From positions 248,001 through 312,000 of the forward strand of contig JAUSMA010000060.1 in the NCBI GenBank assembly GCA_030645475.1: 64,000 bases of DNA, read 5' to 3'. This DNA comes from Nitrospirota bacterium. GTDB taxonomy: Bacteria; Nitrospirota; Nitrospiria; Nitrospirales; Nitrospiraceae. The translations under genes and the position numbers were made by a program. The notes under the pieces are model-generated. The model was not told the origin of the DNA. It searched no databases and saw only the letters and a list, made by a program, of their open reading frames with translations. This document shows, piece after piece, positions 1 to 64,000 of this stretch; within the stretch, counting starts at the first letter, position 1, and the number at the start of each line of letters is the position of its first letter.

Positions 1-1
1 G

Positions 2-991
2 GCGGCACTTGTGACGGGAAATCCTGTCATCTTCAAGCCCTCCGAACGTTCGCCCATGATGGGGCACTGGCTCACAGAGATTTTGCAGGAGGCCGGTGTG
101 CCAGAGGGAATACTCAGTTGCTTGCCGGGTGGGCCAGACATCGGACAGGCATTAGTCCGCCACCCAGCGGTCGCCACGATTGCCTTTACCGGGTCGAAGG
201 ACGTCGGGCTCGGCATTCTGAAAGACGCCGGGACCCTTATCCCTGGGCAACAGATGGTCAAGCGGGTGCTGGCAGAAATGGGAGGGAAAAATGCAATTAT
301 CGTGGATGAGACTGCGGATCTCGATGATGCGATTACCGGAGTGGTCGCATCGTTCACCGGCTATGCAGGACAGAAATGTTCCGCCTGTTCGCGGGCGATC
401 GTCCATGCGGCGATCTACGACAGTTTTCTCGTTCGCCTCAAAGAGGCGGTACTGAGCTTGAAGGTCGGAAATCCGGAAGAGCCCGGTACCCAGGTTGGGC
501 CGATGATCGATCGTCGAGCGCAGGCGAAGGTGCAGGATTACATCGAAATTGGAAAGAAGGAAGCCCGCTTGCTGGTGGAAGGGGCTGTGACGGAACCTGG
601 CTGGTATATCGGACCGACGGTCTTTGCCGATGCCGCGCCGACCGATCGAGTCGCCCAGGAGGAAATCTTCGGGCCGATTCTCGCGGTGATGAAGGCAGCC
701 TCATTTCAGGAGGCGCTCACGCTGGCGAATTCGACGGCCTATGCCCTCACCGGTGGCGTCTACTCACGGAGCCCCGTCAATCTGGAGTTGGCACGGCAAC
801 GGTTCGACGTCGGGAATCTCTATCTGAATCGTCCGATCACCGGTGCGTTAGTCGGCCGCCAGCCGTTTGGTGGCCATCGGCTCTCCGGAGTCGGAACGAA
901 GGCCGGAGGTGAAGAGTACCTGACGCAATTCGTCGTGACCCGTGTGATCAGCGAACAAACCCTCCGTCGTGGATTCGCGCCGGCCGAGTGA
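2..991 (+). CDS. pruA: 1-pyrroline-5-carboxylate dehydrogenase, 3' part (start outside window)
   Basis: C-terminal two thirds of an NAD(P)-dependent aldehyde dehydrogenase. The frame is open from base 2, so the gene begins upstream of the window. Visible family marks are FKPSERSP of the cofactor site, EMGGKNAIIVD carrying the general-base Glu, GYAGQKCSACSR with the catalytic Cys, and EEIFGPILAV. The KCSACSR context is typical of RocA/PruA-type enzymes, which oxidise glutamate-5-semialdehyde to glutamate in proline catabolism. No proline dehydrogenase is visible, so the substrate is assigned by family only. The 3' end overlaps the convergent gene on the other strand by 144 bases. Confidence 0.85.
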   Translation, partial: AALVTGNPVIFKPSERSPMMGHWLTEILQEAGVPEGILSCLPGGPDIGQALVRHPAVATIAFTGSKDVGLGILKDAGTLIPGQQMVKRVLAEMGGKNAIIVDETADLDDAITGVVASFTGYAGQKCSACSRAIVHAAIYDSFLVRLKEAVLSLKVGNPEEPGTQVGPMIDRRAQAKVQDYIEIGKKEARLLVEGAVTEPGWYIGPTVFADAAPTDRVAQEEIFGPILAVMKAASFQEALTLANSTAYALTGGVYSRSPVNLELARQRFDVGNLYLNRPITGALVGRQPFGGHRLSGVGTKAGGEEYLTQFVVTRVISEQTLRRGFAPAE

Positions 992-1777
992 GGCCTTCGA
1001 TGGCTTGATCTCGTAGGATTCCAGCTCCTCACTAATATCCGTGATCACGCCCCGGTCTTCCAGCGGAGAGAGTTCCTGCCGTTCAACGTATTTGACCAAT
1101 CCTACGCCCTTCACAAACCAGGCGGTCATCACATCGGTGCCCTGCGCCGTCTTGTTCGAGCCGGAGAGATGAATTTGCATATACATGCGCGCTTCCACCT
1201 TCACCGCGTCTTTGAAGGTGCCAGCCGGCACGGTCACTGACTCCTGCCCCACCACCGTGGAGTCGCCCTGTGCGTCGACCTTTTCATTCTCGCCATCGCG
1301 ATCCATATCGGTGCCAAAGTCCAGCCCTTTACGGTTGAACTGCTGAAACGAGGTCGCAGCCTTCATGGGAAAACGCACGATCTGATAGGGCACGAGCTGT
1401 TTTTCCAAGGGTGTACCAGGCTCAGAACCGTAATAGACGATGCCAACGCTATCACGCCGGTAGAAACTGTCCGAGGGGCCATGATTGCCTGGATTCGTAT
1501 CGTGGAACACGGTGGCCGTCATGCCTTTGATGGTTTTTGTGCCGGTGACCGAAGACACGTTTGAGAAAAACTTATGTTCGATCGTTTGCAACGGCCCTTC
1601 AGTGATCTGGCCACGATAGTGCCATTCGTTCCCGATCTGATCGGGAAAATAGTCGGAGGACTGCGCAATAATACCGGCGTCCTCTGCTGCAAGCGAGGCC
1701 GACCAGGTGGAGCAAGTGAACAGCAGAACTGCGCCTAACATGATGGCCCTTCGAGATCCAGGCGTATTGATCGACAT
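848..1777 (-). CDS. exported protein of unknown function
   Basis: A protein of about 309 residues. I chose the ATG at 1777 because it has GGAG ten bases upstream and begins a clear signal peptide (hydrophobic core AIMLGAVLLFTCSTWSASLA, likely cut before AEDAG). The frame stays open further upstream, but that part lacks features of a real N-terminus. The mature part is a soluble, beta-rich-looking domain containing YFPDQIGNEWHYRG and a VPAGTFKDAVKV segment of the kind seen in periplasmic proteins of unknown function. Roughly the last 48 residues are encoded antisense to the neighbouring dehydrogenase gene, so the stop may have been displaced by mutation. No function is proposed. Confidence 0.7.
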   Translation of the reverse strand: MSINTPGSRRAIMLGAVLLFTCSTWSASLAAEDAGIIAQSSDYFPDQIGNEWHYRGQITEGPLQTIEHKFFSNVSSVTGTKTIKGMTATVFHDTNPGNHGPSDSFYRRDSVGIVYYGSEPGTPLEKQLVPYQIVRFPMKAATSFQQFNRKGLDFGTDMDRDGENEKVDAQGDSTVVGQESVTVPAGTFKDAVKVEARMYMQIHLSGSNKTAQGTDVMTAWFVKGVGLVKYVERQELSPLEDRGVITDISEELESYEIKPSKASLGRRESTTEGLFADHTGHDELRQVLFTSGLRSDSGEPMATKRLAAD

Positions 1778-1913
1778 GCGTGAGGTTCTCCACTGGTTGA
1801 GCAATCTTGTGACCGTACCATAGGAATCCTGGAGGCAGCAAGAAAATCGGTGTACGTTCTGGCCGAGCTGGAGGCTTGCCTTCATCTGATATCCTCCCCA
1901 TAATCGCATCCCT

Positions 1914-2660
1914 ATGCGAAGCCACGCGGTTGCAAGCCTATCCCAACGTGCCGTACTGGTGACCGGTGCATCCGGCGGAATTGGTCGAGCGATCAGCCTG
2001 GCCTTTGCTGCCACTGGCTGGTCTGTCGGGGTGCATTACCATCGCAATAAATCGGCGGCTGAGGACACGCTCTCTTACGTGGAAGCCGCTGGGGGTAGTG
2101 GAGCATTGTACGCCGCCGACATTCGCGAGTCACAGTCGGTGCAACAGATGGTGGAGGCCTCCTGCCGACAGGCACCGATGCCATCGGTGTTTATCTGCAA
2201 TGCTGGAATCGGAGGGAGCCAACTCCTGCTTCGACAACATGAAGACGCGTGGGCCGACGTGGTGGCCACGAATTTGACAGGAACATTTCACTGCCTCCGC
2301 GCCATGGCCCCTCCCCTTCTCGCTCATGAAGGTGGGTCGATCGTTGTGATTGGATCGCACGCCGGATTCCATGGCTCGATTGGGCAAGCTGCCTACGCCG
2401 CGTCAAAAGCCGGTCTCATCGGTCTGGTGCAGACCGCAGCAAAAGAGTGGGGAACAGGCAACGTCCGTGTAAACCTCCTCTTGCCAGGCTGGCAGAAGAC
2501 GGGATTGGCTACAGGAATCATGCCTGAGGGCAATGACTGGAAAGACCATCTGTTAGGCCGTCCACCGTCACGCGAGGAAGTGGCCAAGACCGTCTTGCAT
2601 CTGGCTCAACTCAACGATGTGTCGGGACAGGTGTGGAATTGCGATAGCCGGAATCTCTGA
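1914..2660 (+). CDS. short-chain dehydrogenase/reductase (FabG-like)
   Basis: A 248-residue Rossmann-fold oxidoreductase. It has the cofactor motif TGASGGIG near residues 17-24, the NAG motif (FICNAGIGG), a catalytic Ser in VVIGSHAG, and the YxxxK pair in AAYAASKAG. Length and motif spacing match classical SDRs such as 3-oxoacyl-ACP reductase. It lies immediately upstream of bioD on the same strand, which makes a role near biotin or fatty-acid synthesis possible, but nothing in the sequence fixes the substrate. It is transcribed divergently from the exported-protein gene across a 136-bp gap. Confidence 0.85.
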   Translation: MRSHAVASLSQRAVLVTGASGGIGRAISLAFAATGWSVGVHYHRNKSAAEDTLSYVEAAGGSGALYAADIRESQSVQQMVEASCRQAPMPSVFICNAGIGGSQLLLRQHEDAWADVVATNLTGTFHCLRAMAPPLLAHEGGSIVVIGSHAGFHGSIGQAAYAASKAGLIGLVQTAAKEWGTGNVRVNLLLPGWQKTGLATGIMPEGNDWKDHLLGRPPSREEVAKTVLHLAQLNDVSGQVWNCDSRNL

Positions 2661-2663
2661 GAG

Positions 2664-2770
2664 GAGCGTATGGCATATGGCTAATAGCTTATGGCGGAGA
2701 ACGGATTGGGAAGCGATATGAAGGATCTCTATTCAGATACTATGTGCCATATGCTATTCGCCATCGGCTC
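2664..2770. repeat. paired heptamer-repeat element (copy A), upstream of bioD
   Basis: Left arm 2664-2698 is five 7-bp units of the pattern xxGCxxA (for example TGGCATA, TGGCTAA). Right arm 2743-2770 is four units of the complementary pattern TxxGCxx (for example TATGCTA, TTCGCCA). The 18-base segments at 2677-2694 and 2747-2764 are inverted copies matching at 16 of 18 positions. The core is 44 bp. The right arm ends six bases before the bioD ATG and occupies the place where a ribosome-binding site would be expected. Confidence 0.7.
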
Positions 2771-2776
2771 TTTTTC

Positions 2777-3514
2777 ATGAAGTACGGCGTCTTTATTACC
2801 GCGACCGATACCGGTGTCGGGAAAACGCTCGTCACTGCTGCGCTGGTGTCGCATCTGAGGCAACGAGGAATCGACATCGGTGTCATGAAGCCGGTTGAGA
2901 CAGGGATCTCGCGATCGACCAGGGCTCGGTCCGATGGCACGCGCTTGCGACGAGCCGCTGAATGCCATGATCCGATGACAAAAATCTGTCCCTACGTCTT
3001 TCGACTCCCAATGGCGCCGCTCTCTGCTGCGCGCGCGGAACAACAGACGATACGGCTGGCCACCATCCTGCGAGCGTTCCATGCCCTCTGTCAGAAACAT
3101 GACTTTGTGGCGGTCGAAGGCGTCGGTGGGCTACATGTGCCGATAACGGACCGCATCGATGGATTAGGCCTCATGCAGCGCATGGGACTTCCTGTCATCG
3201 TGGTGGGCCGATCAGGGCTGGGCGGGATCAATCATGCATTATTGACGCTTCACGCACTCCGCCAGCGAAAGGTCCCTGTCATTGCGTTGGTCTTGAATCA
3301 ACCTGTGCCTATGCGTACGAAGATCGCGCGTTTGCAGGAGCAATCGACCGTGACTCTCCTTCAACGTCTCGCGAAGGTTCCTGTGGTGGGTCCACTCCCC
3401 TATAGCTCGCGCATAAATAAAAATTGGAAGGAGGGGATCATTCAACTCGCGTGGGCGGCAGAAATTATGAGGCTGGCGAAGCTGGTGACGGCATCTGGGC
3501 GAGAAACGTCCTAA
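2777..3514 (+). CDS. bioD: dethiobiotin synthetase
   Basis: ATP-dependent carboxylation and ring closure of 7,8-diaminopelargonate to dethiobiotin, the penultimate step of biotin synthesis. The start at 2777 gives MKYGVFITATDTGVGKT, with the P-loop TDTGVGKT at residues 10-17. Further marks are MKPVETG (substrate site) and VEGVGGLHVPI, the conserved VEGxGG loop. The earlier in-frame start at 2744 would encode part of the repeat element and is unlikely. No Shine-Dalgarno sequence is visible, because heptamer-repeat copy A fills the upstream region. The 3' end overlaps thiE by 50 bases on the opposite strand. The product would feed the biotinylated AccB encoded nearby. Confidence 0.92.
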   Translation: MKYGVFITATDTGVGKTLVTAALVSHLRQRGIDIGVMKPVETGISRSTRARSDGTRLRRAAECHDPMTKICPYVFRLPMAPLSAARAEQQTIRLATILRAFHALCQKHDFVAVEGVGGLHVPITDRIDGLGLMQRMGLPVIVVGRSGLGGINHALLTLHALRQRKVPVIALVLNQPVPMRTKIARLQEQSTVTLLQRLAKVPVVGPLPYSSRINKNWKEGIIQLAWAAEIMRLAKLVTASGRETS

Positions 3515-4100
3515 CGGCCTCTCGAATATCTGTGGCTTTCAAGATGGCTGAGATGACGGCCACTCCGTCCGCTCCTGCCTGCATGACTGCCTGAACCTGC
3601 TCGATCTGAATGCCCCCAATCGCAAAGACGGGTAACGAGGTGAACGAACGCATCGCCCGTAACCCCTCAAGCCCAACCAACGGGTCGTGGTCCTGCTTGG
3701 AACCTGGTTTGAAGATTGGACCAAAGCCCAGGTAATCCGGTTTTCCGGCAGTGGCTTCTCGTACTTGGTCTGGATTGTGGGTGGAGATTCCGATCAACTT
3801 GTCCGGGCCCATCATCTTCCTTGCCATGTCGATCGGCAAGTCTCCCTGTCCCAGGTGCACTCCATCAGCATCCACCGCCAATGCCAAGTCGCAGCGATCG
3901 TTCACGATGAAGAGGACCCCTGCCTGTGCTGCGACTCGTCTGAGGGCCAAGGCCTCCTCATAGGCTGCCTTCATCGAAGCGGACTTGTTGCGATATTGAA
4001 AGAGCGAAGCGCCGGCCTCAGCTGCGATCGTCAGGACCTCCACCAGGGGGCGGTCAGGACAGACCGACGGATCGAGAATGATGTAGAGGCGGTTGCGCAT
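3465..4100 (-). CDS. thiE: thiamine-phosphate synthase
   Basis: Joins the hydroxymethylpyrimidine and thiazole halves of thiamine. Family marks in order are LYIILDPSVC, FQYRNKSAS (substrate-binding QxRxK-like segment), LFIVNDRCDLALAVDADGVH with HLGQGDLP, a conserved GISTHN, DYLGFGPIF and VFAIGGI. I placed the start at 4100 (MRNRLYIILD). An ATG at 4121 and a GTG at 4154 are also possible, and none has a strong ribosome-binding site. It is the last gene of the long minus-strand run and follows accC by about 94 bases. Confidence 0.9.
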   Translation of the reverse strand: MRNRLYIILDPSVCPDRPLVEVLTIAAEAGASLFQYRNKSASMKAAYEEALALRRVAAQAGVLFIVNDRCDLALAVDADGVHLGQGDLPIDMARKMMGPDKLIGISTHNPDQVREATAGKPDYLGFGPIFKPGSKQDHDPLVGLEGLRAMRSFTSLPVFAIGGIQIEQVQAVMQAGADGVAVISAILKATDIREAVRTFLAQMPSPASPAS

Positions 4101-4193
4101 GGAGTGGATTGGTCCGGACATTCTGGAAGAATTGTAGCTGGAAGCACGACGCACTGCCAGTCGGTTGACCTGATGCCGTCAAACCGGACTGGA

Positions 4194-5534
4194 TTAACTG
4201 ACGAGGAATCGTTCGAGGAACGTGGTGGAGACGTGCCCCTTCTGAAAATCAGGGTCGTTGAGGATGCGTTTGTGTAGTGGAATGGTCGTCTTGATGCCTT
4301 CGATGACGAATTCGTCGAGGGCGCGGCGCATGCGGGCGATGCATTCCTGCCGGTCTCGGCCATGGGTAATGACCTTGGCGATCATGGAGTCGTAGAACGG
4401 AACGACCATCATGTTCGACTCCATGGCCGAATCGACACGAACGCCGAATCCGCCTGGCACACGATATTTCGTGATCATCCCAGGGCATGGCGTAAACTTT
4501 TCAGGATCTTCCGCGTTGATGCGACATTCGAGGCTATGTCCGTTGAGCTTGATATCTTGTTGCTTGAATGAGAGGGATTGCCCATCCGCGAGTGTGATCT
4601 GCTCCTTGATGAGATCGATGCCCGTCACCATCTCCGTGATCGCATGTTCGACCTGGATGCGGGTATTCACTTCCATGAAGAAGAAGTTGCGGTCTTTATC
4701 GAGGAGGAACTCGACGGTCCCGACATTCCGGTAATGCACGGCTTTCACGGCTTCGACAGCGACTCGGCAGATTTCACGGCGGAGCTTCTCGTCGACAGCG
4801 GGCGACGGCGTTTCTTCGAGCAGCTTCTGATGCCGGCGTTGGATCGAGCAATCGCGCTCGCCAAGATGCACGACATGCCCACGGTGGTCGGCGGCGATTT
4901 GCACTTCGATATGGCGGGGCTCGAGGAAATAACGTTCGAGGTAGACAGCATCGTTGCCGAACGTGGTCTTTGCCTCCGCTTGTGCGGCTTGAAATGCACG
5001 CGCGAGGTCTTCGGCCTTGTTCACGACACGCATGCCGCGCCCGCCCCCACCGGAGGAGGCTTTGATGATGACGGGATACCCGATCTTAGTGGCGGCTTCG
5101 AGTGCTTCCTGTTCGCTTTTGAGCTCGCCAGGGCTGCCAGGCGTGACTGGGAGGCCTCGCCGGGCGACGATTTCTCTCGCTTTGGCTTTATCGCCAAGGA
5201 GCGCGATATGTTCAGACGTCGGGCCGATAAATTTGACACCGATAGATTCGCAGACTTCGGCGAAGTGGGCATTCTCGGAGAGGAATCCGTAACCGGGGTG
5301 AATGGCGTCTGCCCCGGTGATCTCAGCGGCGCTCAGAACGTTGGGAATGTTTCGATAACTGAGCGCTGCGTCAGGAGGCCCGACGCAGATCTTTTCATCG
5401 GCTGCGCGCACATGGAGGCTCGCCGCATCGGCCTCGGAGAAAATTGCCACGGTCTTAATGCCGAGCTCTTTGCAGGCGCGAATCACCCGGAGGGCGATCT
5501 CACCGCGATTGGCTATCAATACTTTCTTGAACAC
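4194..5534 (-). CDS. accC: acetyl-CoA carboxylase, biotin carboxylase subunit
   Basis: ATP-dependent carboxylation of the biotin on AccB, the first half-reaction of fatty-acid synthesis. About 446 residues with the usual ATP-grasp layout: FKKVLIANRGEIALR at the N-terminus, IHPGYGFLSEN, the glycine loop KASSGGGGRGMRVV, ERDCSIQRRHQKLLEE and FFFMEVNTRIQVEH. I chose a GTG start at 5534 because GGAG lies eight bases upstream and the protein then begins where homologues do. The longer frame to 5612 would run back into accB. It follows accB by 34 bases, as in the common accB-accC pair. Confidence 0.96.
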   Translation of the reverse strand: MFKKVLIANRGEIALRVIRACKELGIKTVAIFSEADAASLHVRAADEKICVGPPDAALSYRNIPNVLSAAEITGADAIHPGYGFLSENAHFAEVCESIGVKFIGPTSEHIALLGDKAKAREIVARRGLPVTPGSPGELKSEQEALEAATKIGYPVIIKASSGGGGRGMRVVNKAEDLARAFQAAQAEAKTTFGNDAVYLERYFLEPRHIEVQIAADHRGHVVHLGERDCSIQRRHQKLLEETPSPAVDEKLRREICRVAVEAVKAVHYRNVGTVEFLLDKDRNFFFMEVNTRIQVEHAITEMVTGIDLIKEQITLADGQSLSFKQQDIKLNGHSLECRINAEDPEKFTPCPGMITKYRVPGGFGVRVDSAMESNMMVVPFYDSMIAKVITHGRDRQECIARMRRALDEFVIEGIKTTIPLHKRILNDPDFQKGHVSTTFLERFLVS

Positions 5535-5568
5535 GCAAGTACTCCGATGTGGGTCGAGGGAAGAGGGA

Positions 5569-6141
5569 TTAGGGTGTGGCTGTCGGATCGACGAGGAAGA
5601 GCGCCTGGCCATACTCCACCGGCTTCGTACTTTCAGCCAGAATTTTCGTGATGCGTCCTTCTACCTCGGACTCGATCTCGTTCATGAGCTTCATCGCTTC
5701 AACAATACAGAGGACCTGGCCCTTTTTCACAAAATCGCCCTCTTCGACGTAGGGATCGGCATCCGGTGAGGGGGACCGATAAAACGTGCCGACGATCGGT
5801 GATGCGATGGTAATCATGCCGGTCGTATCTTCGGTCTGTACAGCTGCCGCACCAGAAGGTTGAGACGCGGAGGCCGTGCCGGATGAGCCATGGTCGGCGA
5901 CGCTGGTCGTGATCGTTCTGACTTCGACCTCATGGCGCACACGGATTCTGAGGCCTTCGCGCTCCAGTTCCAGTTCAGTCAGATTGTTCTTCTTGAGCAG
6001 GTCGATCAGCTCTTGGATATGTTTACTCTGCTGCCCTGATAACAGGGGAGTGCCTTGGCCGCCTGGAGGGGTCGCAAAGGCCTGAGGGAGAATAATCGGC
6101 TTCCCTCGTTTCTTTGACTTGCTCGATTTTTGTGTGCTCAC
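5569..6141 (-). CDS. accB: acetyl-CoA carboxylase, biotin carboxyl carrier protein
   Basis: 190 residues. The N-terminal part holds a short helical segment ([20 protein letters not shown]), followed by a flexible Ser/Ala/Pro linker and a C-terminal biotinyl domain. The biotinylation motif is EAMKLMNEI with the acceptor Lys at about residue 151. The start ATG overlaps the efp stop in an ATGA arrangement (6138-6141), which implies translational coupling. The basic leader ([10 protein letters not shown]) is somewhat longer than in E. coli AccB. Confidence 0.95.
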
Positions 6142-6698
6142 CGAACACGCTCCACGTAGGCTCGCGTCCGCGTATCAATCTTGATCACGGTCCCACTTTC
6201 TAAATAGAGCGGCACCTTGAGGGTAGCGCCAGTTTCAAGGGTGGCGAGTTTCGTGCCGCCCGTCGCGGTATCGCCACGGAAACCCGGTTCGGTGTCCGTA
6301 ACTTTTAATTCAATAAAGTTCGGCAGCTCAACATCGATCGGGCGATGCTCGTATACGAGAATCTTCACGATCATGTTTTCCTTCAACAGATCTGCATTGT
6401 CGCCGAGCTTGCCCTTTTCGAACGTCAATTGCTCGTATGAATCTGTGTCCATGAAGGTATAGGCGTCGTCGGTTGCATAAAGGAATTGCATGTCCCGTTC
6501 ATCGAGCTTCGGCTCTTCGAACCGTTCCCCTGACCGAAACGTACGGTCGATCACACTACCCGTGAGATAGCCCTTGAGCTTGGTTCGTACGAAGGCTCCG
6601 CCCTTGCCTGGTTTTACATGCTGAAACTCAATGATATAAAATGGCTGGTTATCGACCATCAGCCGTACGCCACCGCGAAAGTCGGTCGTGGAAATCAC
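6138..6698 (-). CDS. efp: translation elongation factor P
   Basis: Relieves ribosome stalling at polyproline stretches. 186 residues, the standard length, with a KOW-like N-terminal domain followed by two OB-type domains. The tip loop [10 protein letters not shown] carries the Lys (about residue 32) that is post-translationally modified in many bacteria. No modification enzyme is encoded in this window. The C-terminal EF-P signature region reads [16 protein letters not shown]. The gene sits between aroQ and accB, an arrangement also seen in other phyla. Confidence 0.95.
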
Positions 6699-6745
6699 TC
6701 GATACTCCCTTCACACTGTATGCGTCCACTCGACGCGCTCCGTAA

Positions 6746-7246
6746 TTATTTCGTTCCTGTTGTCGTCCGTCGCGCTGTCGCTGGTACGGATGTCTTCTTC
6801 TGGCGTTTGGATGCGGTGAGATGGTCCTGAAGCCCACGAAGGGCAAGGAGATAACCCGTCACACCTAAGCCGGTAATCTGCCCAAGGACGACTCCTGCGA
6901 TATAGGACCGATGGCGAAACTCTTCCCGCTGATGGATATTAGACAAATGCACTTCCATCGTTGGTAGGCTGACCGCCGCAATCGCATCCCGAATCGCAAT
7001 GCTTGTATGGGTATAGGCGGCCGGGTTGATGATGATTCCATCGTATCCTGTCCGCGACTCTTGAATCCAGGTGACCAACTCTCCCTCGTGATTCGACTGG
7101 CGTATGTCCACCTTCATGTTCAACTCTTTTGCCAGCTTTGCAATGGTTGAGTTGATGACATCAAGTGACAGTGTGCCGTAAATGGACTGTTCTCTGCTCC
7201 CGAGGAGATTGAGATTTGGACCGTGCAATATTCGTATGCGTAGCAT
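6746..7246 (-). CDS. aroQ: type II 3-dehydroquinate dehydratase
   Basis: Third step of the shikimate pathway (3-dehydroquinate to 3-dehydroshikimate). 166 residues. Family motifs are [14 protein letters not shown], the catalytic Tyr at about residue 23 (SIYGT), [27 protein letters not shown]-type [10 protein letters not shown] with the catalytic His, and [11 protein letters not shown]. The C-terminal 20 or so residues are basic and low in complexity, beyond the usual end of the fold. Confidence 0.95.
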
Positions 7247-7350
7247 GACTCTATTATTTAACTACTCAATAGGTGAGAACGACTCCTCCTGCCACAGTCC
7301 AGCCGGGCCGCATTGTAGCAGTCCGCCTCAAACCGGTCAAACTCGCAAAA

Positions 7351-8196
7351 TTATTGGGAAGTCTTGGAGAGGGGCCTATTCGTCGTGTCTCGTTCTCGAC
7401 GCCGTGCTTGAATGGTGCGAAGCCACGCCTCTAATTGAGCCACGACTTCGGCATGAGGAGATGGAGAAGGCATCGCCTCAACGGCACTGACTTGAGGATC
7501 CTGCTCGGGTACCGCAAGTTGTTCGCCTGTGTGATCGTGCGTATGGAGAACCGTCTCCATCAGCTCCGAAGCTACGATCAGTGGATCGGTCGCCACGGTT
7601 TCTGATTTGGCAGGCATTGAAACTGATAGGTCTTCATGTTGCGTACTAACTTCCGGAATAGCTGCCTTGAGTGGGTCAGAAACTATTGGAGCTTCCAGCA
7701 CCTCTTGCACGGAGCTGTTTTGTGTGACTGGATCAGCCGGCCTTGGTTTCTCCGGCTCTTTTTTGAGAGTCAGGGGTTTAGCCAGCGCCGATTGGACTGA
7801 GAGCGCCTCCTCATCCCGCGGATTTACTCTCAAGATGACAGCGCAGGATTGCAGGGCCAGGGCATGTAGTTCCTGGCTCACATAGATCTTGATCAAAGTC
7901 CGGTGTGCACGCAAGTTTTCAGGACTTAACTTGATGGATTCCTCTAGAATCGCTTTAGCCTTGGTGGGCTGCCCCATCTGATCATAAGCACGACCGAGCG
8001 CGACCATCGCCGTAATGAAGCCGGGATAATATTTCAACCCGTCTTCGAGAACACCTGCGGCTTCCTGCCACATGCCGACCTTGCCATATTCTTCAGCCAA
8101 GGGCATGAAAACCTTGGATTGCGGATTTTTGGCCAATTGGATGGCCAGTCGATCAATTTCCATCGCCGTCTCGGTTGATTGCTGATTCTGTGCCAT
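7351..8196 (-). CDS. tetratricopeptide-repeat protein
   Basis: 281 residues. Residues about 15-125 contain three to four TPR units, seen as KVFMPLAEEYGKVGMWQEAA, ITAMVALGRAYDQMGQPTKA and the following LRAHRTLIKIYVSQELHALA segment. After that comes a long low-complexity region rich in Pro, Glu, Ser and Val, and a short helical tail (VVAQLEAWLRTIQARRRERD). There is no signal peptide, so it is probably a cytoplasmic scaffold. It lies between coaBC (upstream) and aroQ (downstream) in the same transcriptional direction. No specific role can be assigned. Confidence 0.8.
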   Translation of the reverse strand: MAQNQQSTETAMEIDRLAIQLAKNPQSKVFMPLAEEYGKVGMWQEAAGVLEDGLKYYPGFITAMVALGRAYDQMGQPTKAKAILEESIKLSPENLRAHRTLIKIYVSQELHALALQSCAVILRVNPRDEEALSVQSALAKPLTLKKEPEKPRPADPVTQNSSVQEVLEAPIVSDPLKAAIPEVSTQHEDLSVSMPAKSETVATDPLIVASELMETVLHTHDHTGEQLAVPEQDPQVSAVEAMPSPSPHAEVVAQLEAWLRTIQARRRERDTTNRPLSKTSQ

Positions 8197-8213
8197 GGTG
8201 TATTAGCGTCCTC

Positions 8214-9464
8214 CTACAACCGACTTTGGGCCTGTTCCGACGCTCTGGTGCGAAGCAGTTCATGCGCCCGATTCAAGATCGCGTCAGCAAGCGCACGCTT
8301 TGGCATCAACGGCAGTTCTGTGACAGCCCCCTCCCGATCGATTAACGTGGCAGCATTCTGTTCACTGCCGAACCCCGCGCCTTCCATCGTGACATCGTTT
8401 GCCACAATGAGGTCGAGCCCTTTGGCCATAAGCTTGTCTTTCGCGTGAGCGATCAGATCGCAGGTCTCAGCGGCAAAGCCAACGATAAGTTGTGTGGTCC
8501 GCTGAGCGGATAAGGAGGCCAGGATGTCGGTCGTTCGCTCGAGGTCAAGGGTCTGGTCGGTCTGCCCTTGTTTCTTCATTTTTTGTGAAGCAGGGTGTTT
8601 GGGGCGAAAGTCCGCGACGGCGGCGGCCATGATCACAGCGGAGGACCATGCCAGACGTATCGACAGGGCTTGTGTCATTTCTTCAGCCGTGGCGACCGAA
8701 ACAACCTCGACGCCTTTCGGAAGAGGAATAGCCGTAGGCCCAGTCACAAGGACTACCTGGGCTCCCCTTGCCTGGGCGGCCTCTGCGATGGCATAACCCA
8801 TTTTTCCGGATGAGCGGTTTGAAATGAATCGTACGGGATCGATCGGCTCCTGCGTTGGGCCGGCTGAAACTAGGATGCGGTGCCCCTGCCAATCGCGTAG
8901 TGGCGCCAATGCTGCGTGAAGCGCCTCTAGAATCCTGCTTTCCTCTGCCAAGCGGCCTTGACCGATCCGTCCTGAAGCAAGGGGGCCTTCTTGGGGATCC
9001 ACAACCATGGTTCCCCTGGCACGCAATGTCCGCACGTGCTCTGTGACAGAGGGATGTGTCCACATCCCTCCATCCATAGCGGGTGCCACAATCAAGGGGC
9101 ATTGTGCCGTGAGAAGCATGGTCGAGAGTAAATCGTCACCCAACCCCAGGGCTATCTTGGCCAGGCAATTGGCCGTGGCCGGCGCAATCACAATGGCATC
9201 TGCCTGCTCAGGCAACGATAAGTGTTTCATCTCCTGATGCGCCTCGAACACCTCCGTCGAGACGGGATGGCCTGAGAGCACTTCAAACGTCAGCGGAGTG
9301 ACGAATTTCGTAGCCGATTGCGTCATCACGACGTGCACGACCGCTCCTTCACGGAGCAAGGTTCGCAGCAACAAGACCGCCTTATAGGCGGCAATGCTGC
9401 CCGTCACGCCGAGCACGATCCGTTTCCCGATCAACGTCGGCCCTGTAGAGCCGGAGATCTCCAC
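8214..9464 (-). CDS. coaBC: bifunctional phosphopantothenoylcysteine decarboxylase / phosphopantothenate-cysteine ligase
   Basis: Two consecutive steps of coenzyme A synthesis. The N-terminal half is a flavodoxin-like CoaC domain with VLGVTGSIAAYKA, ATANCLAKIALGLGDDLL and the PAMDGGMW motif. The C-terminal half is CoaB with ILVSAGPTQEPIDPVRFISN, SSGKMGYAIAEA, the AAVADFRP motif and VGFAAET. Full length (416 residues). The start lies 4 bases after the rpoZ stop, so the two genes are probably co-translated. Confidence 0.95.
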   Translation of the reverse strand: MEISGSTGPTLIGKRIVLGVTGSIAAYKAVLLLRTLLREGAVVHVVMTQSATKFVTPLTFEVLSGHPVSTEVFEAHQEMKHLSLPEQADAIVIAPATANCLAKIALGLGDDLLSTMLLTAQCPLIVAPAMDGGMWTHPSVTEHVRTLRARGTMVVDPQEGPLASGRIGQGRLAEESRILEALHAALAPLRDWQGHRILVSAGPTQEPIDPVRFISNRSSGKMGYAIAEAAQARGAQVVLVTGPTAIPLPKGVEVVSVATAEEMTQALSIRLAWSSAVIMAAAVADFRPKHPASQKMKKQGQTDQTLDLERTTDILASLSAQRTTQLIVGFAAETCDLIAHAKDKLMAKGLDLIVANDVTMEGAGFGSEQNAATLIDREGAVTELPLMPKRALADAILNRAHELLRTRASEQAQSRL

Positions 9465-9467
9465 GTA

Positions 9468-9824
9468 TTACTCCTCGCTCGTCCCCACTACCGCCTTCGG
9501 GGTATCGTCGACATAGACGCTCAGTTCTTTCTTTATCTCCTTCGCATCGTCGCCGGTCATCATGGCGATGCGCTCCATTTCACCTTCCTTGCCGCGCTTC
9601 GATTCCTTCATCGCATCCCGGGCCTCTTGGCCAACGAGATACGTCGTTTGTCCTCGAAGGACTTCATCGAGGGCAATGGTCGTTTCCTTGTTGAAGCGCG
9701 AGGCGGCATGACGCGATCCTTGCAAGATATGCTTCGCCCGCTGACCCGCAATGATTGCGAGACGGTGGCGTGAGTCAAATTCACCTGGTGCGTATTGCGG
9801 CAAGAGTCTCAACATGTCGATCAT
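9468..9824 (-). CDS. rpoZ: RNA polymerase omega subunit
   Basis: 118 residues. It contains the conserved omega core around DSRHRLAIIAGQRAKHIL and the helix TTIALDEVLRGQTTY, which contact the beta' subunit. Position next to gmk and coaBC is a widely conserved arrangement that supports the call. The C-terminal 40 residues are charged and acidic and extend beyond the minimal omega fold, as often seen outside the Gammaproteobacteria. Confidence 0.88.
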   Translation of the reverse strand: MIDMLRLLPQYAPGEFDSRHRLAIIAGQRAKHILQGSRHAASRFNKETTIALDEVLRGQTTYLVGQEARDAMKESKRGKEGEMERIAMMTGDDAKEIKKELSVYVDDTPKAVVGTSEE

Positions 9825-9865
9825 GGCTGCAGTGCTCCTTTGTGTGATGAAAAATCGTTGCGAGT

Positions 9866-10555
9866 TCAGGATTTCTGTTCGTCATCGAGAATGAAATTAT
9901 TTTCGAGCCACGTCATATTCAATCGTTTCGTCTTCAGACGCTCCGACCAAAAGATGCTTTCAAGGTCGCGAATCGATCGGTTGATGTCGTCGTTCCGGAC
10001 GATGTAGGCGTATTCCCGATAGCTCCAGACCTCTTCTTTGACTTTTTGCAAGCGTCGTTGGATCTCTTCCGCCGTGTCGGAGGCTCTGGTTTGCAGCCGG
10101 GATCGGAGGACGGCCATTGAGGGGGGAAGAATAAAAATCGATACCGAATCCTCAAACCGCTTCCTGACCTGCATCGCCCCTTGCACGTCGATCTCCAGTA
10201 AGACATCAATCCCCTGATCGATCTTTTCGGTCAGTGATTTCCATGGTGTGCCGTAGAGGTTCCCGTACACGCGGGCCCACTCGACAAACTCATTCCGATT
10301 GATCATCTCTTGGAACGGCTGTTCGTCGATAAAATAATATTCGCGCCCATGCTCTTCGCCGAGCCGTGGTTGTCTTGTCGTATAGGAAATTGAGTGCCAC
10401 AGATCGGGAAGGTTCGTCGTGAGTTGCTTGCAGAGCGTGGTTTTCCCAGTGCCAGAGGGGGCAGAGATAATGAAGAGAATCCCACGGCGATCCGTCGAGG
10501 ATCGCGGTTGGCCTGACACAGTCGCGGTAGAACTTGTGGTTGTACTAGTACTCAT
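9866..10555 (-). CDS. gmk: guanylate kinase
   Basis: Phosphorylates GMP to GDP. P-loop SAPSGTGKTTL follows a 25-residue Ser/Thr-rich N-terminal extension. The nucleotide-binding marks SISYTTRQPRLGEEHGREYYF, VEWARVYGNLYGTP and LLEIDVQGAMQVR are all present. 229 residues. The start ATG overlaps the yicC stop (ATGA at 10552-10555), and rpoZ follows, giving the classical yicC-gmk-rpoZ order. Confidence 0.95.
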   Translation of the reverse strand: MSTSTTTSSTATVSGQPRSSTDRRGILFIISAPSGTGKTTLCKQLTTNLPDLWHSISYTTRQPRLGEEHGREYYFIDEQPFQEMINRNEFVEWARVYGNLYGTPWKSLTEKIDQGIDVLLEIDVQGAMQVRKRFEDSVSIFILPPSMAVLRSRLQTRASDTAEEIQRRLQKVKEEVWSYREYAYIVRNDDINRSIRDLESIFWSERLKTKRLNMTWLENNFILDDEQKS

Positions 10556-11430
10556 TCGACGTTTTGGACCTGTTCGCGAATACGTTCAAGCTCGGCCTTC
10601 ATCTGCACCACATGACCGGCAATTTCTGCGTCGTTGGCTTTGGAGCCGATCGTATTGACTTCCCGCCCGATTTCCTGGAGCAGGAAGTCGAGGGTCTTGC
10701 CAACAGATTCTGCACGTGTGAGCGTCTGTTCAAACTGTATCATATGCGAGTCTAATCTGACTATTTCTTCCGTAATGTCGCCACGATCCGCGTAAACTGC
10801 CAATTCCTGATAAAGCCGCGGAGGATCTGGGATTTCCGATCCCAGGAGCTTCTCCACACGGGTCTTCATGCGGACAAAGGCCTCTTGGGCCAGCAGCGGG
10901 GTCCGTGCTGCGACCAAGTCTTTGTGGCTCCGAATGGTCTGGACCCGCGCGCGCATATCCTCGGTCAGGGCCTTCCCTTCGCTCGTTCGCATCTCCGCAA
11001 GGTCCGTCAGTGCCTTGGTCATCAGTTGCTGCACGAGCTTCGCCAATTTCGGGTCTTCCGTCGGCTGATCCGATACCGACACCACGTCACGGAGCCCAGC
11101 CATGAGCGCCAGATCGACCGACCCGCTCAGCTTCAGGGATTTCTTGAGAGTGAGGAAGGCCTGATGGTACTGCTTCGCGAGGGGCAGGTCAAGGTTGACC
11201 CCTCCGGCGCGGCCTTTTCCAGCCTGAATCGTCACAGTGATGTCGACACGACCGCGGGTGCAGCGTTGCTGAATGGATTTCTTGAAGGCGTCTTCCAGAT
11301 GACTCAGGGGCCTGGGAAGGCGGCAGGCAATTTCAAGAAAGCGATGGTTCACGGAGCGCATTTCGACCGTGACGGACCCATCTTGCCAAGGAGCTTGCCG
11401 ACGGCCGAAGCCGGTCATACTATGAATCAT
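10552..11430 (-). CDS. yicC: YicC family endoribonuclease-like protein
   Basis: 292 residues from the ATG at 11430, giving the canonical N-terminus MIHSMTGFGR. The characteristic VEMRSVNHRFLEI and the C-terminal GREVNTIGSKANDAEI block are both present; this last signature ends the DUF1732 domain. The family includes stress-related endoribonucleases, but activity here is inferred only from homology. Both ends overlap neighbours by an ATGA (nth upstream, gmk downstream). The upstream in-frame extension to 11550 runs inside nth and is not used. Confidence 0.93.
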   Translation of the reverse strand: MIHSMTGFGRRQAPWQDGSVTVEMRSVNHRFLEIACRLPRPLSHLEDAFKKSIQQRCTRGRVDITVTIQAGKGRAGGVNLDLPLAKQYHQAFLTLKKSLKLSGSVDLALMAGLRDVVSVSDQPTEDPKLAKLVQQLMTKALTDLAEMRTSEGKALTEDMRARVQTIRSHKDLVAARTPLLAQEAFVRMKTRVEKLLGSEIPDPPRLYQELAVYADRGDITEEIVRLDSHMIQFEQTLTRAESVGKTLDFLLQEIGREVNTIGSKANDAEIAGHVVQMKAELERIREQVQNVE

Positions 11431-12089
11431 TGCAGGCCTTTCTCTTTCCAGGAGCACTGTTGGTAAACCGGACAAGTACCGCACCGGGGCTTTCTCGCCA
11501 GACAGGTATAGCGGCCATGCAGCAGCAATCGTTGCGAGACGGCTGTCCATTGGGACCTTGGCATCAGCTGCTGCAGGTCTTCTTCTACACGTTCAGGATT
11601 ATCAGATTTGGTCAGAGCAAGCCGCTTGGCCACCCGTTTCACATGGGTATCGACGACAATACCGGGCTGTCCAAATGCATTTCCCAGAATGACATTCGCC
11701 GTTTTTCTGCCGACGCCAGGCAGTGTAATCAATTCCTCCATTGTCTGCGGAACCTGTGAATTGAATTGTTCGGTCACGGCCTTGCCGCAAGCAAGAAGAT
11801 GTTTGGCTTTATTCTTATAGAATCCCGTCGACCGAATGAGTTGTTCGAGCTCAGGCAACTTGGCGGCTGCCAGTTCTGCTGGTCCCGGATATCGGCCAAA
11901 GAGTGGCGGAGTCACCTGATTCACCCGCTGATCTGTGCATTGTGCTGAGAGAATTGTCGCCACGAGCAACTCCCACGGCGACCGGTGATCGAGTTCCATT
12001 TCCGGTGTCGGCATGGTGCGCTGAAGCGCCTTGGCAATGGCCTTGAGGCGTCCTCGGCGATCCACAGCTGGTAAGGATTTCGTAGTCAT
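11427..12089 (-). CDS. nth: endonuclease III (DNA glycosylase/AP lyase)
   Basis: Base-excision repair of oxidised pyrimidines. 220 residues. It has the helix-hairpin-helix with catalytic Lys (LPGVGRKTANVILG), the catalytic Asp in VVDTHVKRVAKRL, and a four-cysteine iron-sulphur loop spaced C-x6-C-x2-C-x5-C near the C-terminus (CLARKPRCGTCPVYQQC). All catalytic residues are present. It overlaps yicC by 4 bases. Confidence 0.95.
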   Translation of the reverse strand: MTTKSLPAVDRRGRLKAIAKALQRTMPTPEMELDHRSPWELLVATILSAQCTDQRVNQVTPPLFGRYPGPAELAAAKLPELEQLIRSTGFYKNKAKHLLACGKAVTEQFNSQVPQTMEELITLPGVGRKTANVILGNAFGQPGIVVDTHVKRVAKRLALTKSDNPERVEEDLQQLMPRSQWTAVSQRLLLHGRYTCLARKPRCGTCPVYQQCSWKEKGLQ

Positions 12090-12121
12090 GGCTGGTAGAC
12101 GACGTGCGATTGTGCCGTGAG

Positions 12122-13753
12122 TTAGGACTGAGATGCAAGCGGGCCAGGGGGCGTTGATTTCCTGGAAGAGCCGCCCTCCGGGACGAGTACGGCCAGCCGT
12201 TCTTCAAGCAGCCGAATGAGCGGACGCAAGGTCTCCGGATGCAGAGCTGAAATTCCGATCGCCCCATAGCGTTGACAGAGCACTTCTGCCTGCCCGGCCG
12301 GAAGCTGGTCGCATTTATTGAAGACCAGGATCCGCGGAAGCTCGTCGAGGGTGAGGCTTTTCAGCACGGTATCGACGGCGGCGATATGGGCGTCCAGATC
12401 TTTGGTCCCTGCATCCACCACATGGAGAAGGAGGTCGGCATCGCGTAACTCATCCAATGTCGTTCTGAAGGCAGCGAGGAGATCTTTGGGCAGGTCGCGA
12501 ATAAACCCCACTGTGTCAGTGATGATGACTTCCCTGCCCTGCGGAAAACGCAGACGGCGGCTGGTGGTATCGAGTGTTTCAAAGACACGCGGGGCTGCGC
12601 TCACCTGACTGTTCGTGAGGACGTTGAGCAACGTCGACTTGCCTGCGTTCGTGTACCCCACGATGGACAGGACCGGGAAATCCTGTCGGACGCGGCGCGA
12701 GCGACGTTGATCTTGGTGGCGGGCAAAACCCTCGATTTCTCGCTCCAAATAGTCGATGCGCTCTCTGATTCGACGGCGATCCGTTTCGAGTTTTGTTTCG
12801 CCAGGCCCTCTGCTGCCGATGCCTCCGCCTAATCGAGAGAGGCTTATGCCCTGACCGGAAAGACGCGGCAGCATATATCGAAGTTGCGCCAGCTCGACTT
12901 GCACCTTGCCTTCCCGGCTATGCGCGCGTTGCGCAAAGATGTCAAGAATCAGCTGGGTCCGATCGATGACGGGCAGGTCGCTGATCTCCGCAATCGCACG
13001 TAACTGTCCGGGTGCTAAGTCTTGATCGAAGATCAAGAGATCTGCGCCCTGCTGCATCGCTTGTGTCAGCACATCTTTGAGTTTACCGCTGCCTAATTGA
13101 AATCGATGGTGGCCACCCTGTGTCCGTTGCACCAAGCGATCAATGACCGTGAGATCCGCGGAGGAAGCCAATTCCGCGAGTTCGGCGAGGCGTTCTTCCT
13201 GTTCGGCTTTGCTCTTGGGTGAGGCGCTCACGAGGATGGCGGTTTGCCCCTGAGCCATCGTGTGCGATGTATTCTGACGCTGCAGATCCGACTCCAGGTC
13301 GTGAATGAAGGTTTCGAAACTCACCGGGCATTGATGGACCAAAGTGGACTTCAGCAGTGTGTATAAGGACTTTTCAGGACCGGGTGGATTCAGATGGGCC
13401 AGGGAGAGCAAGCCTGGTTCCCCCTTAGGCGTGACGGCCAACGTTCCAATCATGTCGAGTCGAAGCAGACCCAGCATGGTGAGGTCTTCTTGAGTGATAG
13501 GCTCATCTTTCAAGCTCGAGCGGATCAGGCGAAGGCCCCTCAGCGATCGCGGACTCGCACGAAAAGTGGTCAACGTCGTTGGAGAGGGTTCGGTGCCAGC
13601 GCCGACCAAGACGTCTTGCACGGCACCACGCCTCGTGATGACCAGTCCGATGGGGCGGCGAATCTCGTGCGTGAACTGCGCAAGGGTTTTTGCCGCTTCA
13701 GATGAAAGGACATCATCCACTGGCATACGTCGGCGATACAGCCGTTCAAGCAT
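12122..13753 (-). CDS. hflX: ribosome-associated GTPase HflX
   Basis: 543 residues from the first ATG. It has an N-terminal HflX domain, the GGIGSRGPGETKLETDRRRI linker, then a G domain with G1 VGYTNAGKSTLLN, G3 DTVGFI and G4 NKCD. HflX splits stalled or stressed ribosomes. Conserved N-terminal sequence of the family (a LIPEIYGQVLGLRAGQLA-type stretch) is encoded in frame upstream of this ATG, back to the tsaD stop at 13829, with no ATG, GTG or TTG. The true start may therefore be unusual: an ATT lies ten bases after AAGGA. See findings. Confidence 0.93.
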   Translation of the reverse strand: MLERLYRRRMPVDDVLSSEAAKTLAQFTHEIRRPIGLVITRRGAVQDVLVGAGTEPSPTTLTTFRASPRSLRGLRLIRSSLKDEPITQEDLTMLGLLRLDMIGTLAVTPKGEPGLLSLAHLNPPGPEKSLYTLLKSTLVHQCPVSFETFIHDLESDLQRQNTSHTMAQGQTAILVSASPKSKAEQEERLAELAELASSADLTVIDRLVQRTQGGHHRFQLGSGKLKDVLTQAMQQGADLLIFDQDLAPGQLRAIAEISDLPVIDRTQLILDIFAQRAHSREGKVQVELAQLRYMLPRLSGQGISLSRLGGGIGSRGPGETKLETDRRRIRERIDYLEREIEGFARHQDQRRSRRVRQDFPVLSIVGYTNAGKSTLLNVLTNSQVSAAPRVFETLDTTSRRLRFPQGREVIITDTVGFIRDLPKDLLAAFRTTLDELRDADLLLHVVDAGTKDLDAHIAAVDTVLKSLTLDELPRILVFNKCDQLPAGQAEVLCQRYGAIGISALHPETLRPLIRLLEERLAVLVPEGGSSRKSTPPGPLASQS

Positions 13754-13828
13754 GGCGAGCTGGCCGGCACGGAGACCCAGGACTTGTCCGTAGATTTCAG
13801 GAATGAGCGTCGTGTCCTTCTCTAAAGA

Positions 13829-14908
13829 TTAGATCGCCTGTGCCAACGGTGAAACCATTGAGGCGTGAGCATCCAGGTCGAGGGGGGCCCTTGTCCCTGC
13901 GCACAGTGCCTGCCTCCCCGCCGCCGCGATCATCGCAGCATTATCGGTGCAATAGCTGAGTGGAGGAAGGCTCAACAGCAGCCTCTCGGATGCGGCTCGC
14001 TCTTGGAGCAGTACGCGCAAGCGGGAATTTGCAGACACCCCGCCGACAACAGCCAATGCACGAACGCCGGAAGATTGGACCGCAGCAAAGGCCTTCTCAA
14101 CCAAAATGGTGACGATAGCCTCCTGATAACCTGCCGCGAGGTCAGCCAGTTTATCCGCCCAATATTGCTCATGCATTGCTTGAACTATATAAAGCAACGA
14201 TGTCTTCAGACCGCTGAAACTAAAATCAAGGCTACCCTTCTTAAGATAGGACCGTGGGAAGGCTATCGCGTCTGGATTTCCCTGCCGAGCCAAGCGATCT
14301 ATGGCTGGTCCTCCAGGATAGTCCAGTCCAAGCATTTGAGCGCCTTTGTCAAAGGCCTCCCCTGCAGCATCGTCTTTGGTCGCACCAAGCAGCCGGTGAT
14401 GGCCGGTGGCTTCCCTGAAATACAGATGAGTATGCCCGCCTGAGACCACCAGAACCACACAGGGCAATGGAAACGCTGGGTCCTGCAACCAGGCGGAGGC
14501 AATGTGGCCCTCAAGATGGCTCACGCCGACTACAGGAATACTCAAGGCATAGGCCAAGGCTTTTGCATAGTTGACCCCAACGAGAAGCGCACCCGCCAGA
14601 CCAGGTCCTTGAGTGACAGCGATACCAGCGAGATCAGTCCATACCAAACCAGCTTGTTGTAACGCCTCAGCTGAGACAACTTCAATAGATTCAATATGGG
14701 CGCGGGAGGCGAGTTCAGGCACGACACCACCGAATCGCTGATGAACCGCATGTTGTGACGTTATAATATTTGAAAGGACGGTGCCATCTGCCGCCAACAC
14801 AGATGCCGCCGTTTCATCACAGGACGTCTCGATGCCAAGGATAGGCCCTGGTATCCAGGCATTGAGAGGCTGATCAAGAGTTGCATTCATGACATCATGG
14901 CCTATCAT
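13829..14908 (-). CDS. tsaD: tRNA N6-threonylcarbamoyladenosine transferase subunit TsaD
   Basis: Final transferase of the t6A37 tRNA modification. 359 residues of the ASKHA fold: LGIETSCDETAASV, the metal-binding His pair in VSHLEGHIAS, VVLVVSGGHTHLY, DDAAGEAFDKGA, and VVGGVSANSRLR in the C-terminal lobe. Start ambiguous between 14908 and 14890, both in a short leader without a clear ribosome-binding site. The stop is in the same frame as hflX, which lies directly downstream. Confidence 0.95.
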   Translation of the reverse strand: MIGHDVMNATLDQPLNAWIPGPILGIETSCDETAASVLAADGTVLSNIITSQHAVHQRFGGVVPELASRAHIESIEVVSAEALQQAGLVWTDLAGIAVTQGPGLAGALLVGVNYAKALAYALSIPVVGVSHLEGHIASAWLQDPAFPLPCVVLVVSGGHTHLYFREATGHHRLLGATKDDAAGEAFDKGAQMLGLDYPGGPAIDRLARQGNPDAIAFPRSYLKKGSLDFSFSGLKTSLLYIVQAMHEQYWADKLADLAAGYQEAIVTILVEKAFAAVQSSGVRALAVVGGVSANSRLRVLLQERAASERLLLSLPPLSYCTDNAAMIAAAGRQALCAGTRAPLDLDAHASMVSPLAQAI

Positions 14909-14952
14909 GTGAACAAAGCGATGAACGAGGTCTCATGTTGAAGGGCAAATAA

Positions 14953-14988
14953 CATGGCCCTTGTGGCGCTGACGCCACAAGGGCCATG
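14953..14988 (-). terminator. hairpin terminator downstream of clpC
   Basis: A perfect 16-bp inverted repeat with a 4-base loop (stem 14953-14968 and 14973-14988, CATGGCCCTTGTGGCG and its complement). On the minus strand it lies 43 bases after the clpC stop and is followed by TTATTTG. It separates clpC from the tsaD-led operon. Confidence 0.8.
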
Positions 14989-15031
14989 TCGTAATCAATG
15001 TTCTAATATCGAACAGGTCAAAGCTGAGCTT

Positions 15032-17458
15032 CTAGACTCCAGCCATGGCCTCCTGCGCGATGAATGCCGGAGCGCCATCGCGAAGCACGACGCGGATTTT
15101 ACGGCATTCCTTAAACCGTCCCTTGATCATCTCTTCAGAGAGTGGATCACCGATCGCACGCTGAATCGTCCGACGCATCGGCCTGGCTCCGTAGAGCGGC
15201 TCATAGCCTTCCTTGATCAGCCATTGCTTGACGTCATCCTCAACTTCGAGTTCCACACCCTTCTCAAGAAGACGAAGGTTGAGTTCACCCAGGAGAATGT
15301 CGAGAATACTGGTGAGATGGGTCTTGTCCAGTTGATGGAAGACCACGATTTCGTCGATTCGATTCAGGAACTCCGGACTGAACGAGCGTCGCAATTCCCC
15401 CAAGACTTCTTCCTTCTTATGGCGCTCCTGATCGCCTTCCGTGCTCTGGAATCCGAGCGAGACGCCCTTCTGGATCATCTTCGTCCCGATATTAGAGGTC
15501 ATGATGATGACGCAATTCTTAAAGTCGACCTTGCGCCCGAGGCTATCGGTCAACACCCCGTCGTCCAATACTTGTAGCAGGATATTGAACACATCCGGGT
15601 GAGCCTTTTCGATTTCGTCGAAAAGCACCACTGAATAGGGCCGACGGCGAACCCGTTCAGTCAACTGGCCGCCCTCTTCATATCCCACATATCCAGGAGG
15701 CGCCCCGAAGAGTCGCGTACTGGTGAACTTTTCTTGATATTCCGACATGTCGATTCGAATGAGTGCATCTTCACTATTGAAGAGGAACCCCGCCAACGTC
15801 CGTGCCAACTCGGTTTTCCCAACCCCGGTGGGTCCCAGGAAAATAAACGAGCCGATCGGCTTCCGTGCCTCTTTAAGGCCTGCACGTGACCGCCGAATGG
15901 CTCTGGCCACGGCCGAGATGGCCTCGTTCTGACCAATCACGCGCTTGTGAAGGAACTCCTCCATGCGCAACAGCTTGTTCGACTCTTCTTCTTCAAGCTT
16001 GAAGAGCGGAATGCCGGTCATCTTGGAGACGACATAGGCCACATCTTCTTTGCCAATCGTCGGCTTATTTTTTTCCTGATTCTTCTTCCACTCGCGCTTG
16101 GATTCATCAAGCAACTTGCGCAGCCGTTCTTCTTCCTCGCGATGACGAACGGCTTCCTCGAAGTTCTGCAAGGAGATGGCCTGCTCTTTTTCGCGAGAAA
16201 CCTTTTTCAGCTCTTGCTCCATGGCCTTCAGCTCTGAAGGTAATGCATAGGTCTGCAGTTTTGCCCGCGAGCCAGTCTCGTCGATTAAATCGATGGCCTT
16301 GTCAGGGAGGAAGCGATCGCTGATGTAACGATCGGATAACTTCACCGCTTCGAGAATGGCCTCTTCGGAGATTTCGACGCCATGATGTTCTTCGTACCGA
16401 TCGCGAAGTCCCTGGATGATCAATACCGTTTCATCGATGCTTGGGGGCTGAACATGAATTGGCTGGAATCGCCGCTTGAGAGCCCCATCTTTCTCAATAT
16501 GCTTTCGGTATTCATCGAGTGTCGTGGCACCGATGCACTGAATCTCACCACGCGACAATGCTGGCTTGAGCATGTTGGAGGCATCGATCGATCCTTCTGC
16601 CGCCCCAGCTCCCACTAAGGTATGAAGTTCATCGATGAAGATGATGATGTTTCCGGCCTGGACGATCTCCTTCATGACGACCTTCAGCCGTTCCTCGAAT
16701 TGGCCACGATATTTTGTTCCCGCGACCAGCGCTCCAAGGTCCAGTGCAATGACGCGCCGTGAGAGAAGGTTGTCAGGGACTTCAGACTGAACGATCCGCT
16801 GGGCAAGACCTTCGACAATAGCCGTCTTACCGACGCCGGCTTCTCCAATGAGCACAGGATTATTTTTCGAACGTCGGCTCAAAATCTGTAATACACGCTC
16901 GATTTCATCAGCGCGACCGATGACAGGATCCAGATGTCCTTCCTGGGCCAGCTGGGTCAGGTCACGACCGAACTCGTCGAGTGCCGGAGTGTTGCTCTTC
17001 CGGTCACGTTCGCGAGGGGCGGATTTCCGCAAGAATGTGACAGTCAATTGTCGGGCGGTCAGGAGATTGGCGCCTAAGCTGCGGAGGATTTTGCCACCGA
17101 TCCCTTCCTCTTCTCGGAGCAATCCCAATAAGAGATGTTCGCTGCCGATATGATTGTGTCCAAGGAGACGTGCTTCTTCGACCCCGTATTCGATGACTTT
17201 CTTGACCCGGGGGCTGAATGGGATTTCCCCAAAAGTCATGGTGGTCCCTCCGCCGGGCAAATTCCGTTCAATTTCCAAACGGATTTGTTCGGTCGAGAGT
17301 CCCATCTTTTTCAAGATCATCAGCGCAATCCCATCGGACTCACGGAGAATCGCGAGGACGAGATGCTCGGTTCCGAGGTAATCGTTTTGGTGACGCTCAG
17401 CCTCTTCCCGTGCGAGGATGATGATCTTCCGACCCTTGTCCGTGAATCGTTCGAACAT
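15032..17458 (-). CDS. clpC: Clp protease ATP-binding subunit ClpC
   Basis: 808-residue AAA+ unfoldase that feeds ClpP. It has two N-terminal Clp_N repeats (residues about 1-145), AAA module 1 with Walker A GEAGVGKT at about 205-212, a middle domain with a UVR motif ([18 protein letters not shown]), and AAA module 2 with Walker [12 protein letters not shown] followed by the C-terminal D2-small domain. The UVR motif and short middle domain separate it from ClpB. It is transcribed alone, with its own promoter upstream and a hairpin terminator downstream. No McsA/McsB/CtsR genes are adjacent. Confidence 0.96.
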
Positions 17459-17526
17459 CCTGCCTCCTTTTAGGTGAAACCTATGACCAGTTCCATCTGC
17501 GCAAACCTATCGAAAAACTTGACCTA

Positions 17527-17555
17527 ATCTTAACTAGAAGGATTTTGGGTGTCAA
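17527..17555 (-). promoter_or_regulatory. sigma-70-type promoter for clpC
   Basis: On the minus strand TTGACA (17550-17555) is followed after 17 bases by TAAGAT (17527-17532). It lies 69 bases upstream of the clpC start. The -35 box is perfect and the -10 box matches at four of six positions. Confidence 0.55.
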
Positions 17556-17633
17556 GGCTACGAGACAATCACACAAGCCTGGAATTCGACGAGATCCCTT
17601 CCAGGAGATGGCGGCTTGAGTGGCTCCGGTTCG

Positions 17634-17663
17634 TTGACTTCAAAAGAACCCTCCCGATACAAT
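17634..17663 (+). promoter_or_regulatory. sigma-70-type promoter for nadK
   Basis: TTGACT (17634-17639), an 18-base spacer and TACAAT (17658-17663), ending 50 bases before the nadK ATG. Both boxes are close to consensus. Together with the clpC promoter it makes the 255-bp gap a divergent control region. Confidence 0.55.
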
Positions 17664-17713
17664 CTCGGACTTTTTCATCAGTATCTTAATAGCCGTACGA
17701 CAGGGCGTTACAC

Positions 17714-18574
17714 ATGAAGAACAAAAGTATCGGGATCTTGACCAAGCCCAAGTTCCCTGAGATCAAGAACACATTGCTCGATGTGGTGACCTGGCTCAGG
17801 GCTCGAAGCATTGGTGTCATCTTGGATACGACATCGGCAGCCTTGCTCAGCGAGCAAGGGGGAGTCCAGAAAACTCAACTAGCCAGCAAGGCAGATGTCT
17901 TGCTGGTCCTGGGCGGCGATGGAACCATGCTCAATGCTGCCAGGCTTGCCGGGGAACGAAGCATTCCAATCCTCGGCGTCAATATGGGCGGTCTGGGTTT
18001 CTTAACCGAAGTCCGGCTGGAGAACTTGTACCCCTCCCTTGAACGCGTGTTTGCCAATGACTTCGTGCTCGACGAACGATTGATGCTCCAGACGCATATT
18101 CATCGACATGGAGAAACCGTCGCACGTGGAGTAGTGCTGAACGATGTCGTGATCAGCAAGGGGACCCTGGCCCGGATGATCGAGGTGAAGATTTCGATTC
18201 AAGGCCAGTTCGTCACGAATTTGCGTGGCGATGGCGTCATCGTCAGCACCCCAACGGGATCGACCGCCTACTCTCTCTCGGCCGGAGGGCCAATCATCGA
18301 CCCGGCGGTCCAATCTCTCATGGTAACCCCGATCTGTCCTCACACTCTGACGCATCGTCCCCTGATCGTTCCAGGAACCGCAGAAATCGAAATCACATTG
18401 ACGAGCAGAGACGATGGCGCGATGGCGACGTTAGACGGTCAGGTCGGCGTGGCGATGGTTCAGGGGGATACGGTTGAAATCAAGATGTCTGAACACCGGA
18501 CGAGACTGATTCGTTTCCCGGAAAGCGGATATTATGAAGTCTTGCGTGAAAAGCTGAAGTGGGGGGACGGCTAG
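17714..18574 (+). CDS. nadK: NAD kinase
   Basis: Phosphorylates NAD to NADP. 286 residues with the diagnostic GGDGTMLNAARL motif, NMGGLGFLTE, VISTPTGSTAYSLSAGGP and a C-terminal LDGQVGVAM beta-sheet region. Full length for the bacterial family. It faces the flavin oxidoreductase gene tail to tail with 25 bases between them, and supplies the NADP pool that such an enzyme would use. Confidence 0.95.
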   Translation: MKNKSIGILTKPKFPEIKNTLLDVVTWLRARSIGVILDTTSAALLSEQGGVQKTQLASKADVLLVLGGDGTMLNAARLAGERSIPILGVNMGGLGFLTEVRLENLYPSLERVFANDFVLDERLMLQTHIHRHGETVARGVVLNDVVISKGTLARMIEVKISIQGQFVTNLRGDGVIVSTPTGSTAYSLSAGGPIIDPAVQSLMVTPICPHTLTHRPLIVPGTAEIEITLTSRDDGAMATLDGQVGVAMVQGDTVEIKMSEHRTRLIRFPESGYYEVLREKLKWGDG

Positions 18575-18599
18575 CGCAAGCTGATGACTCGCGGCCTCG

Positions 18600-19958
18600 T
18601 TACGGTTTCCCCTTCTCGATCAGATCGATCATCTCCCGGTTGCTTGCGTATTTGAACACCCCGATACAATCGGTCGCACCCTGGTGCTTATGCTCGATCG
18701 ATTCGAGTACGCGGAGGCCCTTGGCATCGACCGGATGGCTCTTATGGTTCTTGAGCGCTGTGGCCAGCTTATCGAGAATGACCTTTGCCCCAGTGTGACT
18801 ATGTGAGGCGCTGCTTGAAAGGTAGCAAGTCACAACTTCCGCGCACCAGTCACCATCTCGCTTGGCAATTCCCACCAACCCTTCGCTGGCCTTCCTGGCC
18901 CAACCAGTCAGGAAGACACCGTCCACAACTTTGCCGGTGGTCTCATCGAAAGCCTGAAAGAGCGCATCGTCTGGATCGTTGGTAGTCTTGTTGGGGTTCG
19001 TCACAAATAAGCCACTCTTATAGGGGAGCCCGACAGTCTCATCGACTTTGTCGCCGACGGCAAAAACCACCGCGTCGCAGGGGAATTCATAATATTGTTT
19101 CAAGCCCACCGCCGCGGTATCGCTCCCCTTCGGCTCCAACTTGTTGTCTTCCATCTCTAAGCCACGTACGCGATTATGGCTATCCACGAGGATGCGTTTC
19201 GGAGAAGCCAAGAACTTAAAGCCCATCTTTGTGTCGCTGACTTTCGGCTCGCACTTTACAAACTCGTCTGTCAGAGCCTTGAGTATCTCGTCAGCATTCT
19301 GGCCGACCGCAGCGAGGCGGTCCTTAATCCTAGCCACTTCCTTGGTAATTCCGTCCACATCCATATTGGAGCAGACGGCACGAATTTCTTTCGGATTGTA
19401 CTTACGCTCAGCAGGCCCACGCCGCACGATTGCCGTCACGCGCTCTACTTTTTTGTACCGAGTCAGCCAATGGGCGATATCGACCATGACATCGCCTGCT
19501 CCGATGATCGCCACATGTTTGCCCATCTCAAATGGACGATCGCCGAAGCCCGGGAGCCGATTGAAGTGGTAGACCACATCCTTCGCATGAAACACGCCCT
19601 GGGCCGAATCCCCTTCCACGCCGATCGCTTTAGTGCCCTGCGCGCCGATGGCAAAAACGACCGCGCTCGCGCCAAGGGCACGAACGTCCTCTACTGTGAG
19701 GTCTTTCCCCTTGCCGACCGAAACATTGCCGAAGTAATGGACATTCGGCTGCTGGAGCAGCTCCCAATATTGCTTCTTGAGACCGCTGCGCAGCTTGAGC
19801 TTGGCCGGGAAGATGCCATATTCAGCCAATCCACCGAACTTGATGTCTCGATTGAGAATAATCACTTCATGGCCGGCCTTTGCCAAAGAACTGGCTGCCG
19901 CCATACCTGCCGGCCCTGCGCCGACCACAATAATCACATGGGAGTTCGTTGCGCTCAT
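18600..19958 (-). CDS. FAD-dependent NAD(P) oxidoreductase (ferredoxin-NADP reductase/GltD-like)
   Basis: 452 residues with two dinucleotide-binding motifs: VVGAGPAGMAAASSLAKAGH (FAD) near residue 12 and IIGAGDVMVDIAHWL (NAD(P)) near residue 150. A CDAVVFAVGDKVD segment and an FLTGWARKASEGLVG segment complete the FAD site, as in adrenodoxin-reductase-like and FprA-like proteins. No iron-sulphur cysteine cluster of the GltD N-terminus is present. The electron partner (ferredoxin or other) is not encoded nearby. The C-terminal 90 residues are unusual in being Lys- and His-rich. Substrate unknown. Confidence 0.8.
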   Translation of the reverse strand: MSATNSHVIIVVGAGPAGMAAASSLAKAGHEVIILNRDIKFGGLAEYGIFPAKLKLRSGLKKQYWELLQQPNVHYFGNVSVGKGKDLTVEDVRALGASAVVFAIGAQGTKAIGVEGDSAQGVFHAKDVVYHFNRLPGFGDRPFEMGKHVAIIGAGDVMVDIAHWLTRYKKVERVTAIVRRGPAERKYNPKEIRAVCSNMDVDGITKEVARIKDRLAAVGQNADEILKALTDEFVKCEPKVSDTKMGFKFLASPKRILVDSHNRVRGLEMEDNKLEPKGSDTAAVGLKQYYEFPCDAVVFAVGDKVDETVGLPYKSGLFVTNPNKTTNDPDDALFQAFDETTGKVVDGVFLTGWARKASEGLVGIAKRDGDWCAEVVTCYLSSSASHSHTGAKVILDKLATALKNHKSHPVDAKGLRVLESIEHKHQGATDCIGVFKYASNREMIDLIEKGKP

Positions 19959-20054
19959 GCGTATTTTCCTAGATGAATTTGATAGATAAATGTCTAGAAG
20001 CTCAACAGTTCCGCGGACTTTAGCACAGGGTATTTTGAGCTGTCAAAGGAAAGT

Positions 20055-21497
20055 CTATCCTCCTGCGCTCCCTACTGGCCCGCCCGGCATCGTCATGCGC
20101 CAGGGGTCGAGGAGTTCGGTGAGTCGTTTGTCCGAAAGGACTTTCTGTTCCTTGGCCATCTCGCGCACAGTCTTGCCTGATTTATAGGCATCCTTGGCGA
20201 GCTTTGCCGCAGCTTCGTACCCGATCTCAGGAGCCAGGGCGGTACACATGGCCAGGCTTTCCTCGATCAAGCTCCGGCAGCGTTCTTCGTTCGCTTTGAT
20301 GCCGTCGATACACTTGACGGCGAAATTGGTGGAGGCGGTCGAGAGGAGTTCGATGGATTGTAATACGTTGTAGGCCATCACCGGCAACATGACGATCAGC
20401 TCAAAGTTGGCCGCCTGCCCTCCTACGGTGACCGTCACGTCATTTCCAATCACCTGGGCGCAGACCATCGTGACGGATTCGGCAATCACCGGATTGACTT
20501 TGCCCGGCATGATGGACGAACCGGGCTGTGTCTCCGGCAGATTGATTTCGCCGAGCCCACAACGCGGACCGGAACCGAGCCAGCGAATGTCGTTGGCAAT
20601 CTTCATGAGGCTCACGGCAATGGTCTTCAACTCCCCGCTCGCCTCGACCAAGGAATCCTGGGCGGACTGCGCTTCAAAGTGGTTCTTCGCTTCCTTAAAA
20701 GTGCAGCCGGTTTCTTTCGACACGATGGCCATAACCTTGGCTGGGAATTTCGGATGGCAATTGAGCCCTGTGCCGACCGCGGTGCCGCCGAGAGCAACTT
20801 CGCTGAGCGCTTCTTGTGCCCGCCGGACTCGTTGAATGCCCAATTCAATCTGGCGTGCATAGCCACCAAACTCCTGGCCCAACCGCACCGGCGTGGCATC
20901 CTGCAAATGAGTACGGCCGATCTTGACGATCTTGTCGAACTCGTTGGCTTTACGCGCGAGCGATTTCTGTAAACGAGTGAGTGCTGGAATAAGCTGCTGC
21001 TGCATCAGTTCCCCGGCGGCAATGTGAATGGCCGTGGGAATGACGTCGTTGCTGGATTGGCCCAGATTGACGTGATCGTTGGGATGCACCAACTTACTGC
21101 CTCGGGCTCCGCCTAACAGCTCGGTGGCGCGATTGGAGATCACCTCGTTGGTATTCATATTCGTCGAGGTGCCTGAGCCGGTTTGAAAAATGTCGACGGG
21201 GAACTCGGCATCGAGTTTCCCCTCGACGACTTCAGTTGCAGCCAGCTTGATCGCATCTGCCGGCTTTTTATCGAGGAGACCCAGTGACTGATTGACCGTC
21301 GCGGCAGCACGCTTGATCATTCCCATAGCCCGGATCATGGCGCGGGGAAATCGTAACGAGCTGATCGGGAAGTTCTCAATGGCGCGGGCAGTCTGGACAC
21401 CATAATAGGCCGTGGTCGGCACGGCCAGTTCGCCCATGGTATCGCGTTCAATTCTCGTCGCAGGTGATGATTGAGTCGCTGCCGCTATCTTCTTCAT
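20055..21497 (-). CDS. fumC: class II fumarate hydratase
   Basis: Interconverts fumarate and malate in the TCA cycle. About 480 residues of the fumarase/aspartase fold. It has FQTGSGTSTNMNTNEVISNR, HVNLGQSSNDVIPTA, GRTHLQDATPVRLGQEFGG and the signature GSSIMPGKVNP. A GTGLNCHPKF segment is the fumarase type rather than the aspartase type. The start at 21497 (MKKIAAATQ) is preferred; the upstream 15 codons look like leader. Citrate synthase is encoded two genes away on the same strand. Confidence 0.92.
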   Translation of the reverse strand: MKKIAAATQSSPATRIERDTMGELAVPTTAYYGVQTARAIENFPISSLRFPRAMIRAMGMIKRAAATVNQSLGLLDKKPADAIKLAATEVVEGKLDAEFPVDIFQTGSGTSTNMNTNEVISNRATELLGGARGSKLVHPNDHVNLGQSSNDVIPTAIHIAAGELMQQQLIPALTRLQKSLARKANEFDKIVKIGRTHLQDATPVRLGQEFGGYARQIELGIQRVRRAQEALSEVALGGTAVGTGLNCHPKFPAKVMAIVSKETGCTFKEAKNHFEAQSAQDSLVEASGELKTIAVSLMKIANDIRWLGSGPRCGLGEINLPETQPGSSIMPGKVNPVIAESVTMVCAQVIGNDVTVTVGGQAANFELIVMLPVMAYNVLQSIELLSTASTNFAVKCIDGIKANEERCRSLIEESLAMCTALAPEIGYEAAAKLAKDAYKSGKTVREMAKEQKVLSDKRLTELLDPWRMTMPGGPVGSAGG

Positions 21498-21638
21498 GCG
21501 TCCTACTCCATTGTAAGGGTTCTCAACTGCCGCGGGCGACATGATAAACGTTGGCCACCTGCTTGCACAAGGGTGTTGGTCGATCTGGGAGACTGCGATC
21601 CGAAACAGATTGGATGGGCGGACATGGGGTCAAAAGAA

Positions 21639-21660
21639 GAGGCCCGCCGAAGCGGGCCTC
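21639..21660 (-). terminator. intrinsic terminator after hsp20
   Basis: A 9-bp GC-rich stem (GAGGCCCGC and its complement, 21639-21647 and 21652-21660) with a 4-base TTCG loop on the minus strand, followed by TTCTTTTG. It lies 28 bases past the hsp20 stop. Confidence 0.85.
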
Positions 21661-21688
21661 TGTTCCAGCCGGAAGGGATGGGTGCCGA

Positions 21689-22075
21689 TTAGCCGACCGT
21701 GACCTCGATCGCTTTCGATTTCACCTTTTCGGACTTCGGCAGCTTGAGATTCAAGACTCCGTCCTTGAACTCAGCCTTCACGTTCGCCTCATCGACGAGA
21801 TCGGGCAAGGTGAAGCTGCGAACGAAGCTCCCGTAGGACCGCTCGACCCGATGATATTTCTTCCCCTTCTCTTCTTTTTCAAACTTGCGCTCGCCCTGGA
21901 TAGTGAGCACACCATCTTCCAGCGTCACCTTCACATCCTCTTTCTTCACGTCCGGGATCTCCGCCTTGATCTGGTACTCTCCGTCCGTTTCGCTGACATC
22001 GACGGATGGCACCCAGTCGGCAACGACGATCGCTTCCTTGCCGTTCGTCTGCGGCGCAGTCGGACGGCGGTACAT
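21689..22075 (-). CDS. Hsp20/alpha-crystallin small heat-shock protein (N-terminus cut by TGA)
   Basis: 128 residues from the ATG at 22075, holding an intact alpha-crystallin domain ([46 protein letters not shown]). Upstream, in the same frame, 22076-22138 encodes a standard Hsp20 N-terminus (MTLVRWDPFRELEDMSNRLH) with a strong GGGAGGT ribosome-binding site. It is ended by a TGA that directly precedes this ATG. Homologues usually have Arg at that position, so CGA to TGA is likely. The domain may still be made by termination and restart at the abutting ATG. Confidence 0.85.
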
Positions 22076-22138
22076 TCAATGTAACCGATTCGACATGTCT
22101 TCAAGTTCACGAAACGGATCCCACCGTACGAGCGTCAT
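22076..22138 (-). other. 5' fragment of the hsp20 gene ending in in-frame TGA
   Basis: Twenty codons plus TGA, starting at 22138 with ribosome-binding site GGGAGGT about five bases upstream. The peptide MTLVRWDPFRELEDMSNRLH is the usual beginning of this family, so this is the original start of the gene. The TGA at 22076-22078 interrupts it. Confidence 0.8.
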
Positions 22139-22213
22139 AGCAGACCTCCCTCTTATGTATGTGGACTATCTCAGAATGACTCTGTGCGTGCGCAGGTCGT
22201 CTCTCTAGAAAGG

Positions 22214-22241
22214 GAGATAACTCGGACCGCCGCAGAGTCAA
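22214..22241 (-). promoter_or_regulatory. possible promoter for hsp20
   Basis: On the minus strand TTGACT (22236-22241), a 16-base spacer, then TATCTC (22214-22219), about 75 bases upstream of the hsp20 original start. No CIRCE or ROSE-type element was recognised. Confidence 0.35.
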
Positions 22242-22252
22242 GAGGCGGGAGG

Positions 22253-23386
22253 CTAACGTTCGCCGATGGGAACATAGGTTCGGTTGTGCTCGCCGGAGTA
22301 GATTTGATCCGGTCGGTAGAGTTTATTTTCCTTCAGCTGTTCCAGCCAATGGGCCAACCACCCGGACACTCGAGCCATCGCGAATAACGGGGTGAAGAGA
22401 TCGGTTTCGATGCCCATTTTCTTGTAGACGATTCCGGAGTAGAAGTCGACATTGGGGTAAATCCCCTTCCCCTTCAGCCGCTCTTCCGCGACGCGCTCGA
22501 CCTCCAACGCAACCTCATACAACGGTGAACTGCCACATTCCTTGAAAAGGCGTTCACAGAGCGTCTGGAGGATTGTCGCCCGGGGATCTTTCACCTTGTA
22601 CACGCGGTGGCCGAAGCCCATCAGTTTCTGTTTCGCACCGTCCCGTTCTTCGAGGTACGAGCGAACCTTTCCTGGTTCGCCGATTTGCTTCAGCATCTGT
22701 ACGACTTCTTCATTGGCTCCGCCATGCAACGGCCCCTTCAGAGCCCCAATCGAGGAGGCGACGACCGTATAGGGATCGGCCAGTGTCGAAGCCGTGACCA
22801 TGCCGGTGAAAGTTGACGCATTCATCGTGTGTTCCGCATGAAGGATCAGGCAGTCGTCGAAAATCTCGGCCCATAGAGGAAGTGGCTCCTTCTCCGTCAG
22901 CATATAGAGGAAGTTTTCGGAAAAGCCGAGATCGTCGCGCGGTGGGATATATTCGTTTCCATGCCGAAGGCGCGCCCACGCTGCAACGATCGTGGGCAGT
23001 TTGGCCACAAGTCTAACTGCCGACCAGTAGTTGTTCTCAATGTCCTTCACGTTCCTGCCAGGATAAAACATGCCCAAGGCAGCAACGGCTGCTTGCAAGG
23101 CATCCATCGGATGGCCTTGCTCCGGCAAGCATTTCAGTAAGTCGACGATCTTGAACTTAATACGGCGGTGATGGACGATATCTTCCTGCCATCGCGCGAG
23201 CTCCGATTCAGTGGGAAGGTGACCGAAGAGCAACAGATAGGCGGTTTCAAGATAAGAGGATCTAAGACACAGTTCTTCAACACGAATGCCGCGATATTCC
23301 AGCACGCCGCGTTGGCCATCTACATCGCTGATCGCGGATTTGGCTGCAGGGACGCCGGCGAGCCCTGGCATGAAATCATGAGGCAT
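22253..23386 (-). CDS. gltA: citrate synthase
   Basis: Condenses acetyl-CoA with oxaloacetate. 377 residues of the shorter (type I-like) bacterial form. The catalytic residues appear in LHAEHTMNASTF (His), GPLHGGANEEV (His) and YPNVDFYSG (Asp). GFGHRVYKVKDPR is the family signature. It lacks the long N-terminal beta domain of the E. coli type II enzyme. 2-methylcitrate synthases share this fold, but the neighbouring fumarase favours the TCA role. Confidence 0.92.
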   Translation of the reverse strand: MPHDFMPGLAGVPAAKSAISDVDGQRGVLEYRGIRVEELCLRSSYLETAYLLLFGHLPTESELARWQEDIVHHRRIKFKIVDLLKCLPEQGHPMDALQAAVAALGMFYPGRNVKDIENNYWSAVRLVAKLPTIVAAWARLRHGNEYIPPRDDLGFSENFLYMLTEKEPLPLWAEIFDDCLILHAEHTMNASTFTGMVTASTLADPYTVVASSIGALKGPLHGGANEEVVQMLKQIGEPGKVRSYLEERDGAKQKLMGFGHRVYKVKDPRATILQTLCERLFKECGSSPLYEVALEVERVAEERLKGKGIYPNVDFYSGIVYKKMGIETDLFTPLFAMARVSGWLAHWLEQLKENKLYRPDQIYSGEHNRTYVPIGER

Positions 23387-23525
23387 AATCGTGCTCCTTC
23401 ACCTAAGTCGCAAGAGAGAGGGCGAGTCGAAACAGTTTATCATGTTTGGCCTGACGCGATCTTGAAATGGCTTCTACCGGTTGGCATACTGCATCCGTCA
23501 GCTATTCATGAAGAGGCACCGCCCG

Positions 23526-23720
23526 ATGTCATTACGGGTCATGTTGCTCCTGGGAGTTCTCGTTCTCATTCTTGGTTGTCAGGAGTCCTGGCTCGCGCCG
23601 ATGACGACATCGCAGCCTAGATCGTTGACGTCGATCGGTACGACCACCGTGAGCCATGGAAGTCCTTCTTCTCCCCCCAGAAGGACATCTCGTGAGGAAG
23701 TCGATATACCGAAGAGGTAA
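23526..23720 (+). CDS. small predicted lipoprotein
   Basis: 64 residues. MSLRVMLLLGVLVLILGC is a signal peptide ending in a lipobox-like LILGC, after which the chain is Ser/Thr/Pro-rich with no recognisable fold. AGAGG lies nine bases before the chosen ATG; an ATG at 23508 is also possible. Its stop is followed four bases later by the next gene, so the two are probably co-transcribed. Function unknown. Confidence 0.55.
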   Translation: MSLRVMLLLGVLVLILGCQESWLAPMTTSQPRSLTSIGTTTVSHGSPSSPPRRTSREEVDIPKR

Positions 23721-23723
23721 GCG

Positions 23724-24113
23724 ATGACTCAGAAGCTGTCGTTACTGCTCACGCTGTCCTGCCTGATTGCTGTCGGGACAGCCTCCTTGGTTCAGGCTGA
23801 GGGCGAAGTTCTGGCGTTTGCCGTCGTGAGAGAGGCACCGAAAGATAAGGCGCGGATATCGGTGAGAGTCTCCATAAGTGACGCTGTATCGGATCTCAAG
23901 CTACTGGCGTCGGAGACGATCCTGAACAATCTGATTTGGAAAAAACTCGAAATCTGTCATGCGATGAAAATTCAAGGATACAAAGTGGCTGAAGGCTTTC
24001 AGGTTGTCACGGTACATGTGATCGACGCCAGCATGTTACCGATGTCGCTGCAGTCCTTTGCCGGTGATTGCCTGATTAAAAAAGCGATCGAGATCGCACC
24101 GCTCGTCGATTAG
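23724..24113 (+). CDS. exported protein of unknown function
   Basis: 129 residues with a good signal peptide (LSLLLTLSCLIAVGTASLVQA, likely cut before EGEV). The mature part of about 105 residues is predicted soluble, with alternating hydrophobic strands (ISVRVSISDAV, FQVVTVHVIDAS) and two Cys (CHAM and GDCL) that could form a disulphide. AGAGG precedes the ATG. It is coupled to the small lipoprotein gene upstream. No family recognised. Confidence 0.6.
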   Translation: MTQKLSLLLTLSCLIAVGTASLVQAEGEVLAFAVVREAPKDKARISVRVSISDAVSDLKLLASETILNNLIWKKLEICHAMKIQGYKVAEGFQVVTVHVIDASMLPMSLQSFAGDCLIKKAIEIAPLVD

Positions 24114-24124
24114 ATGAGGTATGG

Positions 24125-24511
24125 CTATGTGCCGCGGCATTCCGAACAAGAGGTGGGCTCTTCTATGGCGTCGCATTCCTGGGCTGTCAGGGCGAAGAAT
24201 TGTTCACACTGCCGGCAGGGGCGAATCTCGAAGTAGGCAATGCCTTTATCGTCGATGTCGGTGGGTAAGAGCAGCTCCAACGGATCATACCCGATCGCGC
24301 CGCCGTCGGAAAACTTCACGATGGCCAGACGGTCGTTAAAGACCTCGAAGACACCTTCCTGCCCTTTTCTGGCCAATACATGGCCAAGGACGAAGACCGG
24401 CTGTCCCTTCCGCTTCGTGCGGAGATCTCGTAAGGTATGTTGCGTGTCTGTGGCACAGGAAAACTGACCGGTAGAGCTAGTTCCGAAGATTGGTGTTGGC
24501 ATAGTAGACAT
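24125..24511 (-). CDS. hypothetical protein with two CxxC pairs
   Basis: 128 residues, no signal peptide. The C-terminal third has CRQCEQFF and CSECRGT, two CxxC pairs about 30 residues apart, suggesting a zinc ribbon. The middle contains FEVFNDRLAIVKFSDGG, a small beta-barrel-like segment. The start is uncertain between ATGs at 24511 and 24502. It ends 11 bases from the convergent exported-protein gene. Function unknown. Confidence 0.55.
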   Translation of the reverse strand: MSTMPTPIFGTSSTGQFSCATDTQHTLRDLRTKRKGQPVFVLGHVLARKGQEGVFEVFNDRLAIVKFSDGGAIGYDPLELLLPTDIDDKGIAYFEIRPCRQCEQFFALTAQECDAIEEPTSCSECRGT

Positions 24512-24594
24512 TGAGACGAGGCGATCGGTAATGATGTATCACATGGGTAAAAATGGCGTCAAGGCAGCGCGGACGCTGGAACAAGGAGTGTAGC

Positions 24595-24945
24595 ATGGCC
24601 GAGGTAACAATTTACCAGAAACCTACTTGCAGCACCTGCCGTCAGGCGGTGCAGTTGTTAAAAGAGAGCGGAAAGCCCTTTACATCCATCAACTACTACG
24701 AGAAGCCATTCACGAAGGCGCTCCTCAAGAGCCTCTTAAAGAAGGCGGGGCTCACGCCCAAAGATGTCTTGCGAACCAAAGAGGAAATCTACAAAGAGCT
24801 GGGTTTGGCCAAAAAGAATCTGTCAGACGATGAATGGCTCGACGTGATGATCGCCCACCCTGATCTCATTCAGCGTCCGATTGTCGAAAAAGGCGAGAAG
24901 GTGATCTTGGCCAGACCGGCGGAGTCAGTAAAAGAATTGCTGTAG
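24595..24945 (+). CDS. ArsC/Spx-family thioredoxin-fold protein
   Basis: 116 residues from the ATG at 24595, which has AAGGAG six bases upstream. The N-terminus IYQKPTCSTCRQA carries a CxxC as in Spx- and ArsC-like proteins, and LIQRPIVEKGEKVILARP is the conserved RPI-V-G region of the arsenate reductase family. It could reduce arsenate with glutathione or thioredoxin, or act as a redox regulator. No arsenite pump or ArsR gene is adjacent, which weakens the arsenic interpretation. Confidence 0.8.
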   Translation: MAEVTIYQKPTCSTCRQAVQLLKESGKPFTSINYYEKPFTKALLKSLLKKAGLTPKDVLRTKEEIYKELGLAKKNLSDDEWLDVMIAHPDLIQRPIVEKGEKVILARPAESVKELL

Positions 24946-24986
24946 CCGTCACAAGACGTTTCATGCTGATGCGCTTGTCGAGCTCG

Positions 24987-26255
24987 TCAGCTTGTTGCGC
25001 TTGAGAGACCGTCCTGGGACATGCGAAGCGCACCGGAGGTTCGGTCTACGGTAATGGTGACTGCGCCATCCAGCACTTTAAGGAGCAGGTCCCCGACCAG
25101 TTGCCGACGCCAGCCACGGAGAATGGGCACATCGAGGGTGCTCCGATTCTGTTTGGCTTCCACGAGTGTTTGTAAATCTGAACTAGTGGCCAACATCGTG
25201 GGGGCGATCCCCTGCTCCGCGGCACGGGCCTTCAGCACGGCTTGCAGCAGTTCGACGATGCCGGTCGACTCAGGGTCCGGTTTCCGTTCGCGTGGAACCT
25301 CAGGCCAGGCTGACGGTGGCAGAGCTAAGGCGGAGGTGATGGTGGCCAACAGTTGTTCTCCATGCCGGTCGACCTCGGAAGAATGGACGCCGCGGAGACC
25401 ACGGAGCTCATGGACCGATTTGGGGGGATGGCGTGCGAGCTGGAGAAGGACCTCATCCCGCATGACACGTCCGCGAGGCACATTCCGGCGTCGGGCTTCC
25501 GCTTCTCGCCAGGCCGCTAATTCACGAAGCACCACGGCTCCTTTGGGCTTGAGCGTGTCCCATCCGCGTATGCGCTGGTAGCGCTCTTGAGGCTCACGAC
25601 TCTTTTCGCCGACCGCCGACTCGAGGCGGGCAAATTCCTCACTGACCCATTCCAACCGGCCAAGGCTGCTCAGGCGATCCTGTAAGTGCGTATGGATCGG
25701 TAGCAGAAATTCGACATCTTCTAGGGCATAGGCGATCTGGTCATCGGAAAGTGGCCGCGCGCTCCAATTCGTAAAAGTATGGGCTTTCTCCAGCTTCGTG
25801 CCGTGGAGACGCTGGACCAGGTTCGCATAGGCGACTTGGGCGCCATATCCGACCATGGCGGCGGCGATCTGCGTATCGAAAAATGGCTTCGGGATCTGTC
25901 CGGCATGGGTGGCAAAGAGATCGAGATCCTGCCGTCCGGCATGCACGATCTTTTCAATCTTCGGATCGCAGACGAGCTCCCAGAAGACATCGAGCGATCC
26001 GCTCGCCAACACGGCGGGAAAATCGATGACGGCGGCGGTGGCGGCGGTCGCGACTTGGATCAGTTCGAGCCGCGGGATAAAGGTGTCTTCCCCGACGAAT
26101 TCCGTATCCAGAGCCAATCGAGGACTCTGCCGTAAGGTGAGGCAGAGGGTTTCAAGCGCACGCTGGTCGGTCACATACTGCATCGGTGGATTAGGTGTCA
26201 CAAGGCTCTCATTCAGTTGGATTGTAAGTGTGGTCTGGTGATCGAGGAGGCTCAA
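24987..26255 (-). CDS. rnd: ribonuclease D
   Basis: 3'-5' exoribonuclease for tRNA and small RNA maturation. The DEDD exonuclease signature is present: LALDTEFVGE (Exo I), KIVHAGRQDLDLF (Exo II) and YALEDVEFLL (Exo III with YxxxD). A first HRDC domain follows (VLRELAAWREAEARRRNVPR), with a second HRDC-like stretch towards the C-terminus. The longest start at 26255 overlaps the J-domain gene by 47 bases. The ATG at 26183 (MQYVTDQRAL) would remove that overlap and is equally likely. Confidence 0.88.
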   Translation of the reverse strand: MSLLDHQTTLTIQLNESLVTPNPPMQYVTDQRALETLCLTLRQSPRLALDTEFVGEDTFIPRLELIQVATAATAAVIDFPAVLASGSLDVFWELVCDPKIEKIVHAGRQDLDLFATHAGQIPKPFFDTQIAAAMVGYGAQVAYANLVQRLHGTKLEKAHTFTNWSARPLSDDQIAYALEDVEFLLPIHTHLQDRLSSLGRLEWVSEEFARLESAVGEKSREPQERYQRIRGWDTLKPKGAVVLRELAAWREAEARRRNVPRGRVMRDEVLLQLARHPPKSVHELRGLRGVHSSEVDRHGEQLLATITSALALPPSAWPEVPRERKPDPESTGIVELLQAVLKARAAEQGIAPTMLATSSDLQTLVEAKQNRSTLDVPILRGWRRQLVGDLLLKVLDGAVTITVDRTSGALRMSQDGLSSATS

Positions 26256-26838
26256 CGTTGCTGAGGCTCAAATACTCCTTCAAGAACTGGTAGGCCTCCA
26301 GCATGCGGCGTAACTCCGGCTCGGCGCTCCGGTCGCCGTTATTCGAATCGGGATGAAGCTGTTTGGCCTTGTGGCGGAACGACGCTGTGACTTCGGCGAG
26401 CGAACTGCCGAACTCCACGCCCATCGCGGCATAGGCATCCATTGCGTTGTTGATGCCGCTGGGTCCTTGTGATGGGTCGCCTCCCCCACCTGCGGCTTTC
26501 AGCATATCGGCCAGGCTAACTTTCTTGCGGCGGCGACGGGGGCGCTCCCGAATCTCGCTATCGAAATCGTCCCAGCGGTCTTCGACAAACTCGAGCCGGG
26601 ATTCCAGGCGCATGGCGCCGGAAAGATCGCGAATTTCCACAAGCTCTTCTTCAATCTGGACTAGGGTCTTGATGATTTCCTCCAGCCCCTCTTCCACACG
26701 AAAGAAGCTATCGACCCGCTCCTGCATCATCGTGTCGACAGCGAGTTCCAGGCTCTCTTCGGCCTTCGGGCGCAACGAATCGATCCGTCGCCTCATCCCG
26801 CTCTGAAACTTAATGAATTTGCTTTGTGAAAATGCCAT
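26209..26838 (-). CDS. C-terminal J-domain protein
   Basis: About 209 residues from the ATG at 26838. The N-terminal two thirds are a charged helical region with probable coiled coil (RVEEGLEEIIKTLVQIEEEL). A basic stretch RPRRRRKK follows, then a J-like domain at the C-terminus with the HPD tripeptide in KAKQLHPDSNN, where Hsp70 would be stimulated. J-domains are more often N-terminal, so this belongs to the accessory DnaJ group. No dnaK is nearby. Client unknown. Confidence 0.75.
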   Translation of the reverse strand: MAFSQSKFIKFQSGMRRRIDSLRPKAEESLELAVDTMMQERVDSFFRVEEGLEEIIKTLVQIEEELVEIRDLSGAMRLESRLEFVEDRWDDFDSEIRERPRRRRKKVSLADMLKAAGGGGDPSQGPSGINNAMDAYAAMGVEFGSSLAEVTASFRHKAKQLHPDSNNGDRSAEPELRRMLEAYQFLKEYLSLSNVEPPRSPDHTYNPTE

Positions 26839-26933
26839 CTGAACCGGACTCGCTCCCTGGGCGCGCATTGTAGCACAGCCAGGTTGCGTGCCAGAAGGGC
26901 CCTGGAAATAGCGTGATCGGCACGGGTGACTGG

Positions 26934-28376
26934 TCAGCGTGAGACGAAGTCGTCGCTGATTTTGGTGCGGCGGCGGGCGACGCCCGTATCACGTGCAGCG
27001 GCCGCCACGGCTTTGGCCACACGTGGAACGACGGCCTTATCGAACACGCTTGGAATGATGTAGTCCTCGCTGAGAGCCGACGCGGGAATGGTCTCAGCCA
27101 AGGCCTTGGCCGCAGCGAGTTTCATCGCTTCGTTGATGTCGCAAGCCTGCACATCCAATGCACCCCGAAAGATGCCGGGAAAGGCGAGGGCATTGTTGAT
27201 TTGATTCGGGTAGTCCGAACGCCCGGTCGCGAAGATCCGGCAGTGGGAGGCCGCCAATTGAGGAGGGACTTCCGGGTCGGGATTGGCCATGGCAAAAACA
27301 ATCCTATCAGGCGCCATCAGATCCAGATCTTCCGCTGTGACGACATTGCCGACGGATAAGCCGATGAAGACGTCGGCTCCCTTCAGTGCCTCTCGAAGTG
27401 AGCCTTGAGGGCGGTCGTTCGTCATACAGGCGGCGAGATCCGTTCGGCAGGCCCGCAGCTGGTCGCCGTCTCCTCGTAAGACGATCCCTCGAGCTTCACA
27501 TCCGATCAGGTGAGAGAGGCCTGCAGCCAGCAACATTCTGCAGCAGGCGGTTCCAGCGGCCCCAAGACCGTTGACGACCACGCGGATGTCCTCAATCCGT
27601 TTTCCCGTCACAGTGAGTGCATTGGTCAATGCGGCCAGGAGGACCACGGCGGTGCCATGCTGGTCGTCATGCATGACCGGAATATCCAGGGTGCTCTTTA
27701 AGCGGCGTTCGATCTCAAAGCAGCGAGGTGAACTGATGTCTTCTAAGTTGATCGCGCCGAACCCTGGAGCAATCGCCTGAACCGTGCGGACGATCTCATC
27801 GGGATCTTGCGTATTCAGACAAATCGGCCAGGCGTCGATTCCCGCAAATTCCTTGAACAGCATGGCCTTGCCTTCCATCACGGGTAACGCGGCCTCCGGA
27901 CCAAGATTCCCCAAGCCCAGCACCGCAGATCCGTCGGTGACCACGGCGACCGTGTTGCTCTTGCTCGTAAACGCATAGGCTTTGGTTTTGTCCTTTGCGA
28001 TGGCTTGCGAGACACGGCCGACCCCTGGCGTATAAACCATCGACAAGAGGTTACGCGTCGTGATGGGAAACTTGCTTTGGACGTGAATCTTTCCGCCGAG
28101 ATGCAGCAAAAATATTCGATCTGAGGCGGACAGGACTGTGACGTCAGGCAGCGCCCCGATCCGTGCGAGTACGGTTTCTCCATGCGATTCGTCCCGGACG
28201 TCGAAGGTCACGTCTCGGACCATGCAGTTGGCTGTAGCAGAGACGATATCCACCGCGCCCAAATTAGCTCCTTCCTCGGCTAAGACCGCCGCGACCCGCG
28301 CAAACATACCCGGTGTATTGGCGAGTTGGAGGCGAACGGTCAGGCGATAGTTGGAATAGGGCCCAATGTCGGTCAT
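26934..28376 (-). CDS. NAD(P)-dependent malic enzyme with N-terminal ACT domain
   Basis: Oxidative decarboxylation of malate to pyruvate. 480 residues. Residues about 8-90 form an ACT-type regulatory domain ([20 protein letters not shown]), implying allosteric control by a small ligand such as an amino acid. The catalytic part has [37 protein letters not shown] and [17 protein letters not shown]. It ends with [11 protein letters not shown], as in bacterial short malic enzymes. It links the TCA enzymes encoded upstream to pyruvate. Confidence 0.92.
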
Positions 28377-28476
28377 GGTTGGTCCTTCATCAACAGCCTA
28401 CCATAGGGGGAGTTCGAGCCGGAAAAACCTGTGTATTCTTATCATCGGCTCGGCAGCAAAACACATAAATTCCTGG

Positions 28477-28505
28477 TTGACAACGGGGCCCATTTTCGCT
28501 AACGT
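28477..28505 (+). promoter_or_regulatory. sigma-70-type promoter for the Lys/Asp-rich repeat protein
   Basis: Perfect TTGACA (28477-28482), a 17-base spacer and TAACGT (28500-28505), about 70 bases before the ATG at 28575. A GGGGGTGA ribosome-binding site stands near 28560. The next gene ends on the other strand, so this promoter serves only the small gene. Confidence 0.5.
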
Positions 28506-28574
28506 TCGCCCGTTTACCCTACTTGGATGGGTAGACAGCATCCTAACACTAACATTCAAAGGGGGTGACATATT

Positions 28575-28802
28575 ATGAAGAGCATCTTGATGGCAATCAT
28601 GGCAGTGGCAGTGGCAGTGACGTTCAGCGCTCCTTCCTTCGCCGGTGAAGAGAAGAAGGATAAGAAGGACGAGAAGAAGGGCGGCCACGTCCTCGTGTAC
28701 GGCGATGAGAAGAAGGACAAGAAGGACGAGAAGAAGGGCGGCCACGCTGGTACGTTCGGCGAGACCAAGGACGAGAAGAAGAAGGACGAGAAGGGCAAGT
28801 AA
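28575..28802 (+). CDS. small secreted Lys/Asp/Glu-rich repeat protein
   Basis: 75 residues. The first 23 are a signal peptide (MKSILMAIMAVAVAVTFSA, then PSFA). The mature chain of about 52 residues contains a duplicated unit EKKDKKDEKKGGH, followed first by VLVYGD and then by AGTFGE, and ends in more K/D/E. The duplication is visible at DNA level (about 28648-28688 and 28705-28745). No fold is expected. The GGH after each charged run could bind metal, but this is inference. Own promoter and terminator suggest strong, independent expression. Confidence 0.75.
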   Translation: MKSILMAIMAVAVAVTFSAPSFAGEEKKDKKDEKKGGHVLVYGDEKKDKKDEKKGGHAGTFGETKDEKKKDEKGK

Positions 28803-28854
28803 TTACGACATAGGTCGTTTGTCTGATCAGACAAGCCTGACTTGAACGATTCTG

Positions 28855-28895
28855 AAGAGGCCTGCGATCGTGAGATTGCAGGCCTCTTTGTTTTT
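28855..28895 (+). terminator. intrinsic terminator after the repeat protein
   Basis: An 11-bp inverted repeat (AAGAGGCCTGC at 28855-28865 and its complement at 28878-28888) with a 12-base loop, followed by TTTGTTTTT. A strong Rho-independent terminator on the plus strand, 53 bases past the stop. Confidence 0.88.
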
Positions 28896-28937
28896 CCACT
28901 TATTGACCCTTCTCTGAGGCCGATGCTACCGTGAGCT

Positions 28938-31900
28938 ATGAATAATCCATCTGACTCAGCCAAGACGAATCGCCTCGCTCACGAAACCAGTCCCTATCTC
29001 CTCCAGCATGCCTCGAACCCGGTCGACTGGTATCCCTGGGGACCGGAGGCCTTACAGGCATCGAAAACACAGAACCGTCCTATACTACTTTCGATCGGTT
29101 ATTCTGCCTGCCACTGGTGTCACGTGATGGAGCGGGAGTCGTTCGAGAACGAGGCCATTGCTGCACTCATGAACCGGCACTTTATCTGTATTAAAGTCGA
29201 TCGGGAAGAACGTCCCGATCTCGACGAGATCTACATGCAGGCCACGGTGACCATGAATCGCGGCCAGGGCGGATGGCCGATGACGGTCTTTCTGACGCCA
29301 GACCAGGAGCCATTTTTCGCCGGGACCTATTTCCCTCCCGATGACCGATGGGGTCGTCCAGGTTTTCCCGGCCTGCTCAAGAAAATTGCAGAATCATGGG
29401 AGAAGAATGCCGCCGCTCTCACGAATCAAGCGCGTCAATTGACCGAACGGTTGAAGAAGGAACTCAAGGCGGTATCGCCCGTTTCCGTGAGTGCCTCTGT
29501 ACTGGATGAGGCTGTGAGTCAATTCCGCGAGGATTTCGACGAGCAGCACGGCGGATTCGGCAAGGCGCCGAAATTTCCACCCTCTGCAGGGCTCTCGTTG
29601 CTCCTTCGTTGTTATCGTCGAACGGGAGAGAGCCGCACGTTACAGATGGTGACTCGCACGCTCGATGCGATGGCGGCAGGAGGAATCTACGATCATATCG
29701 GTGGCGGGTTCGCGCGGTACTCTACCGATGAGCGTTGGCTGGTTCCTCATTTCGAGAAGATGCTCTATGACAATGCCCTGCTGGCCAAAACCTACTTGGA
29801 AGCCTACCAAGTCACCAAACAGTCCTCCTATCGCCAGGTTACAACGGAAGTGCTCGACTATATTCTCCGGGAGATGACCGATCCTGCCGGAGGATTCTAC
29901 TCCGCGACGGATGCGGACTCAGAAGGGGTCGAAGGAAAGTTTTTCGTCTGGACACCGGCGGAAATCCAGGCTGTGCTGCAGAATGCCGAAGATACCCGAA
30001 GACTCTGCGCCTATTACGACATTACCGATCAGGGCAATTGGGAACATCGGAGCATCCCGAATCGGCTGCGACCCATCGAGACGGTGACGAAGGAGTTAGA
30101 TCTCACCATCGATGAACTAGACGAAACAATCCATCGCGTGCGGCCCCTCCTCTATCGCGCGCGCCAAGAGCGAGTCCCGCCCGGACTTGATGACAAAATC
30201 ATTACGGCCTGGAACGGCATGATGATGTCGGCGATGGCTGAGGCCGGCCGAGTATTTGGGAATAGCCGCTACATCGATGGAGCCATGAAGGCGGCAGACT
30301 TTCTCTTGCAGACGCATCGGACTTCCGATGGCACGCTCCTCCGCACCTCGAGAAAGGGCCGGGCCCATCTCGACGGGGTCCTGGAAGACTATGCTTATCT
30401 CGCAGAAGGGTTGATCGACCTCTATGAGGCCTGCGGGCAGGAACGCTATCTTGCCGCCGCGCTTCAATTGGGAGAACGGATCGTGGATTCGTTTCGCGAT
30501 GAGGACCAGGGAGGCTTCTACACAACCGCGAAGACCCATGAAACGCTGATTATACGAGCGCGCGAGGGCGCTGATGGTGCGACGCCTAGTGGCAACGCCG
30601 TGGCAATCTCCGCCCTCGCCAGACTCTCATTCCACTACGATCGCCAGGATCTGCGCGAGGCAGCGATTGGCGGGATTCGTGTCTACGGCCGTCAGATGGC
30701 CCGGTATCCGAGAGCCTTCGCGAAAAGTCTCGCCGTCGTGGATCTCCTGGCGGAGGGACCTATTGAATTAGCGTTTGTGGGAGCCCCGAACGATCCAGGA
30801 TTGGAGGCACTGCATCGCGCTGTGCGCGATGTGTTCCTTCCGCATCGTGTGATTGCCTCCAGCGATGGGACTGGCAAGCCGTCCACTCATCCCCTGCTCT
30901 CCGGCAAGGGTTTGGTGGGAGGAAAGGCTGCACTCTATATCTGTCGCAATTTTTCCTGCCAGCGTCCCCTCACCGATCCACAAGAGGTCACCGAGGCATT
31001 GCTGTCCGAGGCGCGACGAACGGATCAACCAGCCCAACAGACGCTGTTGCAAGGAACCGCATACCCTGGATCTGCTAGCCCTGAGGGGACAGCGCGATAT
31101 GCCGCACGCCTCGTGAGCCAATCACGCTATGCCGGCCACATGGAACATGGATATGGCCCGTTCGGCAACAGCGGCTTCACGACATCCCGACTGGGATTCG
31201 GGACCTATCGGGTCGATACCAGGGAGCCGGAGCAGCGAGAGGCCATGAAGAAGGCGCTGCAAGAAGGCGTCAACCTCATCGACACATCGACGAATTACAT
31301 GGACGGCGATAGTGAGCGCCTGGTCGGTTCTGTCTTAGGCGAATTGTTCAAAGACGGTGAGCTGACGCGAGAAGAAGTGATCGTTGTCTCGAAGATTGGC
31401 TATGTGCAGGGGCAGAATCTCAAACAGGCGGAGATGCGAGAGCAGGCCGGGTGCCCCTACCCAGACATGGTCAAATATGACGAGGGCATCTGGCATTGTA
31501 TCCATCCGGAGTATCTAGCCGATCAACTCACCCTGTCACTGGACCGGCTAGGGCTTGCCACGCTCGATGTCTGCCTACTCCACAATCCGGAATACTTTCT
31601 GTCCGAGGCAGCCCATCATGAAGATGGCGATCTCGTGATTGCGCGGGAAGCCTTTTATCGACGGATTGAACAGGCCTTCACGTTTTTCGAGTCGCAAGTC
31701 ACGGCGGGACGGATCGGTTATTACGGCGTGTCCTCGAATACGGTCACGGCAGATCCGTCGAATGCCGAGGCGACGTCGCTCTCTCGCCTATACGACGCGG
31801 CACGATCTGCCGCGAAGTCACTGGGCCTGGAGCGCCATCATTTCGGGGTGCTGCAATGCCCCATGAATCTCTATGAGGCAGGCGCCCTGATGACGCCTAA

Positions 31901-32618
31901 TACCGGCATGGATCAGCAGGAGACAGTGTTGGAGTTGGCGCAGCGAGAAGGCATCGCGGTCTTGGTCAATCGCCCACTGAATGCCATGCCGACGAAAAAG
32001 AGCGGTGTGCTTCGGTTGGCAGATTTTCCGCTCCAAGGCGATCCCGTGGATTTCGAGCGACAATGTCAAATAGTTGCGACGCTTGAAGAAGAATACCGCA
32101 AGGTCATTGCCCCAAACCTTCAACAGAGCGGTCAAGGCATGGCCCCTGCCGACTTCTTCACCTGGGCTATTGAGCTGGCCCGCGTGCGGCCTCAGATTCA
32201 GGGGCTGGAACATTGGGAGCAGATCGAGCATCAAATGATCGCGCCGCATTTCAATCAAGTGATGCAGGCCCTCTCTCAACAGCTCACCGAAACAGCAACT
32301 GAACAGTGGGAGGCCTGGCGCAATCGCTATGTGCCGCAATTGCTCACCCTGTTGGGCGGACTCCGCAGAGAAGCGACCGAGCGGAGTCGCACGAGAACGG
32401 CCTCGATATCTGCAGCCCTCAATCCCCTCCTGCCCAAGGCGCGGCACAACGAGTCGTTATCACGAAAGTCCTTATGGGTGTTGGCCAGCACACCAGGAGT
32501 GACCGCGGTGTTGAATGGGATGAGGTCGCGAGGCTATGTTGAAGATTCTGTCGCTATCCTCAAGTGGGAATCGGTACCGGCGGTAGGACCACTGTACGAA
32601 GTGGTGATGTCACGATGA
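28938..32618 (+). CDS. fusion of thioredoxin-like DUF255/YyaL protein with aldo/keto reductase
   Basis: 1226 residues in one open frame. Residues about 10-170 are the DUF255 thioredoxin-like domain with its CxxC in [11 protein letters not shown] (Cys58, Cys61), followed by the (alpha/alpha)6-barrel of YyaL/SPATA20 proteins up to about residue 700. From about residue 740 an aldo/keto reductase begins ([12 protein letters not shown]). It has an apparently complete catalytic set: Asp and Tyr in [12 protein letters not shown], Lys in VVSKIGY and His in CLLHNPE. A 230-residue extension follows the AKR core. The two parts are usually separate genes. The reaction is unknown; a linked sugar or aldehyde redox role is inference. 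Confidence 0.85.
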
Positions 32619-32717
32619 GGATGGTGGGTTTCTTGTGAAAGGCCTCAGCTAATTCCCGGTTCGCCCGCTGCTCTGTCAGACCTGCAATGCCTGTCTAGCC
32701 CAAAGCCCCTCCTGTAT

Positions 32718-33242
32718 CTACCGGTTGTTGATGTGGATACGTCTTGTACTCAATGATTCGATTCGTGCGGCGACATCCCGATATTGCGGGGCCTCTCGCC
32801 TGAGCCATCGATAGGTCTCCAAGCTTTCAGGAATACGCCCGAGGGACTCTAATGTTCGCCCTAAGAGATAGAGGATCTGCACTTGTTCTTTCGACGATGC
32901 TGAGGGCACTTGGAGGGCTCGGCGAAATGCCTTGACAGCTTCGTCTTGTTTGCCAGTCCTCTTAAGACACAGCCCCATTTGTGCGAGCCCCTTCAACTTG
33001 TACATGGGGTCCTGCGCGGCTGTTTCAAAATGTTCCGCGGCTTGTTTAAACAAGCCCACGTTCTTGAGCGCCGTTCCTCGTTCATACGATTCCTGTCCAT
33101 TCAGCGTCTCTGTCGAACTGGGAGCTTCGATGGTCGAATTATATATGGCTGGTGTCGTCGTACGGTTGTCCGGATCCGATATGACCTGGAGTGACACTCG
33201 ATGGTCCTGCTGTATGAGGGGAGAATGGTTGGATTCATTCAC
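32718..33242 (-). CDS. TPR-containing protein
   Basis: 174 residues. After a 50-residue polar N-terminus, residues about 50-160 contain three TPR-like helical hairpins (YERGTALKNVGLFKQAAEHF, GLAQMGLCLKRTGKQDEAVK, LYLLGRTLESLGRIPESLET). No signal peptide or membrane segment. It stands alone between the fusion gene and fcl. Partner unknown. Confidence 0.7.
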   Translation of the reverse strand: MNESNHSPLIQQDHRVSLQVISDPDNRTTTPAIYNSTIEAPSSTETLNGQESYERGTALKNVGLFKQAAEHFETAAQDPMYKLKGLAQMGLCLKRTGKQDEAVKAFRRALQVPSASSKEQVQILYLLGRTLESLGRIPESLETYRWLRREAPQYRDVAARIESLSTRRIHINNR

Positions 33243-33436
33243 GTTTGCGTTTCCTCTATCGTAGGAACCAAATAGCAGTAAGTCAGCAAGTTTCAGGCCA
33301 TATAGGTCAGCTTGTGAATACGTTGTGTTTCAATGCGTTCCCCCTGCTCGCCTACAGCTGAGAATAGGAGAAAGGAGTTTGCCCAGGCATCATTGTTCAA
33401 AAATGCCCTCGAACCTTGCAAGCATGGGTGGAACTT

Positions 33437-35406
<1,970 letters not shown>

Positions 35407-35665
35407 AAGACCACTCCTTAGTTTGCCTGGGGCGAGGCTGAATTATGTCTCGAATACCTGATGTTGTCTACCTGCGATAGCGCGTGGATAGTTCCCCGGA
35501 CATCGCGCTGTGTCCCTACACCTATTCAGGTTACATACTGGTGTGCTACCAAGAATGACCGACTCGCATCAGAAGGGAAGCGGGTTCTTCTTGCACGCGG
35601 CCTTTGCTTCGCACTAGAATATGTACGTAACTGAGAGGATTGGTTTACCGTCCGTTTCGAAGCCT

Positions 35666-36535
35666 ATGAGTATGCGCAGGGGTATCATCTTCGCCTATAT
35701 CGTATGTGGCACCTTACTGGTGGCGCATATCATCAACGCCGTGATTGCGGAGGCGTTGTCAGTTCCGGTAGGTCTGGTACGACCAGCACCGATTTCCAAC
35801 CAGGAGGCTGAGGTACGGACCTCAGTGCCCGCGATGGTTGAGCATATTCGGACGAGCGGACTTTTCCCCCTCCCCTCCGCCCCTCTCGGTATGAGCCCCA
35901 CAGCAGAACCTGGTGCAGCCCTTCCCCGGGTTTCGTTAAATCTCGCGGCGAAGCTTAAACTGCTCGGAGTCGTGATCGGCGATCATGGAGGGGTCTCCGT
36001 CATCGTAGAAGAGCTTTCCAGTAAACGACAACTATTTTTCCAGTTGCACGACCACATACCCGATGTGGGAGAAATCAGTGAAATCCGTCGGGATGGGATG
36101 GTCGTTCGCCAGGGCGATCAGCAAGAGTTGCTTGAGCTCGCTGCCTCTCAGGTCGAGAAGCCCCTAGCTCCCCCTGTCACCGCGGGATCGGCCGTAGCGC
36201 CAGCGCCTGGAAGTCCTGTGCGTACCGTGCTCGATCGGAGAGATGTTGAACAGGCGATGGGCGATTTGCCCAAATTATTGTCGCAGGCGAGAGCCGTACC
36301 CTACCTGGTGAATGGAGCGATGAATGGATTCCGACTCGATTACATTGCTCCCTCAAGCTTTTATGAAAAGATCGGATTGAAGTACGGGGATGTCCTCCAG
36401 CAGGTCAATGGTGTGAATATTCGCGATCCTGGCACTATGCTGACTCTCTTCCAGCAGCTTCGCAACGAGAAGACGGTGAAACTTGACGTGCTGCGTAACA
36501 ATCAGCGAACCGCGATGACGTTCGACATTCGCTGA
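35666..36535 (+). CDS. gspC: type II secretion protein GspC
   Basis: Inner-membrane component that connects the pseudopilus platform to the secretin. About 289 residues. A short cytoplasmic N-terminus and one membrane helix (IIFAYIVCGTLLVAHIINAV) are followed by a periplasmic homology region (LNLAAKLKLLGVVIG). A C-terminal PDZ-like domain reads FRLDYIAPSSFYEKIGLKYGDVLQQVNGVNI. The start at 35666 is chosen to place the basic residues before the helix; 35621 is possible. The usual next gene, gspD, is missing here. Confidence 0.88.
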   Translation: MSMRRGIIFAYIVCGTLLVAHIINAVIAEALSVPVGLVRPAPISNQEAEVRTSVPAMVEHIRTSGLFPLPSAPLGMSPTAEPGAALPRVSLNLAAKLKLLGVVIGDHGGVSVIVEELSSKRQLFFQLHDHIPDVGEISEIRRDGMVVRQGDQQELLELAASQVEKPLAPPVTAGSAVAPAPGSPVRTVLDRRDVEQAMGDLPKLLSQARAVPYLVNGAMNGFRLDYIAPSSFYEKIGLKYGDVLQQVNGVNIRDPGTMLTLFQQLRNEKTVKLDVLRNNQRTAMTFDIR

Positions 36536-36776
36536 GTCCGCTGTATCCTCATTTGCTTCAGCTCCTTTCTGCTTTCGACAGTTCGCTGTTATTCTGGAGC
36601 CTTAGTGAGCGTAGGGTGAGGCACAGCTCCCGTTGAACGGCGAGAGGGGATAGCCGTCATGGCTTTGTCGGCGATATCAGACAGAAACGCTCTCTGTACG
36701 TCACAAGGATCTGCGGTCTTGCTCCAAGGCCTGTGACCGTTCCGAGAAAGAACAATCTCATCATGGATATTCTGTA

Positions 36777-38504
36777 ATGAACGACGAACACAGCAGTCGT
36801 CCGCTGCTAGGCACGATACTCGAAGACCGATTCGGCGTGCTCGACTCCAAATTGCTTGAGGCCATTAATATTCAAGGGACAAAAGGGGGTCGTCTCGGCG
36901 AAATCTTGATCCGACTCAGGACGATAACCGAAGACGTCTTGCTACAAGCGCTCGCGATTCAGTTCGAACTGCCCTGGCTCCCGCATCTTGACGTCAGCCA
37001 GGTCGACCATGAATGGGTCAAGAAGGTTCCAATCCACTTTGCGCGGCGCTATCACGTACTCCCCCTCAAAACAGAAGATGGCGCGGTGCTTGTGGCCACG
37101 ACAGACCCCATGGAAACGGCGGCGCTGGACGACCTTCGTCTGTTGCTCGGACTTCCCATCAAACCGATACTGACGACCAGCCTTTCGCTCCTCGCCTGTC
37201 TGAATCGTGTCTATGACGACGCGGCAAGTCCTGCAGGCGCGGAGCAAGTCATGGAGGATATCGCAGCCAGTGAAAGTCTGGATCAAATTGCCCATGAGTT
37301 AGACGAGCCGACAGACTTGCTCGACGCGACGGACGAAGCCCCCATCATCCGCTTAGTCAACTCCGTCCTCTTCCAAGCCGTCAGACAACGGGCCAGCGAT
37401 ATTCACTTTGAATCGTTTGAACGGGGACTGGTCGTGCGGTATCGCATCGATGGGGTACTCTATCCCGTCCTTACCCCCCCCAAACATTTGCAAGCGAGCA
37501 TCATCGCGCGACTGAAGATCATGGCAAGTTTGAATATTGCGGAGAAGCGATTACCGCAGGATGGACGTTTCAGGATTCGCACGGCGGGCAAAGATGTCGA
37601 CCTGCGTGTCTCGGTGCTGCCGACCTCCCATGGCGAACGAGTGGTCTTGCGGCTTTTGGAAAAAGAGAACCGTCTGTTGAATTTGTCGGAGATGGGCTTC
37701 TCGCAAGACCGCCTGGGTATCATTCAGCAATTAATCCAATTGTCCCACGGCATCATTCTGGTGACCGGTCCGACCGGAAGCGGGAAGACCACGACCCTCT
37801 ATGCGGCATTAACTCAGATCAATGCGCCGGACAAGAACATCATCACCGTTGAAGACCCGGTGGAATATCAGCTGGTCGGTGTCGGTCAGATGCAGGTCAA
37901 TCCCAAGATCAATCTGACGTTTGCTGCAGGGTTACGATCGATTCTCAGACAAGATCCCGATGTCATCATGATCGGTGAAATCCGCGATCGTGAAACTGCT
38001 GAAATCGCCATTCATGCCTCGCTCACAGGGCATTTGGTCTTCTCCACCCTGCATACCAACGATGCCTCGAGCGCGGCCACTCGATTGATCGATATGGGCA
38101 TTGAACCGTTTCTCGTCGCCTCCTCGGTGGTCGCCGTTTTAGCCCAGCGGTTGCTGCGGCAAGTCTGTTCAGACTGTAAAAAGCCCTATCAGCCGACGGA
38201 CGAGGAACTCATTCGCCTCGGTATCGTCCCTCCAAAGGCGCGCCCCACCTTCTATCGTGGAGCCGGGTGCCCGGCCTGTTCTCAGACCGGTTATCGAGGT
38301 CGAACCGGCATTTTCGAACTCCTCGTCCTCGACGATGAAATCCGTCGCCTCATCGGCAACAAAGCGGATTCGGCGACAATTCGCCAAGCGGCGATGGCAA
38401 AGGGCATGGTGACGTTGAAAGATGAAGGCGCGGAAAAAGTGTTTCACGGGCTCACGACGACAGAAGAATTGATGCGAATTACCCAGCAGGAAGTCGAGAT
38501 CTAG
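36777..38504 (+). CDS. gspE: type II secretion ATPase GspE
   Basis: Cytoplasmic hexameric ATPase powering pseudopilus assembly. 575 residues. N1E/MshEN-like N-terminal domains are followed by the ATPase core with Walker A GPTGSGKTTTL (about residue 330), an Asp box, Walker B-like IMIGEIRDRETAEIA and the His box LVFSTLHTNDASSA. A four-Cys zinc module follows (CSDC near 463 and CPAC near 498). It follows gspC after a 241-bp gap in which no gene is apparent. Confidence 0.95.
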   Translation: MNDEHSSRPLLGTILEDRFGVLDSKLLEAINIQGTKGGRLGEILIRLRTITEDVLLQALAIQFELPWLPHLDVSQVDHEWVKKVPIHFARRYHVLPLKTEDGAVLVATTDPMETAALDDLRLLLGLPIKPILTTSLSLLACLNRVYDDAASPAGAEQVMEDIAASESLDQIAHELDEPTDLLDATDEAPIIRLVNSVLFQAVRQRASDIHFESFERGLVVRYRIDGVLYPVLTPPKHLQASIIARLKIMASLNIAEKRLPQDGRFRIRTAGKDVDLRVSVLPTSHGERVVLRLLEKENRLLNLSEMGFSQDRLGIIQQLIQLSHGIILVTGPTGSGKTTTLYAALTQINAPDKNIITVEDPVEYQLVGVGQMQVNPKINLTFAAGLRSILRQDPDVIMIGEIRDRETAEIAIHASLTGHLVFSTLHTNDASSAATRLIDMGIEPFLVASSVVAVLAQRLLRQVCSDCKKPYQPTDEELIRLGIVPPKARPTFYRGAGCPACSQTGYRGRTGIFELLVLDDEIRRLIGNKADSATIRQAAMAKGMVTLKDEGAEKVFHGLTTTEELMRITQQEVEI

Positions 38505-38508
38505 CCGG

Positions 38509-39738
38509 ATGCCTGTCTACCACTATAAGGGCTATAAGAACGACGGAGGGTCTGCAACCGGCATCATCGACGCCGAGAGCCAAAAGGTGGCTCGTGTGAA
38601 ACTACGGAAGGTCGGCGTATTTCCCACCGATATGGTGGAGCAAGGCACTGCCTCGAGCGAAGACACTCCTGGCAATTCTTCCTCGGCGATCGGTCGCTCC
38701 CCTGCCCTCAGCACCAGCGATGTGGCCATGATGACCAGACAGCTGGCGACATTACTGGTGGCAGGTCTGCCGCTGGTTGAAGCGATCGGCGTGATGGTGG
38801 ATCAAACCGAGAAAAAACCCGTGAAGAGCCTGATGGCCGATATCCGAGAAGGAATCCGTGGCGGCAAGTCCTATAGCGCGGTGCTGGAAAGCTATCCACG
38901 CGAGTTCTCTCAGATCTATGTGCACATGGTGCGGGCGGGTGAAGCTAGCGGCGCATTGGATCAAATCTTGTTCCGCCTCGCAGAGTTTCTGGAAAAGCAG
39001 TTGGCGCTCAAGCACAAAGTGACCAATGCCATACTCTATCCAGCCCTGATGTTGATTGTCGGGGTGTCGGTACTCTTTTTTCTGATGACCTTTGTCGTGC
39101 CGAAAATCACCGCGGTCTTTACGAGTTTGAAACAGGCCCTCCCTTGGCCTACGGTTGTCTTGATGAGCATCAGCCATTTTCTTGCCGACTATTGGATTGT
39201 GATACTCGGTGGAGTGGCACTTATTGTCTGGTCGGTGCGGCGAACCATGAACACGGAAGCGGGGAAGCTCAAGTCCGACCGATGGCTGCTCAAAATTCCA
39301 CTCATCGGCGAAGTGGCCAGGATGGTCGCCATCTCACGCCTCACGAGCACATTGGCGACGATGCTGGCCAGCGGTGTGCAATTACTGGATGCCATGGATG
39401 TCGCAAAACGTGTCATGAATAATCGCGTGCTGGAACATGCCGTTGAAGGGGCCAGACAGAATATTCGCGAAGGGGAAACGATTGCCGAACCGTTGAAGCG
39501 GAGCGGTGAATTTCCCGCCCTGGTCACCCACATGATTGCGGTCGGTGAACGGAGCGGTGAAATGGAGGAGATGCTGCGTCGAATCGGACAAATTTACGAT
39601 GGGGAAGTGGATCGGGTGATTACGCGGTTTACATCGCTGCTGGAACCCATCATGATTCTCGTCATGGGTGTATTGGTGTTTTTTATTGTAGTGGCCATCC
39701 TGCTACCCATCTTTGAGATGGGACAGATGGTTCGCTAG
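38509..39738 (+). CDS. gspF: type II secretion inner-membrane platform protein GspF
   Basis: 409 residues with the duplicated T2SSF domain. The first copy starts near MTRQLATLLVAGLPLVEAI and the second near ISRLTSTLATMLASGVQLLDA. Three membrane helices are visible (ILYPALMLIVGVSVLFFLM, WIVILGGVALIVWSV, IMILVMGVLVFFIVVAILL). It starts 5 bases after gspE. Heptamer-repeat copy B begins 6 bases after its stop. Confidence 0.95.
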   Translation: MPVYHYKGYKNDGGSATGIIDAESQKVARVKLRKVGVFPTDMVEQGTASSEDTPGNSSSAIGRSPALSTSDVAMMTRQLATLLVAGLPLVEAIGVMVDQTEKKPVKSLMADIREGIRGGKSYSAVLESYPREFSQIYVHMVRAGEASGALDQILFRLAEFLEKQLALKHKVTNAILYPALMLIVGVSVLFFLMTFVVPKITAVFTSLKQALPWPTVVLMSISHFLADYWIVILGGVALIVWSVRRTMNTEAGKLKSDRWLLKIPLIGEVARMVAISRLTSTLATMLASGVQLLDAMDVAKRVMNNRVLEHAVEGARQNIREGETIAEPLKRSGEFPALVTHMIAVGERSGEMEEMLRRIGQIYDGEVDRVITRFTSLLEPIMILVMGVLVFFIVVAILLPIFEMGQMVR

Positions 39739-39743
39739 AAACC

Positions 39744-39898
39744 GTGATCAGTGAAGGGTGATACGTGATGAGTCAAATGGGAGGTGTTCGATGAGAGGCA
39801 AGGAACGGTTCGAGCGCGCGCAGATGACCTGGAGCAACAGGCACCGGATGCCGGGGCCTCACCTATCACCCATCACCCATCATCCATCATCCATCATG
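39744..39898. repeat. paired heptamer-repeat element (copy B), spanning the gspG start
   Basis: Left arm 39744-39771 is four units of GTGAxxx (GTGATCA, GTGAAGG, then GTGATAC, GTGATGA). Right arm 39857-39898 is six imperfect units such as CATCACC and CATCATC, complementary in pattern to the left arm, with two identical CATCATC units at 39878-39891. The 85-bp core holds the strong ribosome-binding site and the ATG at 39791. Because 7 is not a multiple of 3, a change in unit number changes the reading frame. Confidence 0.75.
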
Positions 39899-40337
39899 CC
39901 ATATCCTCAGAAGTGAACGTGGCTTCACATTCATCGAGATCATGGTCGTGGTGGCTATTCTCGCGATCCTTGCCGCGTTGGTCGTTCCTCGCATCATGGG
40001 ACGAACGGATGATGCCAAACGCACGGCCACTAAGGTGCAGATTCGCAATATCGAAGGCGCCTTACAACTCTATAAACTCGACAACGGTGTCTATCCCTCA
40101 ACAGAACAAGGCTTAAAGGCTTTGGTCGAAAAACCTTCGGTCGGGGTGATCCCGAAAAAGTGGAAGCTCGGAGGTTATCTCCCGAAGCTGCCGGAAGACT
40201 CCTGGCAAAATCCATACAAATATTTGAGTCCCAGCCCGAAAGGCGATTACGAGATCATCTCCCTCGCCACTGATGGTGAAGTAGGCGGCGAAGGAATCAA
40301 TGCGGATATTACCAATTGGAATCTCGATAAGGACTAG
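39791..40337 (+). CDS. gspG: type II secretion major pseudopilin GspG (5' reading frame disrupted)
   Basis: The mature part is clear: prepilin motif ERGFTFIEIMVVVAILA, then the GspG body (TATKVQIRNIEGALQLYKLDNGVYPSTEQGLKAL shortened here to its ends, YKLDNGVYPSTEQG) to 40337. That frame is open only from 39828 and contains no ATG, GTG or TTG before the internal Met at 39942, which lies inside the motif. The ATG at 39791, with GGGAGGTG just upstream, is one base out of frame and stops at 39914-39916. Removing one 7-bp unit of the right arm joins the two frames without a stop, giving a leader of about 42 residues. Otherwise a sequencing error, a frameshift or a dead gene. Confidence 0.8.
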
Positions 40338-40340
40338 AAG

Positions 40341-40979
40341 ATGTGGCAAGAGGCGAGGGGCATGGGGCGAGGGATGTGCGAGAAACATCTGTTGGCTCCC
40401 CTCGCCTCACGCCACGTGCCTCATGCCTGCCTGGCTACGGCAGGGTTTACGATCCTGGAAATCATCCTTGTACTCTTTTTGCTTGTCGGCTTGCTGGGCA
40501 TCGTATTGCCTCGAATATCGCTGGAGGAAAACCTCGGCTCAGTGGGCCGGCGGATGGTCGGGACCGTGCGATCCCTTCAGGGCATGGCCATGTTGACCCA
40601 AAAAACGGTCCACCTGTACGTTGATCTGGATCGAGGAACCTATTGGCCGGTGATCCTGGATGGCAATCAAGAAAAAGTGCCGACCGACGCTACCTGGGCC
40701 ACGCCGTTGAACCTTCCCGACACCATTCGCTTTTCAGACATGCTGGCAAGTCAGGGGAAAAAAGAATCCGGCCGAGTCGACCTGTTTTTTTATCCTACCG
40801 GAAGGATCGATCCGATGACGATGCATCTGGCGGATAAGAACAACAATATTCTGGCCATTGCCATTGAGCCCGTCACAGGAGCCATCCGCATGAGCGATGA
40901 ACGGATCGAGCCCTCGAAGCCCCTCACCATTCCCGACCGTGTGAGACCATTACTTCAAACCGCGGTGGCAGTCAGATAA
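40341..40979 (+). CDS. gspH: type II secretion minor pseudopilin GspH with repeat-derived leader
   Basis: 212 residues. The prepilin peptidase site is ATAG before FTILEIILVLFLLVGL, so the leader is 35 residues long, far longer than the usual 6-10. Nearly all of that leader (40345-40427) is encoded by heptamer-repeat copy C. The body matches the GspH type, with a Trp/Tyr-rich middle (VHLYVDLDRGTYWPVIL) and a conserved FFYPTGRIDPM segment. AGGACT lies upstream of the ATG. The frame is currently intact. Confidence 0.85.
   Translation: MWQEARGMGRGMCEKHLLAPLASRHVPHACLATAGFTILEIILVLFLLVGLLGIVLPRISLEENLGSVGRRMVGTVRSLQGMAMLTQKTVHLYVDLDRGTYWPVILDGNQEKVPTDATWATPLNLPDTIRFSDMLASQGKKESGRVDLFFYPTGRIDPMTMHLADKNNNILAIAIEPVTGAIRMSDERIEPSKPLTIPDRVRPLLQTAVAVR
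40345..40427. repeat. paired heptamer-repeat element (copy C), inside the gspH leader
   Basis: Left arm 40345-40372 is four units of the pattern GGCRWGR (GGCAAGA, GGCGAGG, then GGCATGG, GGCGAGG). Right arm 40400-40427 is four units ending in GCC (CCTCGCC, TCACGCC, then ACGTGCC, TCATGCC). The core is 27 bp. The arms are complementary in pattern and are translated as part of GspH. Confidence 0.75.
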
Positions 40980-41021
40980 TGAGCCGACGGTGAGAGTGAC
41001 CGGGCACGCGTAGGATGCGCT

Positions 41022-41435
41022 ATGGGAAACGAACGAGGGTTTACGTTATTAGAAGTGCTGATCGCGCTCGGCATTCTGGCGTTGGCACTGCCGATCTTGC
41101 TGGGGCTCCGCAACTGGGACCTCGATCTCCATGCGAGGGCCAAGGAACTCACGACCGCCACGGTCCTCGCGCAGGAAAAGTTGATCGAGACGGAGCTGGG
41201 GATGCTGTTGCCACTCGGTGAGACGGGTGGAGAATTTCAATCGATCCCTCTGGGATCGCAAGCCACTGCCGAGACCACGAATCGACCGGCCAATTATCGG
41301 TGGAAACGAATTGTCGCACCCACGCCATTACCGATCGTACAGGAAGTGAAGATCCAGGTGTTGTGGCCACGAGGCGCCACAGAAGAAATGGTCGAGGTCA
41401 GTACCTATGTTTTTTCGGCAAACTCCCCCCAGTAG
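41022..41435 (+). CDS. gspI: type II secretion minor pseudopilin GspI
   Basis: 137 residues. A very short leader MGNERG precedes FTLLEVLIALGILALALPIL, the standard prepilin form, in contrast to the repeat-bearing leaders of GspG and GspH. The soluble part has a TTATVLAQEKLIETELG helix as in GspI. The 3' end overlaps gspJ by 29 bases. Confidence 0.92.
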   Translation: MGNERGFTLLEVLIALGILALALPILLGLRNWDLDLHARAKELTTATVLAQEKLIETELGMLLPLGETGGEFQSIPLGSQATAETTNRPANYRWKRIVAPTPLPIVQEVKIQVLWPRGATEEMVEVSTYVFSANSPQ

Positions 41436-42027
41436 TGAGGGCGGTTTCACTCTCATTGAAGTGCTGCTGGCCGTGTCTCTCGTCGCCATGATGGCGACCT
41501 TAGTCTTTGGATCGCTCTATGTCACGACCAGTGCGATCGATGCCGCAAGGGCAAGCTCGGCCAATGAACAGATTGTTCGAAGCACGTTACGCGTGATGAC
41601 CGATGAGTTGTCGGTCGGCGTGAGCCTGACGTCTGGTCCTTGGATGGGGATCAACGGCCAGCAGGATGGTCAACCGGCCGATTCAATCGCCTTTCTTACG
41701 ATGGGCCAGTTTCGAGGAGCGGAATCGACGAAAGATACCGAATTGGTTCGCATCGTTTATACCAGAGAAGGCGAACGCCTCCTTCGCTTTGTGCGGAGAA
41801 ACCTCTACGGACTGACAGATGAGTCGGTCGAGCAAGTCGAGCTCGCCAGCAAGGTCAAAGCCTTCAACGTGCGTTTCTATGACAGCAAGAACAATCTCTG
41901 GGTAGACGAGTGGGATGGTCGTGGACGATCGGGAACTCCGAAAGCCTTGTTGATCGAACTGACGCTACTGCAAGAGAATGCCGAACCTCAGACCGTCCGC
42001 CAATGGGTCGCGGTGGGGGCATCATGA
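41407..42027 (+). CDS. gspJ: type II secretion minor pseudopilin GspJ
   Basis: 206 residues. Leader MFFRQTPPSSEGG precedes FTLIEVLLAVSLVAMMATLV. The body has the GspJ features LRVMTDELSVGV and VKAFNVRFYDSKNNLWVDEW. It starts inside gspI, which implies coupled translation, and its stop overlaps the gspN start in an ATGA. Confidence 0.92.
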   Translation: MFFRQTPPSSEGGFTLIEVLLAVSLVAMMATLVFGSLYVTTSAIDAARASSANEQIVRSTLRVMTDELSVGVSLTSGPWMGINGQQDGQPADSIAFLTMGQFRGAESTKDTELVRIVYTREGERLLRFVRRNLYGLTDESVEQVELASKVKAFNVRFYDSKNNLWVDEWDGRGRSGTPKALLIELTLLQENAEPQTVRQWVAVGAS

Positions 42028-42926
42028 CGGTATGGCCCATCACCTGGCTTGAAACATCGAAACTGAAAGGCCCTCTGGGCTGGGGGTTGGCGACGCTAAC
42101 CGGCTTCATCCTCTCGCTGCTCCTGACATTTCCTTATGGCCCACTCCAGAGTCGTCTACTGGCTGAGTTTCATCGGGCGAGTGGATGGGAGGTGCGGGCC
42201 GCGGATTGGTCGGTGGGATTTCCCGCGTCCATTGAGTGGCGTGATGTTGTCCTCTCTGGCCCCACCATCGGGGCCATTCCACTTGAAGCCGTACGGACAA
42301 CAATTGGAGTCTTTCAGGCATTGTTCGGCCGCCTGGTGATAGACTATGTCGTGCAATTACCAGGAGCAGCCCAGGTGGGCGCCGGGCGAGCCACCGGATC
42401 TCTCACAGCGGCCTCGTGGGGCTTACGTGGTCCAGTTTCCGTTAAAGGTCATCTCCAGCAAATGGAACTTGCGACGGTCCTGAAACCCTACGTCAGCCAA
42501 GGAACCGCCCAGGGGGATTTCATGCATCGATGGGATAACACGCAAGACGCCACGGCTGCCCTCAAGGGTGACGGAACCGTGAAGATGGAGATCAAGGACC
42601 TTGTCGTCGATCGAGTCACTGCCGGCTCTGCGGCAATGCCCTCGCTAGCGCTCGGTCGCATACAGGCGTCGCTCACCTGCCATGATGGCGTCTGCGATGT
42701 GACGGAATTAAAGGGTGACGGTGTCGATGGATCGTTTACCGCTCAGGGGCATGTCACGTTGCGGCAGCCGCTTCAGCAGAGCCTTCTGGATCTGACGGTG
42801 ACGATCATTCCCGGTCCCGGGTTTGCGCAAAAAGCGGCAAGCCTGTCGTTACCGCCGTTTCAGCCCGGTGCCCCCTTAACGTTTAAACTGGCCGGGCCGA
42901 TCATGAATGCGAGAGTAGCGCTGTAA
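42024..42926 (+). CDS. gspN: type II secretion protein GspN
   Basis: 300 residues from the ATG at 42024. One N-terminal membrane helix (GLATLTGFILSLLLTFPYG) is followed by a long beta-rich periplasmic part (ASGWEVRAADWSVGFPASIEW, repeated strands to the end), as in the T2SSN family. Its role in secretion is accessory and poorly known. It is followed by a 104-bp gap before gspL. Confidence 0.8.
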   Translation: MTVWPITWLETSKLKGPLGWGLATLTGFILSLLLTFPYGPLQSRLLAEFHRASGWEVRAADWSVGFPASIEWRDVVLSGPTIGAIPLEAVRTTIGVFQALFGRLVIDYVVQLPGAAQVGAGRATGSLTAASWGLRGPVSVKGHLQQMELATVLKPYVSQGTAQGDFMHRWDNTQDATAALKGDGTVKMEIKDLVVDRVTAGSAAMPSLALGRIQASLTCHDGVCDVTELKGDGVDGSFTAQGHVTLRQPLQQSLLDLTVTIIPGPGFAQKAASLSLPPFQPGAPLTFKLAGPIMNARVAL

Positions 42927-43030
42927 GCACTCAGGGAAGTAGTTCTTTTCTCCTGTTCCCGAGCCTGGTACAGTACGGATAGTCTCGCGAGATATACGCA
43001 CGTTGTGAAGACATTGAGGAGTACAGGTCG

Positions 43031-44611
43031 TTGTCGATGATTGCTGAATGTGTCGGGCTCGATATCGGACAGACGGCCTTCAAGGCCGTGCGATTCCGAC
43101 GCCGCTTGAGCGGGCGTGAATCGGTAGAGTATTTCCACCGGCCTGTTCCCTATGGTCGACCGGAACAGATGGAGCCCGCGCATCGGGCGGGCATGCTCAG
43201 AGATTTTCTTTGGCAGCATGGCTTGTACGGCAGTGGAGAGATCGTCACGGCGCTCCCCTGCCAGGATGTATTTGTCCGAACCCTCTCCTTTCCCTTTCGC
43301 GATGCCTCCAAACTGGCGCAGGTAGTCCCCTTCGAAATGGAAAACCTGATTCCGATGCCCTTGGAAGACGTCACGGTCGGCAGTCTATTGTTGCCGGCGC
43401 GGGGATCCCAGGAAGGGACCGCAAAAGCCAAAGGGTCCGACGTCCTCGTCACCGCAGCGCCCAAAGAAAAAATCGCTGAACATATCCGGTTTATGGCCTC
43501 CGCCGATCTCAACCCCGCTGCGATCACCATTGACGGCATGGCCTTATTTTCGGTCAGCCAATTCCTCAAAGAGGAAGGGGCGCAAGTTCCAGGCGATATG
43601 GCGATTATCGATGTCGGGGCCTCGAAGACGACCTTGTGCCTGGTACATGAAGGTCGTCCGGTCCTGTTGCGGACTGTGCAATGGGGCGGGAATCATCTCA
43701 CGCATGCACTCGCCGTGCGTCATGCCTGCAGCTTCGCTGAAGCAGAACGACGAAAGCGAGCCATGGCCGTGAACGAGGTCGACGCCTGGCTCGAACCAGT
43801 CCTCAAAGAATTGCGCGTCTCTCTCCATGCCTACGAAGGCAGCGTCCATCAACGATTAACCCACTGCTGGGTATCGGGCGGCGGTTCAAAATTGAAAGAA
43901 CTGAGCGGGTACATGGCGCACCAACTGGGCCTGCAGCCTGTCGGGCCGCGACAAGGATTCGGATCGAGCTGTCCCCGCGCCTTTTCCATTGCATTCGGAT
44001 TGTCGATCCATCCGAATATCGTGCGGCCACGCTGGAAATCGAGGTTGGCCGGATCTGGTCTCGTCCTGGACTTTAAAGCCGGAAGCCAGGATGTATCGGC
44101 CACAGGAGAGGCCTCGAAGCAAGACCGCCGGTTGGCTTTGTGGGGCGGACTCGTCCTGGCCGTTCTGGGTCTGATGGATCTCTCCACGCGCGTGATGCTC
44201 AAAGATTCGACGGTCAAGGACCTCAAGCGGGGGCTCCAGACTCAATACGAGCAAACATTTGGTCCAGGCGCCAGCCCCGGCGAAGAATTAGATCAGGCTC
44301 GGTATCGAGTGTCACAAATAGAGAACGGCCTCTCGGTGGTCGACGGGAGTCGCTATAACGTGTTGGCCAGTCTTGCAGAACTGGTCAAGCATGTCCCGCC
44401 AGGAGTGCCATTGAAAGTGCGAGAACTCACGATCGACGGAGCCAGTATCCATCTGGAGGGGGAAACGACAACTTTCGATGCCGTCGAAAAGATCAAGCAG
44501 GCCTTCGCGGCAGTCGAGGGACTACATGACGTGTCCATTAGTGACACCCGTGTTGGGGCTGTACCGAACCAAGTCGTATTTCGACTGACCTATACGGTGC
44601 AACGGCCATGA
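43031..44611 (+). CDS. gspL: type II secretion protein GspL (PilM/PilN-like)
   Basis: 526 residues. The N-terminal 330 residues are an actin-like cytoplasmic domain (VGLDIGQTAFKAVRFRR, MAIIDVGASKTTLCLVHEG, HCWVSGGGSKLKEL) that docks GspE. A membrane helix (LALWGGLVLAVLGLMDLST) and a PilN-like periplasmic ferredoxin-like domain follow. I kept the TTG start at 43031 because GAGGAG lies nine bases upstream; an ATG stands at 43037. The stop overlaps gspM by 4 bases. Confidence 0.85.
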   Translation: MSMIAECVGLDIGQTAFKAVRFRRRLSGRESVEYFHRPVPYGRPEQMEPAHRAGMLRDFLWQHGLYGSGEIVTALPCQDVFVRTLSFPFRDASKLAQVVPFEMENLIPMPLEDVTVGSLLLPARGSQEGTAKAKGSDVLVTAAPKEKIAEHIRFMASADLNPAAITIDGMALFSVSQFLKEEGAQVPGDMAIIDVGASKTTLCLVHEGRPVLLRTVQWGGNHLTHALAVRHACSFAEAERRKRAMAVNEVDAWLEPVLKELRVSLHAYEGSVHQRLTHCWVSGGGSKLKELSGYMAHQLGLQPVGPRQGFGSSCPRAFSIAFGLSIHPNIVRPRWKSRLAGSGLVLDFKAGSQDVSATGEASKQDRRLALWGGLVLAVLGLMDLSTRVMLKDSTVKDLKRGLQTQYEQTFGPGASPGEELDQARYRVSQIENGLSVVDGSRYNVLASLAELVKHVPPGVPLKVRELTIDGASIHLEGETTTFDAVEKIKQAFAAVEGLHDVSISDTRVGAVPNQVVFRLTYTVQRP

Positions 44612-45156
44612 AACAGATGCTGAAAGAGCGGTGGCAGCATTTCTCGCAACGTGAGCGCATCATGGTGTCAGCCGGTGGAGCGGTGATTGTAGCAGTCCTC
44701 CTGTTCCTGCTGATCATCGATCCACTCACCGCGTCGATCGACAAACTCGACCGGCAGGCACGCCGGAAAGCGAAAGATAGCCAGGAGCTGGCGCTGGTAG
44801 CACAGGAATATCTGTCCAAGCAGGCGCGTATCGCCAAACTCGAGCAACGTATGCCGAAGCCGCCGGCGCAGTTTTCCCTGCTGGCGTTCATGGAAGAAGC
44901 GACGACGACGGCACAAATTCGCGATCGCATCGTCGGCATGCAGCCACAGGCTCCCCTGGTCGTCCAGGGCTATCAGGAAACCTCAGTCGACCTACGGCTC
45001 GACGGCGTCACGCTTCCCCAGATCCTCGCATTGCTCGTGGCCATTGAGCAGGCCCCCTACGACGTGCAGGTACACCATCTCCAGATGAAACCGAAATACG
45101 ACAATCCAGTCAATCTCGACGCGACGCTGAAAATCGTGACCTATGCCAAGGTCTGA
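44608..45156 (+). CDS. gspM: type II secretion protein GspM
   Basis: 182 residues. A short cytoplasmic N-terminus and one membrane helix (IMVSAGGAVIVAVLLFLLII) precede a coiled-coil segment and a periplasmic ferredoxin-like fold (VDLRLDGVTLPQILALLVAI). It partners GspL in the inner-membrane platform. It overlaps gspL by ATGA and gspK by 14 bases. Confidence 0.85.
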   Translation: MKQMLKERWQHFSQRERIMVSAGGAVIVAVLLFLLIIDPLTASIDKLDRQARRKAKDSQELALVAQEYLSKQARIAKLEQRMPKPPAQFSLLAFMEEATTTAQIRDRIVGMQPQAPLVVQGYQETSVDLRLDGVTLPQILALLVAIEQAPYDVQVHHLQMKPKYDNPVNLDATLKIVTYAKV

Positions 45157-46090
45157 TGAGCGTGGCATTGCCCTGCTGCTCACCCTCCTGGTTCTCACTC
45201 TCCTGGTTGCGCTGATTCTCGAGTTCGATGTCGAGGCGCGGCGTGAATACCGAGACGCCGCAGCATTTCGAGACAATTTTAAAGCGACCGTGCTCGCGCG
45301 TGCGGCGGTACAGGCTGCCCGTGGCGTGTTGCAGCAAGATTTCATCAAAGACAAGCAAACGGGAGAGTTCTTCGATGCCCCCACCGACATATGGGCCTTT
45401 CCCATCTCGAACTATGCCATCGGCGATGGAGTACTGAGCGCGCAAATCGAGGATGAACGGGGCAAACTCAACCTGAACGACTTAGCGGCCGGCGGAGATC
45501 TCATCGCCAAGAAGACCAAAGTTTTACGGTTCAAACGCCTCTTCGAACTCGTGCAGGTCAATCCGGATCTGGTGGACGCCATCGTCGATTGGGTGGATCA
45601 GGACGAGGTACCGGAAGCGTCCGGTGCAGAGGGCCCCTACTATCAAACCTTGCGCCCCTCCTACCGGGCGGCGAATGCTCCCTTGCAGACGCTCTTAGAG
45701 TTACGCCTGATCAAGGGAATCTCGCCCGAGATCATCCAGAAGATTTCAAAGCTGGTGACTGTCTATCCCCAAGAAGGAGAAAGCCGGGTGAATGTGAACA
45801 CAGCCGACCTTCTGGTGCTTCAGGCCCTCGATCCTCGTATCACGCAAGGCGTGGCGTCGGATATTATCCAAGCGCGTCCCTTCAAGACCATTCAGGACCT
45901 CGATCGCGTCAGTAGCTTCGAAGCAGTTGGAAAGGAACTCCGGCTCCAAAACCTGTACGACATCAAAAGCGATCTGTTCCTGGCCCGTATGGTCGTGAGC
46001 GTCAACGAAGTGACCAGGAATGCGACCGCGGTGCTTCAGCGCAATGCCAGCACAGGAACGAGCTCGGTGCTGTACTACCGCGTTTTATGA
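45143..46090 (+). CDS. gspK: type II secretion minor pseudopilin GspK
   Basis: 315 residues. Leader MPRSDERG precedes IALLLTLLVLTLLVALILEF, without the Glu at +5, as is normal for GspK. The large alpha domain follows (AQIEDERGKLNLNDLA, VDAIVDWVDQDEVPEASGAE, RVNVNTADLLVLQALDP). The position after gspM instead of between J and L is an unusual order. Confidence 0.93.
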   Translation: MPRSDERGIALLLTLLVLTLLVALILEFDVEARREYRDAAAFRDNFKATVLARAAVQAARGVLQQDFIKDKQTGEFFDAPTDIWAFPISNYAIGDGVLSAQIEDERGKLNLNDLAAGGDLIAKKTKVLRFKRLFELVQVNPDLVDAIVDWVDQDEVPEASGAEGPYYQTLRPSYRAANAPLQTLLELRLIKGISPEIIQKISKLVTVYPQEGESRVNVNTADLLVLQALDPRITQGVASDIIQARPFKTIQDLDRVSSFEAVGKELRLQNLYDIKSDLFLARMVVSVNEVTRNATAVLQRNASTGTSSVLYYRVL

Positions 46091-46184
46091 CGTCTGGAGC
46101 TTGCCTCATCGCCTGAACGGCACTCTCTGGTGCCCTCCCGATAGCCTCTTGAAAACGCCGACATAAACCTGATCCCCATCAAAA

Positions 46185-46213
46185 GTTAACAATTCTGTAA
46201 CACCGCTGTCACG
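46185..46213 (+). promoter_or_regulatory. PHO box upstream of the porin gene
   Basis: Three 7-bp half-sites GTTAACA (46185-46191), TGTAACA (46196-46202) and TGTCACG (46207-46213) separated by exactly 4 bp, the direct-repeat geometry of PhoB binding. A -10-like TTATCT follows at 46220. It is 89 bases from the porin start. Confidence 0.75.
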
Positions 46214-46302
46214 GATTCTTTATCTGTGTCCTGGATACTCCCTTGTGACAGGGCTGTGTTTTCATCGGCCCGCATGAGTCAAAAAACAAGGGAGAATGAA
46301 GC

Positions 46303-47814
46303 GTGCAGATCTGGCAATTTCCGCAACAATTGAAGGACAGAGGTGCGGTGTGTTCATGTGCCGTTTTGCGATCTGCCTCTATCGTGTGCCTGGTCCTCAG
46401 CTTGGGCACAATCAGTACCCTGACTGCAGTTGCGGCAGAACCGGACGTTATGGGACCTCACGGCGGTTTAATCGCCACACCTGTAGCCGACCCAAGCCAA
46501 CGGGCAGGTGCCGGCCAGCGCGTCACCATTGAAAGTACCAATCTCGAAAGTCTGCTATTGGAAAAGGGCGTCATCACCCAAGATGACTGGATTCGCCTGA
46601 AAGCGGAGGAAGAACGGCGCGTCTTCGAGCAGACGCCGGAAATGCAAATGGCTGGCAATCCCCGCTGGTATGAGCGCATCCGGATCAGCGGGTACACCCA
46701 GTTTCGTATCTCCGCCGGACCCACCGACGGCAAGATGAGCATCCCTCAGGGCGATAGCAACGCAACCCACCAGCCGCGCGAGTTCTACTTCCGGCGCATC
46801 CGCCTCGTGTTCCAGGGGCAGGTTTCAGAACGGCTGGCATTCTTTCTTCAGGGCGCGTTCGAGGGTGACCAAGGAACTCAAAATATGTTTAATAAGGAAA
46901 TTATCGATGCCTACGCCGACTACTACCTGACAAAAGACAAGATTCACCGGCTCCGGTTTGGTCAACACCGAGTGCCGAATTCCTTCGATACCTACCGCTC
47001 GAGCACAAATCGGCAGGAACTCGACCGGCATGAATCGATTCAAAGCGGAGCGCCGGGAGAGCGAGACCTCGGCATTGCGTATTACTGGAGTCCCAAAATC
47101 GCCCAAGAACGGTTTGCCCAATTAGCGGCCTATCACAATGGCCCTGGCGACTATGGCGTCTTCGGCGTCATGGTCTACAACGGGCAAGGTCGCAACAAAC
47201 AGGAAATGAACGGCGACAAGCATGTCGGCGCACGATTGGCCTACCCATTTGAACTGCCGAACGGGCGACTCTTGGAAACCGGCGTGATGGCCTTTCGCGG
47301 GATTTACTCAGTCAGCGGCGCCGGTTCACCCACCAGCACCAGTTCGGCAGCGAAGTGTCACGATGCTTTAAATAAGGAGGGGGGTTGCGACGTCAACGAT
47401 CAGCGCATCACTGCCTACCTATGGACGCCACCGCAACCTTGGGGACTACTTGCCGAGGGTACGATCGGACGCAATGCGAAGCGGAACGCGGGCAATAACA
47501 CCATTGAAGAATCGTCGCTCCGAGGCGGTTATGTGCAAGGGTACTATACCTGGCAATACTCGGATGTCGGCCAGCTCACCCCCTATGTGCGCTTCGGTGA
47601 ATATTATGGTGGAATCAAAGCAACCAGTGGCGCGCCAGACGGCCAATCGCGAACTTGGAACTTCGGTCTGGTCTGGGAACCGGATACCCACTGGAGGTTT
47701 GTCACCGAACTCATGTTAAAAGATGGCCTCAACGAGACTCTGGTGCGCAATCAGGTGCAGGATCAATACGATGCCTCCTTGTTGCGATTCCAGGCTCAGT
47801 TCTTCTTTAATTAA
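46303..47814 (+). CDS. outer-membrane porin, phosphate-selective porin O/P type
   Basis: 503 residues. A signal peptide (VCLVLSLGTISTLTAVAA) is followed by a short coiled-coil segment (NLESLLLEKGVITQDDWIRL) and a 16-strand-type beta barrel ending in Phe-Asn (RFQAQFFFN). The RRIRLVFQGQVSERLAFFLQ and YYLTKDKIHRLRFGQHRVPN segments match the OprO/OprP family. A GTG start at 46303 has GGGAG ten bases upstream. The PHO box upstream supports a role in phosphate or polyphosphate uptake. Confidence 0.88.
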   Translation: MQIWQFPQQLKDRGAVCSCAVLRSASIVCLVLSLGTISTLTAVAAEPDVMGPHGGLIATPVADPSQRAGAGQRVTIESTNLESLLLEKGVITQDDWIRLKAEEERRVFEQTPEMQMAGNPRWYERIRISGYTQFRISAGPTDGKMSIPQGDSNATHQPREFYFRRIRLVFQGQVSERLAFFLQGAFEGDQGTQNMFNKEIIDAYADYYLTKDKIHRLRFGQHRVPNSFDTYRSSTNRQELDRHESIQSGAPGERDLGIAYYWSPKIAQERFAQLAAYHNGPGDYGVFGVMVYNGQGRNKQEMNGDKHVGARLAYPFELPNGRLLETGVMAFRGIYSVSGAGSPTSTSSAAKCHDALNKEGGCDVNDQRITAYLWTPPQPWGLLAEGTIGRNAKRNAGNNTIEESSLRGGYVQGYYTWQYSDVGQLTPYVRFGEYYGGIKATSGAPDGQSRTWNFGLVWEPDTHWRFVTELMLKDGLNETLVRNQVQDQYDASLLRFQAQFFFN

Positions 47815-47843
47815 TGGAACCATCTTTATCGATAAGAGAGGAT

Positions 47844-48974
47844 ATGATGATGAAACGCAACATCCATTGGCGAAGCTGGTCTGCTCATACAGCACATTGC
47901 GTTGCCCTTGTGCTTGCCCTCACGTTTTGGTTCCTGGGATACGAGATGGCTGCAGCAGAACAGGTCAACGCCCTGGTCCAATCCGGAAGTGACCCGATCA
48001 CGGAACAGTACCAGCCGGCGCAAGGAATCAGCGGTCGAGTCACCATTGTCGGGTCTGATACGATGCAGCCTCTCATGGCGAAGCTCGCCGCCGCGTTCAG
48101 AGCATTTCAACCCAACACGAAGTTCGGTGTCGAAGGGCAGGGATCCAGCGAGGCCATACGCGAATTCATGCTCGGTCTTTCCCTCCAATTCCGTGGGGAC
48201 AAGTCAGGGGGCAAAGGTACGCAAGGTGCCAGCAGTTCGGATCTATTGGCTTCGTCACGTCCACTCACAGACCAGGAGCGAAAGGGGTTTGTCAGCCACC
48301 ATGGGTACGAACCCATCGGCATTCCCATCGCGATGGATGCCGTTGCCATCTATGTACACAACGAGAATCCAATTGAAAGCCTGACGCTCGAACAAATCGA
48401 CGGCATATTCAGCTCGACATTGAAGCGAAGCAAGGGAGCACGCCTCACAACCTGGGGCCAGGTGGGGCTCAAGGATCGATGGAACCAGCAGCCGATTCAT
48501 CTGTACGGACGAAACAAGAAGTCCGGGACCCGCGAATTCTTTAAGCACGTGGCATTGATAGACGGAGAACTCCATGACGACGTGCAGGAACAGCCTGGTT
48601 CGGCATCGGAGATCCTGGCCATCGCTCAAGACCCTCTCGCAGTCGGCTATGCCGGCGTGGGATTCCATAGCTCCATGGTCCGAATTGTCCCGCTCGCACA
48701 AGAGGCAGAGGGGGCGGCGATCCTGCCCAGCGCTGAGAGCGTGTCCAATGAGCAGTACCCGCTGGCGAGACCTCTCTATCTGTACGTGAATAAAAACCAG
48801 AAAGAAAAACTCGATTCCGTGGTGTGGGAGTTTTTGAAGTTTGTGAATAGCCGTCAAGGGCAGGAGACCGTGGCTCGAGCGAATTTTTACCCGTTGACCG
48901 CCGCACAGATTTCCAAGAACTTTGAACTCCTGGGGCAGAGTCTTGTGACGGCGCACAACGCCGCCGCGCGCTGA
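47844..48974 (+). CDS. PstS-type phosphate-binding protein (first copy)
   Basis: About 376 residues with a signal peptide (HCVALVLALTFWFLG) and a periplasmic-binding fold. Ligand-site segments are VTIVGSDTMQPLM, SSDLLASSRPLT and NKKSGTREFFKHVA, which correspond to the phosphate-contact loops of PstS. Three ATGs in a row (47844, 47847, 47850) follow AGAGAGGA. It differs clearly from the second PstS at 50209 and may act as a low-abundance or surface-associated phosphate binder. It lies downstream of the porin, probably in one transcript. Confidence 0.85.
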   Translation: MMMKRNIHWRSWSAHTAHCVALVLALTFWFLGYEMAAAEQVNALVQSGSDPITEQYQPAQGISGRVTIVGSDTMQPLMAKLAAAFRAFQPNTKFGVEGQGSSEAIREFMLGLSLQFRGDKSGGKGTQGASSSDLLASSRPLTDQERKGFVSHHGYEPIGIPIAMDAVAIYVHNENPIESLTLEQIDGIFSSTLKRSKGARLTTWGQVGLKDRWNQQPIHLYGRNKKSGTREFFKHVALIDGELHDDVQEQPGSASEILAIAQDPLAVGYAGVGFHSSMVRIVPLAQEAEGAAILPSAESVSNEQYPLARPLYLYVNKNQKEKLDSVVWEFLKFVNSRQGQETVARANFYPLTAAQISKNFELLGQSLVTAHNAAAR

Positions 48975-49055
48975 CAGCTTCTCTCCGTTCTGCTATCGTA
49001 TGAACGGAGAGGAGAGCACTGCGTGCAGTGACTCACCGCCATGGGAAGGAACAAC

Positions 49056-49736
49056 ATGCAGGCTTGGGTGGTTTCTATATTAGGCGTCCTTGTTTCGCTC
49101 TCGGTCGGGTGTGCAACTGCTCCGCCCCCACGCGCTGTCTATCAGGACAATGCGACGGCCATCAGGCTTCAGTTCGATAGCAAGGCAGGCACAGGCCACA
49201 GTCATCCGGCCAAGGTCAGCCCCGATGAGCTACGGCATATTCTGGCCGGGGTCAGAATACAGCCACGGAGTTCGTTCGCTCCCTCCTTTCTCACCGGAGA
49301 AGCGTCACTGGTCTCAGCCTTCTCCAAAGAGGAACAGACATTCCTCGCTCCCCATCTGAGTCGGGCCTTGGCGGAAGCGAAGCCCGAAGAACTGATCGCG
49401 TTTTATCGACGCGTCTCCACTTCAACCGTTGGGCTGGCCATCACGTCGGGCGGTCTCTTTGTCCACGGCAGGCACCTGTATGTGATTCTGGCAAATGATC
49501 GCACCTTACCATCTGAAGGCATGAGCCAGAGTATCGTGTCAGAGATCGATCCTGTCGAGAACCCGCTCCTCCCGATTAGCCGAACAAGTTTTCGCGCCAC
49601 GTTTGTCCCGGCGACTTCCATGGTGCCGGAAGATGAGCGGTGGCCTTGGCCTTACATCGATCCGGGCCGTTTGGTGGTCATAGATCTTGTTCAAATGGCA
49701 CGGGAAATGAAACTAAAGCCTCCGATTTCACGATAG
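49056..49736 (+). CDS. predicted lipoprotein
   Basis: 226 residues. The signal peptide WVVSILGVLVSLSVGC ends in a lipobox-like SVGC. GGAAGGA lies six bases upstream of the ATG at 49056. The mature part has no named domain; it contains LSRALAEAKPEELIAFYRRV and a beta-rich C-terminal half. It follows the PstS-type gene by 81 bases on the same strand, so it is probably part of the phosphate-controlled transcript from 46.2 kb. Function unknown. Confidence 0.7.
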   Translation: MQAWVVSILGVLVSLSVGCATAPPPRAVYQDNATAIRLQFDSKAGTGHSHPAKVSPDELRHILAGVRIQPRSSFAPSFLTGEASLVSAFSKEEQTFLAPHLSRALAEAKPEELIAFYRRVSTSTVGLAITSGGLFVHGRHLYVILANDRTLPSEGMSQSIVSEIDPVENPLLPISRTSFRATFVPATSMVPEDERWPWPYIDPGRLVVIDLVQMAREMKLKPPISR

Positions 49737-50208
49737 TGATTGCCATCAGCATGGCAGGTGCTTAACAGGATGGTGCCATAGGATCTGATCTGATTCGGGA
49801 GACAGTTCTATTCTTAGGGCCAATCCTCATAGTAGGCTCTTGGGAGAAGGAAGGAGTGACACTAGGTCGTGAGCGGAAAAGAGGGTGTACTCGCAGCGAT
49901 GCCGCCAGAGAACAATCTTGCCGCATAGGTCCAGGCTCTCGACCTGGAAACGACTCTGGCTCACCTGTGCCATAACCCCAGTCAACCTTCTTCTTTCCGC
50001 CCGCTATTGCGATACCGTAACGCCCTCCCATGAGGCAGCCATTCTCCTTCTGAGTTAACACAAAATTTACAAATCTGTGACGGTGCATGAATGGACGCGG
50101 TATAGGCTCACCAGCGATAAAAGACACAGCTTACAATAGTCTTGCGTCATGATGGTGTGCACAGGGCATGAGATGGAAATAGGTTCATTGAGGATGAGAG
50201 GAGCGCGC
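49737..50208. other. gene-free region upstream of pstS
   Basis: A 472-bp gap. It contains the PHO box at 50054-50082 and otherwise small imperfect hairpins only, for example TGCCAT and its complement near 49742 and a CCAGG stem near 49929. I compared it by eye with common riboswitch signatures and saw no match. An opposite-strand frame here (49762-50127) looks spurious. Confidence 0.5.
50054..50082 (+). promoter_or_regulatory. PHO box upstream of pstS
   Basis: Half-sites GTTAACA (50054-50060), ATTTACA (50065-50071) and TGTGACG (50076-50082) with 4-bp spacers, in the same orientation as the gene. It is 126 bases from the chosen pstS start. Confidence 0.75.
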
Positions 50209-51219
50209 ATGCTAGTTGTCCGGTTGGTATCCTGTATGGCGATGGCCGGGTTTCTCGGCGTCTTCGGCTCAGGGACTCATCTGGCACAGGGCGCCCCAAC
50301 GGCTCTCATCAAAGTCGACGGATCGAGCACGGTCTATCCCCTCACGGAGGCGGTAGCGGAAGAATTTCAGAAGGCGAACCGGGGCCGCATACGAGTGACG
50401 GTGGGCATCGCCGGCACAGGCGGTGGATTCAAGAAGTTCTGCCGGGGTGAGACGGATATCGCAGATGCCTCTCGCCCGATCCTGAAGGAGGAAATGGAGC
50501 TTTGCCAGAAGAATGGGATTGGTTATTATGAGCTGCCCATTGCCTTCGATGCCTTGACGGTGGCAGTGAGCCCGAAGAACACCTGGATTACCGCTATGAC
50601 AGTCGAAGAGCTGAAGAAAATCTGGGAGCCGGCGGCCCAGAGCAAAATTACCAAATGGAACCAGATCCATTCCGACTGGCCCGATGCCCCGATTGTGCTC
50701 TTTGGCGCCGGCTCCGATTCTGGCACCTTCGATTACTTTACCGATGCCATCGTCGGAAAGGCTAAAGCCAGCCGTGGCGACTACACCGCCAGTGAAGACG
50801 ATAACGTGCTCGTGCAGGGAATTGAGAATAACAAGAATGCGCTGGGATATATCCCCTTTGCCTATTACGCCGCTCAGATGAAGAAGCTCAAAGCGGTGGC
50901 CATTGTCGGAAAGAGCGGACCGGTGCTGCCCAGTGCAGAGAATGTCATCAAGGGCAGTTATCAGCCCCTGTCGCGCCCTCTCTTCATTTATGTCAGTGAC
51001 GCAGCGGCGAAACGCCAAGAGGTGAAAGACTTCGTCGACTATTACCTGACGGAAGGGCCGAAACTGATCGCAGAAGTCCGCTATATCCCTTTGCCGGAAC
51101 CAGCCTATGGCATGGCCCGTGAGCGCTTCAAAAAAGGCGTGCTGGGTACCGGTTTCGGCGGTGTGCCTGAAGTGGGACTGGCGGTTGAAGAAATCATGAG
51201 CCGTCCTCCGAAACGGTAG
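50209..51219 (+). CDS. pstS: phosphate ABC transporter substrate-binding protein PstS
   Basis: 336 residues from the ATG at 50209, which has GAGGAG six bases upstream. A signal peptide ([17 protein letters not shown]) leads to a PstS fold with ligand loops [35 protein letters not shown] and [16 protein letters not shown]. All the phosphate-contact Ser/Thr/Asp positions appear to be kept. It is the canonical partner of pstCAB downstream, but is separated from pstC by a 208-bp palindromic repeat. Confidence 0.93.
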
Positions 51220-51260
51220 TATTCATGAGGTGTTCGTTCAGGCTCTGGCTCGAAGTTCTG

Positions 51261-51468
51261 TCTAGCAGGCTGCGGAAAAACTCGGCGTATGCGAAAAAAC
51301 GGCCAAAATACTTGGAGTGGCACCGCGGCCAGAACAACCACAGGATGCTCAAAAAGGCCGTCCAGCAAGGCCGCAGCGAGCGAAGAGGCGAGTCATACCC
51401 TAGTGGTACGTTGAGCCTCTTCGTGAAGCGAGAACGCCGCTGGCGGATTTTTTCAGCATCCTGCCAGA
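51261..51468. repeat. palindromic MITE-like element between pstS and pstC
   Basis: The ends are inverted copies: the 20 bases at 51261-51280 and at 51449-51468 match at 17 of 20 positions. A second nested repeat starts at 51341 (CAGGATGCTCAAAAA) and pairs with the same right end. Inside, GAAGAGGC (51382-51389) pairs with 51415-51422. No reading frame of note. The architecture is that of a non-autonomous palindromic repeat, and as RNA it would fold into a long branched hairpin. Confidence 0.75.
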
Positions 51469-51487
51469 GGAAAGGCTTGGTCGGTCG

Positions 51488-52447
51488 ATGAACACATCCA
51501 GCATGGCAGAGCAGGAGGCGATGCATATCAGTAAGCCAAATGCCATTGAAGAGGCGGCTGCCCGTCGCCGTACACGCCAACAACGCGAACGGGTGATCGA
51601 GAGCGGGCTCTTTCTTGCCGCCCTGACATCCGTTGCGACGACGGTGACGATTATCGCTGTGCTGCTGTCTGAATCGATCGGGTTTTTCAAAACGGTCCCG
51701 CTCACGGACTTTTTTACCGATACACTCTGGACCCCCCTCTTTGCCAATCCTCACTATGGGATCTTGCCGCTGCTTGCCGGCACCCTCGTCACCAGTGCGG
51801 TTGGGTTACTCGTGGCGATTCCCCTTGGGACGGTGGCGGCCATCTATCTTTCCGAGTTTTCCTCGTCTCGTTTACGGGAAATCATGAAGCCTGCCCTAGA
51901 GCTGCTGGGCGCAGTTCCGACCGTCGTGTATGGGTATTTTGCGTTGCTCGTCGTGACCCCGGCACTTCAACGACTCTGGCCCGATCTCCCGGGATTCAAC
52001 ATGCTCGGCCCCGGTATCGTCATCGGGATTATGATTATGCCCTTTGTGATCTCGCTCAGCGAGGATGCGATGCGCGCCGTACCGATGGTGCTGCGGGAAG
52101 GCTCCTACGCGATGGGCGCGACTCGACTCCAGACTGCCTGGCGTGTGGTCGTGCCGGCGGCAACCTCCGGCCTCGTGGCCGCCTATGTCCTCGGAATTTC
52201 GCGAGCGGTCGGCGAAACCATGGTGGTGGCGATCGCGGCGGGGCAGAATCCGAATTTGACATGGAACCCCCTGGAGCCGGCGGCCACGATCACCGCCTAC
52301 ATCGTTCAAGTGGCGCTCGGTGATCTGCCCCATGGCAGCATTGGCTACCAAAGCATCTTTGCCGCCGGGCTCGTGCTGGCCGTGATGACGTTTGCCTTCA
52401 ACATTCTCGGACATGTTCTGCGGAAGCGATTTCGGGAGGTCTACTGA
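51488..52447 (+). CDS. pstC: phosphate ABC transporter permease PstC
   Basis: 319 residues. A charged N-terminal tail of about 35 residues is followed by six predicted membrane helices and the permease EAA-type loop (LREGSYAMGATRLQTAWRVV). The segment GISRAVGETMVVAIAAGQNP is typical of PstC. The overlap with pstA (TGATG) shows translational coupling. Confidence 0.94.
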   Translation: MNTSSMAEQEAMHISKPNAIEEAAARRRTRQQRERVIESGLFLAALTSVATTVTIIAVLLSESIGFFKTVPLTDFFTDTLWTPLFANPHYGILPLLAGTLVTSAVGLLVAIPLGTVAAIYLSEFSSSRLREIMKPALELLGAVPTVVYGYFALLVVTPALQRLWPDLPGFNMLGPGIVIGIMIMPFVISLSEDAMRAVPMVLREGSYAMGATRLQTAWRVVVPAATSGLVAAYVLGISRAVGETMVVAIAAGQNPNLTWNPLEPAATITAYIVQVALGDLPHGSIGYQSIFAAGLVLAVMTFAFNILGHVLRKRFREVY

Positions 52448-53370
52448 TGTCCACACCATCACTTCCCCATTCCTGTCCTTCCATCGCTCGGCGCAAGTTC
52501 GCCGAGGCCCTGTTCAAAATCGTGGGGCTCGGCTCATTGACCATCGCAGTCGGAACCCTCGCCCTCTTATTCGGGGCGCTGCTGTACCAAGGTGCCAGTC
52601 AAATCGACTGGCAGTTCCTCATGTCATTTCCTTCTCGACACGCCGCGCAAGCCGGCATTCTACCGGCCTGGGTCGGCTCGACCTTGATCATGCTGGTCAC
52701 GGCAGTCGTGGGCATCCCGCTGGGCGTGGCAGCGGCTATCTACTTGGAAGAGTATGCGCGAAAAACATGGATGACCGAATTGATCGAGGTCACGGTCACG
52801 AACCTGGCCGGCGTGCCCTCGATCATTTATGGCTTGCTGGCGCTGGGTTTGTTCGTCTATATCCTTGGCCTGGGAGAAAGCATTCTGGTGGCCGGCCTCA
52901 CCTTGGCACTCTTGATTCTGCCGGTCGTCATCGTCACCACGCGTGAAGCGATTCGTGCGATTCCGGTCGAGATCCGGGAGGCAGCCTATGGATTGGGCGC
53001 CACCAAATGGCAGACGGTCTCGCATCACGTCCTCCCCTATTCGGCGGCCGGCATCCTGACGGGCATTATCCTGGCTTTGAGCCGGGCTATCGGGGAGACT
53101 GCCCCCATCGTCACCATCGGTGCTCTGACGTTTATTGCCTTTCTGCCTCCGGCTCCGTTCACGACGCAACCGCCATATATCTCCTTTGACTGGCTCCTCT
53201 CTCCCTTTACGATCATGCCGATTCAAATGTTCGGGTGGGTGTCGAGACCGGGCGAGGACTTCGCCGGCAACGCCGCGGCGGCCGGGGTGCTGTTGGTCGG
53301 GATGACTCTGACAATGAACGGGCTGGCGATCTACTTGCGATACCGTATGCGAAAGCAGGTGAGCTGGTAA
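52447..53370 (+). CDS. pstA: phosphate ABC transporter permease PstA
   Basis: 307 residues, six predicted membrane helices. The EAA loop reads [20 protein letters not shown] and is followed by [20 protein letters not shown], the PstA signature region. It starts on the last base of the pstC stop and ends one base before pstB. Confidence 0.94.
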
Positions 53371-53371
53371 C

Positions 53372-54172
53372 ATGGATGTCGCCGACTCGACATACCCTCA
53401 GGAATGGCCCAAGCCGCTCAAGGCGGAGACCCGCGCCCTCAGTTTCTCCTATGGAAACCGCTTGGCGCTGAAGAACTTGTCGCTCCCCATCGCCGAATAT
53501 CAGATCACGGCCTTGATCGGGCCATCAGGCTGCGGAAAATCGACCTTTCTCCGCTGTTTTAATCGAATGCATGACCTCTATGCGGGAAACCGTTACGAGG
53601 GTGAAATTCTCCTATACCCGGATCAACGCAATATTCTCGCGCGTGAGGTCGATCCTATCGAAGTGCGGATGCGGATCGCCATGGTATTTCAAAAGCCAAA
53701 CCCCTTTCCCAAGTCCATTTATGACAATGTCGCCTACGGATTGAGGGTAAGAGGGACCACTGAACGCCAGCTCTTGGATGAAAAGGTCGAACAGGCCTTG
53801 CGAAGCGCCGCCTTGTGGGAAGAGGTCAAGGACCGGTTGACGGCTCGGGCGACCTCCCTCTCCGGCGGCCAGCAGCAACGGCTCTGTATCGCCAGGGCGT
53901 TGGCAACCGATCCCGAATTGTTGTTGTTGGATGAACCGACATCGGCGCTCGATCCGATTGCGACGGCCAGCATTGAAGAATTATTGCTCGACTTGAAAAG
54001 TCGTGTGACAATCCTCATCGTGACACACAATATGCAGCAGGCGGCGCGGGTGTCCGATTGGACGGCCTTCATGTACCTCGGTGAATTGGTGGAGTTTGGC
54101 CTCACCAAACAGCTCTTTACGACACCTTCCAAGAAACAGACCGAAGACTACATCACCGGACGATTTGGTTGA
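53372..54172 (+). CDS. pstB: phosphate ABC transporter ATPase PstB
   Basis: 266 residues. Walker A is [20 protein letters not shown], the [18 protein letters not shown] stretch is characteristic of PstB, the ABC signature is LSGGQQQRL, Walker B is [13 protein letters not shown] and the switch His lies in [13 protein letters not shown]. It energises PstCA. Confidence 0.97.
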
Positions 54173-54177
54173 ACCCT

Positions 54178-54870
54178 ATGAGACAACGCCATTTTGATGA
54201 AGAACTCGTCGAGTTAAAAACCAAGCTCCTGCGCATGGCCGGTCTGGCCGAAGATCAAATCGATAAGGCGCTCACCGCATTGGTCAACCGCGATTCGGCC
54301 CTGGCCAGACAGGTGATCGAGCGGGATCACCAGGTCAACGCATTGGATGTGGAGATCGACGAAGACTGCATCCGCCTGCTCGCCCTCCATCAGCCTGCCG
54401 CGCGAGACTTGCGGCTGATCACAACCGCGATGAAAATCGCCACCGAACTCGAGCGCATCAGTGACCTGGCAGAAAATGTCTGTGAGCGGTCGATCGAACT
54501 GAACGAAGAGCCGCAGTTGAAGCCCTATATCGACATCCCACGGATGGGACGGTGGGCGCGGACGATGGTGAAAGAAAGCATCGATGCGTTCGTGAAGGAC
54601 GACGCCACCCTCGCGAGGAAAGTGCTGGCAGACGACGACTTCGTCGACGATCTCATGGAACAACTGTTCCGTGAGCTGCTCTCCTTCATGCTCGAAAGCC
54701 CGCAAACCATTACACGAGCCATTCGCTTAAGCTTCATCGCCAAATACCTCGAACGGATGGCCGACCATGCCACGAATATCGCCGAACTGGTGGTCTATCT
54801 CGTCGAGGGTAAGATCATCCGCCACACCACCCCGCCGGCATCTTCCATAAACGGCCTCTCACAGCAGTAA
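54178..54870 (+). CDS. phoU: phosphate signalling regulator PhoU
   Basis: 230 residues of two three-helix bundles. Both metal-binding motifs are present (ITTAMKIATELERISDLAEN and IAKYLERMADHATNIAELVV). It normally links PstSCAB to the sensor kinase and represses the Pho regulon when phosphate is plentiful. A TTG at 54169 overlaps the pstB stop, but the ATG at 54178 is the more usual choice. Confidence 0.95.
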   Translation: MRQRHFDEELVELKTKLLRMAGLAEDQIDKALTALVNRDSALARQVIERDHQVNALDVEIDEDCIRLLALHQPAARDLRLITTAMKIATELERISDLAENVCERSIELNEEPQLKPYIDIPRMGRWARTMVKESIDAFVKDDATLARKVLADDDFVDDLMEQLFRELLSFMLESPQTITRAIRLSFIAKYLERMADHATNIAELVVYLVEGKIIRHTTPPASSINGLSQQ

Positions 54871-55066
54871 AATATCTCACCTTTCTCTTACCGAGCCTAG
54901 TCCGAGTAATTGCTGACTTCCAGTACGTATGGGGACAACGCAAGAATGGTCCACACCCTTGCTTGGACTGTGGGGCGAGGCATGAGAAAAAGACGAGAGG
55001 GAGGTGCGTCTTGCGTGGTGATGTGAATGAGGCGTGCTGGCAGATATTCGTCCGTGAACAGCGTGG

Positions 55067-55333
55067 CTAGGCCACGAAATCTGTCGAGAAGAGCGTGTAG
55101 ACAAATCGGTGTCGACGCAGGACGACCCTGTTGCATCGGGCAAGTTGGTCGACGCGGTCGAAAATTTGATTCCAGGTGTATTGAGGCATGAGGCAGATGA
55201 GCGTGTCCAGACTGATCACGGTCTGCTCACTCAGATGGTCGAGAATGGTTGCCGTGAGCGCATCGGCATCGTGACGCTCTCCGCGCAACGGATGGATGTC
55301 AAAATCTGACTCAAGAAGAGAATTGATCGACAT
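55067..55333 (-). CDS. small protein of unknown function, last gene of PHO-box operon
   Basis: 88 residues from the ATG at 55333, which has a perfect AGGAGG five bases upstream. The sequence is helical with a possible winged-helix shape (TLICLMPQYTWNQIFDRVDQL, then basic VVLRRHRF). It may bind DNA, but this is only a visual impression. It lies nine bases after the PsiE gene, and the run of five genes is on the minus strand behind a PHO box. Confidence 0.6.
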   Translation of the reverse strand: MSINSLLESDFDIHPLRGERHDADALTATILDHLSEQTVISLDTLICLMPQYTWNQIFDRVDQLARCNRVVLRRHRFVYTLFSTDFVA

Positions 55334-55342
55334 AAGCACCTC

Positions 55343-55879
55343 CTAGTGAGATTGTGAAAGTGATGGCCCTGATTGACCGGCCTGCTGCGTACACCCCGTT
55401 GGCGACGGACTGTAACGGATAGCCACAATACGCATAAGCCCCAAGGTGATGACGATGCCGCCCAGTATCGCGAATTGATGCCACTCCCCGCCTGTAAACC
55501 ATCGCGAGATGATCTCCGTCAGCATGACGACGAGCACGGTATCCACGATAAAGGTGACGCGTACTCGTCCGTCGGAGCAATAGGTCAGCGTCGTTCTCAA
55601 GACCTCCACAACGGCGAGTAACGTGAGTGCATCGACAATAATATGTCGGAGCGCGACCTCAAGATCAGCGGACAGGAGAAGCCGCAAGTCGAGAAACGTT
55701 TTCACGACGCCGCCTGCGAGACCGAGAAGAATCGTCAGGGTGAGCAGGCTCAGGATGAATCGCGTGCCGGCTTCCCAGACTCGCGTCATGTCATAGGCCG
55801 TGAGCGTGGTGACGAAGCGTCGAGGCCAGCCGTTCGATAGAGTCTGTTCCATGGAGGTGTAGATCATCTTTCTATTCAT
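55343..55879 (-). CDS. psiE: phosphate-starvation-inducible PsiE family membrane protein
   Basis: 178 residues from the ATG at 55879. Four membrane helices are predicted (FILSLLTLTILLGLAGGVV, ALTLLAVVEVL, TFIVDTVLVVMLTEIIS, FAILGGIVITLGLMRIVAI). The VRVTFIVDTVLVVMLTEII segment fits the PsiE family, whose E. coli member is induced by phosphate starvation; the molecular function is unknown. The upstream PHO box agrees with that. Its start overlaps the preceding small gene by 8 bases. Confidence 0.8.
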   Translation of the reverse strand: MNRKMIYTSMEQTLSNGWPRRFVTTLTAYDMTRVWEAGTRFILSLLTLTILLGLAGGVVKTFLDLRLLLSADLEVALRHIIVDALTLLAVVEVLRTTLTYCSDGRVRVTFIVDTVLVVMLTEIISRWFTGGEWHQFAILGGIVITLGLMRIVAIRYSPSPTGCTQQAGQSGPSLSQSH

Positions 55880-55997
55880 GCCCCGAAAAAACGCTCCAGG
55901 CATCGCGACCGAGTGACACGATGAACAGCATCACGCCGAGTACTAATGCGAAGCGTATGCCCATTGTAAAGAGTGAGGTGAAGAGATCGAATGCCAT
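55872..55997 (-). CDS. 41-residue single-span membrane protein
   Basis: Start at 55997 with a purine-rich AGGGGA about ten bases upstream. One membrane helix (MGIRFALVLGVMLFIVSLG) is flanked by a short polar N-terminus and a C-terminus ending in SGHE. It overlaps the PsiE gene, so translation is coupled. It may be an accessory subunit of PsiE; inference only. Confidence 0.5.
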   Translation of the reverse strand: MAFDLFTSLFTMGIRFALVLGVMLFIVSLGRDAWSVFSGHE

Positions 55998-56049
55998 GTC
56001 TGCGAGTCCCCTATCGTGTGACAGCTTTTCTGGTATGAGCCATGAACGA

Positions 56050-56433
56050 TTAAAACTCATCGATTGAAACCGGATGTAAGAGATCACGGACGGATAAGAT
56101 CCCCACGATCGAGTCGTCCTTGAGTACGGCTAAATGGCGAGTGCCATGCTGCTCCATCAAATCGGCCGCGTCGGTCACAGACCGGCGGCCATCGATGCCG
56201 ATGACCGGGCTGCTCATGATCTCTTCCACGGGGATATAATAGGGCACCCGCTCCGCCCCGACGACTTTCCTGACAATATCCGGCTCGGTCACGATGCCGA
56301 CGATACGGCCTTGCTTTGTCACGAATAGACTTCCGATTTTGTGGGTGGTCATGAGTTTCGCCGCCTCAATGGCTGAGGTGCCGGCTTCGATGTTGACCAT
56401 TTTGCGGGTCATGAGCCGATCGACGGTGATCAT
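56050..56433 (-). CDS. CBS-domain pair protein
   Basis: 127 residues made almost entirely of two CBS domains (ITVDRLMTRKMVNIEAGTSA with IVGIVTEPDIV, and VEEIMSSPVIGIDGRRSVTD with IVGILSVRDLL). Such stand-alone pairs usually bind adenine nucleotides and sense energy state. Start at 56433 has AGGGAGG upstream and overlaps the previous stop in an ATGA. Within a phosphate-controlled operon it may connect nucleotide level to the membrane proteins beside it; inference. Confidence 0.85.
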   Translation of the reverse strand: MITVDRLMTRKMVNIEAGTSAIEAAKLMTTHKIGSLFVTKQGRIVGIVTEPDIVRKVVGAERVPYYIPVEEIMSSPVIGIDGRRSVTDAADLMEQHGTRHLAVLKDDSIVGILSVRDLLHPVSIDEF

Positions 56434-56738
56434 AGGGCCTCCCTTGGTTGTGTCCATGTGGTATGGCGCGAGTCGATGGGACGGTCAAATGACGATGCGC
56501 AGTGGGGGCAGACGACCACATCCATGCTTCTGACGGAGGTCATCAACGTGCTGAAGCTCTGCCCGGTCTGCATCCGAAGCACTGGGAAGATGACTCGTGC
56601 ATGCATGGCCAGTAATGTTTGAATGGCCCGAACGATCGGTACGGCTAACAAGAGAGAGATCGTCAGCACGAACAGATAGGCTTCGGTGTTTTTCATGACC
56701 TGCTCCATGGTGGTGTATGGGTCGCTCTGCATATTCAC
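56430..56738 (-). CDS. membrane-anchored protein with CPHC motif
   Basis: 102 residues (92 if the ATG at 56708 is used). One membrane helix (YLFVLTISLLLAVPIVRAI), then a soluble tail with VVVCPHCASSFDRP, a single CxxC that could bind metal or be redox active. First gene behind the reverse-oriented PHO box at 56773-56801. It overlaps the CBS gene by 4 bases. Not recognised as a known family. Confidence 0.6.
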   Translation of the reverse strand: MNMQSDPYTTMEQVMKNTEAYLFVLTISLLLAVPIVRAIQTLLAMHARVIFPVLRMQTGQSFSTLMTSVRSMDVVVCPHCASSFDRPIDSRHTTWTQPREAL

Positions 56739-56772
56739 GTGGCTCTACCTTACCCCTAGGACATTCCAGTCC

Positions 56773-56801
56773 TGTGAATTCCTCGTAACGTCTCTGTAAA
56801 C
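56773..56801 (-). promoter_or_regulatory. PHO box upstream of the CBS/PsiE operon
   Basis: Read on the minus strand: GTTTACA (56795-56801), CGTTACG (56784-56790) and ATTCACA (56773-56779), each separated by 4 bp. Only this orientation fits the xTxxACx pattern of the other boxes. It ends 35 bases before the first gene of the operon. Confidence 0.65.
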
Positions 56802-56848
56802 TGTGTCGTGAATGAAGCGAACGGGCTGTTCCGGAGGCCGCGGACCAT

Positions 56849-56884
56849 AGCCCGTCACCCCAGCTTACGCCGGAGTGACGGGCT
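56849..56884. repeat. hairpin repeat in the gap between two minus-strand genes
   Basis: AGCCCGTCAC (56849-56858) is inverted at 56875-56884 with a 16-base loop. The sequence resembles the scattered CCCGTCA-type palindromes found in many genomes. No T-run follows on either strand, so it is probably a repeat rather than a terminator. Confidence 0.45.
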
Positions 56885-56955
56885 GCAGATGATGCACAGG
56901 AATCTGAGTAGCAGATGCTCGACGAAGAGGAACTGGAAGCAGAGAAGAACGGCTT

Positions 56956-57189
56956 CTACTTTTCGATCAACCGCCAGCCTTCTTTTTGGATGCAGCGTTC
57001 TGTGGCGTTAATGACGAGGAGCTGACTGCCCTGCTGAAGCTTGGGATCCCGAGAGACATCCATCCCGCATTTATTGTAATCGGTGGTGAATTCTGATGAG
57101 GGTTTGTTGGGGTGGACCCATTCGGTTGAGGAGCAGCCTGTGAGTAGGAATCCAACCACCAGCAGGGTCCAGCTTGAAATCGTGCGCAT
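56956..57189 (-). CDS. small predicted lipoprotein
   Basis: 77 residues. Signal peptide SWTLLVVGFLLTGC with lipobox LLTGC; the mature part of about 59 residues has two more Cys (KCGMDVS and ERCIQKEGW) that may form a disulphide. A GAGGAGGAA ribosome-binding site precedes the ATG. A promoter is visible upstream. Function unknown. Confidence 0.7.
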   Translation of the reverse strand: MRTISSWTLLVVGFLLTGCSSTEWVHPNKPSSEFTTDYNKCGMDVSRDPKLQQGSQLLVINATERCIQKEGWRLIEK

Positions 57190-57223
57190 CAGTTCCTCCT
57201 CAATATGTGAATCGTACGAGGCA

Positions 57224-57252
57224 CGATAAACCTGTTATCGAGGAATCGTCAA
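57224..57252 (-). promoter_or_regulatory. promoter for the small lipoprotein gene
   Basis: On the minus strand TTGACG (57247-57252), a 17-base spacer and TTATCG (57224-57229), 35 bases upstream of the ATG. Confidence 0.45.
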
Positions 57253-57488
57253 GCTGGCGAGCCTCGTTGTATCTCCGAATACGAAGACCGGACGGGACAA
57301 GCCTGTCGGTCATGGATAGAAGTAGGACAGCCCGGAGAGATCCATGCATTTATATCAATAAATATGCATATTATCATGCACTTACAATCTATCTATGAAC
57401 TAAAACATCATCCACCCGTTCGTATCATTGTTGTGCGAATCACAGGTCTGCTACCGTGCGGACTCGATCACACGAATGGGAGGCACCT

Positions 57489-57731
57489 GTGACAGCTGTC
57501 GATAGCCTGATGCTGGATGCGAAGCAAGCGATCATGGAAGAACATCATCGCCGTTTTCAAACCTTTCAGCAGGAAGGACGTTGGGAGGAGGCGCTCCAAC
57601 AAATTCATGTCACACTCAGTTGTGCGGCAGATCTCCTGAATGAATCGCTCCGAGTCCTCGACGAAGCCATTGCGACTCACGACCCTATTTCTGCCGGCGA
57701 CGCCACTCCCCCTCCCAGCGCGACATCCTAA
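57489..57731 (+). CDS. small helical protein of unknown function
   Basis: 80 residues from a GTG at 57489 with GGGAGG five bases upstream. The chain is predicted to be mostly helical (AKQAIMEEHHRRFQTFQQEG, EEALQQIHVTLSCAADLLNE) with a low-complexity Pro/Ser tail. It stands directly upstream of the phoB-type gene and its PHO box. Family not recognised. Confidence 0.55.
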   Translation: MTAVDSLMLDAKQAIMEEHHRRFQTFQQEGRWEEALQQIHVTLSCAADLLNESLRVLDEAIATHDPISAGDATPPPSATS

Positions 57732-57779
57732 TTGAACCACGCCACGGTTCCCCTCTGCCCTCTCTCGTACCCATTCTGA

Positions 57780-57808
57780 GTTAATACAACCGTAACATTG
57801 AAGGTTTA
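57780..57808 (+). promoter_or_regulatory. PHO box upstream of the phoB-type gene
   Basis: Half-sites GTTAATA (57780-57786) and CGTAACA (57791-57797) with a 4-bp spacer, and a weaker third AGGTTTA (57802-57808). It predicts autoregulation of the response regulator. It is 62 bases from the ATG. Confidence 0.65.
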
Positions 57809-57870
57809 TCCTACGGCATGGCTGGATTGCTTTGGGACTCAGCCCATCATGCAGCAGAGATGGAGACCGC

Positions 57871-58584
57871 ATGCCTCTTGCTCCCAAGAAGGTTCTGATC
57901 GTCGAAGATGAGGCGGACATCGCCCAACTCGTGAAACTCTACCTGGAGAAGGAAGGGTTTCACGCGAATATTGCGCAGTCTGGCGCCGAAGCGCTGCAGC
58001 TCATAAAGTCCGGGCATCCAGACCTTCTGATTCTTGACCTCATGCTGCCAGAAATGGACGGCCTTGAAGTCTGCAAGAAAGTCCGCAACGCGCCGGACAC
58101 CGCGCTGCTTCCGATCATCATGCTGACGGCCAAAGCCGAGGAATCCGACACCATTGTCGGCCTCGAACTCGGCGCCGACGACTATGTGGCGAAACCGTTC
58201 AGCCCCAAAGCGCTGATCGCCAGGGTCAAAGCGCTCTTTCGTCGACTCGAACGGACAGACGATCCCAAGCAATCGTCCTTTAGCTTCGGGCCGCTCGTCA
58301 TGGAACTCTCCCGACACGAAGTGACCGTAAAGGGCAAAGAGGTCGCACTCACGGCCAAAGAGTTCGGCCTGCTCGAACACCTACTGCGTCACCCTGGGCG
58401 TGTGCTGACACGGGATGTCTTGCTGAATGCCATATGGGGCTACGACTACTATGGGACCACGCGAACCGTGGATGTGCATATCCGCCGGCTGAAGATGAAA
58501 ATCCCGCTACTCGATGACGCCATCATCTCGGTCAAATCGTTGGGGTACAAACTATCGGACCACGCGACTGAGAAGCAGCGCTAA
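57871..58584 (+). CDS. phoB: PhoB-type response regulator
   Basis: 237 residues, OmpR/PhoB class. The receiver domain has the acidic pair in VLIVEDEAD, phospho-acceptor Asp56 in LLILDLMLPEMDG, the Thr in IIMLTAKAE and the Lys in DYVAKPFSP. The winged-helix effector follows (LTAKEFGLLEHLLRHPGRVL, TRTVDVHIRRLKMKI). ATG at 57871 has GGAG five bases upstream. The setting in a Pst/PhoU island with a PHO box in its own promoter supports PhoB. No histidine kinase gene is adjacent. Confidence 0.88.
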   Translation: MPLAPKKVLIVEDEADIAQLVKLYLEKEGFHANIAQSGAEALQLIKSGHPDLLILDLMLPEMDGLEVCKKVRNAPDTALLPIIMLTAKAEESDTIVGLELGADDYVAKPFSPKALIARVKALFRRLERTDDPKQSSFSFGPLVMELSRHEVTVKGKEVALTAKEFGLLEHLLRHPGRVLTRDVLLNAIWGYDYYGTTRTVDVHIRRLKMKIPLLDDAIISVKSLGYKLSDHATEKQR

Positions 58585-58600
58585 CCGGCGACTGTTGCAC

Positions 58601-58921
58601 ATGACTAAGACGCTATCTCTGCTCCTTTCCTGCTGCCTCCTGTTGTCCCTTCTGTCTTGCAGTCATCCCCGAGTGGAAGAGTTCGAAGCCAGCATCGGAC
58701 AGATCGGTCAGGACGACATGATCCGACGATTCGGCTATCCACAGCGGCTCAAACGGCTTCCGCCTGGAATAGAGGCCTGGGACTATGAATTTCTATCAGG
58801 AAATTCCCGCTGTGTGGGATATCGCGTCTACTTTGACGAAGACCGGCAATCGACGCACTGGGAGCCACGGTCCTGCCACAGAGGGGAACAGACCAACCGT
58901 CCACAGGGGAAACAAAACTAA
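58601..58921 (+). CDS. predicted lipoprotein, SmpA/OmlA-like start
   Basis: 106 residues. Signal peptide LSLLLSCCLLLSLLSC with lipobox; the mature part begins SHPRVEEFEASIGQIGQDDM and contains MIRRFGYPQRLKRLPPGIEAWDYEF, a short alpha-beta unit reminiscent of BamE/OmlA-type lipoproteins (shown here only in part). Follows the regulator by 16 bases and may share its transcript. The stop overlaps the stop of the convergent gene by 4 bases. Confidence 0.65.
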   Translation: MTKTLSLLLSCCLLLSLLSCSHPRVEEFEASIGQIGQDDMIRRFGYPQRLKRLPPGIEAWDYEFLSGNSRCVGYRVYFDEDRQSTHWEPRSCHRGEQTNRPQGKQN

Positions 58922-59325
58922 TACTTAGTTTTCGGCGAAGCCCCAGTCGCACTTTTTGTCGGAGGGATACTGTCGACGGGCTCTTTGATCTTCAGCCCGA
59001 TGTCTTGCAGCGCTTTCCCGTACTGTCCGCAATATTCGCGAGCACGCGCTGGTGCCTGCTCGTACTTCTCCAAGCAGGCCCGGTAAGACTTGAGGAGCAA
59101 GCTGGCTTCGTTGTACGCCACGGTGGCTGCTTCGTCCTGCTTGAATTGTTGGCATTGAATGGCCGCTTCCCGATCGAGCAGCGTCTCGCCAGGCATATGT
59201 CCGCATGTGACGTCGATGAACTTTTGGGGGCGGACGCAACCCACCGAAACACACAGCAGAGCACTCACCACCAACAGGCTGAACGTCCGCATCATCGTGG
59301 TTCCCACTCGAATCTCCCGGGTCAT
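58918..59325 (-). CDS. predicted lipoprotein with its own PHO box
   Basis: 135 residues. The ATG at 59325 has CGGAG eight bases upstream. Signal peptide MRTFSLLVVSALLCVSVGC ends in a lipobox-like SVGC. The mature part is helical and has four further Cys (VTCGHMPG, IQCQQFK, RACLEKY, YCGQYG), suggesting two disulphides. A PHO box stands 82 bases upstream, so this is a predicted new member of the phosphate regulon. No family recognised. Confidence 0.7.
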   Translation of the reverse strand: MTREIRVGTTMMRTFSLLVVSALLCVSVGCVRPQKFIDVTCGHMPGETLLDREAAIQCQQFKQDEAATVAYNEASLLLKSYRACLEKYEQAPARAREYCGQYGKALQDIGLKIKEPVDSIPPTKSATGASPKTKY

Positions 59326-59406
59326 GGCTGTCGCTCCGGATCACACGCACATCGAACGCCTGTCATAGTTCAACTTGAACATCCTGAGCTTGCACCATTA
59401 CGCCTA

Positions 59407-59435
59407 ACACAAGGGCATGTTACAAGTTCGTTAAC
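59407..59435 (-). promoter_or_regulatory. PHO box upstream of the 58.9-kb lipoprotein gene
   Basis: Read on the minus strand: GTTAACG (59429-59435), TGTAACA (59418-59424) and a weak CTTGTGT (59407-59413), with 4-bp spacers. Orientation fits the gene ending at 58918. Confidence 0.6.
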
Positions 59436-59618
59436 TTCTTCCTCTCAAAGACAGACATCCGCAAAGAAAGCCTTCGCTCTTCACATATTGCGAGGATCAC
59501 AGGCACCTCTCTCCTCACGTCCCGCAGGCACCAGACCCGCGTTACACAGACTTGATCCGTTGCTGATCGCCCCGTGTCTTGGAGCGCGTAGAAGTATCGT
59601 CACAGGGAGGTCACGCCG

Positions 59619-60041
59619 ATGCCACACACGAGTTCCTCAAACCGTACCAAGAAAATGGCTACGCCGAAGCACCTGAATATCCAGCCGCGGACCAGTACAC
59701 ACTTCGCGGATCTTCAGCGGGAACTCAATCGACTTCGAGCGGTGCTCAGACGAGAAACCATGATCTCCCATATGTTCATGACAGAACCGGAACTCTTCCC
59801 CGATCCAACCGACCAAGCCGCAGCTGAGCATGAGCTCGACGTCGCCTTGTCCGTCAATATTCTCGCGCTCGAAAAGCTTCGACGGATTGAGCAGGCACTC
59901 ACGTCTATCCATGCACATTCATATGGCATCTGTTCCCGCTGCGCGTACGAGATCCCCGAGGCCAGACTGAAGGTGCAGCCGGATTCGCTCTTATGCGTCC
60001 CCTGTCTCACCCTCGTCGAACAAGAAGCCGCCAGGAATTAA
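59619..60041 (+). CDS. DksA/TraR-type zinc-finger protein
   Basis: 140 residues. A helical coiled-coil-like N-terminal part (LQRELNRLRAVLRRE) is followed by a C4 zinc finger, CSRCAYEIPEARLKVQPDSL then LCVPC (CxxC-x17-CxxC), as in DksA. Members bind the secondary channel of RNA polymerase, with ppGpp in the case of DksA. GGGAGGT lies just upstream of the ATG. The acidic DxxDA tip of true DksA is not clearly seen, so it may be a TraR/DksA-like variant. Confidence 0.82.
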   Translation: MPHTSSSNRTKKMATPKHLNIQPRTSTHFADLQRELNRLRAVLRRETMISHMFMTEPELFPDPTDQAAAEHELDVALSVNILALEKLRRIEQALTSIHAHSYGICSRCAYEIPEARLKVQPDSLLCVPCLTLVEQEAARN

Positions 60042-60177
60042 CCCGATGCCGAACACTGCCACGCCCGCACCTTGGAGTCCAGCTGCTACCTCGCCGTGCA
60101 CCTGGCTCCCCGCGCTTGTCCCTTCCCGCCAGGAGAAGGGACAAGCCCCGGGCCGCAACGTCATGAAGGAGACCTCG

Positions 60178-61116
60178 ATGCACGATATCGACCAACGACC
60201 GCACCATATTCTGACCTTCGATCTCGAGGAGCATTTTCACGCCTCACGCTTTGACTCTTCCATGCGCCGGAGAAATTGGTCATCCTTTCAAAGTCGGGCT
60301 CAAGCGAGCGTTGAGCAAATCCTCGAACTCCTGGCTCACCACTCAACGAAAGCGACGTTCTTTTCGCTCGGGTGGCTGGCCGAACAGCACCCATCGGTCA
60401 TTCGCGAAGTTTCGGCCGCCGGCCACGAGATTGCCTGTCTCGGATATGGGCATGAGTTGGTCGGCGCGCAAACCCCGCAGCGCTTTCGAGAAGACATTCG
60501 TCGAGCCAAAGATATTCTGGAGGATGTCACCGGACACCAAGTCGTCGGATTTCGAGCGCCAAGCCTGAGTATCACCGCGCACACACCCTGGGCCCTGCAA
60601 ATCGTGGCCGAAGAAGGATTTCTATACGATAGCAGCGTGCTTCCCATCCGCCATGACCTGGCAGGGATACCAGGCGCAAGCCCATGGATCCATAGGCTTG
60701 CGTTGGAAGGCATCCGTCTCTGGGAAATCCCACCCTCAACCATGAATCTTGGAGGATTCCGCAAGGCCATCGGCAGTGGCGGATATCTCAGAGCATTCAG
60801 CTATCCAATATTGAAATCCCTTCTCTCTCGAATCGAAGCGCTCGACGAACCGATCGTCGTCTCCATGCGGACCTGGGAGATCGATGCCGCACAGCCGCGC
60901 ATGCGGGGTACCGCCCTCTCAGAATTCCGTCACTACTTCAATCTGGACAAGACAGCCGTCCGGCTCGATCAGCTGCTCACAGATTTTCAGTTTGGACCGG
61001 TCTGCAAAGTCGTACTCGCGATTCGCGACCAGGTCCTGAGCGCGCCCGTCCGCACAGCGCTCAATTCAGACCCACGTGCTTCCCAAGAGGAGTCGCCGCG
61101 ACTCACGACCGTCTAA
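60178..61116 (+). CDS. polysaccharide deacetylase, XrtA/PEP-CTERM-associated type
   Basis: 312 residues from the ATG at 60178, with AAGGAG six bases upstream. A NodB-type deacetylase core: ILTFDLEEHFHA (metal Asp/Glu-His start), KATFFSLGWLAEQHP, GHEIACLGYGHE and VGFRAPSLSI. The C-terminal part carries a FRKAIGSGGYLRAFSYPI segment of the DUF3473 kind. This subfamily is usually found with exopolysaccharide and exosortase genes, which are not in the window. Probable substrate is an N-acetylated surface polysaccharide. Confidence 0.85.
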   Translation: MHDIDQRPHHILTFDLEEHFHASRFDSSMRRRNWSSFQSRAQASVEQILELLAHHSTKATFFSLGWLAEQHPSVIREVSAAGHEIACLGYGHELVGAQTPQRFREDIRRAKDILEDVTGHQVVGFRAPSLSITAHTPWALQIVAEEGFLYDSSVLPIRHDLAGIPGASPWIHRLALEGIRLWEIPPSTMNLGGFRKAIGSGGYLRAFSYPILKSLLSRIEALDEPIVVSMRTWEIDAAQPRMRGTALSEFRHYFNLDKTAVRLDQLLTDFQFGPVCKVVLAIRDQVLSAPVRTALNSDPRASQEESPRLTTV

Positions 61117-61130
61117 CCAAGGAGGGATCT

Positions 61131-61346
61131 ATGCCCTGTACCCGTTGTGCCGGCTTAAGAGTGCCTGAGATCATCTGCGAGGGGGGAACCAGAGTTCCGG
61201 CGTTTCGTTGCCTCCACTGCGGGGACATCATCGACCGCGTGATCGTCCAAAACCGCCAACGCCGCCGTCATCCACACCCAAGCCGAGCCCGCACGCCCAT
61301 CTACGGAAGCGACCGGTGGAAAAAGAATAAACCGGCCCTCGCCTAG
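61131..61346 (+). CDS. small zinc-ribbon protein
   Basis: 71 residues with CTRC near the start and CLHC about 20 residues later, a minimal four-Cys zinc ribbon, followed by a basic tail rich in Arg and Pro. A perfect AAGGAGGG lies ahead of the ATG. It follows the deacetylase by 14 bases. Function unknown; the basic tail could bind nucleic acid. Confidence 0.6.
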   Translation: MPCTRCAGLRVPEIICEGGTRVPAFRCLHCGDIIDRVIVQNRQRRRHPHPSRARTPIYGSDRWKKNKPALA

Positions 61347-61393
61347 GCTCGACCTCATCGAGCCAGGGATTGGTACAGGCATGGGTCCAGAGC

Positions 61394-61735
61394 CTAGGCC
61401 AGAGATGGCATAAGTGAATGGTTCGGCACATAACCCGTTGTGACCTTCGCCTTCTCGCTCACCGATCCTCGCACCTGTAACCACAACGCACCTTCGTTCG
61501 ATTCCTCGATCAGTGCGAACGTCAGTTGGGGCGCATGCAACCCTTCGAATAGTAGGTAATCCGCGATTCGCCTGTTGAGCAATCCCGAGCGGCGAAACTT
61601 GAATGCATAGCCGTCCTCAAGCTCTTGAATCTCCGCCACATACTTGAACAGTCCCGTCACCAAGACTTCACGACGTAGCGCGAGTTCGGGGTCGGACAGA
61701 GGTGTTACCAGAGATCGATCGGGAGAGAGATACAT
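61394..61735 (-). CDS. hypothetical protein
   Basis: About 113 residues from the ATG at 61735; a TTG at 61792 would add 19. No signal peptide or membrane span. The sequence (LRREVLVTGLFKYVAEIQEL, FKFRRSGLLNRRIADYLLFE, ALIEESNEGALWLQVRGSV) looks like a single alpha-beta domain. Not recognised. Confidence 0.55.
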   Translation of the reverse strand: MYLSPDRSLVTPLSDPELALRREVLVTGLFKYVAEIQELEDGYAFKFRRSGLLNRRIADYLLFEGLHAPQLTFALIEESNEGALWLQVRGSVSEKAKVTTGYVPNHSLMPSLA

Positions 61736-61748
61736 AGTGTGTGAGTCC

Positions 61749-61781
61749 GACGTGCGCGCCGTTTGTTCCAGCGCGCACGTC
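61749..61781 (+). terminator. possible hairpin terminator
   Basis: A perfect 10-bp GC-rich stem (GACGTGCGCG, 61749-61758 and its complement 61772-61781) with a 13-base loop, followed by TTGTTAG on the plus strand. It lies 400 bases past the zinc-ribbon gene and just upstream of the convergent-strand hypothetical gene. Confidence 0.4.
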
Positions 61782-61796
61782 TTGTTAGCCAAATAG

Positions 61797-61820
61797 GAGA
61801 CGCGTGGACGGCCGCGTCTC
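61797..61820 (-). terminator. hairpin terminator overlapping the PhoX stop
   Basis: An 8-bp stem (GAGACGCG, 61797-61804 with 61813-61820) directly at the end of the PhoX-type gene, followed on the minus strand by CTATTTGG. The stem includes part of the stop codon. Confidence 0.5.
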
Positions 61821-63351
61821 AGTGTTGAAACCGGAAAGGGATCTTGAACCCAGTGATCTTGATGATGTCGTCCGTCGCATAATCGTCGATCTTCGGCATC
61901 AAGCCGTCGCTGCTGTGCTGAATCGACAAATAGGCCGTCCGCCCGTCTGCAGAGAACTTAAAGCCGCTCGGTTCTGCGGACGAGTCCTTCACCGACAGAA
62001 TCTTGATGCAGCCGTCGGTTTTGAGATTAAGGTCTGCGCCATCCGGCAAACAGGCGAAGATGTCTCCGTTTGGATTGTCCTCGATGACATAATGATTCCC
62101 GGTCTTCGGTTGGAAAGCAAAGTTGTCCGGCTGGTTCATGTCCTGATCGCCTTCAACAAATCGGTTCACGACGACCGTTCGCTGAGTCGCGCTCGCAGTC
62201 AGGGGATCGGAATCTACACCGCAAAGGACCTCCCCATAGTTGCCCCCTTCGGCCAGACCGGTATTCGTCCAGCAGAAACGAACACCAGGCCCCTCGAACA
62301 TGTCATCCAACTCAAGATCCTCTGGACGATAGTAGCCGGTCGCTCCCATGGTATTGGCGTCTGTCCGTGCGTTCGCCGCGCTCACATTGATCCAGGCGCC
62401 ATTCCCGATTTCACAGCCCTGCCCGAATTGCTGCGTGGCGCTCTGGCAGGACACCTGAAGCGCATACACATTGCCGGCAGCAAAAGGAGATTCCGCAAGC
62501 GTGGCAATGGGGGCGTTGGTGGTCCTGGGGATCGCCGGAACAAACTTAAACATGGCGCCGCCGTCGGCGTTCGCCGGAGTGCCCGGTCGCAGTTCATCTC
62601 CGGCATAGACTACACCCTGGGGCGTCACTCCGATTCCCTCCCACGCCATCTTGGGCAACGCCGTCCGCTTCACAATCGAGGTGGAGGGTAATCCGTTCTC
62701 ATCGACGATGGAACCCAGCGCACGATCCGTGATCGTCTGATTCGTCACGGCCAACGGATTCAGGATCTCATAGGCCCCGCCGTCACTGGCCTCTTCTGTC
62801 GCCAGGATCGTCTGCCACGGCGTACGGCGAATGCCGTCGCACGCTATCGTCCCGCGCAGGATCGTCTCCACCGAGCCGTCCGACAGCTTGATGCGCTGTA
62901 CGGCAGGATTGAATTTTCTGACCAAGCCACCCGGCAGAAAGGTCCCAAGGTCTTGACGCCCTCCCTCAATGCAGAAAATCAGGTGTGTCGGACTCTCGTC
63001 ACTCGGCCAAAACGCGAACATGTCCGCCGCATTGGCGGCTATCCGAGTCACGTACTCGGCCTTGAGACCATCGGCCAACAACACATGCTCCGAAGCCCTT
63101 TGAGTCGGTGTTCGATAATCTCCTGTCGTGGGTGAAGCCGATTCCTTCAGGGGCCTGCCGACTCCGAACCACACGGTGGAAGACCGCTCCAGTCCACGCT
63201 GGACGAGCGCGCCAAAATCTAACCCCTCGAACCCTTCGAATTCACTCGCCTGGGCAGACACAGCCGGAGCCGCAAGAATAGAAGCGGCCAAACCGACTTT
63301 CGCCGCAGCGAACCCCCATTTCACCAATCGCTTCTTGAGTTTTGCCATCAT
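61819..63351 (-). CDS. PhoX-type (DUF839) predicted phosphatase
   Basis: About 510 residues from the ATG at 63351, with AAAGGAG just upstream. A Sec-type signal peptide (VGLAASILAAPAVSA) replaces the twin-arginine signal usual for PhoX. The body is a DUF839 beta-propeller: FCIEGGRQDLGTFLPGG, TPWQTILATEEASDGG, YRPEDLELDD, FCWTNTG and FVEGDQDMNQPDNFAFQPKT. PhoX enzymes are calcium/iron alkaline phosphatases induced by phosphate limitation. A PHO box about 330 bases upstream agrees with that. Its activity is not proven by sequence. Confidence 0.8.
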   Translation of the reverse strand: MMAKLKKRLVKWGFAAAKVGLAASILAAPAVSAQASEFEGFEGLDFGALVQRGLERSSTVWFGVGRPLKESASPTTGDYRTPTQRASEHVLLADGLKAEYVTRIAANAADMFAFWPSDESPTHLIFCIEGGRQDLGTFLPGGLVRKFNPAVQRIKLSDGSVETILRGTIACDGIRRTPWQTILATEEASDGGAYEILNPLAVTNQTITDRALGSIVDENGLPSTSIVKRTALPKMAWEGIGVTPQGVVYAGDELRPGTPANADGGAMFKFVPAIPRTTNAPIATLAESPFAAGNVYALQVSCQSATQQFGQGCEIGNGAWINVSAANARTDANTMGATGYYRPEDLELDDMFEGPGVRFCWTNTGLAEGGNYGEVLCGVDSDPLTASATQRTVVVNRFVEGDQDMNQPDNFAFQPKTGNHYVIEDNPNGDIFACLPDGADLNLKTDGCIKILSVKDSSAEPSGFKFSADGRTAYLSIQHSSDGLMPKIDDYATDDIIKITGFKIPFRFQH

Positions 63352-64000
63352 CGACTCCTTTCCACATTTCCTCACCGTGCCGGATGAAACCAGCTGCAGC
63401 GAGCGTGCCATTGTGAATGTCGCCACTCGTGATTGACTGAGCCCTCTCTGCCCGAACGACTGTGCCATCTCCGCCCTCCTCCAGTTGGGTGCGTGAAAGG
63501 CTGGGAACGGTCGCAGACTGAGAGACATGCAGGATCACATGCTGTCCTGATGTCCGATTGAGCCGGGAACCGCACAGCATCAAGAAGCTGCAGTCTCCTT
63601 CTTGCCGCCACGCTCTCGGCACTCCCACAGGAAGCAGTGTCACAGCAAGCCGTTACGTCTCGATCTGACTGGCCTCAAGAACGCGTAACAGCCATGTTAA
63701 GTAATTACCTGTTCACGCGAGGTGAGATCGTGTGGATCGACGGAGGGAGAATAAGACTAGGACCGAGGCGCGCGCGGAGCAAACCAGAGCAGACCAGTTT
63801 TCAGCCACCTTGTCGACATGGGCAGCCGTTCGATCAACACAAGAACCTCCAATTCCCACGGACTGAACCGCATGATCTCCAAGAGACAGGTGCTCTGGAA
63901 GACGGACAGTATCCATGCCACTGATTCGTTACGACATTGTTTCTGTTGTATGAAGATCGTGCAACAGCGTGGTTTCATCGGAGCCGAATTCGCAGCAGGC
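63352..64000. other. region without a supported gene
   Basis: About 650 bp. It contains the PHO box at 63684-63701 and otherwise only short overlapping frames. A minus-strand frame at 63757-63978 contains FSPWELEVLVLIER, faintly like a LuxR-type helix-turn-helix, but it is broken and has no start signal. It could be the remnant of a gene or the edge of one lying beyond the window. Confidence 0.45.
63684..63701 (-). promoter_or_regulatory. PHO box upstream of the PhoX-type gene
   Basis: Read on the minus strand: CTTAACA (63695-63701), 4-bp spacer, TGTTACG (63684-63690). Two half-sites only. It is 332 bases from the PhoX start, which implies a long untranslated leader or an unrecognised upstream gene. 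Confidence 0.5.

Follow-up and report, generated by a model that had tools for sequence, protein, structure and literature searches.

A PsiE operon with a two-CBS protein and a small winged-helix protein as a candidate phosphate-starvation membrane module in the Nitrospirales

The DNA analysed here, referred to as the window, is a stretch of 64,000 nucleotides from a Nitrospirota bacterium. It carries five open reading frames on the minus strand (56738-55067), located where a sequence-only reading had placed them and convergent with the pstSCAB-phoU operon (Table 1). In operon order, we refer to them as g1, g2 or the CBS gene, g3, g4 or psiE, and g5.

Table 1. The PsiE operon and the phosphate genes around it (window positions).
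Feature	Position	Strand	Description	Basis
PHO box	56772..56801	-	direct repeat in three copies, period 11 nt: GTTTACA.., CGTTACG.., ATTCACAG	
g1	56430..56696	-	88-aa single-span membrane protein	dN/dS, hydropathy
g2 (CBS)	56050..56433	-	127-aa protein, two CBS domains	Pfam, purifying selection
g3	55872..55997	-	41-aa single-span membrane protein	dN/dS, one TM segment, homologues
g4 (PsiE)	55343..55867	-	four-span membrane protein, ~174 aa, start uncertain	Pfam, hydropathy
g5	55067..55333	-	88-aa small winged-helix protein (predicted)	AlphaFold2, structural matches, dN/dS
pstS-pstC-pstA-pstB-phoU	50149..54870	+	own PHO box at 50054	
Phosphate-selective porin, OprO/OprP type	46303..47814	+	window's strongest PHO box, 46185	
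PhoX-type phosphatase	61819..63528	-	PHO box 63701 (-); independent motif check	

We placed the start of g1 at the ATG AAA AAC at 56696, behind a GGAG that reads as a Shine-Dalgarno sequence. This position fits the homologues because protein conservation is continuous from 56696, and we consider it a likelier start codon than the GTG at 56738. PsiE starts at about 55867, with alternatives at 55903 and at 55879, where ATGAATAG would overlap the stop of g3. The g5 start is preceded by AGGAGG. The genes had been described as lying in overlapping order, which holds at two of the four junctions: the stop of g1 and the start of the CBS gene share an ATGA, and g3 and psiE either adjoin directly or share a few bases. 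At the other two junctions there are gaps, of 52 nt between the CBS stop and the g3 start and of 9 nt between psiE and g5. The overlap or abutment of stops and starts at g1/CBS and g3/psiE suggests translational coupling.

Comparison with orthologues from relatives by the Nei-Gojobori method revealed that all five genes, including the one for the 41-residue protein, are under purifying selection. The dN/dS values were 0.02-0.45 for g1 against close relatives (full-length comparisons; short stretches in remote relatives gave higher values), 0.02-0.27 for the CBS gene, 0.06-0.35 for g3, 0.06-0.19 for psiE and 0.13-0.42 for g5. Hydropathy indicates one transmembrane (TM) span in g1, four in PsiE, none in g5, and one in the 41-residue protein, in agreement with its earlier description as single-span. 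Pfam gave no match above cut-off for g1, g3 and g5, and none of the five proteins matches PstS, PstC, PstA, PstB or PhoU. A scan for consensus promoters and terminators yielded no excess over shuffled sequences. The CPHC motif, once taken as the mark of the first protein, is a local feature of the tail of g1 that is missing in more distant homologues. We dropped the idea of a zinc or redox centre at this site, as g1 of loci L078-L082 lacks CPHC.

Direct repeats of the GTTAACA type, also with an 11-nt period, precede the OprO/P porin gene and pstS. These two sites seeded a 30-nt position weight matrix (PWM), whose training set consisted only of 60 pstS/porin upstream regions of relatives, with no PsiE upstreams among them. 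Of 79 PsiE-operon upstreams, 67% exceeded the 99th percentile of shuffled sequence, versus 0-8% of the upstreams in nine control gene sets (c7, lipoprotein, SixA, Ppx, PhoU, g5, c8, CHAD and PstB). The three top sites in the window lie upstream of the porin gene, pstS and a gene that only afterwards was identified by Pfam as encoding a PhoX phosphatase, so that the motif was tested blind in this case. The site before the operon scores 10.5; because 0.8 chance scores as high are expected per 64 kb of Markov sequence, this single site is weak evidence alone. On its 3' side lie a conserved GGAATGT (~56767-56761) and then a -10-like TAAGGT (~56752-56747). The repeats, the GGAATGT element and the TAAGGT-like -10 could be aligned across 16 loci, and the alignment persists where g1, the CBS gene and g3 are missing and psiE comes first. 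Hence, the phosphate control first read from a single PHO box is borne out at the level of the motif, both by PWM enrichment and by conserved position in relatives. The operon appears to be part of the phosphate-starvation regulon and would be expressed under starvation.

The best PhoB-/PhoR-like matches (G000:C14:213297 and 214754) both score under the NCBIfam cut-offs. Further PHO-like sites in the window precede a 135-aa lipoprotein-like ORF (59435, minus strand) and a PhoB-like response regulator gene at 57832-58584 (57780, plus strand). A conserved 91-aa protein with neither a family match nor a PHO box is encoded at 57456-57731 (+), and is the divergent neighbour of PsiE in a clade devoid of the CBS gene. 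A 231-aa probable lipoprotein lacking a Pfam match is encoded at 49041-49736 (+); its family recurs next to pstS, porins and CBS-PsiE across Nitrospirales.

PsiE orthologues were found in 34 of 61 genomes, ranging from genus to order. We surveyed the neighbourhoods of 80 named PsiE loci by means of profile searches, tallies and a maximum-likelihood tree with midpoint root. The CBS gene lies immediately upstream of psiE in 42 loci, and CBS-PsiE is the widest pair because it is represented in both halves of the midpoint-rooted tree. Downstream, g5 follows psiE in 58 of the 80 loci, in effect in all of the Nitrospiraceae; a sister clade keeps CBS-PsiE without g5, and often has SixA in its place. 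Profile-recognised g1 and g3 are limited to one clade of 25 rows of the survey. Short single-span g1-like ORFs are also found 5' of the CBS gene in L084, L097 and L128. Homologues of g3 are present in L078 and L080-L082. Within the 25-row clade, the CBS gene is missing in L061, L064, L066 and rows L068-L077. Because psiE has no CBS gene next to it in 38 of the 80 loci, the CBS gene is not obligatory. We rejected the notion that every genome lacking it in cis carries it in trans, because a full-length relative is present elsewhere in only some such genomes. The full five-gene order is found in two subclades, between which PsiE identity is about 60%.

These neighbourhoods indicate that the conserved core is CBS-PsiE across the Nitrospirales and PsiE-winged-helix in the Nitrospiraceae. 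The gene-order conservation that the sequence-only reading had proposed to check thus stands for these two pairs and fails for the complete order, a late form. Nor is a single obligatory unit of all five genes supported, given the single clade with g1 and g3 and the CBS gene that, as judged from its distribution, has been lost at least twice. In 71 of the 80 PsiE loci (some on short contigs), pst/porin or SixA/Ppx/CYTH-CHAD genes lie within 7 kb, and the nine loci with no pst/porin or polyphosphate genes nearby are mostly on short contigs. CHAD is a polyphosphate-binding module (PMC6537752). Scattered genes unresponsive to phosphate would have spoken against the operon, and the core departs from that picture: PsiE adjoins pst or polyphosphate genes, and PHO boxes precede the PsiE operon in most loci. 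By these genomic comparisons, this is a real conserved phosphate-regulon module that was elaborated into its five-gene form only late.

The assignment of g4 to the PsiE family is confirmed by a Pfam PsiE (PF06146) score of 34.1 bits against a curated cut-off of 23.9, and all 43 homologues match the same profile at E<=0.1 (best 1.1e-12). Hydropathy peaks place its TM segments at residues 31-49, 63-81, 96-114 and 126-144, and four helices are also present in a low-confidence model (pLDDT 69.5, pTM 0.37). A fold search with this low-confidence model was uninformative, with a best Z of 7.5 and mixed matches (NINJ1, SdhD, ORAI and MSL1). Searching by sequence retrieved no solved PsiE structure, and two queries for PsiE on plasmids gave no match. 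In the operon-type proteins, D103, T111 and E112 of TM3 and R140 of TM4 are each found in 43 of 43 sequences. Other aligned PsiE proteins, including that of E. coli, have an Arg in TM3 at the position of T111, and all PsiE aligned share E82 in TM2. The genome to which the window belongs codes for a second PsiE (L001, G000:C69:150149-150511), which has the Arg in TM3 like the canonical type and lies away from phosphate genes.

As proposed, g2 codes for a two-CBS protein: Pfam CBS matches two stretches above cut-off (E=5.7e-25, 87.8 bits). The motifs GIVTEPD and GILSVRD provide one T-x-x-D and one S-x-x-D, respectively, one per repeat. Relatives of this protein are present in the PDB. A second two-CBS paralogue, 63% identical, is encoded about 7 kb past the window (L156, G000:C60:319075-319455), close to another pstS-like gene and a lipoprotein of the c8 family, which constitute a second phosphate cluster.

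A survey of 198 Nitrospirota genomes, in which frames were read and six were scanned with Pfam, showed that many PsiE matches sit in frames of about 300 residues. The N-terminal half of these fusions is a cytosolic sensor and the C-terminal half is the PsiE membrane domain. Pfam identified one BLUF-PsiE fusion (L174, G057:C6:768312-768671) and five protoglobin-PsiE fusions (L186, L191, L192, L196 and L200), and most remaining loci of L186-L203 resemble protoglobin-PsiE by eye. A CBS-PsiE fusion was not seen. In each of the six f16-family genomes that we checked, protoglobin-PsiE has a two-CBS protein next to it, encoded immediately downstream and codirectionally in five cases and divergently in one; in other families, such a protein was found at none of 11 loci. 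No pst genes were near any of the 15 longer loci. The domain architecture suggests that the PsiE domain serves as the output of light (BLUF) and probable oxygen (protoglobin) sensors. Taking together the fusions and the CBS neighbours in two settings, PsiE is most likely a sensor-coupled membrane effector. These fusions also lend support to a possible adenylate input beside PsiE. We read the CBS protein as a sensor subunit chiefly because PsiE appears coupled to cytosolic sensors and CBS proteins neighbour it in two separate settings; it would most likely be a detachable nucleotide sensor of PsiE. As the fused sensors sit on the PsiE subtype with Arg in TM3, the mechanism may have changed in the Thr-Glu operon type.

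For g5, an AlphaFold2 model from 16 sequences reached a mean pLDDT of 77.7, with values of about 90 over residues 41-80. Its topology is H-E-H-H-E-E (H16-36, E39-41, H42-48, H54-66, E70-75 and E78-83). Structural matches with Z of 10-11 (up to 11.1) include Z-alpha domains, DsrD, MarR, PadR and cullin winged helices. The predicted fold is clearly that of a winged helix, which had been a guess for this 88-residue protein. Residues W54, F58, D62, R66, L72, R74 and Y79 are invariant among 34 homologues, and the FeoC family profile matched none of the 34 family members at E<=0.1. The family has seven matches in the genome, and small winged-helix paralogues of g5 occur several per genome (for instance L148 and L149, G000:C29:95137-128640). 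Moreover, in four relatives (L152-L155) a g5-type winged helix is encoded after a four-CBS protein, within a cluster of Hsp20 and phosphoribosyltransferase-like genes (names assigned by eye). This adds another instance in which a CBS protein and a g5-type winged helix adjoin each other.

The E. coli PsiE (b4030) also belongs to the Pfam PsiE family (80.6 bits), is a small membrane protein and has a historical tie to phosphate starvation. Unlike the operon studied here, E. coli psiE is solitary, with no CBS or winged-helix neighbours, and its product carries the TM3 Arg instead of Thr-Glu. In addition, genome-wide ChIP-seq and RNA data revealed neither PhoB binding nor PhoB control of E. coli psiE (PMC10294691). 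A direct profile comparison of operon-type and E. coli PsiE found no similarity, and the link between both proteins thus rests on the Pfam profile. The BLUF-PsiE and protoglobin-PsiE proteins found elsewhere in the Nitrospirota resemble the operon in tying a PsiE membrane half to a cytosolic sensor and, in family f16, in the adjacent CBS protein; they differ in that the sensor is fused, TM3 has the Arg and no pst genes lie nearby in the loci checked. The PsiE (orf14) of the transmissible stress-tolerance locus of enterobacteria (tLST/LHR) is a named PsiE-family protein (PMC7010813), but is encoded alongside ClpG, sHSP, KefB and Trx in a stress island, and shares under 30% identity with core-genome PsiE (PMC8290217). 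As for g5, FeoC of the iron transporter FeoABC is likewise a small winged helix, whose gene closes an operon that also encodes a membrane protein; as cited in PMC5519574, FeoC binds FeoB and protects it from FtsH degradation. FeoC has another membrane partner and no family match to g5, so the analogy is functional only. DsrD of dissimilatory sulfite reductase operons is a stand-alone small winged helix within an operon (Z 10.2, rmsd 1.7 over 66 residues), in an unrelated context; as its Z is tied with many other winged helices, this likeness is one of fold only. In literature searches, which left subscription journals largely outside, no text joined PsiE with CBS domains or with Nitrospira, and nothing was found on PsiE as the output of a globin sensor. 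Among the best 20 of 34 matches, PsiE and BLUF came together only in one E. coli multi-stress paper.

We propose, at about even odds, that the operon encodes a phosphate-starvation membrane module consisting of a PsiE effector, a CBS sensor and a winged-helix partner or regulator. Under low phosphate, a PhoB-type regulator would switch on pst, the porin, PhoX and this operon in concert. The effector in the membrane would be PsiE, spanning it four times and probably having both termini in the cytoplasm. The two-CBS protein would act as a separate cytosolic sensor of the adenine nucleotide ratio, binding PsiE and altering its state, a role equal to that of the fused globin or BLUF elsewhere. The winged-helix protein may be a cytosolic partner of PsiE, an adaptor comparable to FeoC for FeoB, or a regulator, and the two single-span proteins may be lineage-specific accessory subunits. 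The output would most likely tune phosphate or ion flux across the membrane, keeping it in step with Pst uptake and with the polyphosphate reserves. In a broader and more tentative reading, which we favour less than evenly, PsiE, perhaps a small gated channel or a regulator of transport, would be a membrane effector domain of general use that bacteria combine with interchangeable cytosolic sensors: a fused protoglobin for oxygen, a fused BLUF for light and a separate CBS protein for adenylates. In Nitrospira, this domain would have been wired into phosphate and polyphosphate homeostasis.

Other explanations have to be weighed against this module. The proteins could mediate membrane-tethered control of transcription, with g5 as a DNA-binding regulator that PsiE, alone or jointly with the CBS protein, retains until the energy or phosphate state changes. 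The basic wing of the predicted g5 fold (RRHR/RRRG) is consistent with this, as are its standing as the most constant neighbour of PsiE in the Nitrospiraceae and the stress cluster in which winged-helix relatives come after a four-CBS protein. However, many small winged helices bind proteins, the presumed recognition helix of g5 contains acidic residues, including the invariant D62, and the sister clade does without g5; we regard such control as unlikely, if worth keeping in mind. It is rather improbable that the five are just small Pho-regulon genes under a common promoter, each acting alone and forming no complex. The variable content behind the same promoter, with g1-CBS-g3 present, partly deleted or absent, fits that explanation, but the CBS-PsiE adjacency is maintained over deep divergence and recurs beside protoglobin-PsiE, and the suggested translational coupling at g1/CBS and g3/PsiE also argues against it.

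A function in general envelope or stress protection, instead of phosphate handling, could be considered from the globin and BLUF inputs, which are unrelated to phosphate, and from the presence of PsiE in the tLST/LHR, whose oxidative-stress module is required for chlorine resistance (PMC8290217, PMC7010813). That function may hold for the enterobacterial tLST PsiE. For the operon in the window we find it very unlikely, as the promoter and the neighbours here are of the phosphate uptake and polyphosphate type.

For decades, PsiE has been named phosphate-starvation-inducible with no assigned function. Our study describes a lineage where, by motif, PsiE sits in the phosphate regulon with named partners. 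Since E. coli psiE lies outside the Pho regulon (PMC10294691), the Nitrospira lineage would be better suited for studying PsiE in connection with phosphate. The orphan PsiE family is now open to tests on the ligand of the CBS protein, on CBS-PsiE binding and on the response of the fusions to light and oxygen. The most useful outcome is that the fusions point to the class of protein to which PsiE may belong, a sensor-coupled membrane effector.
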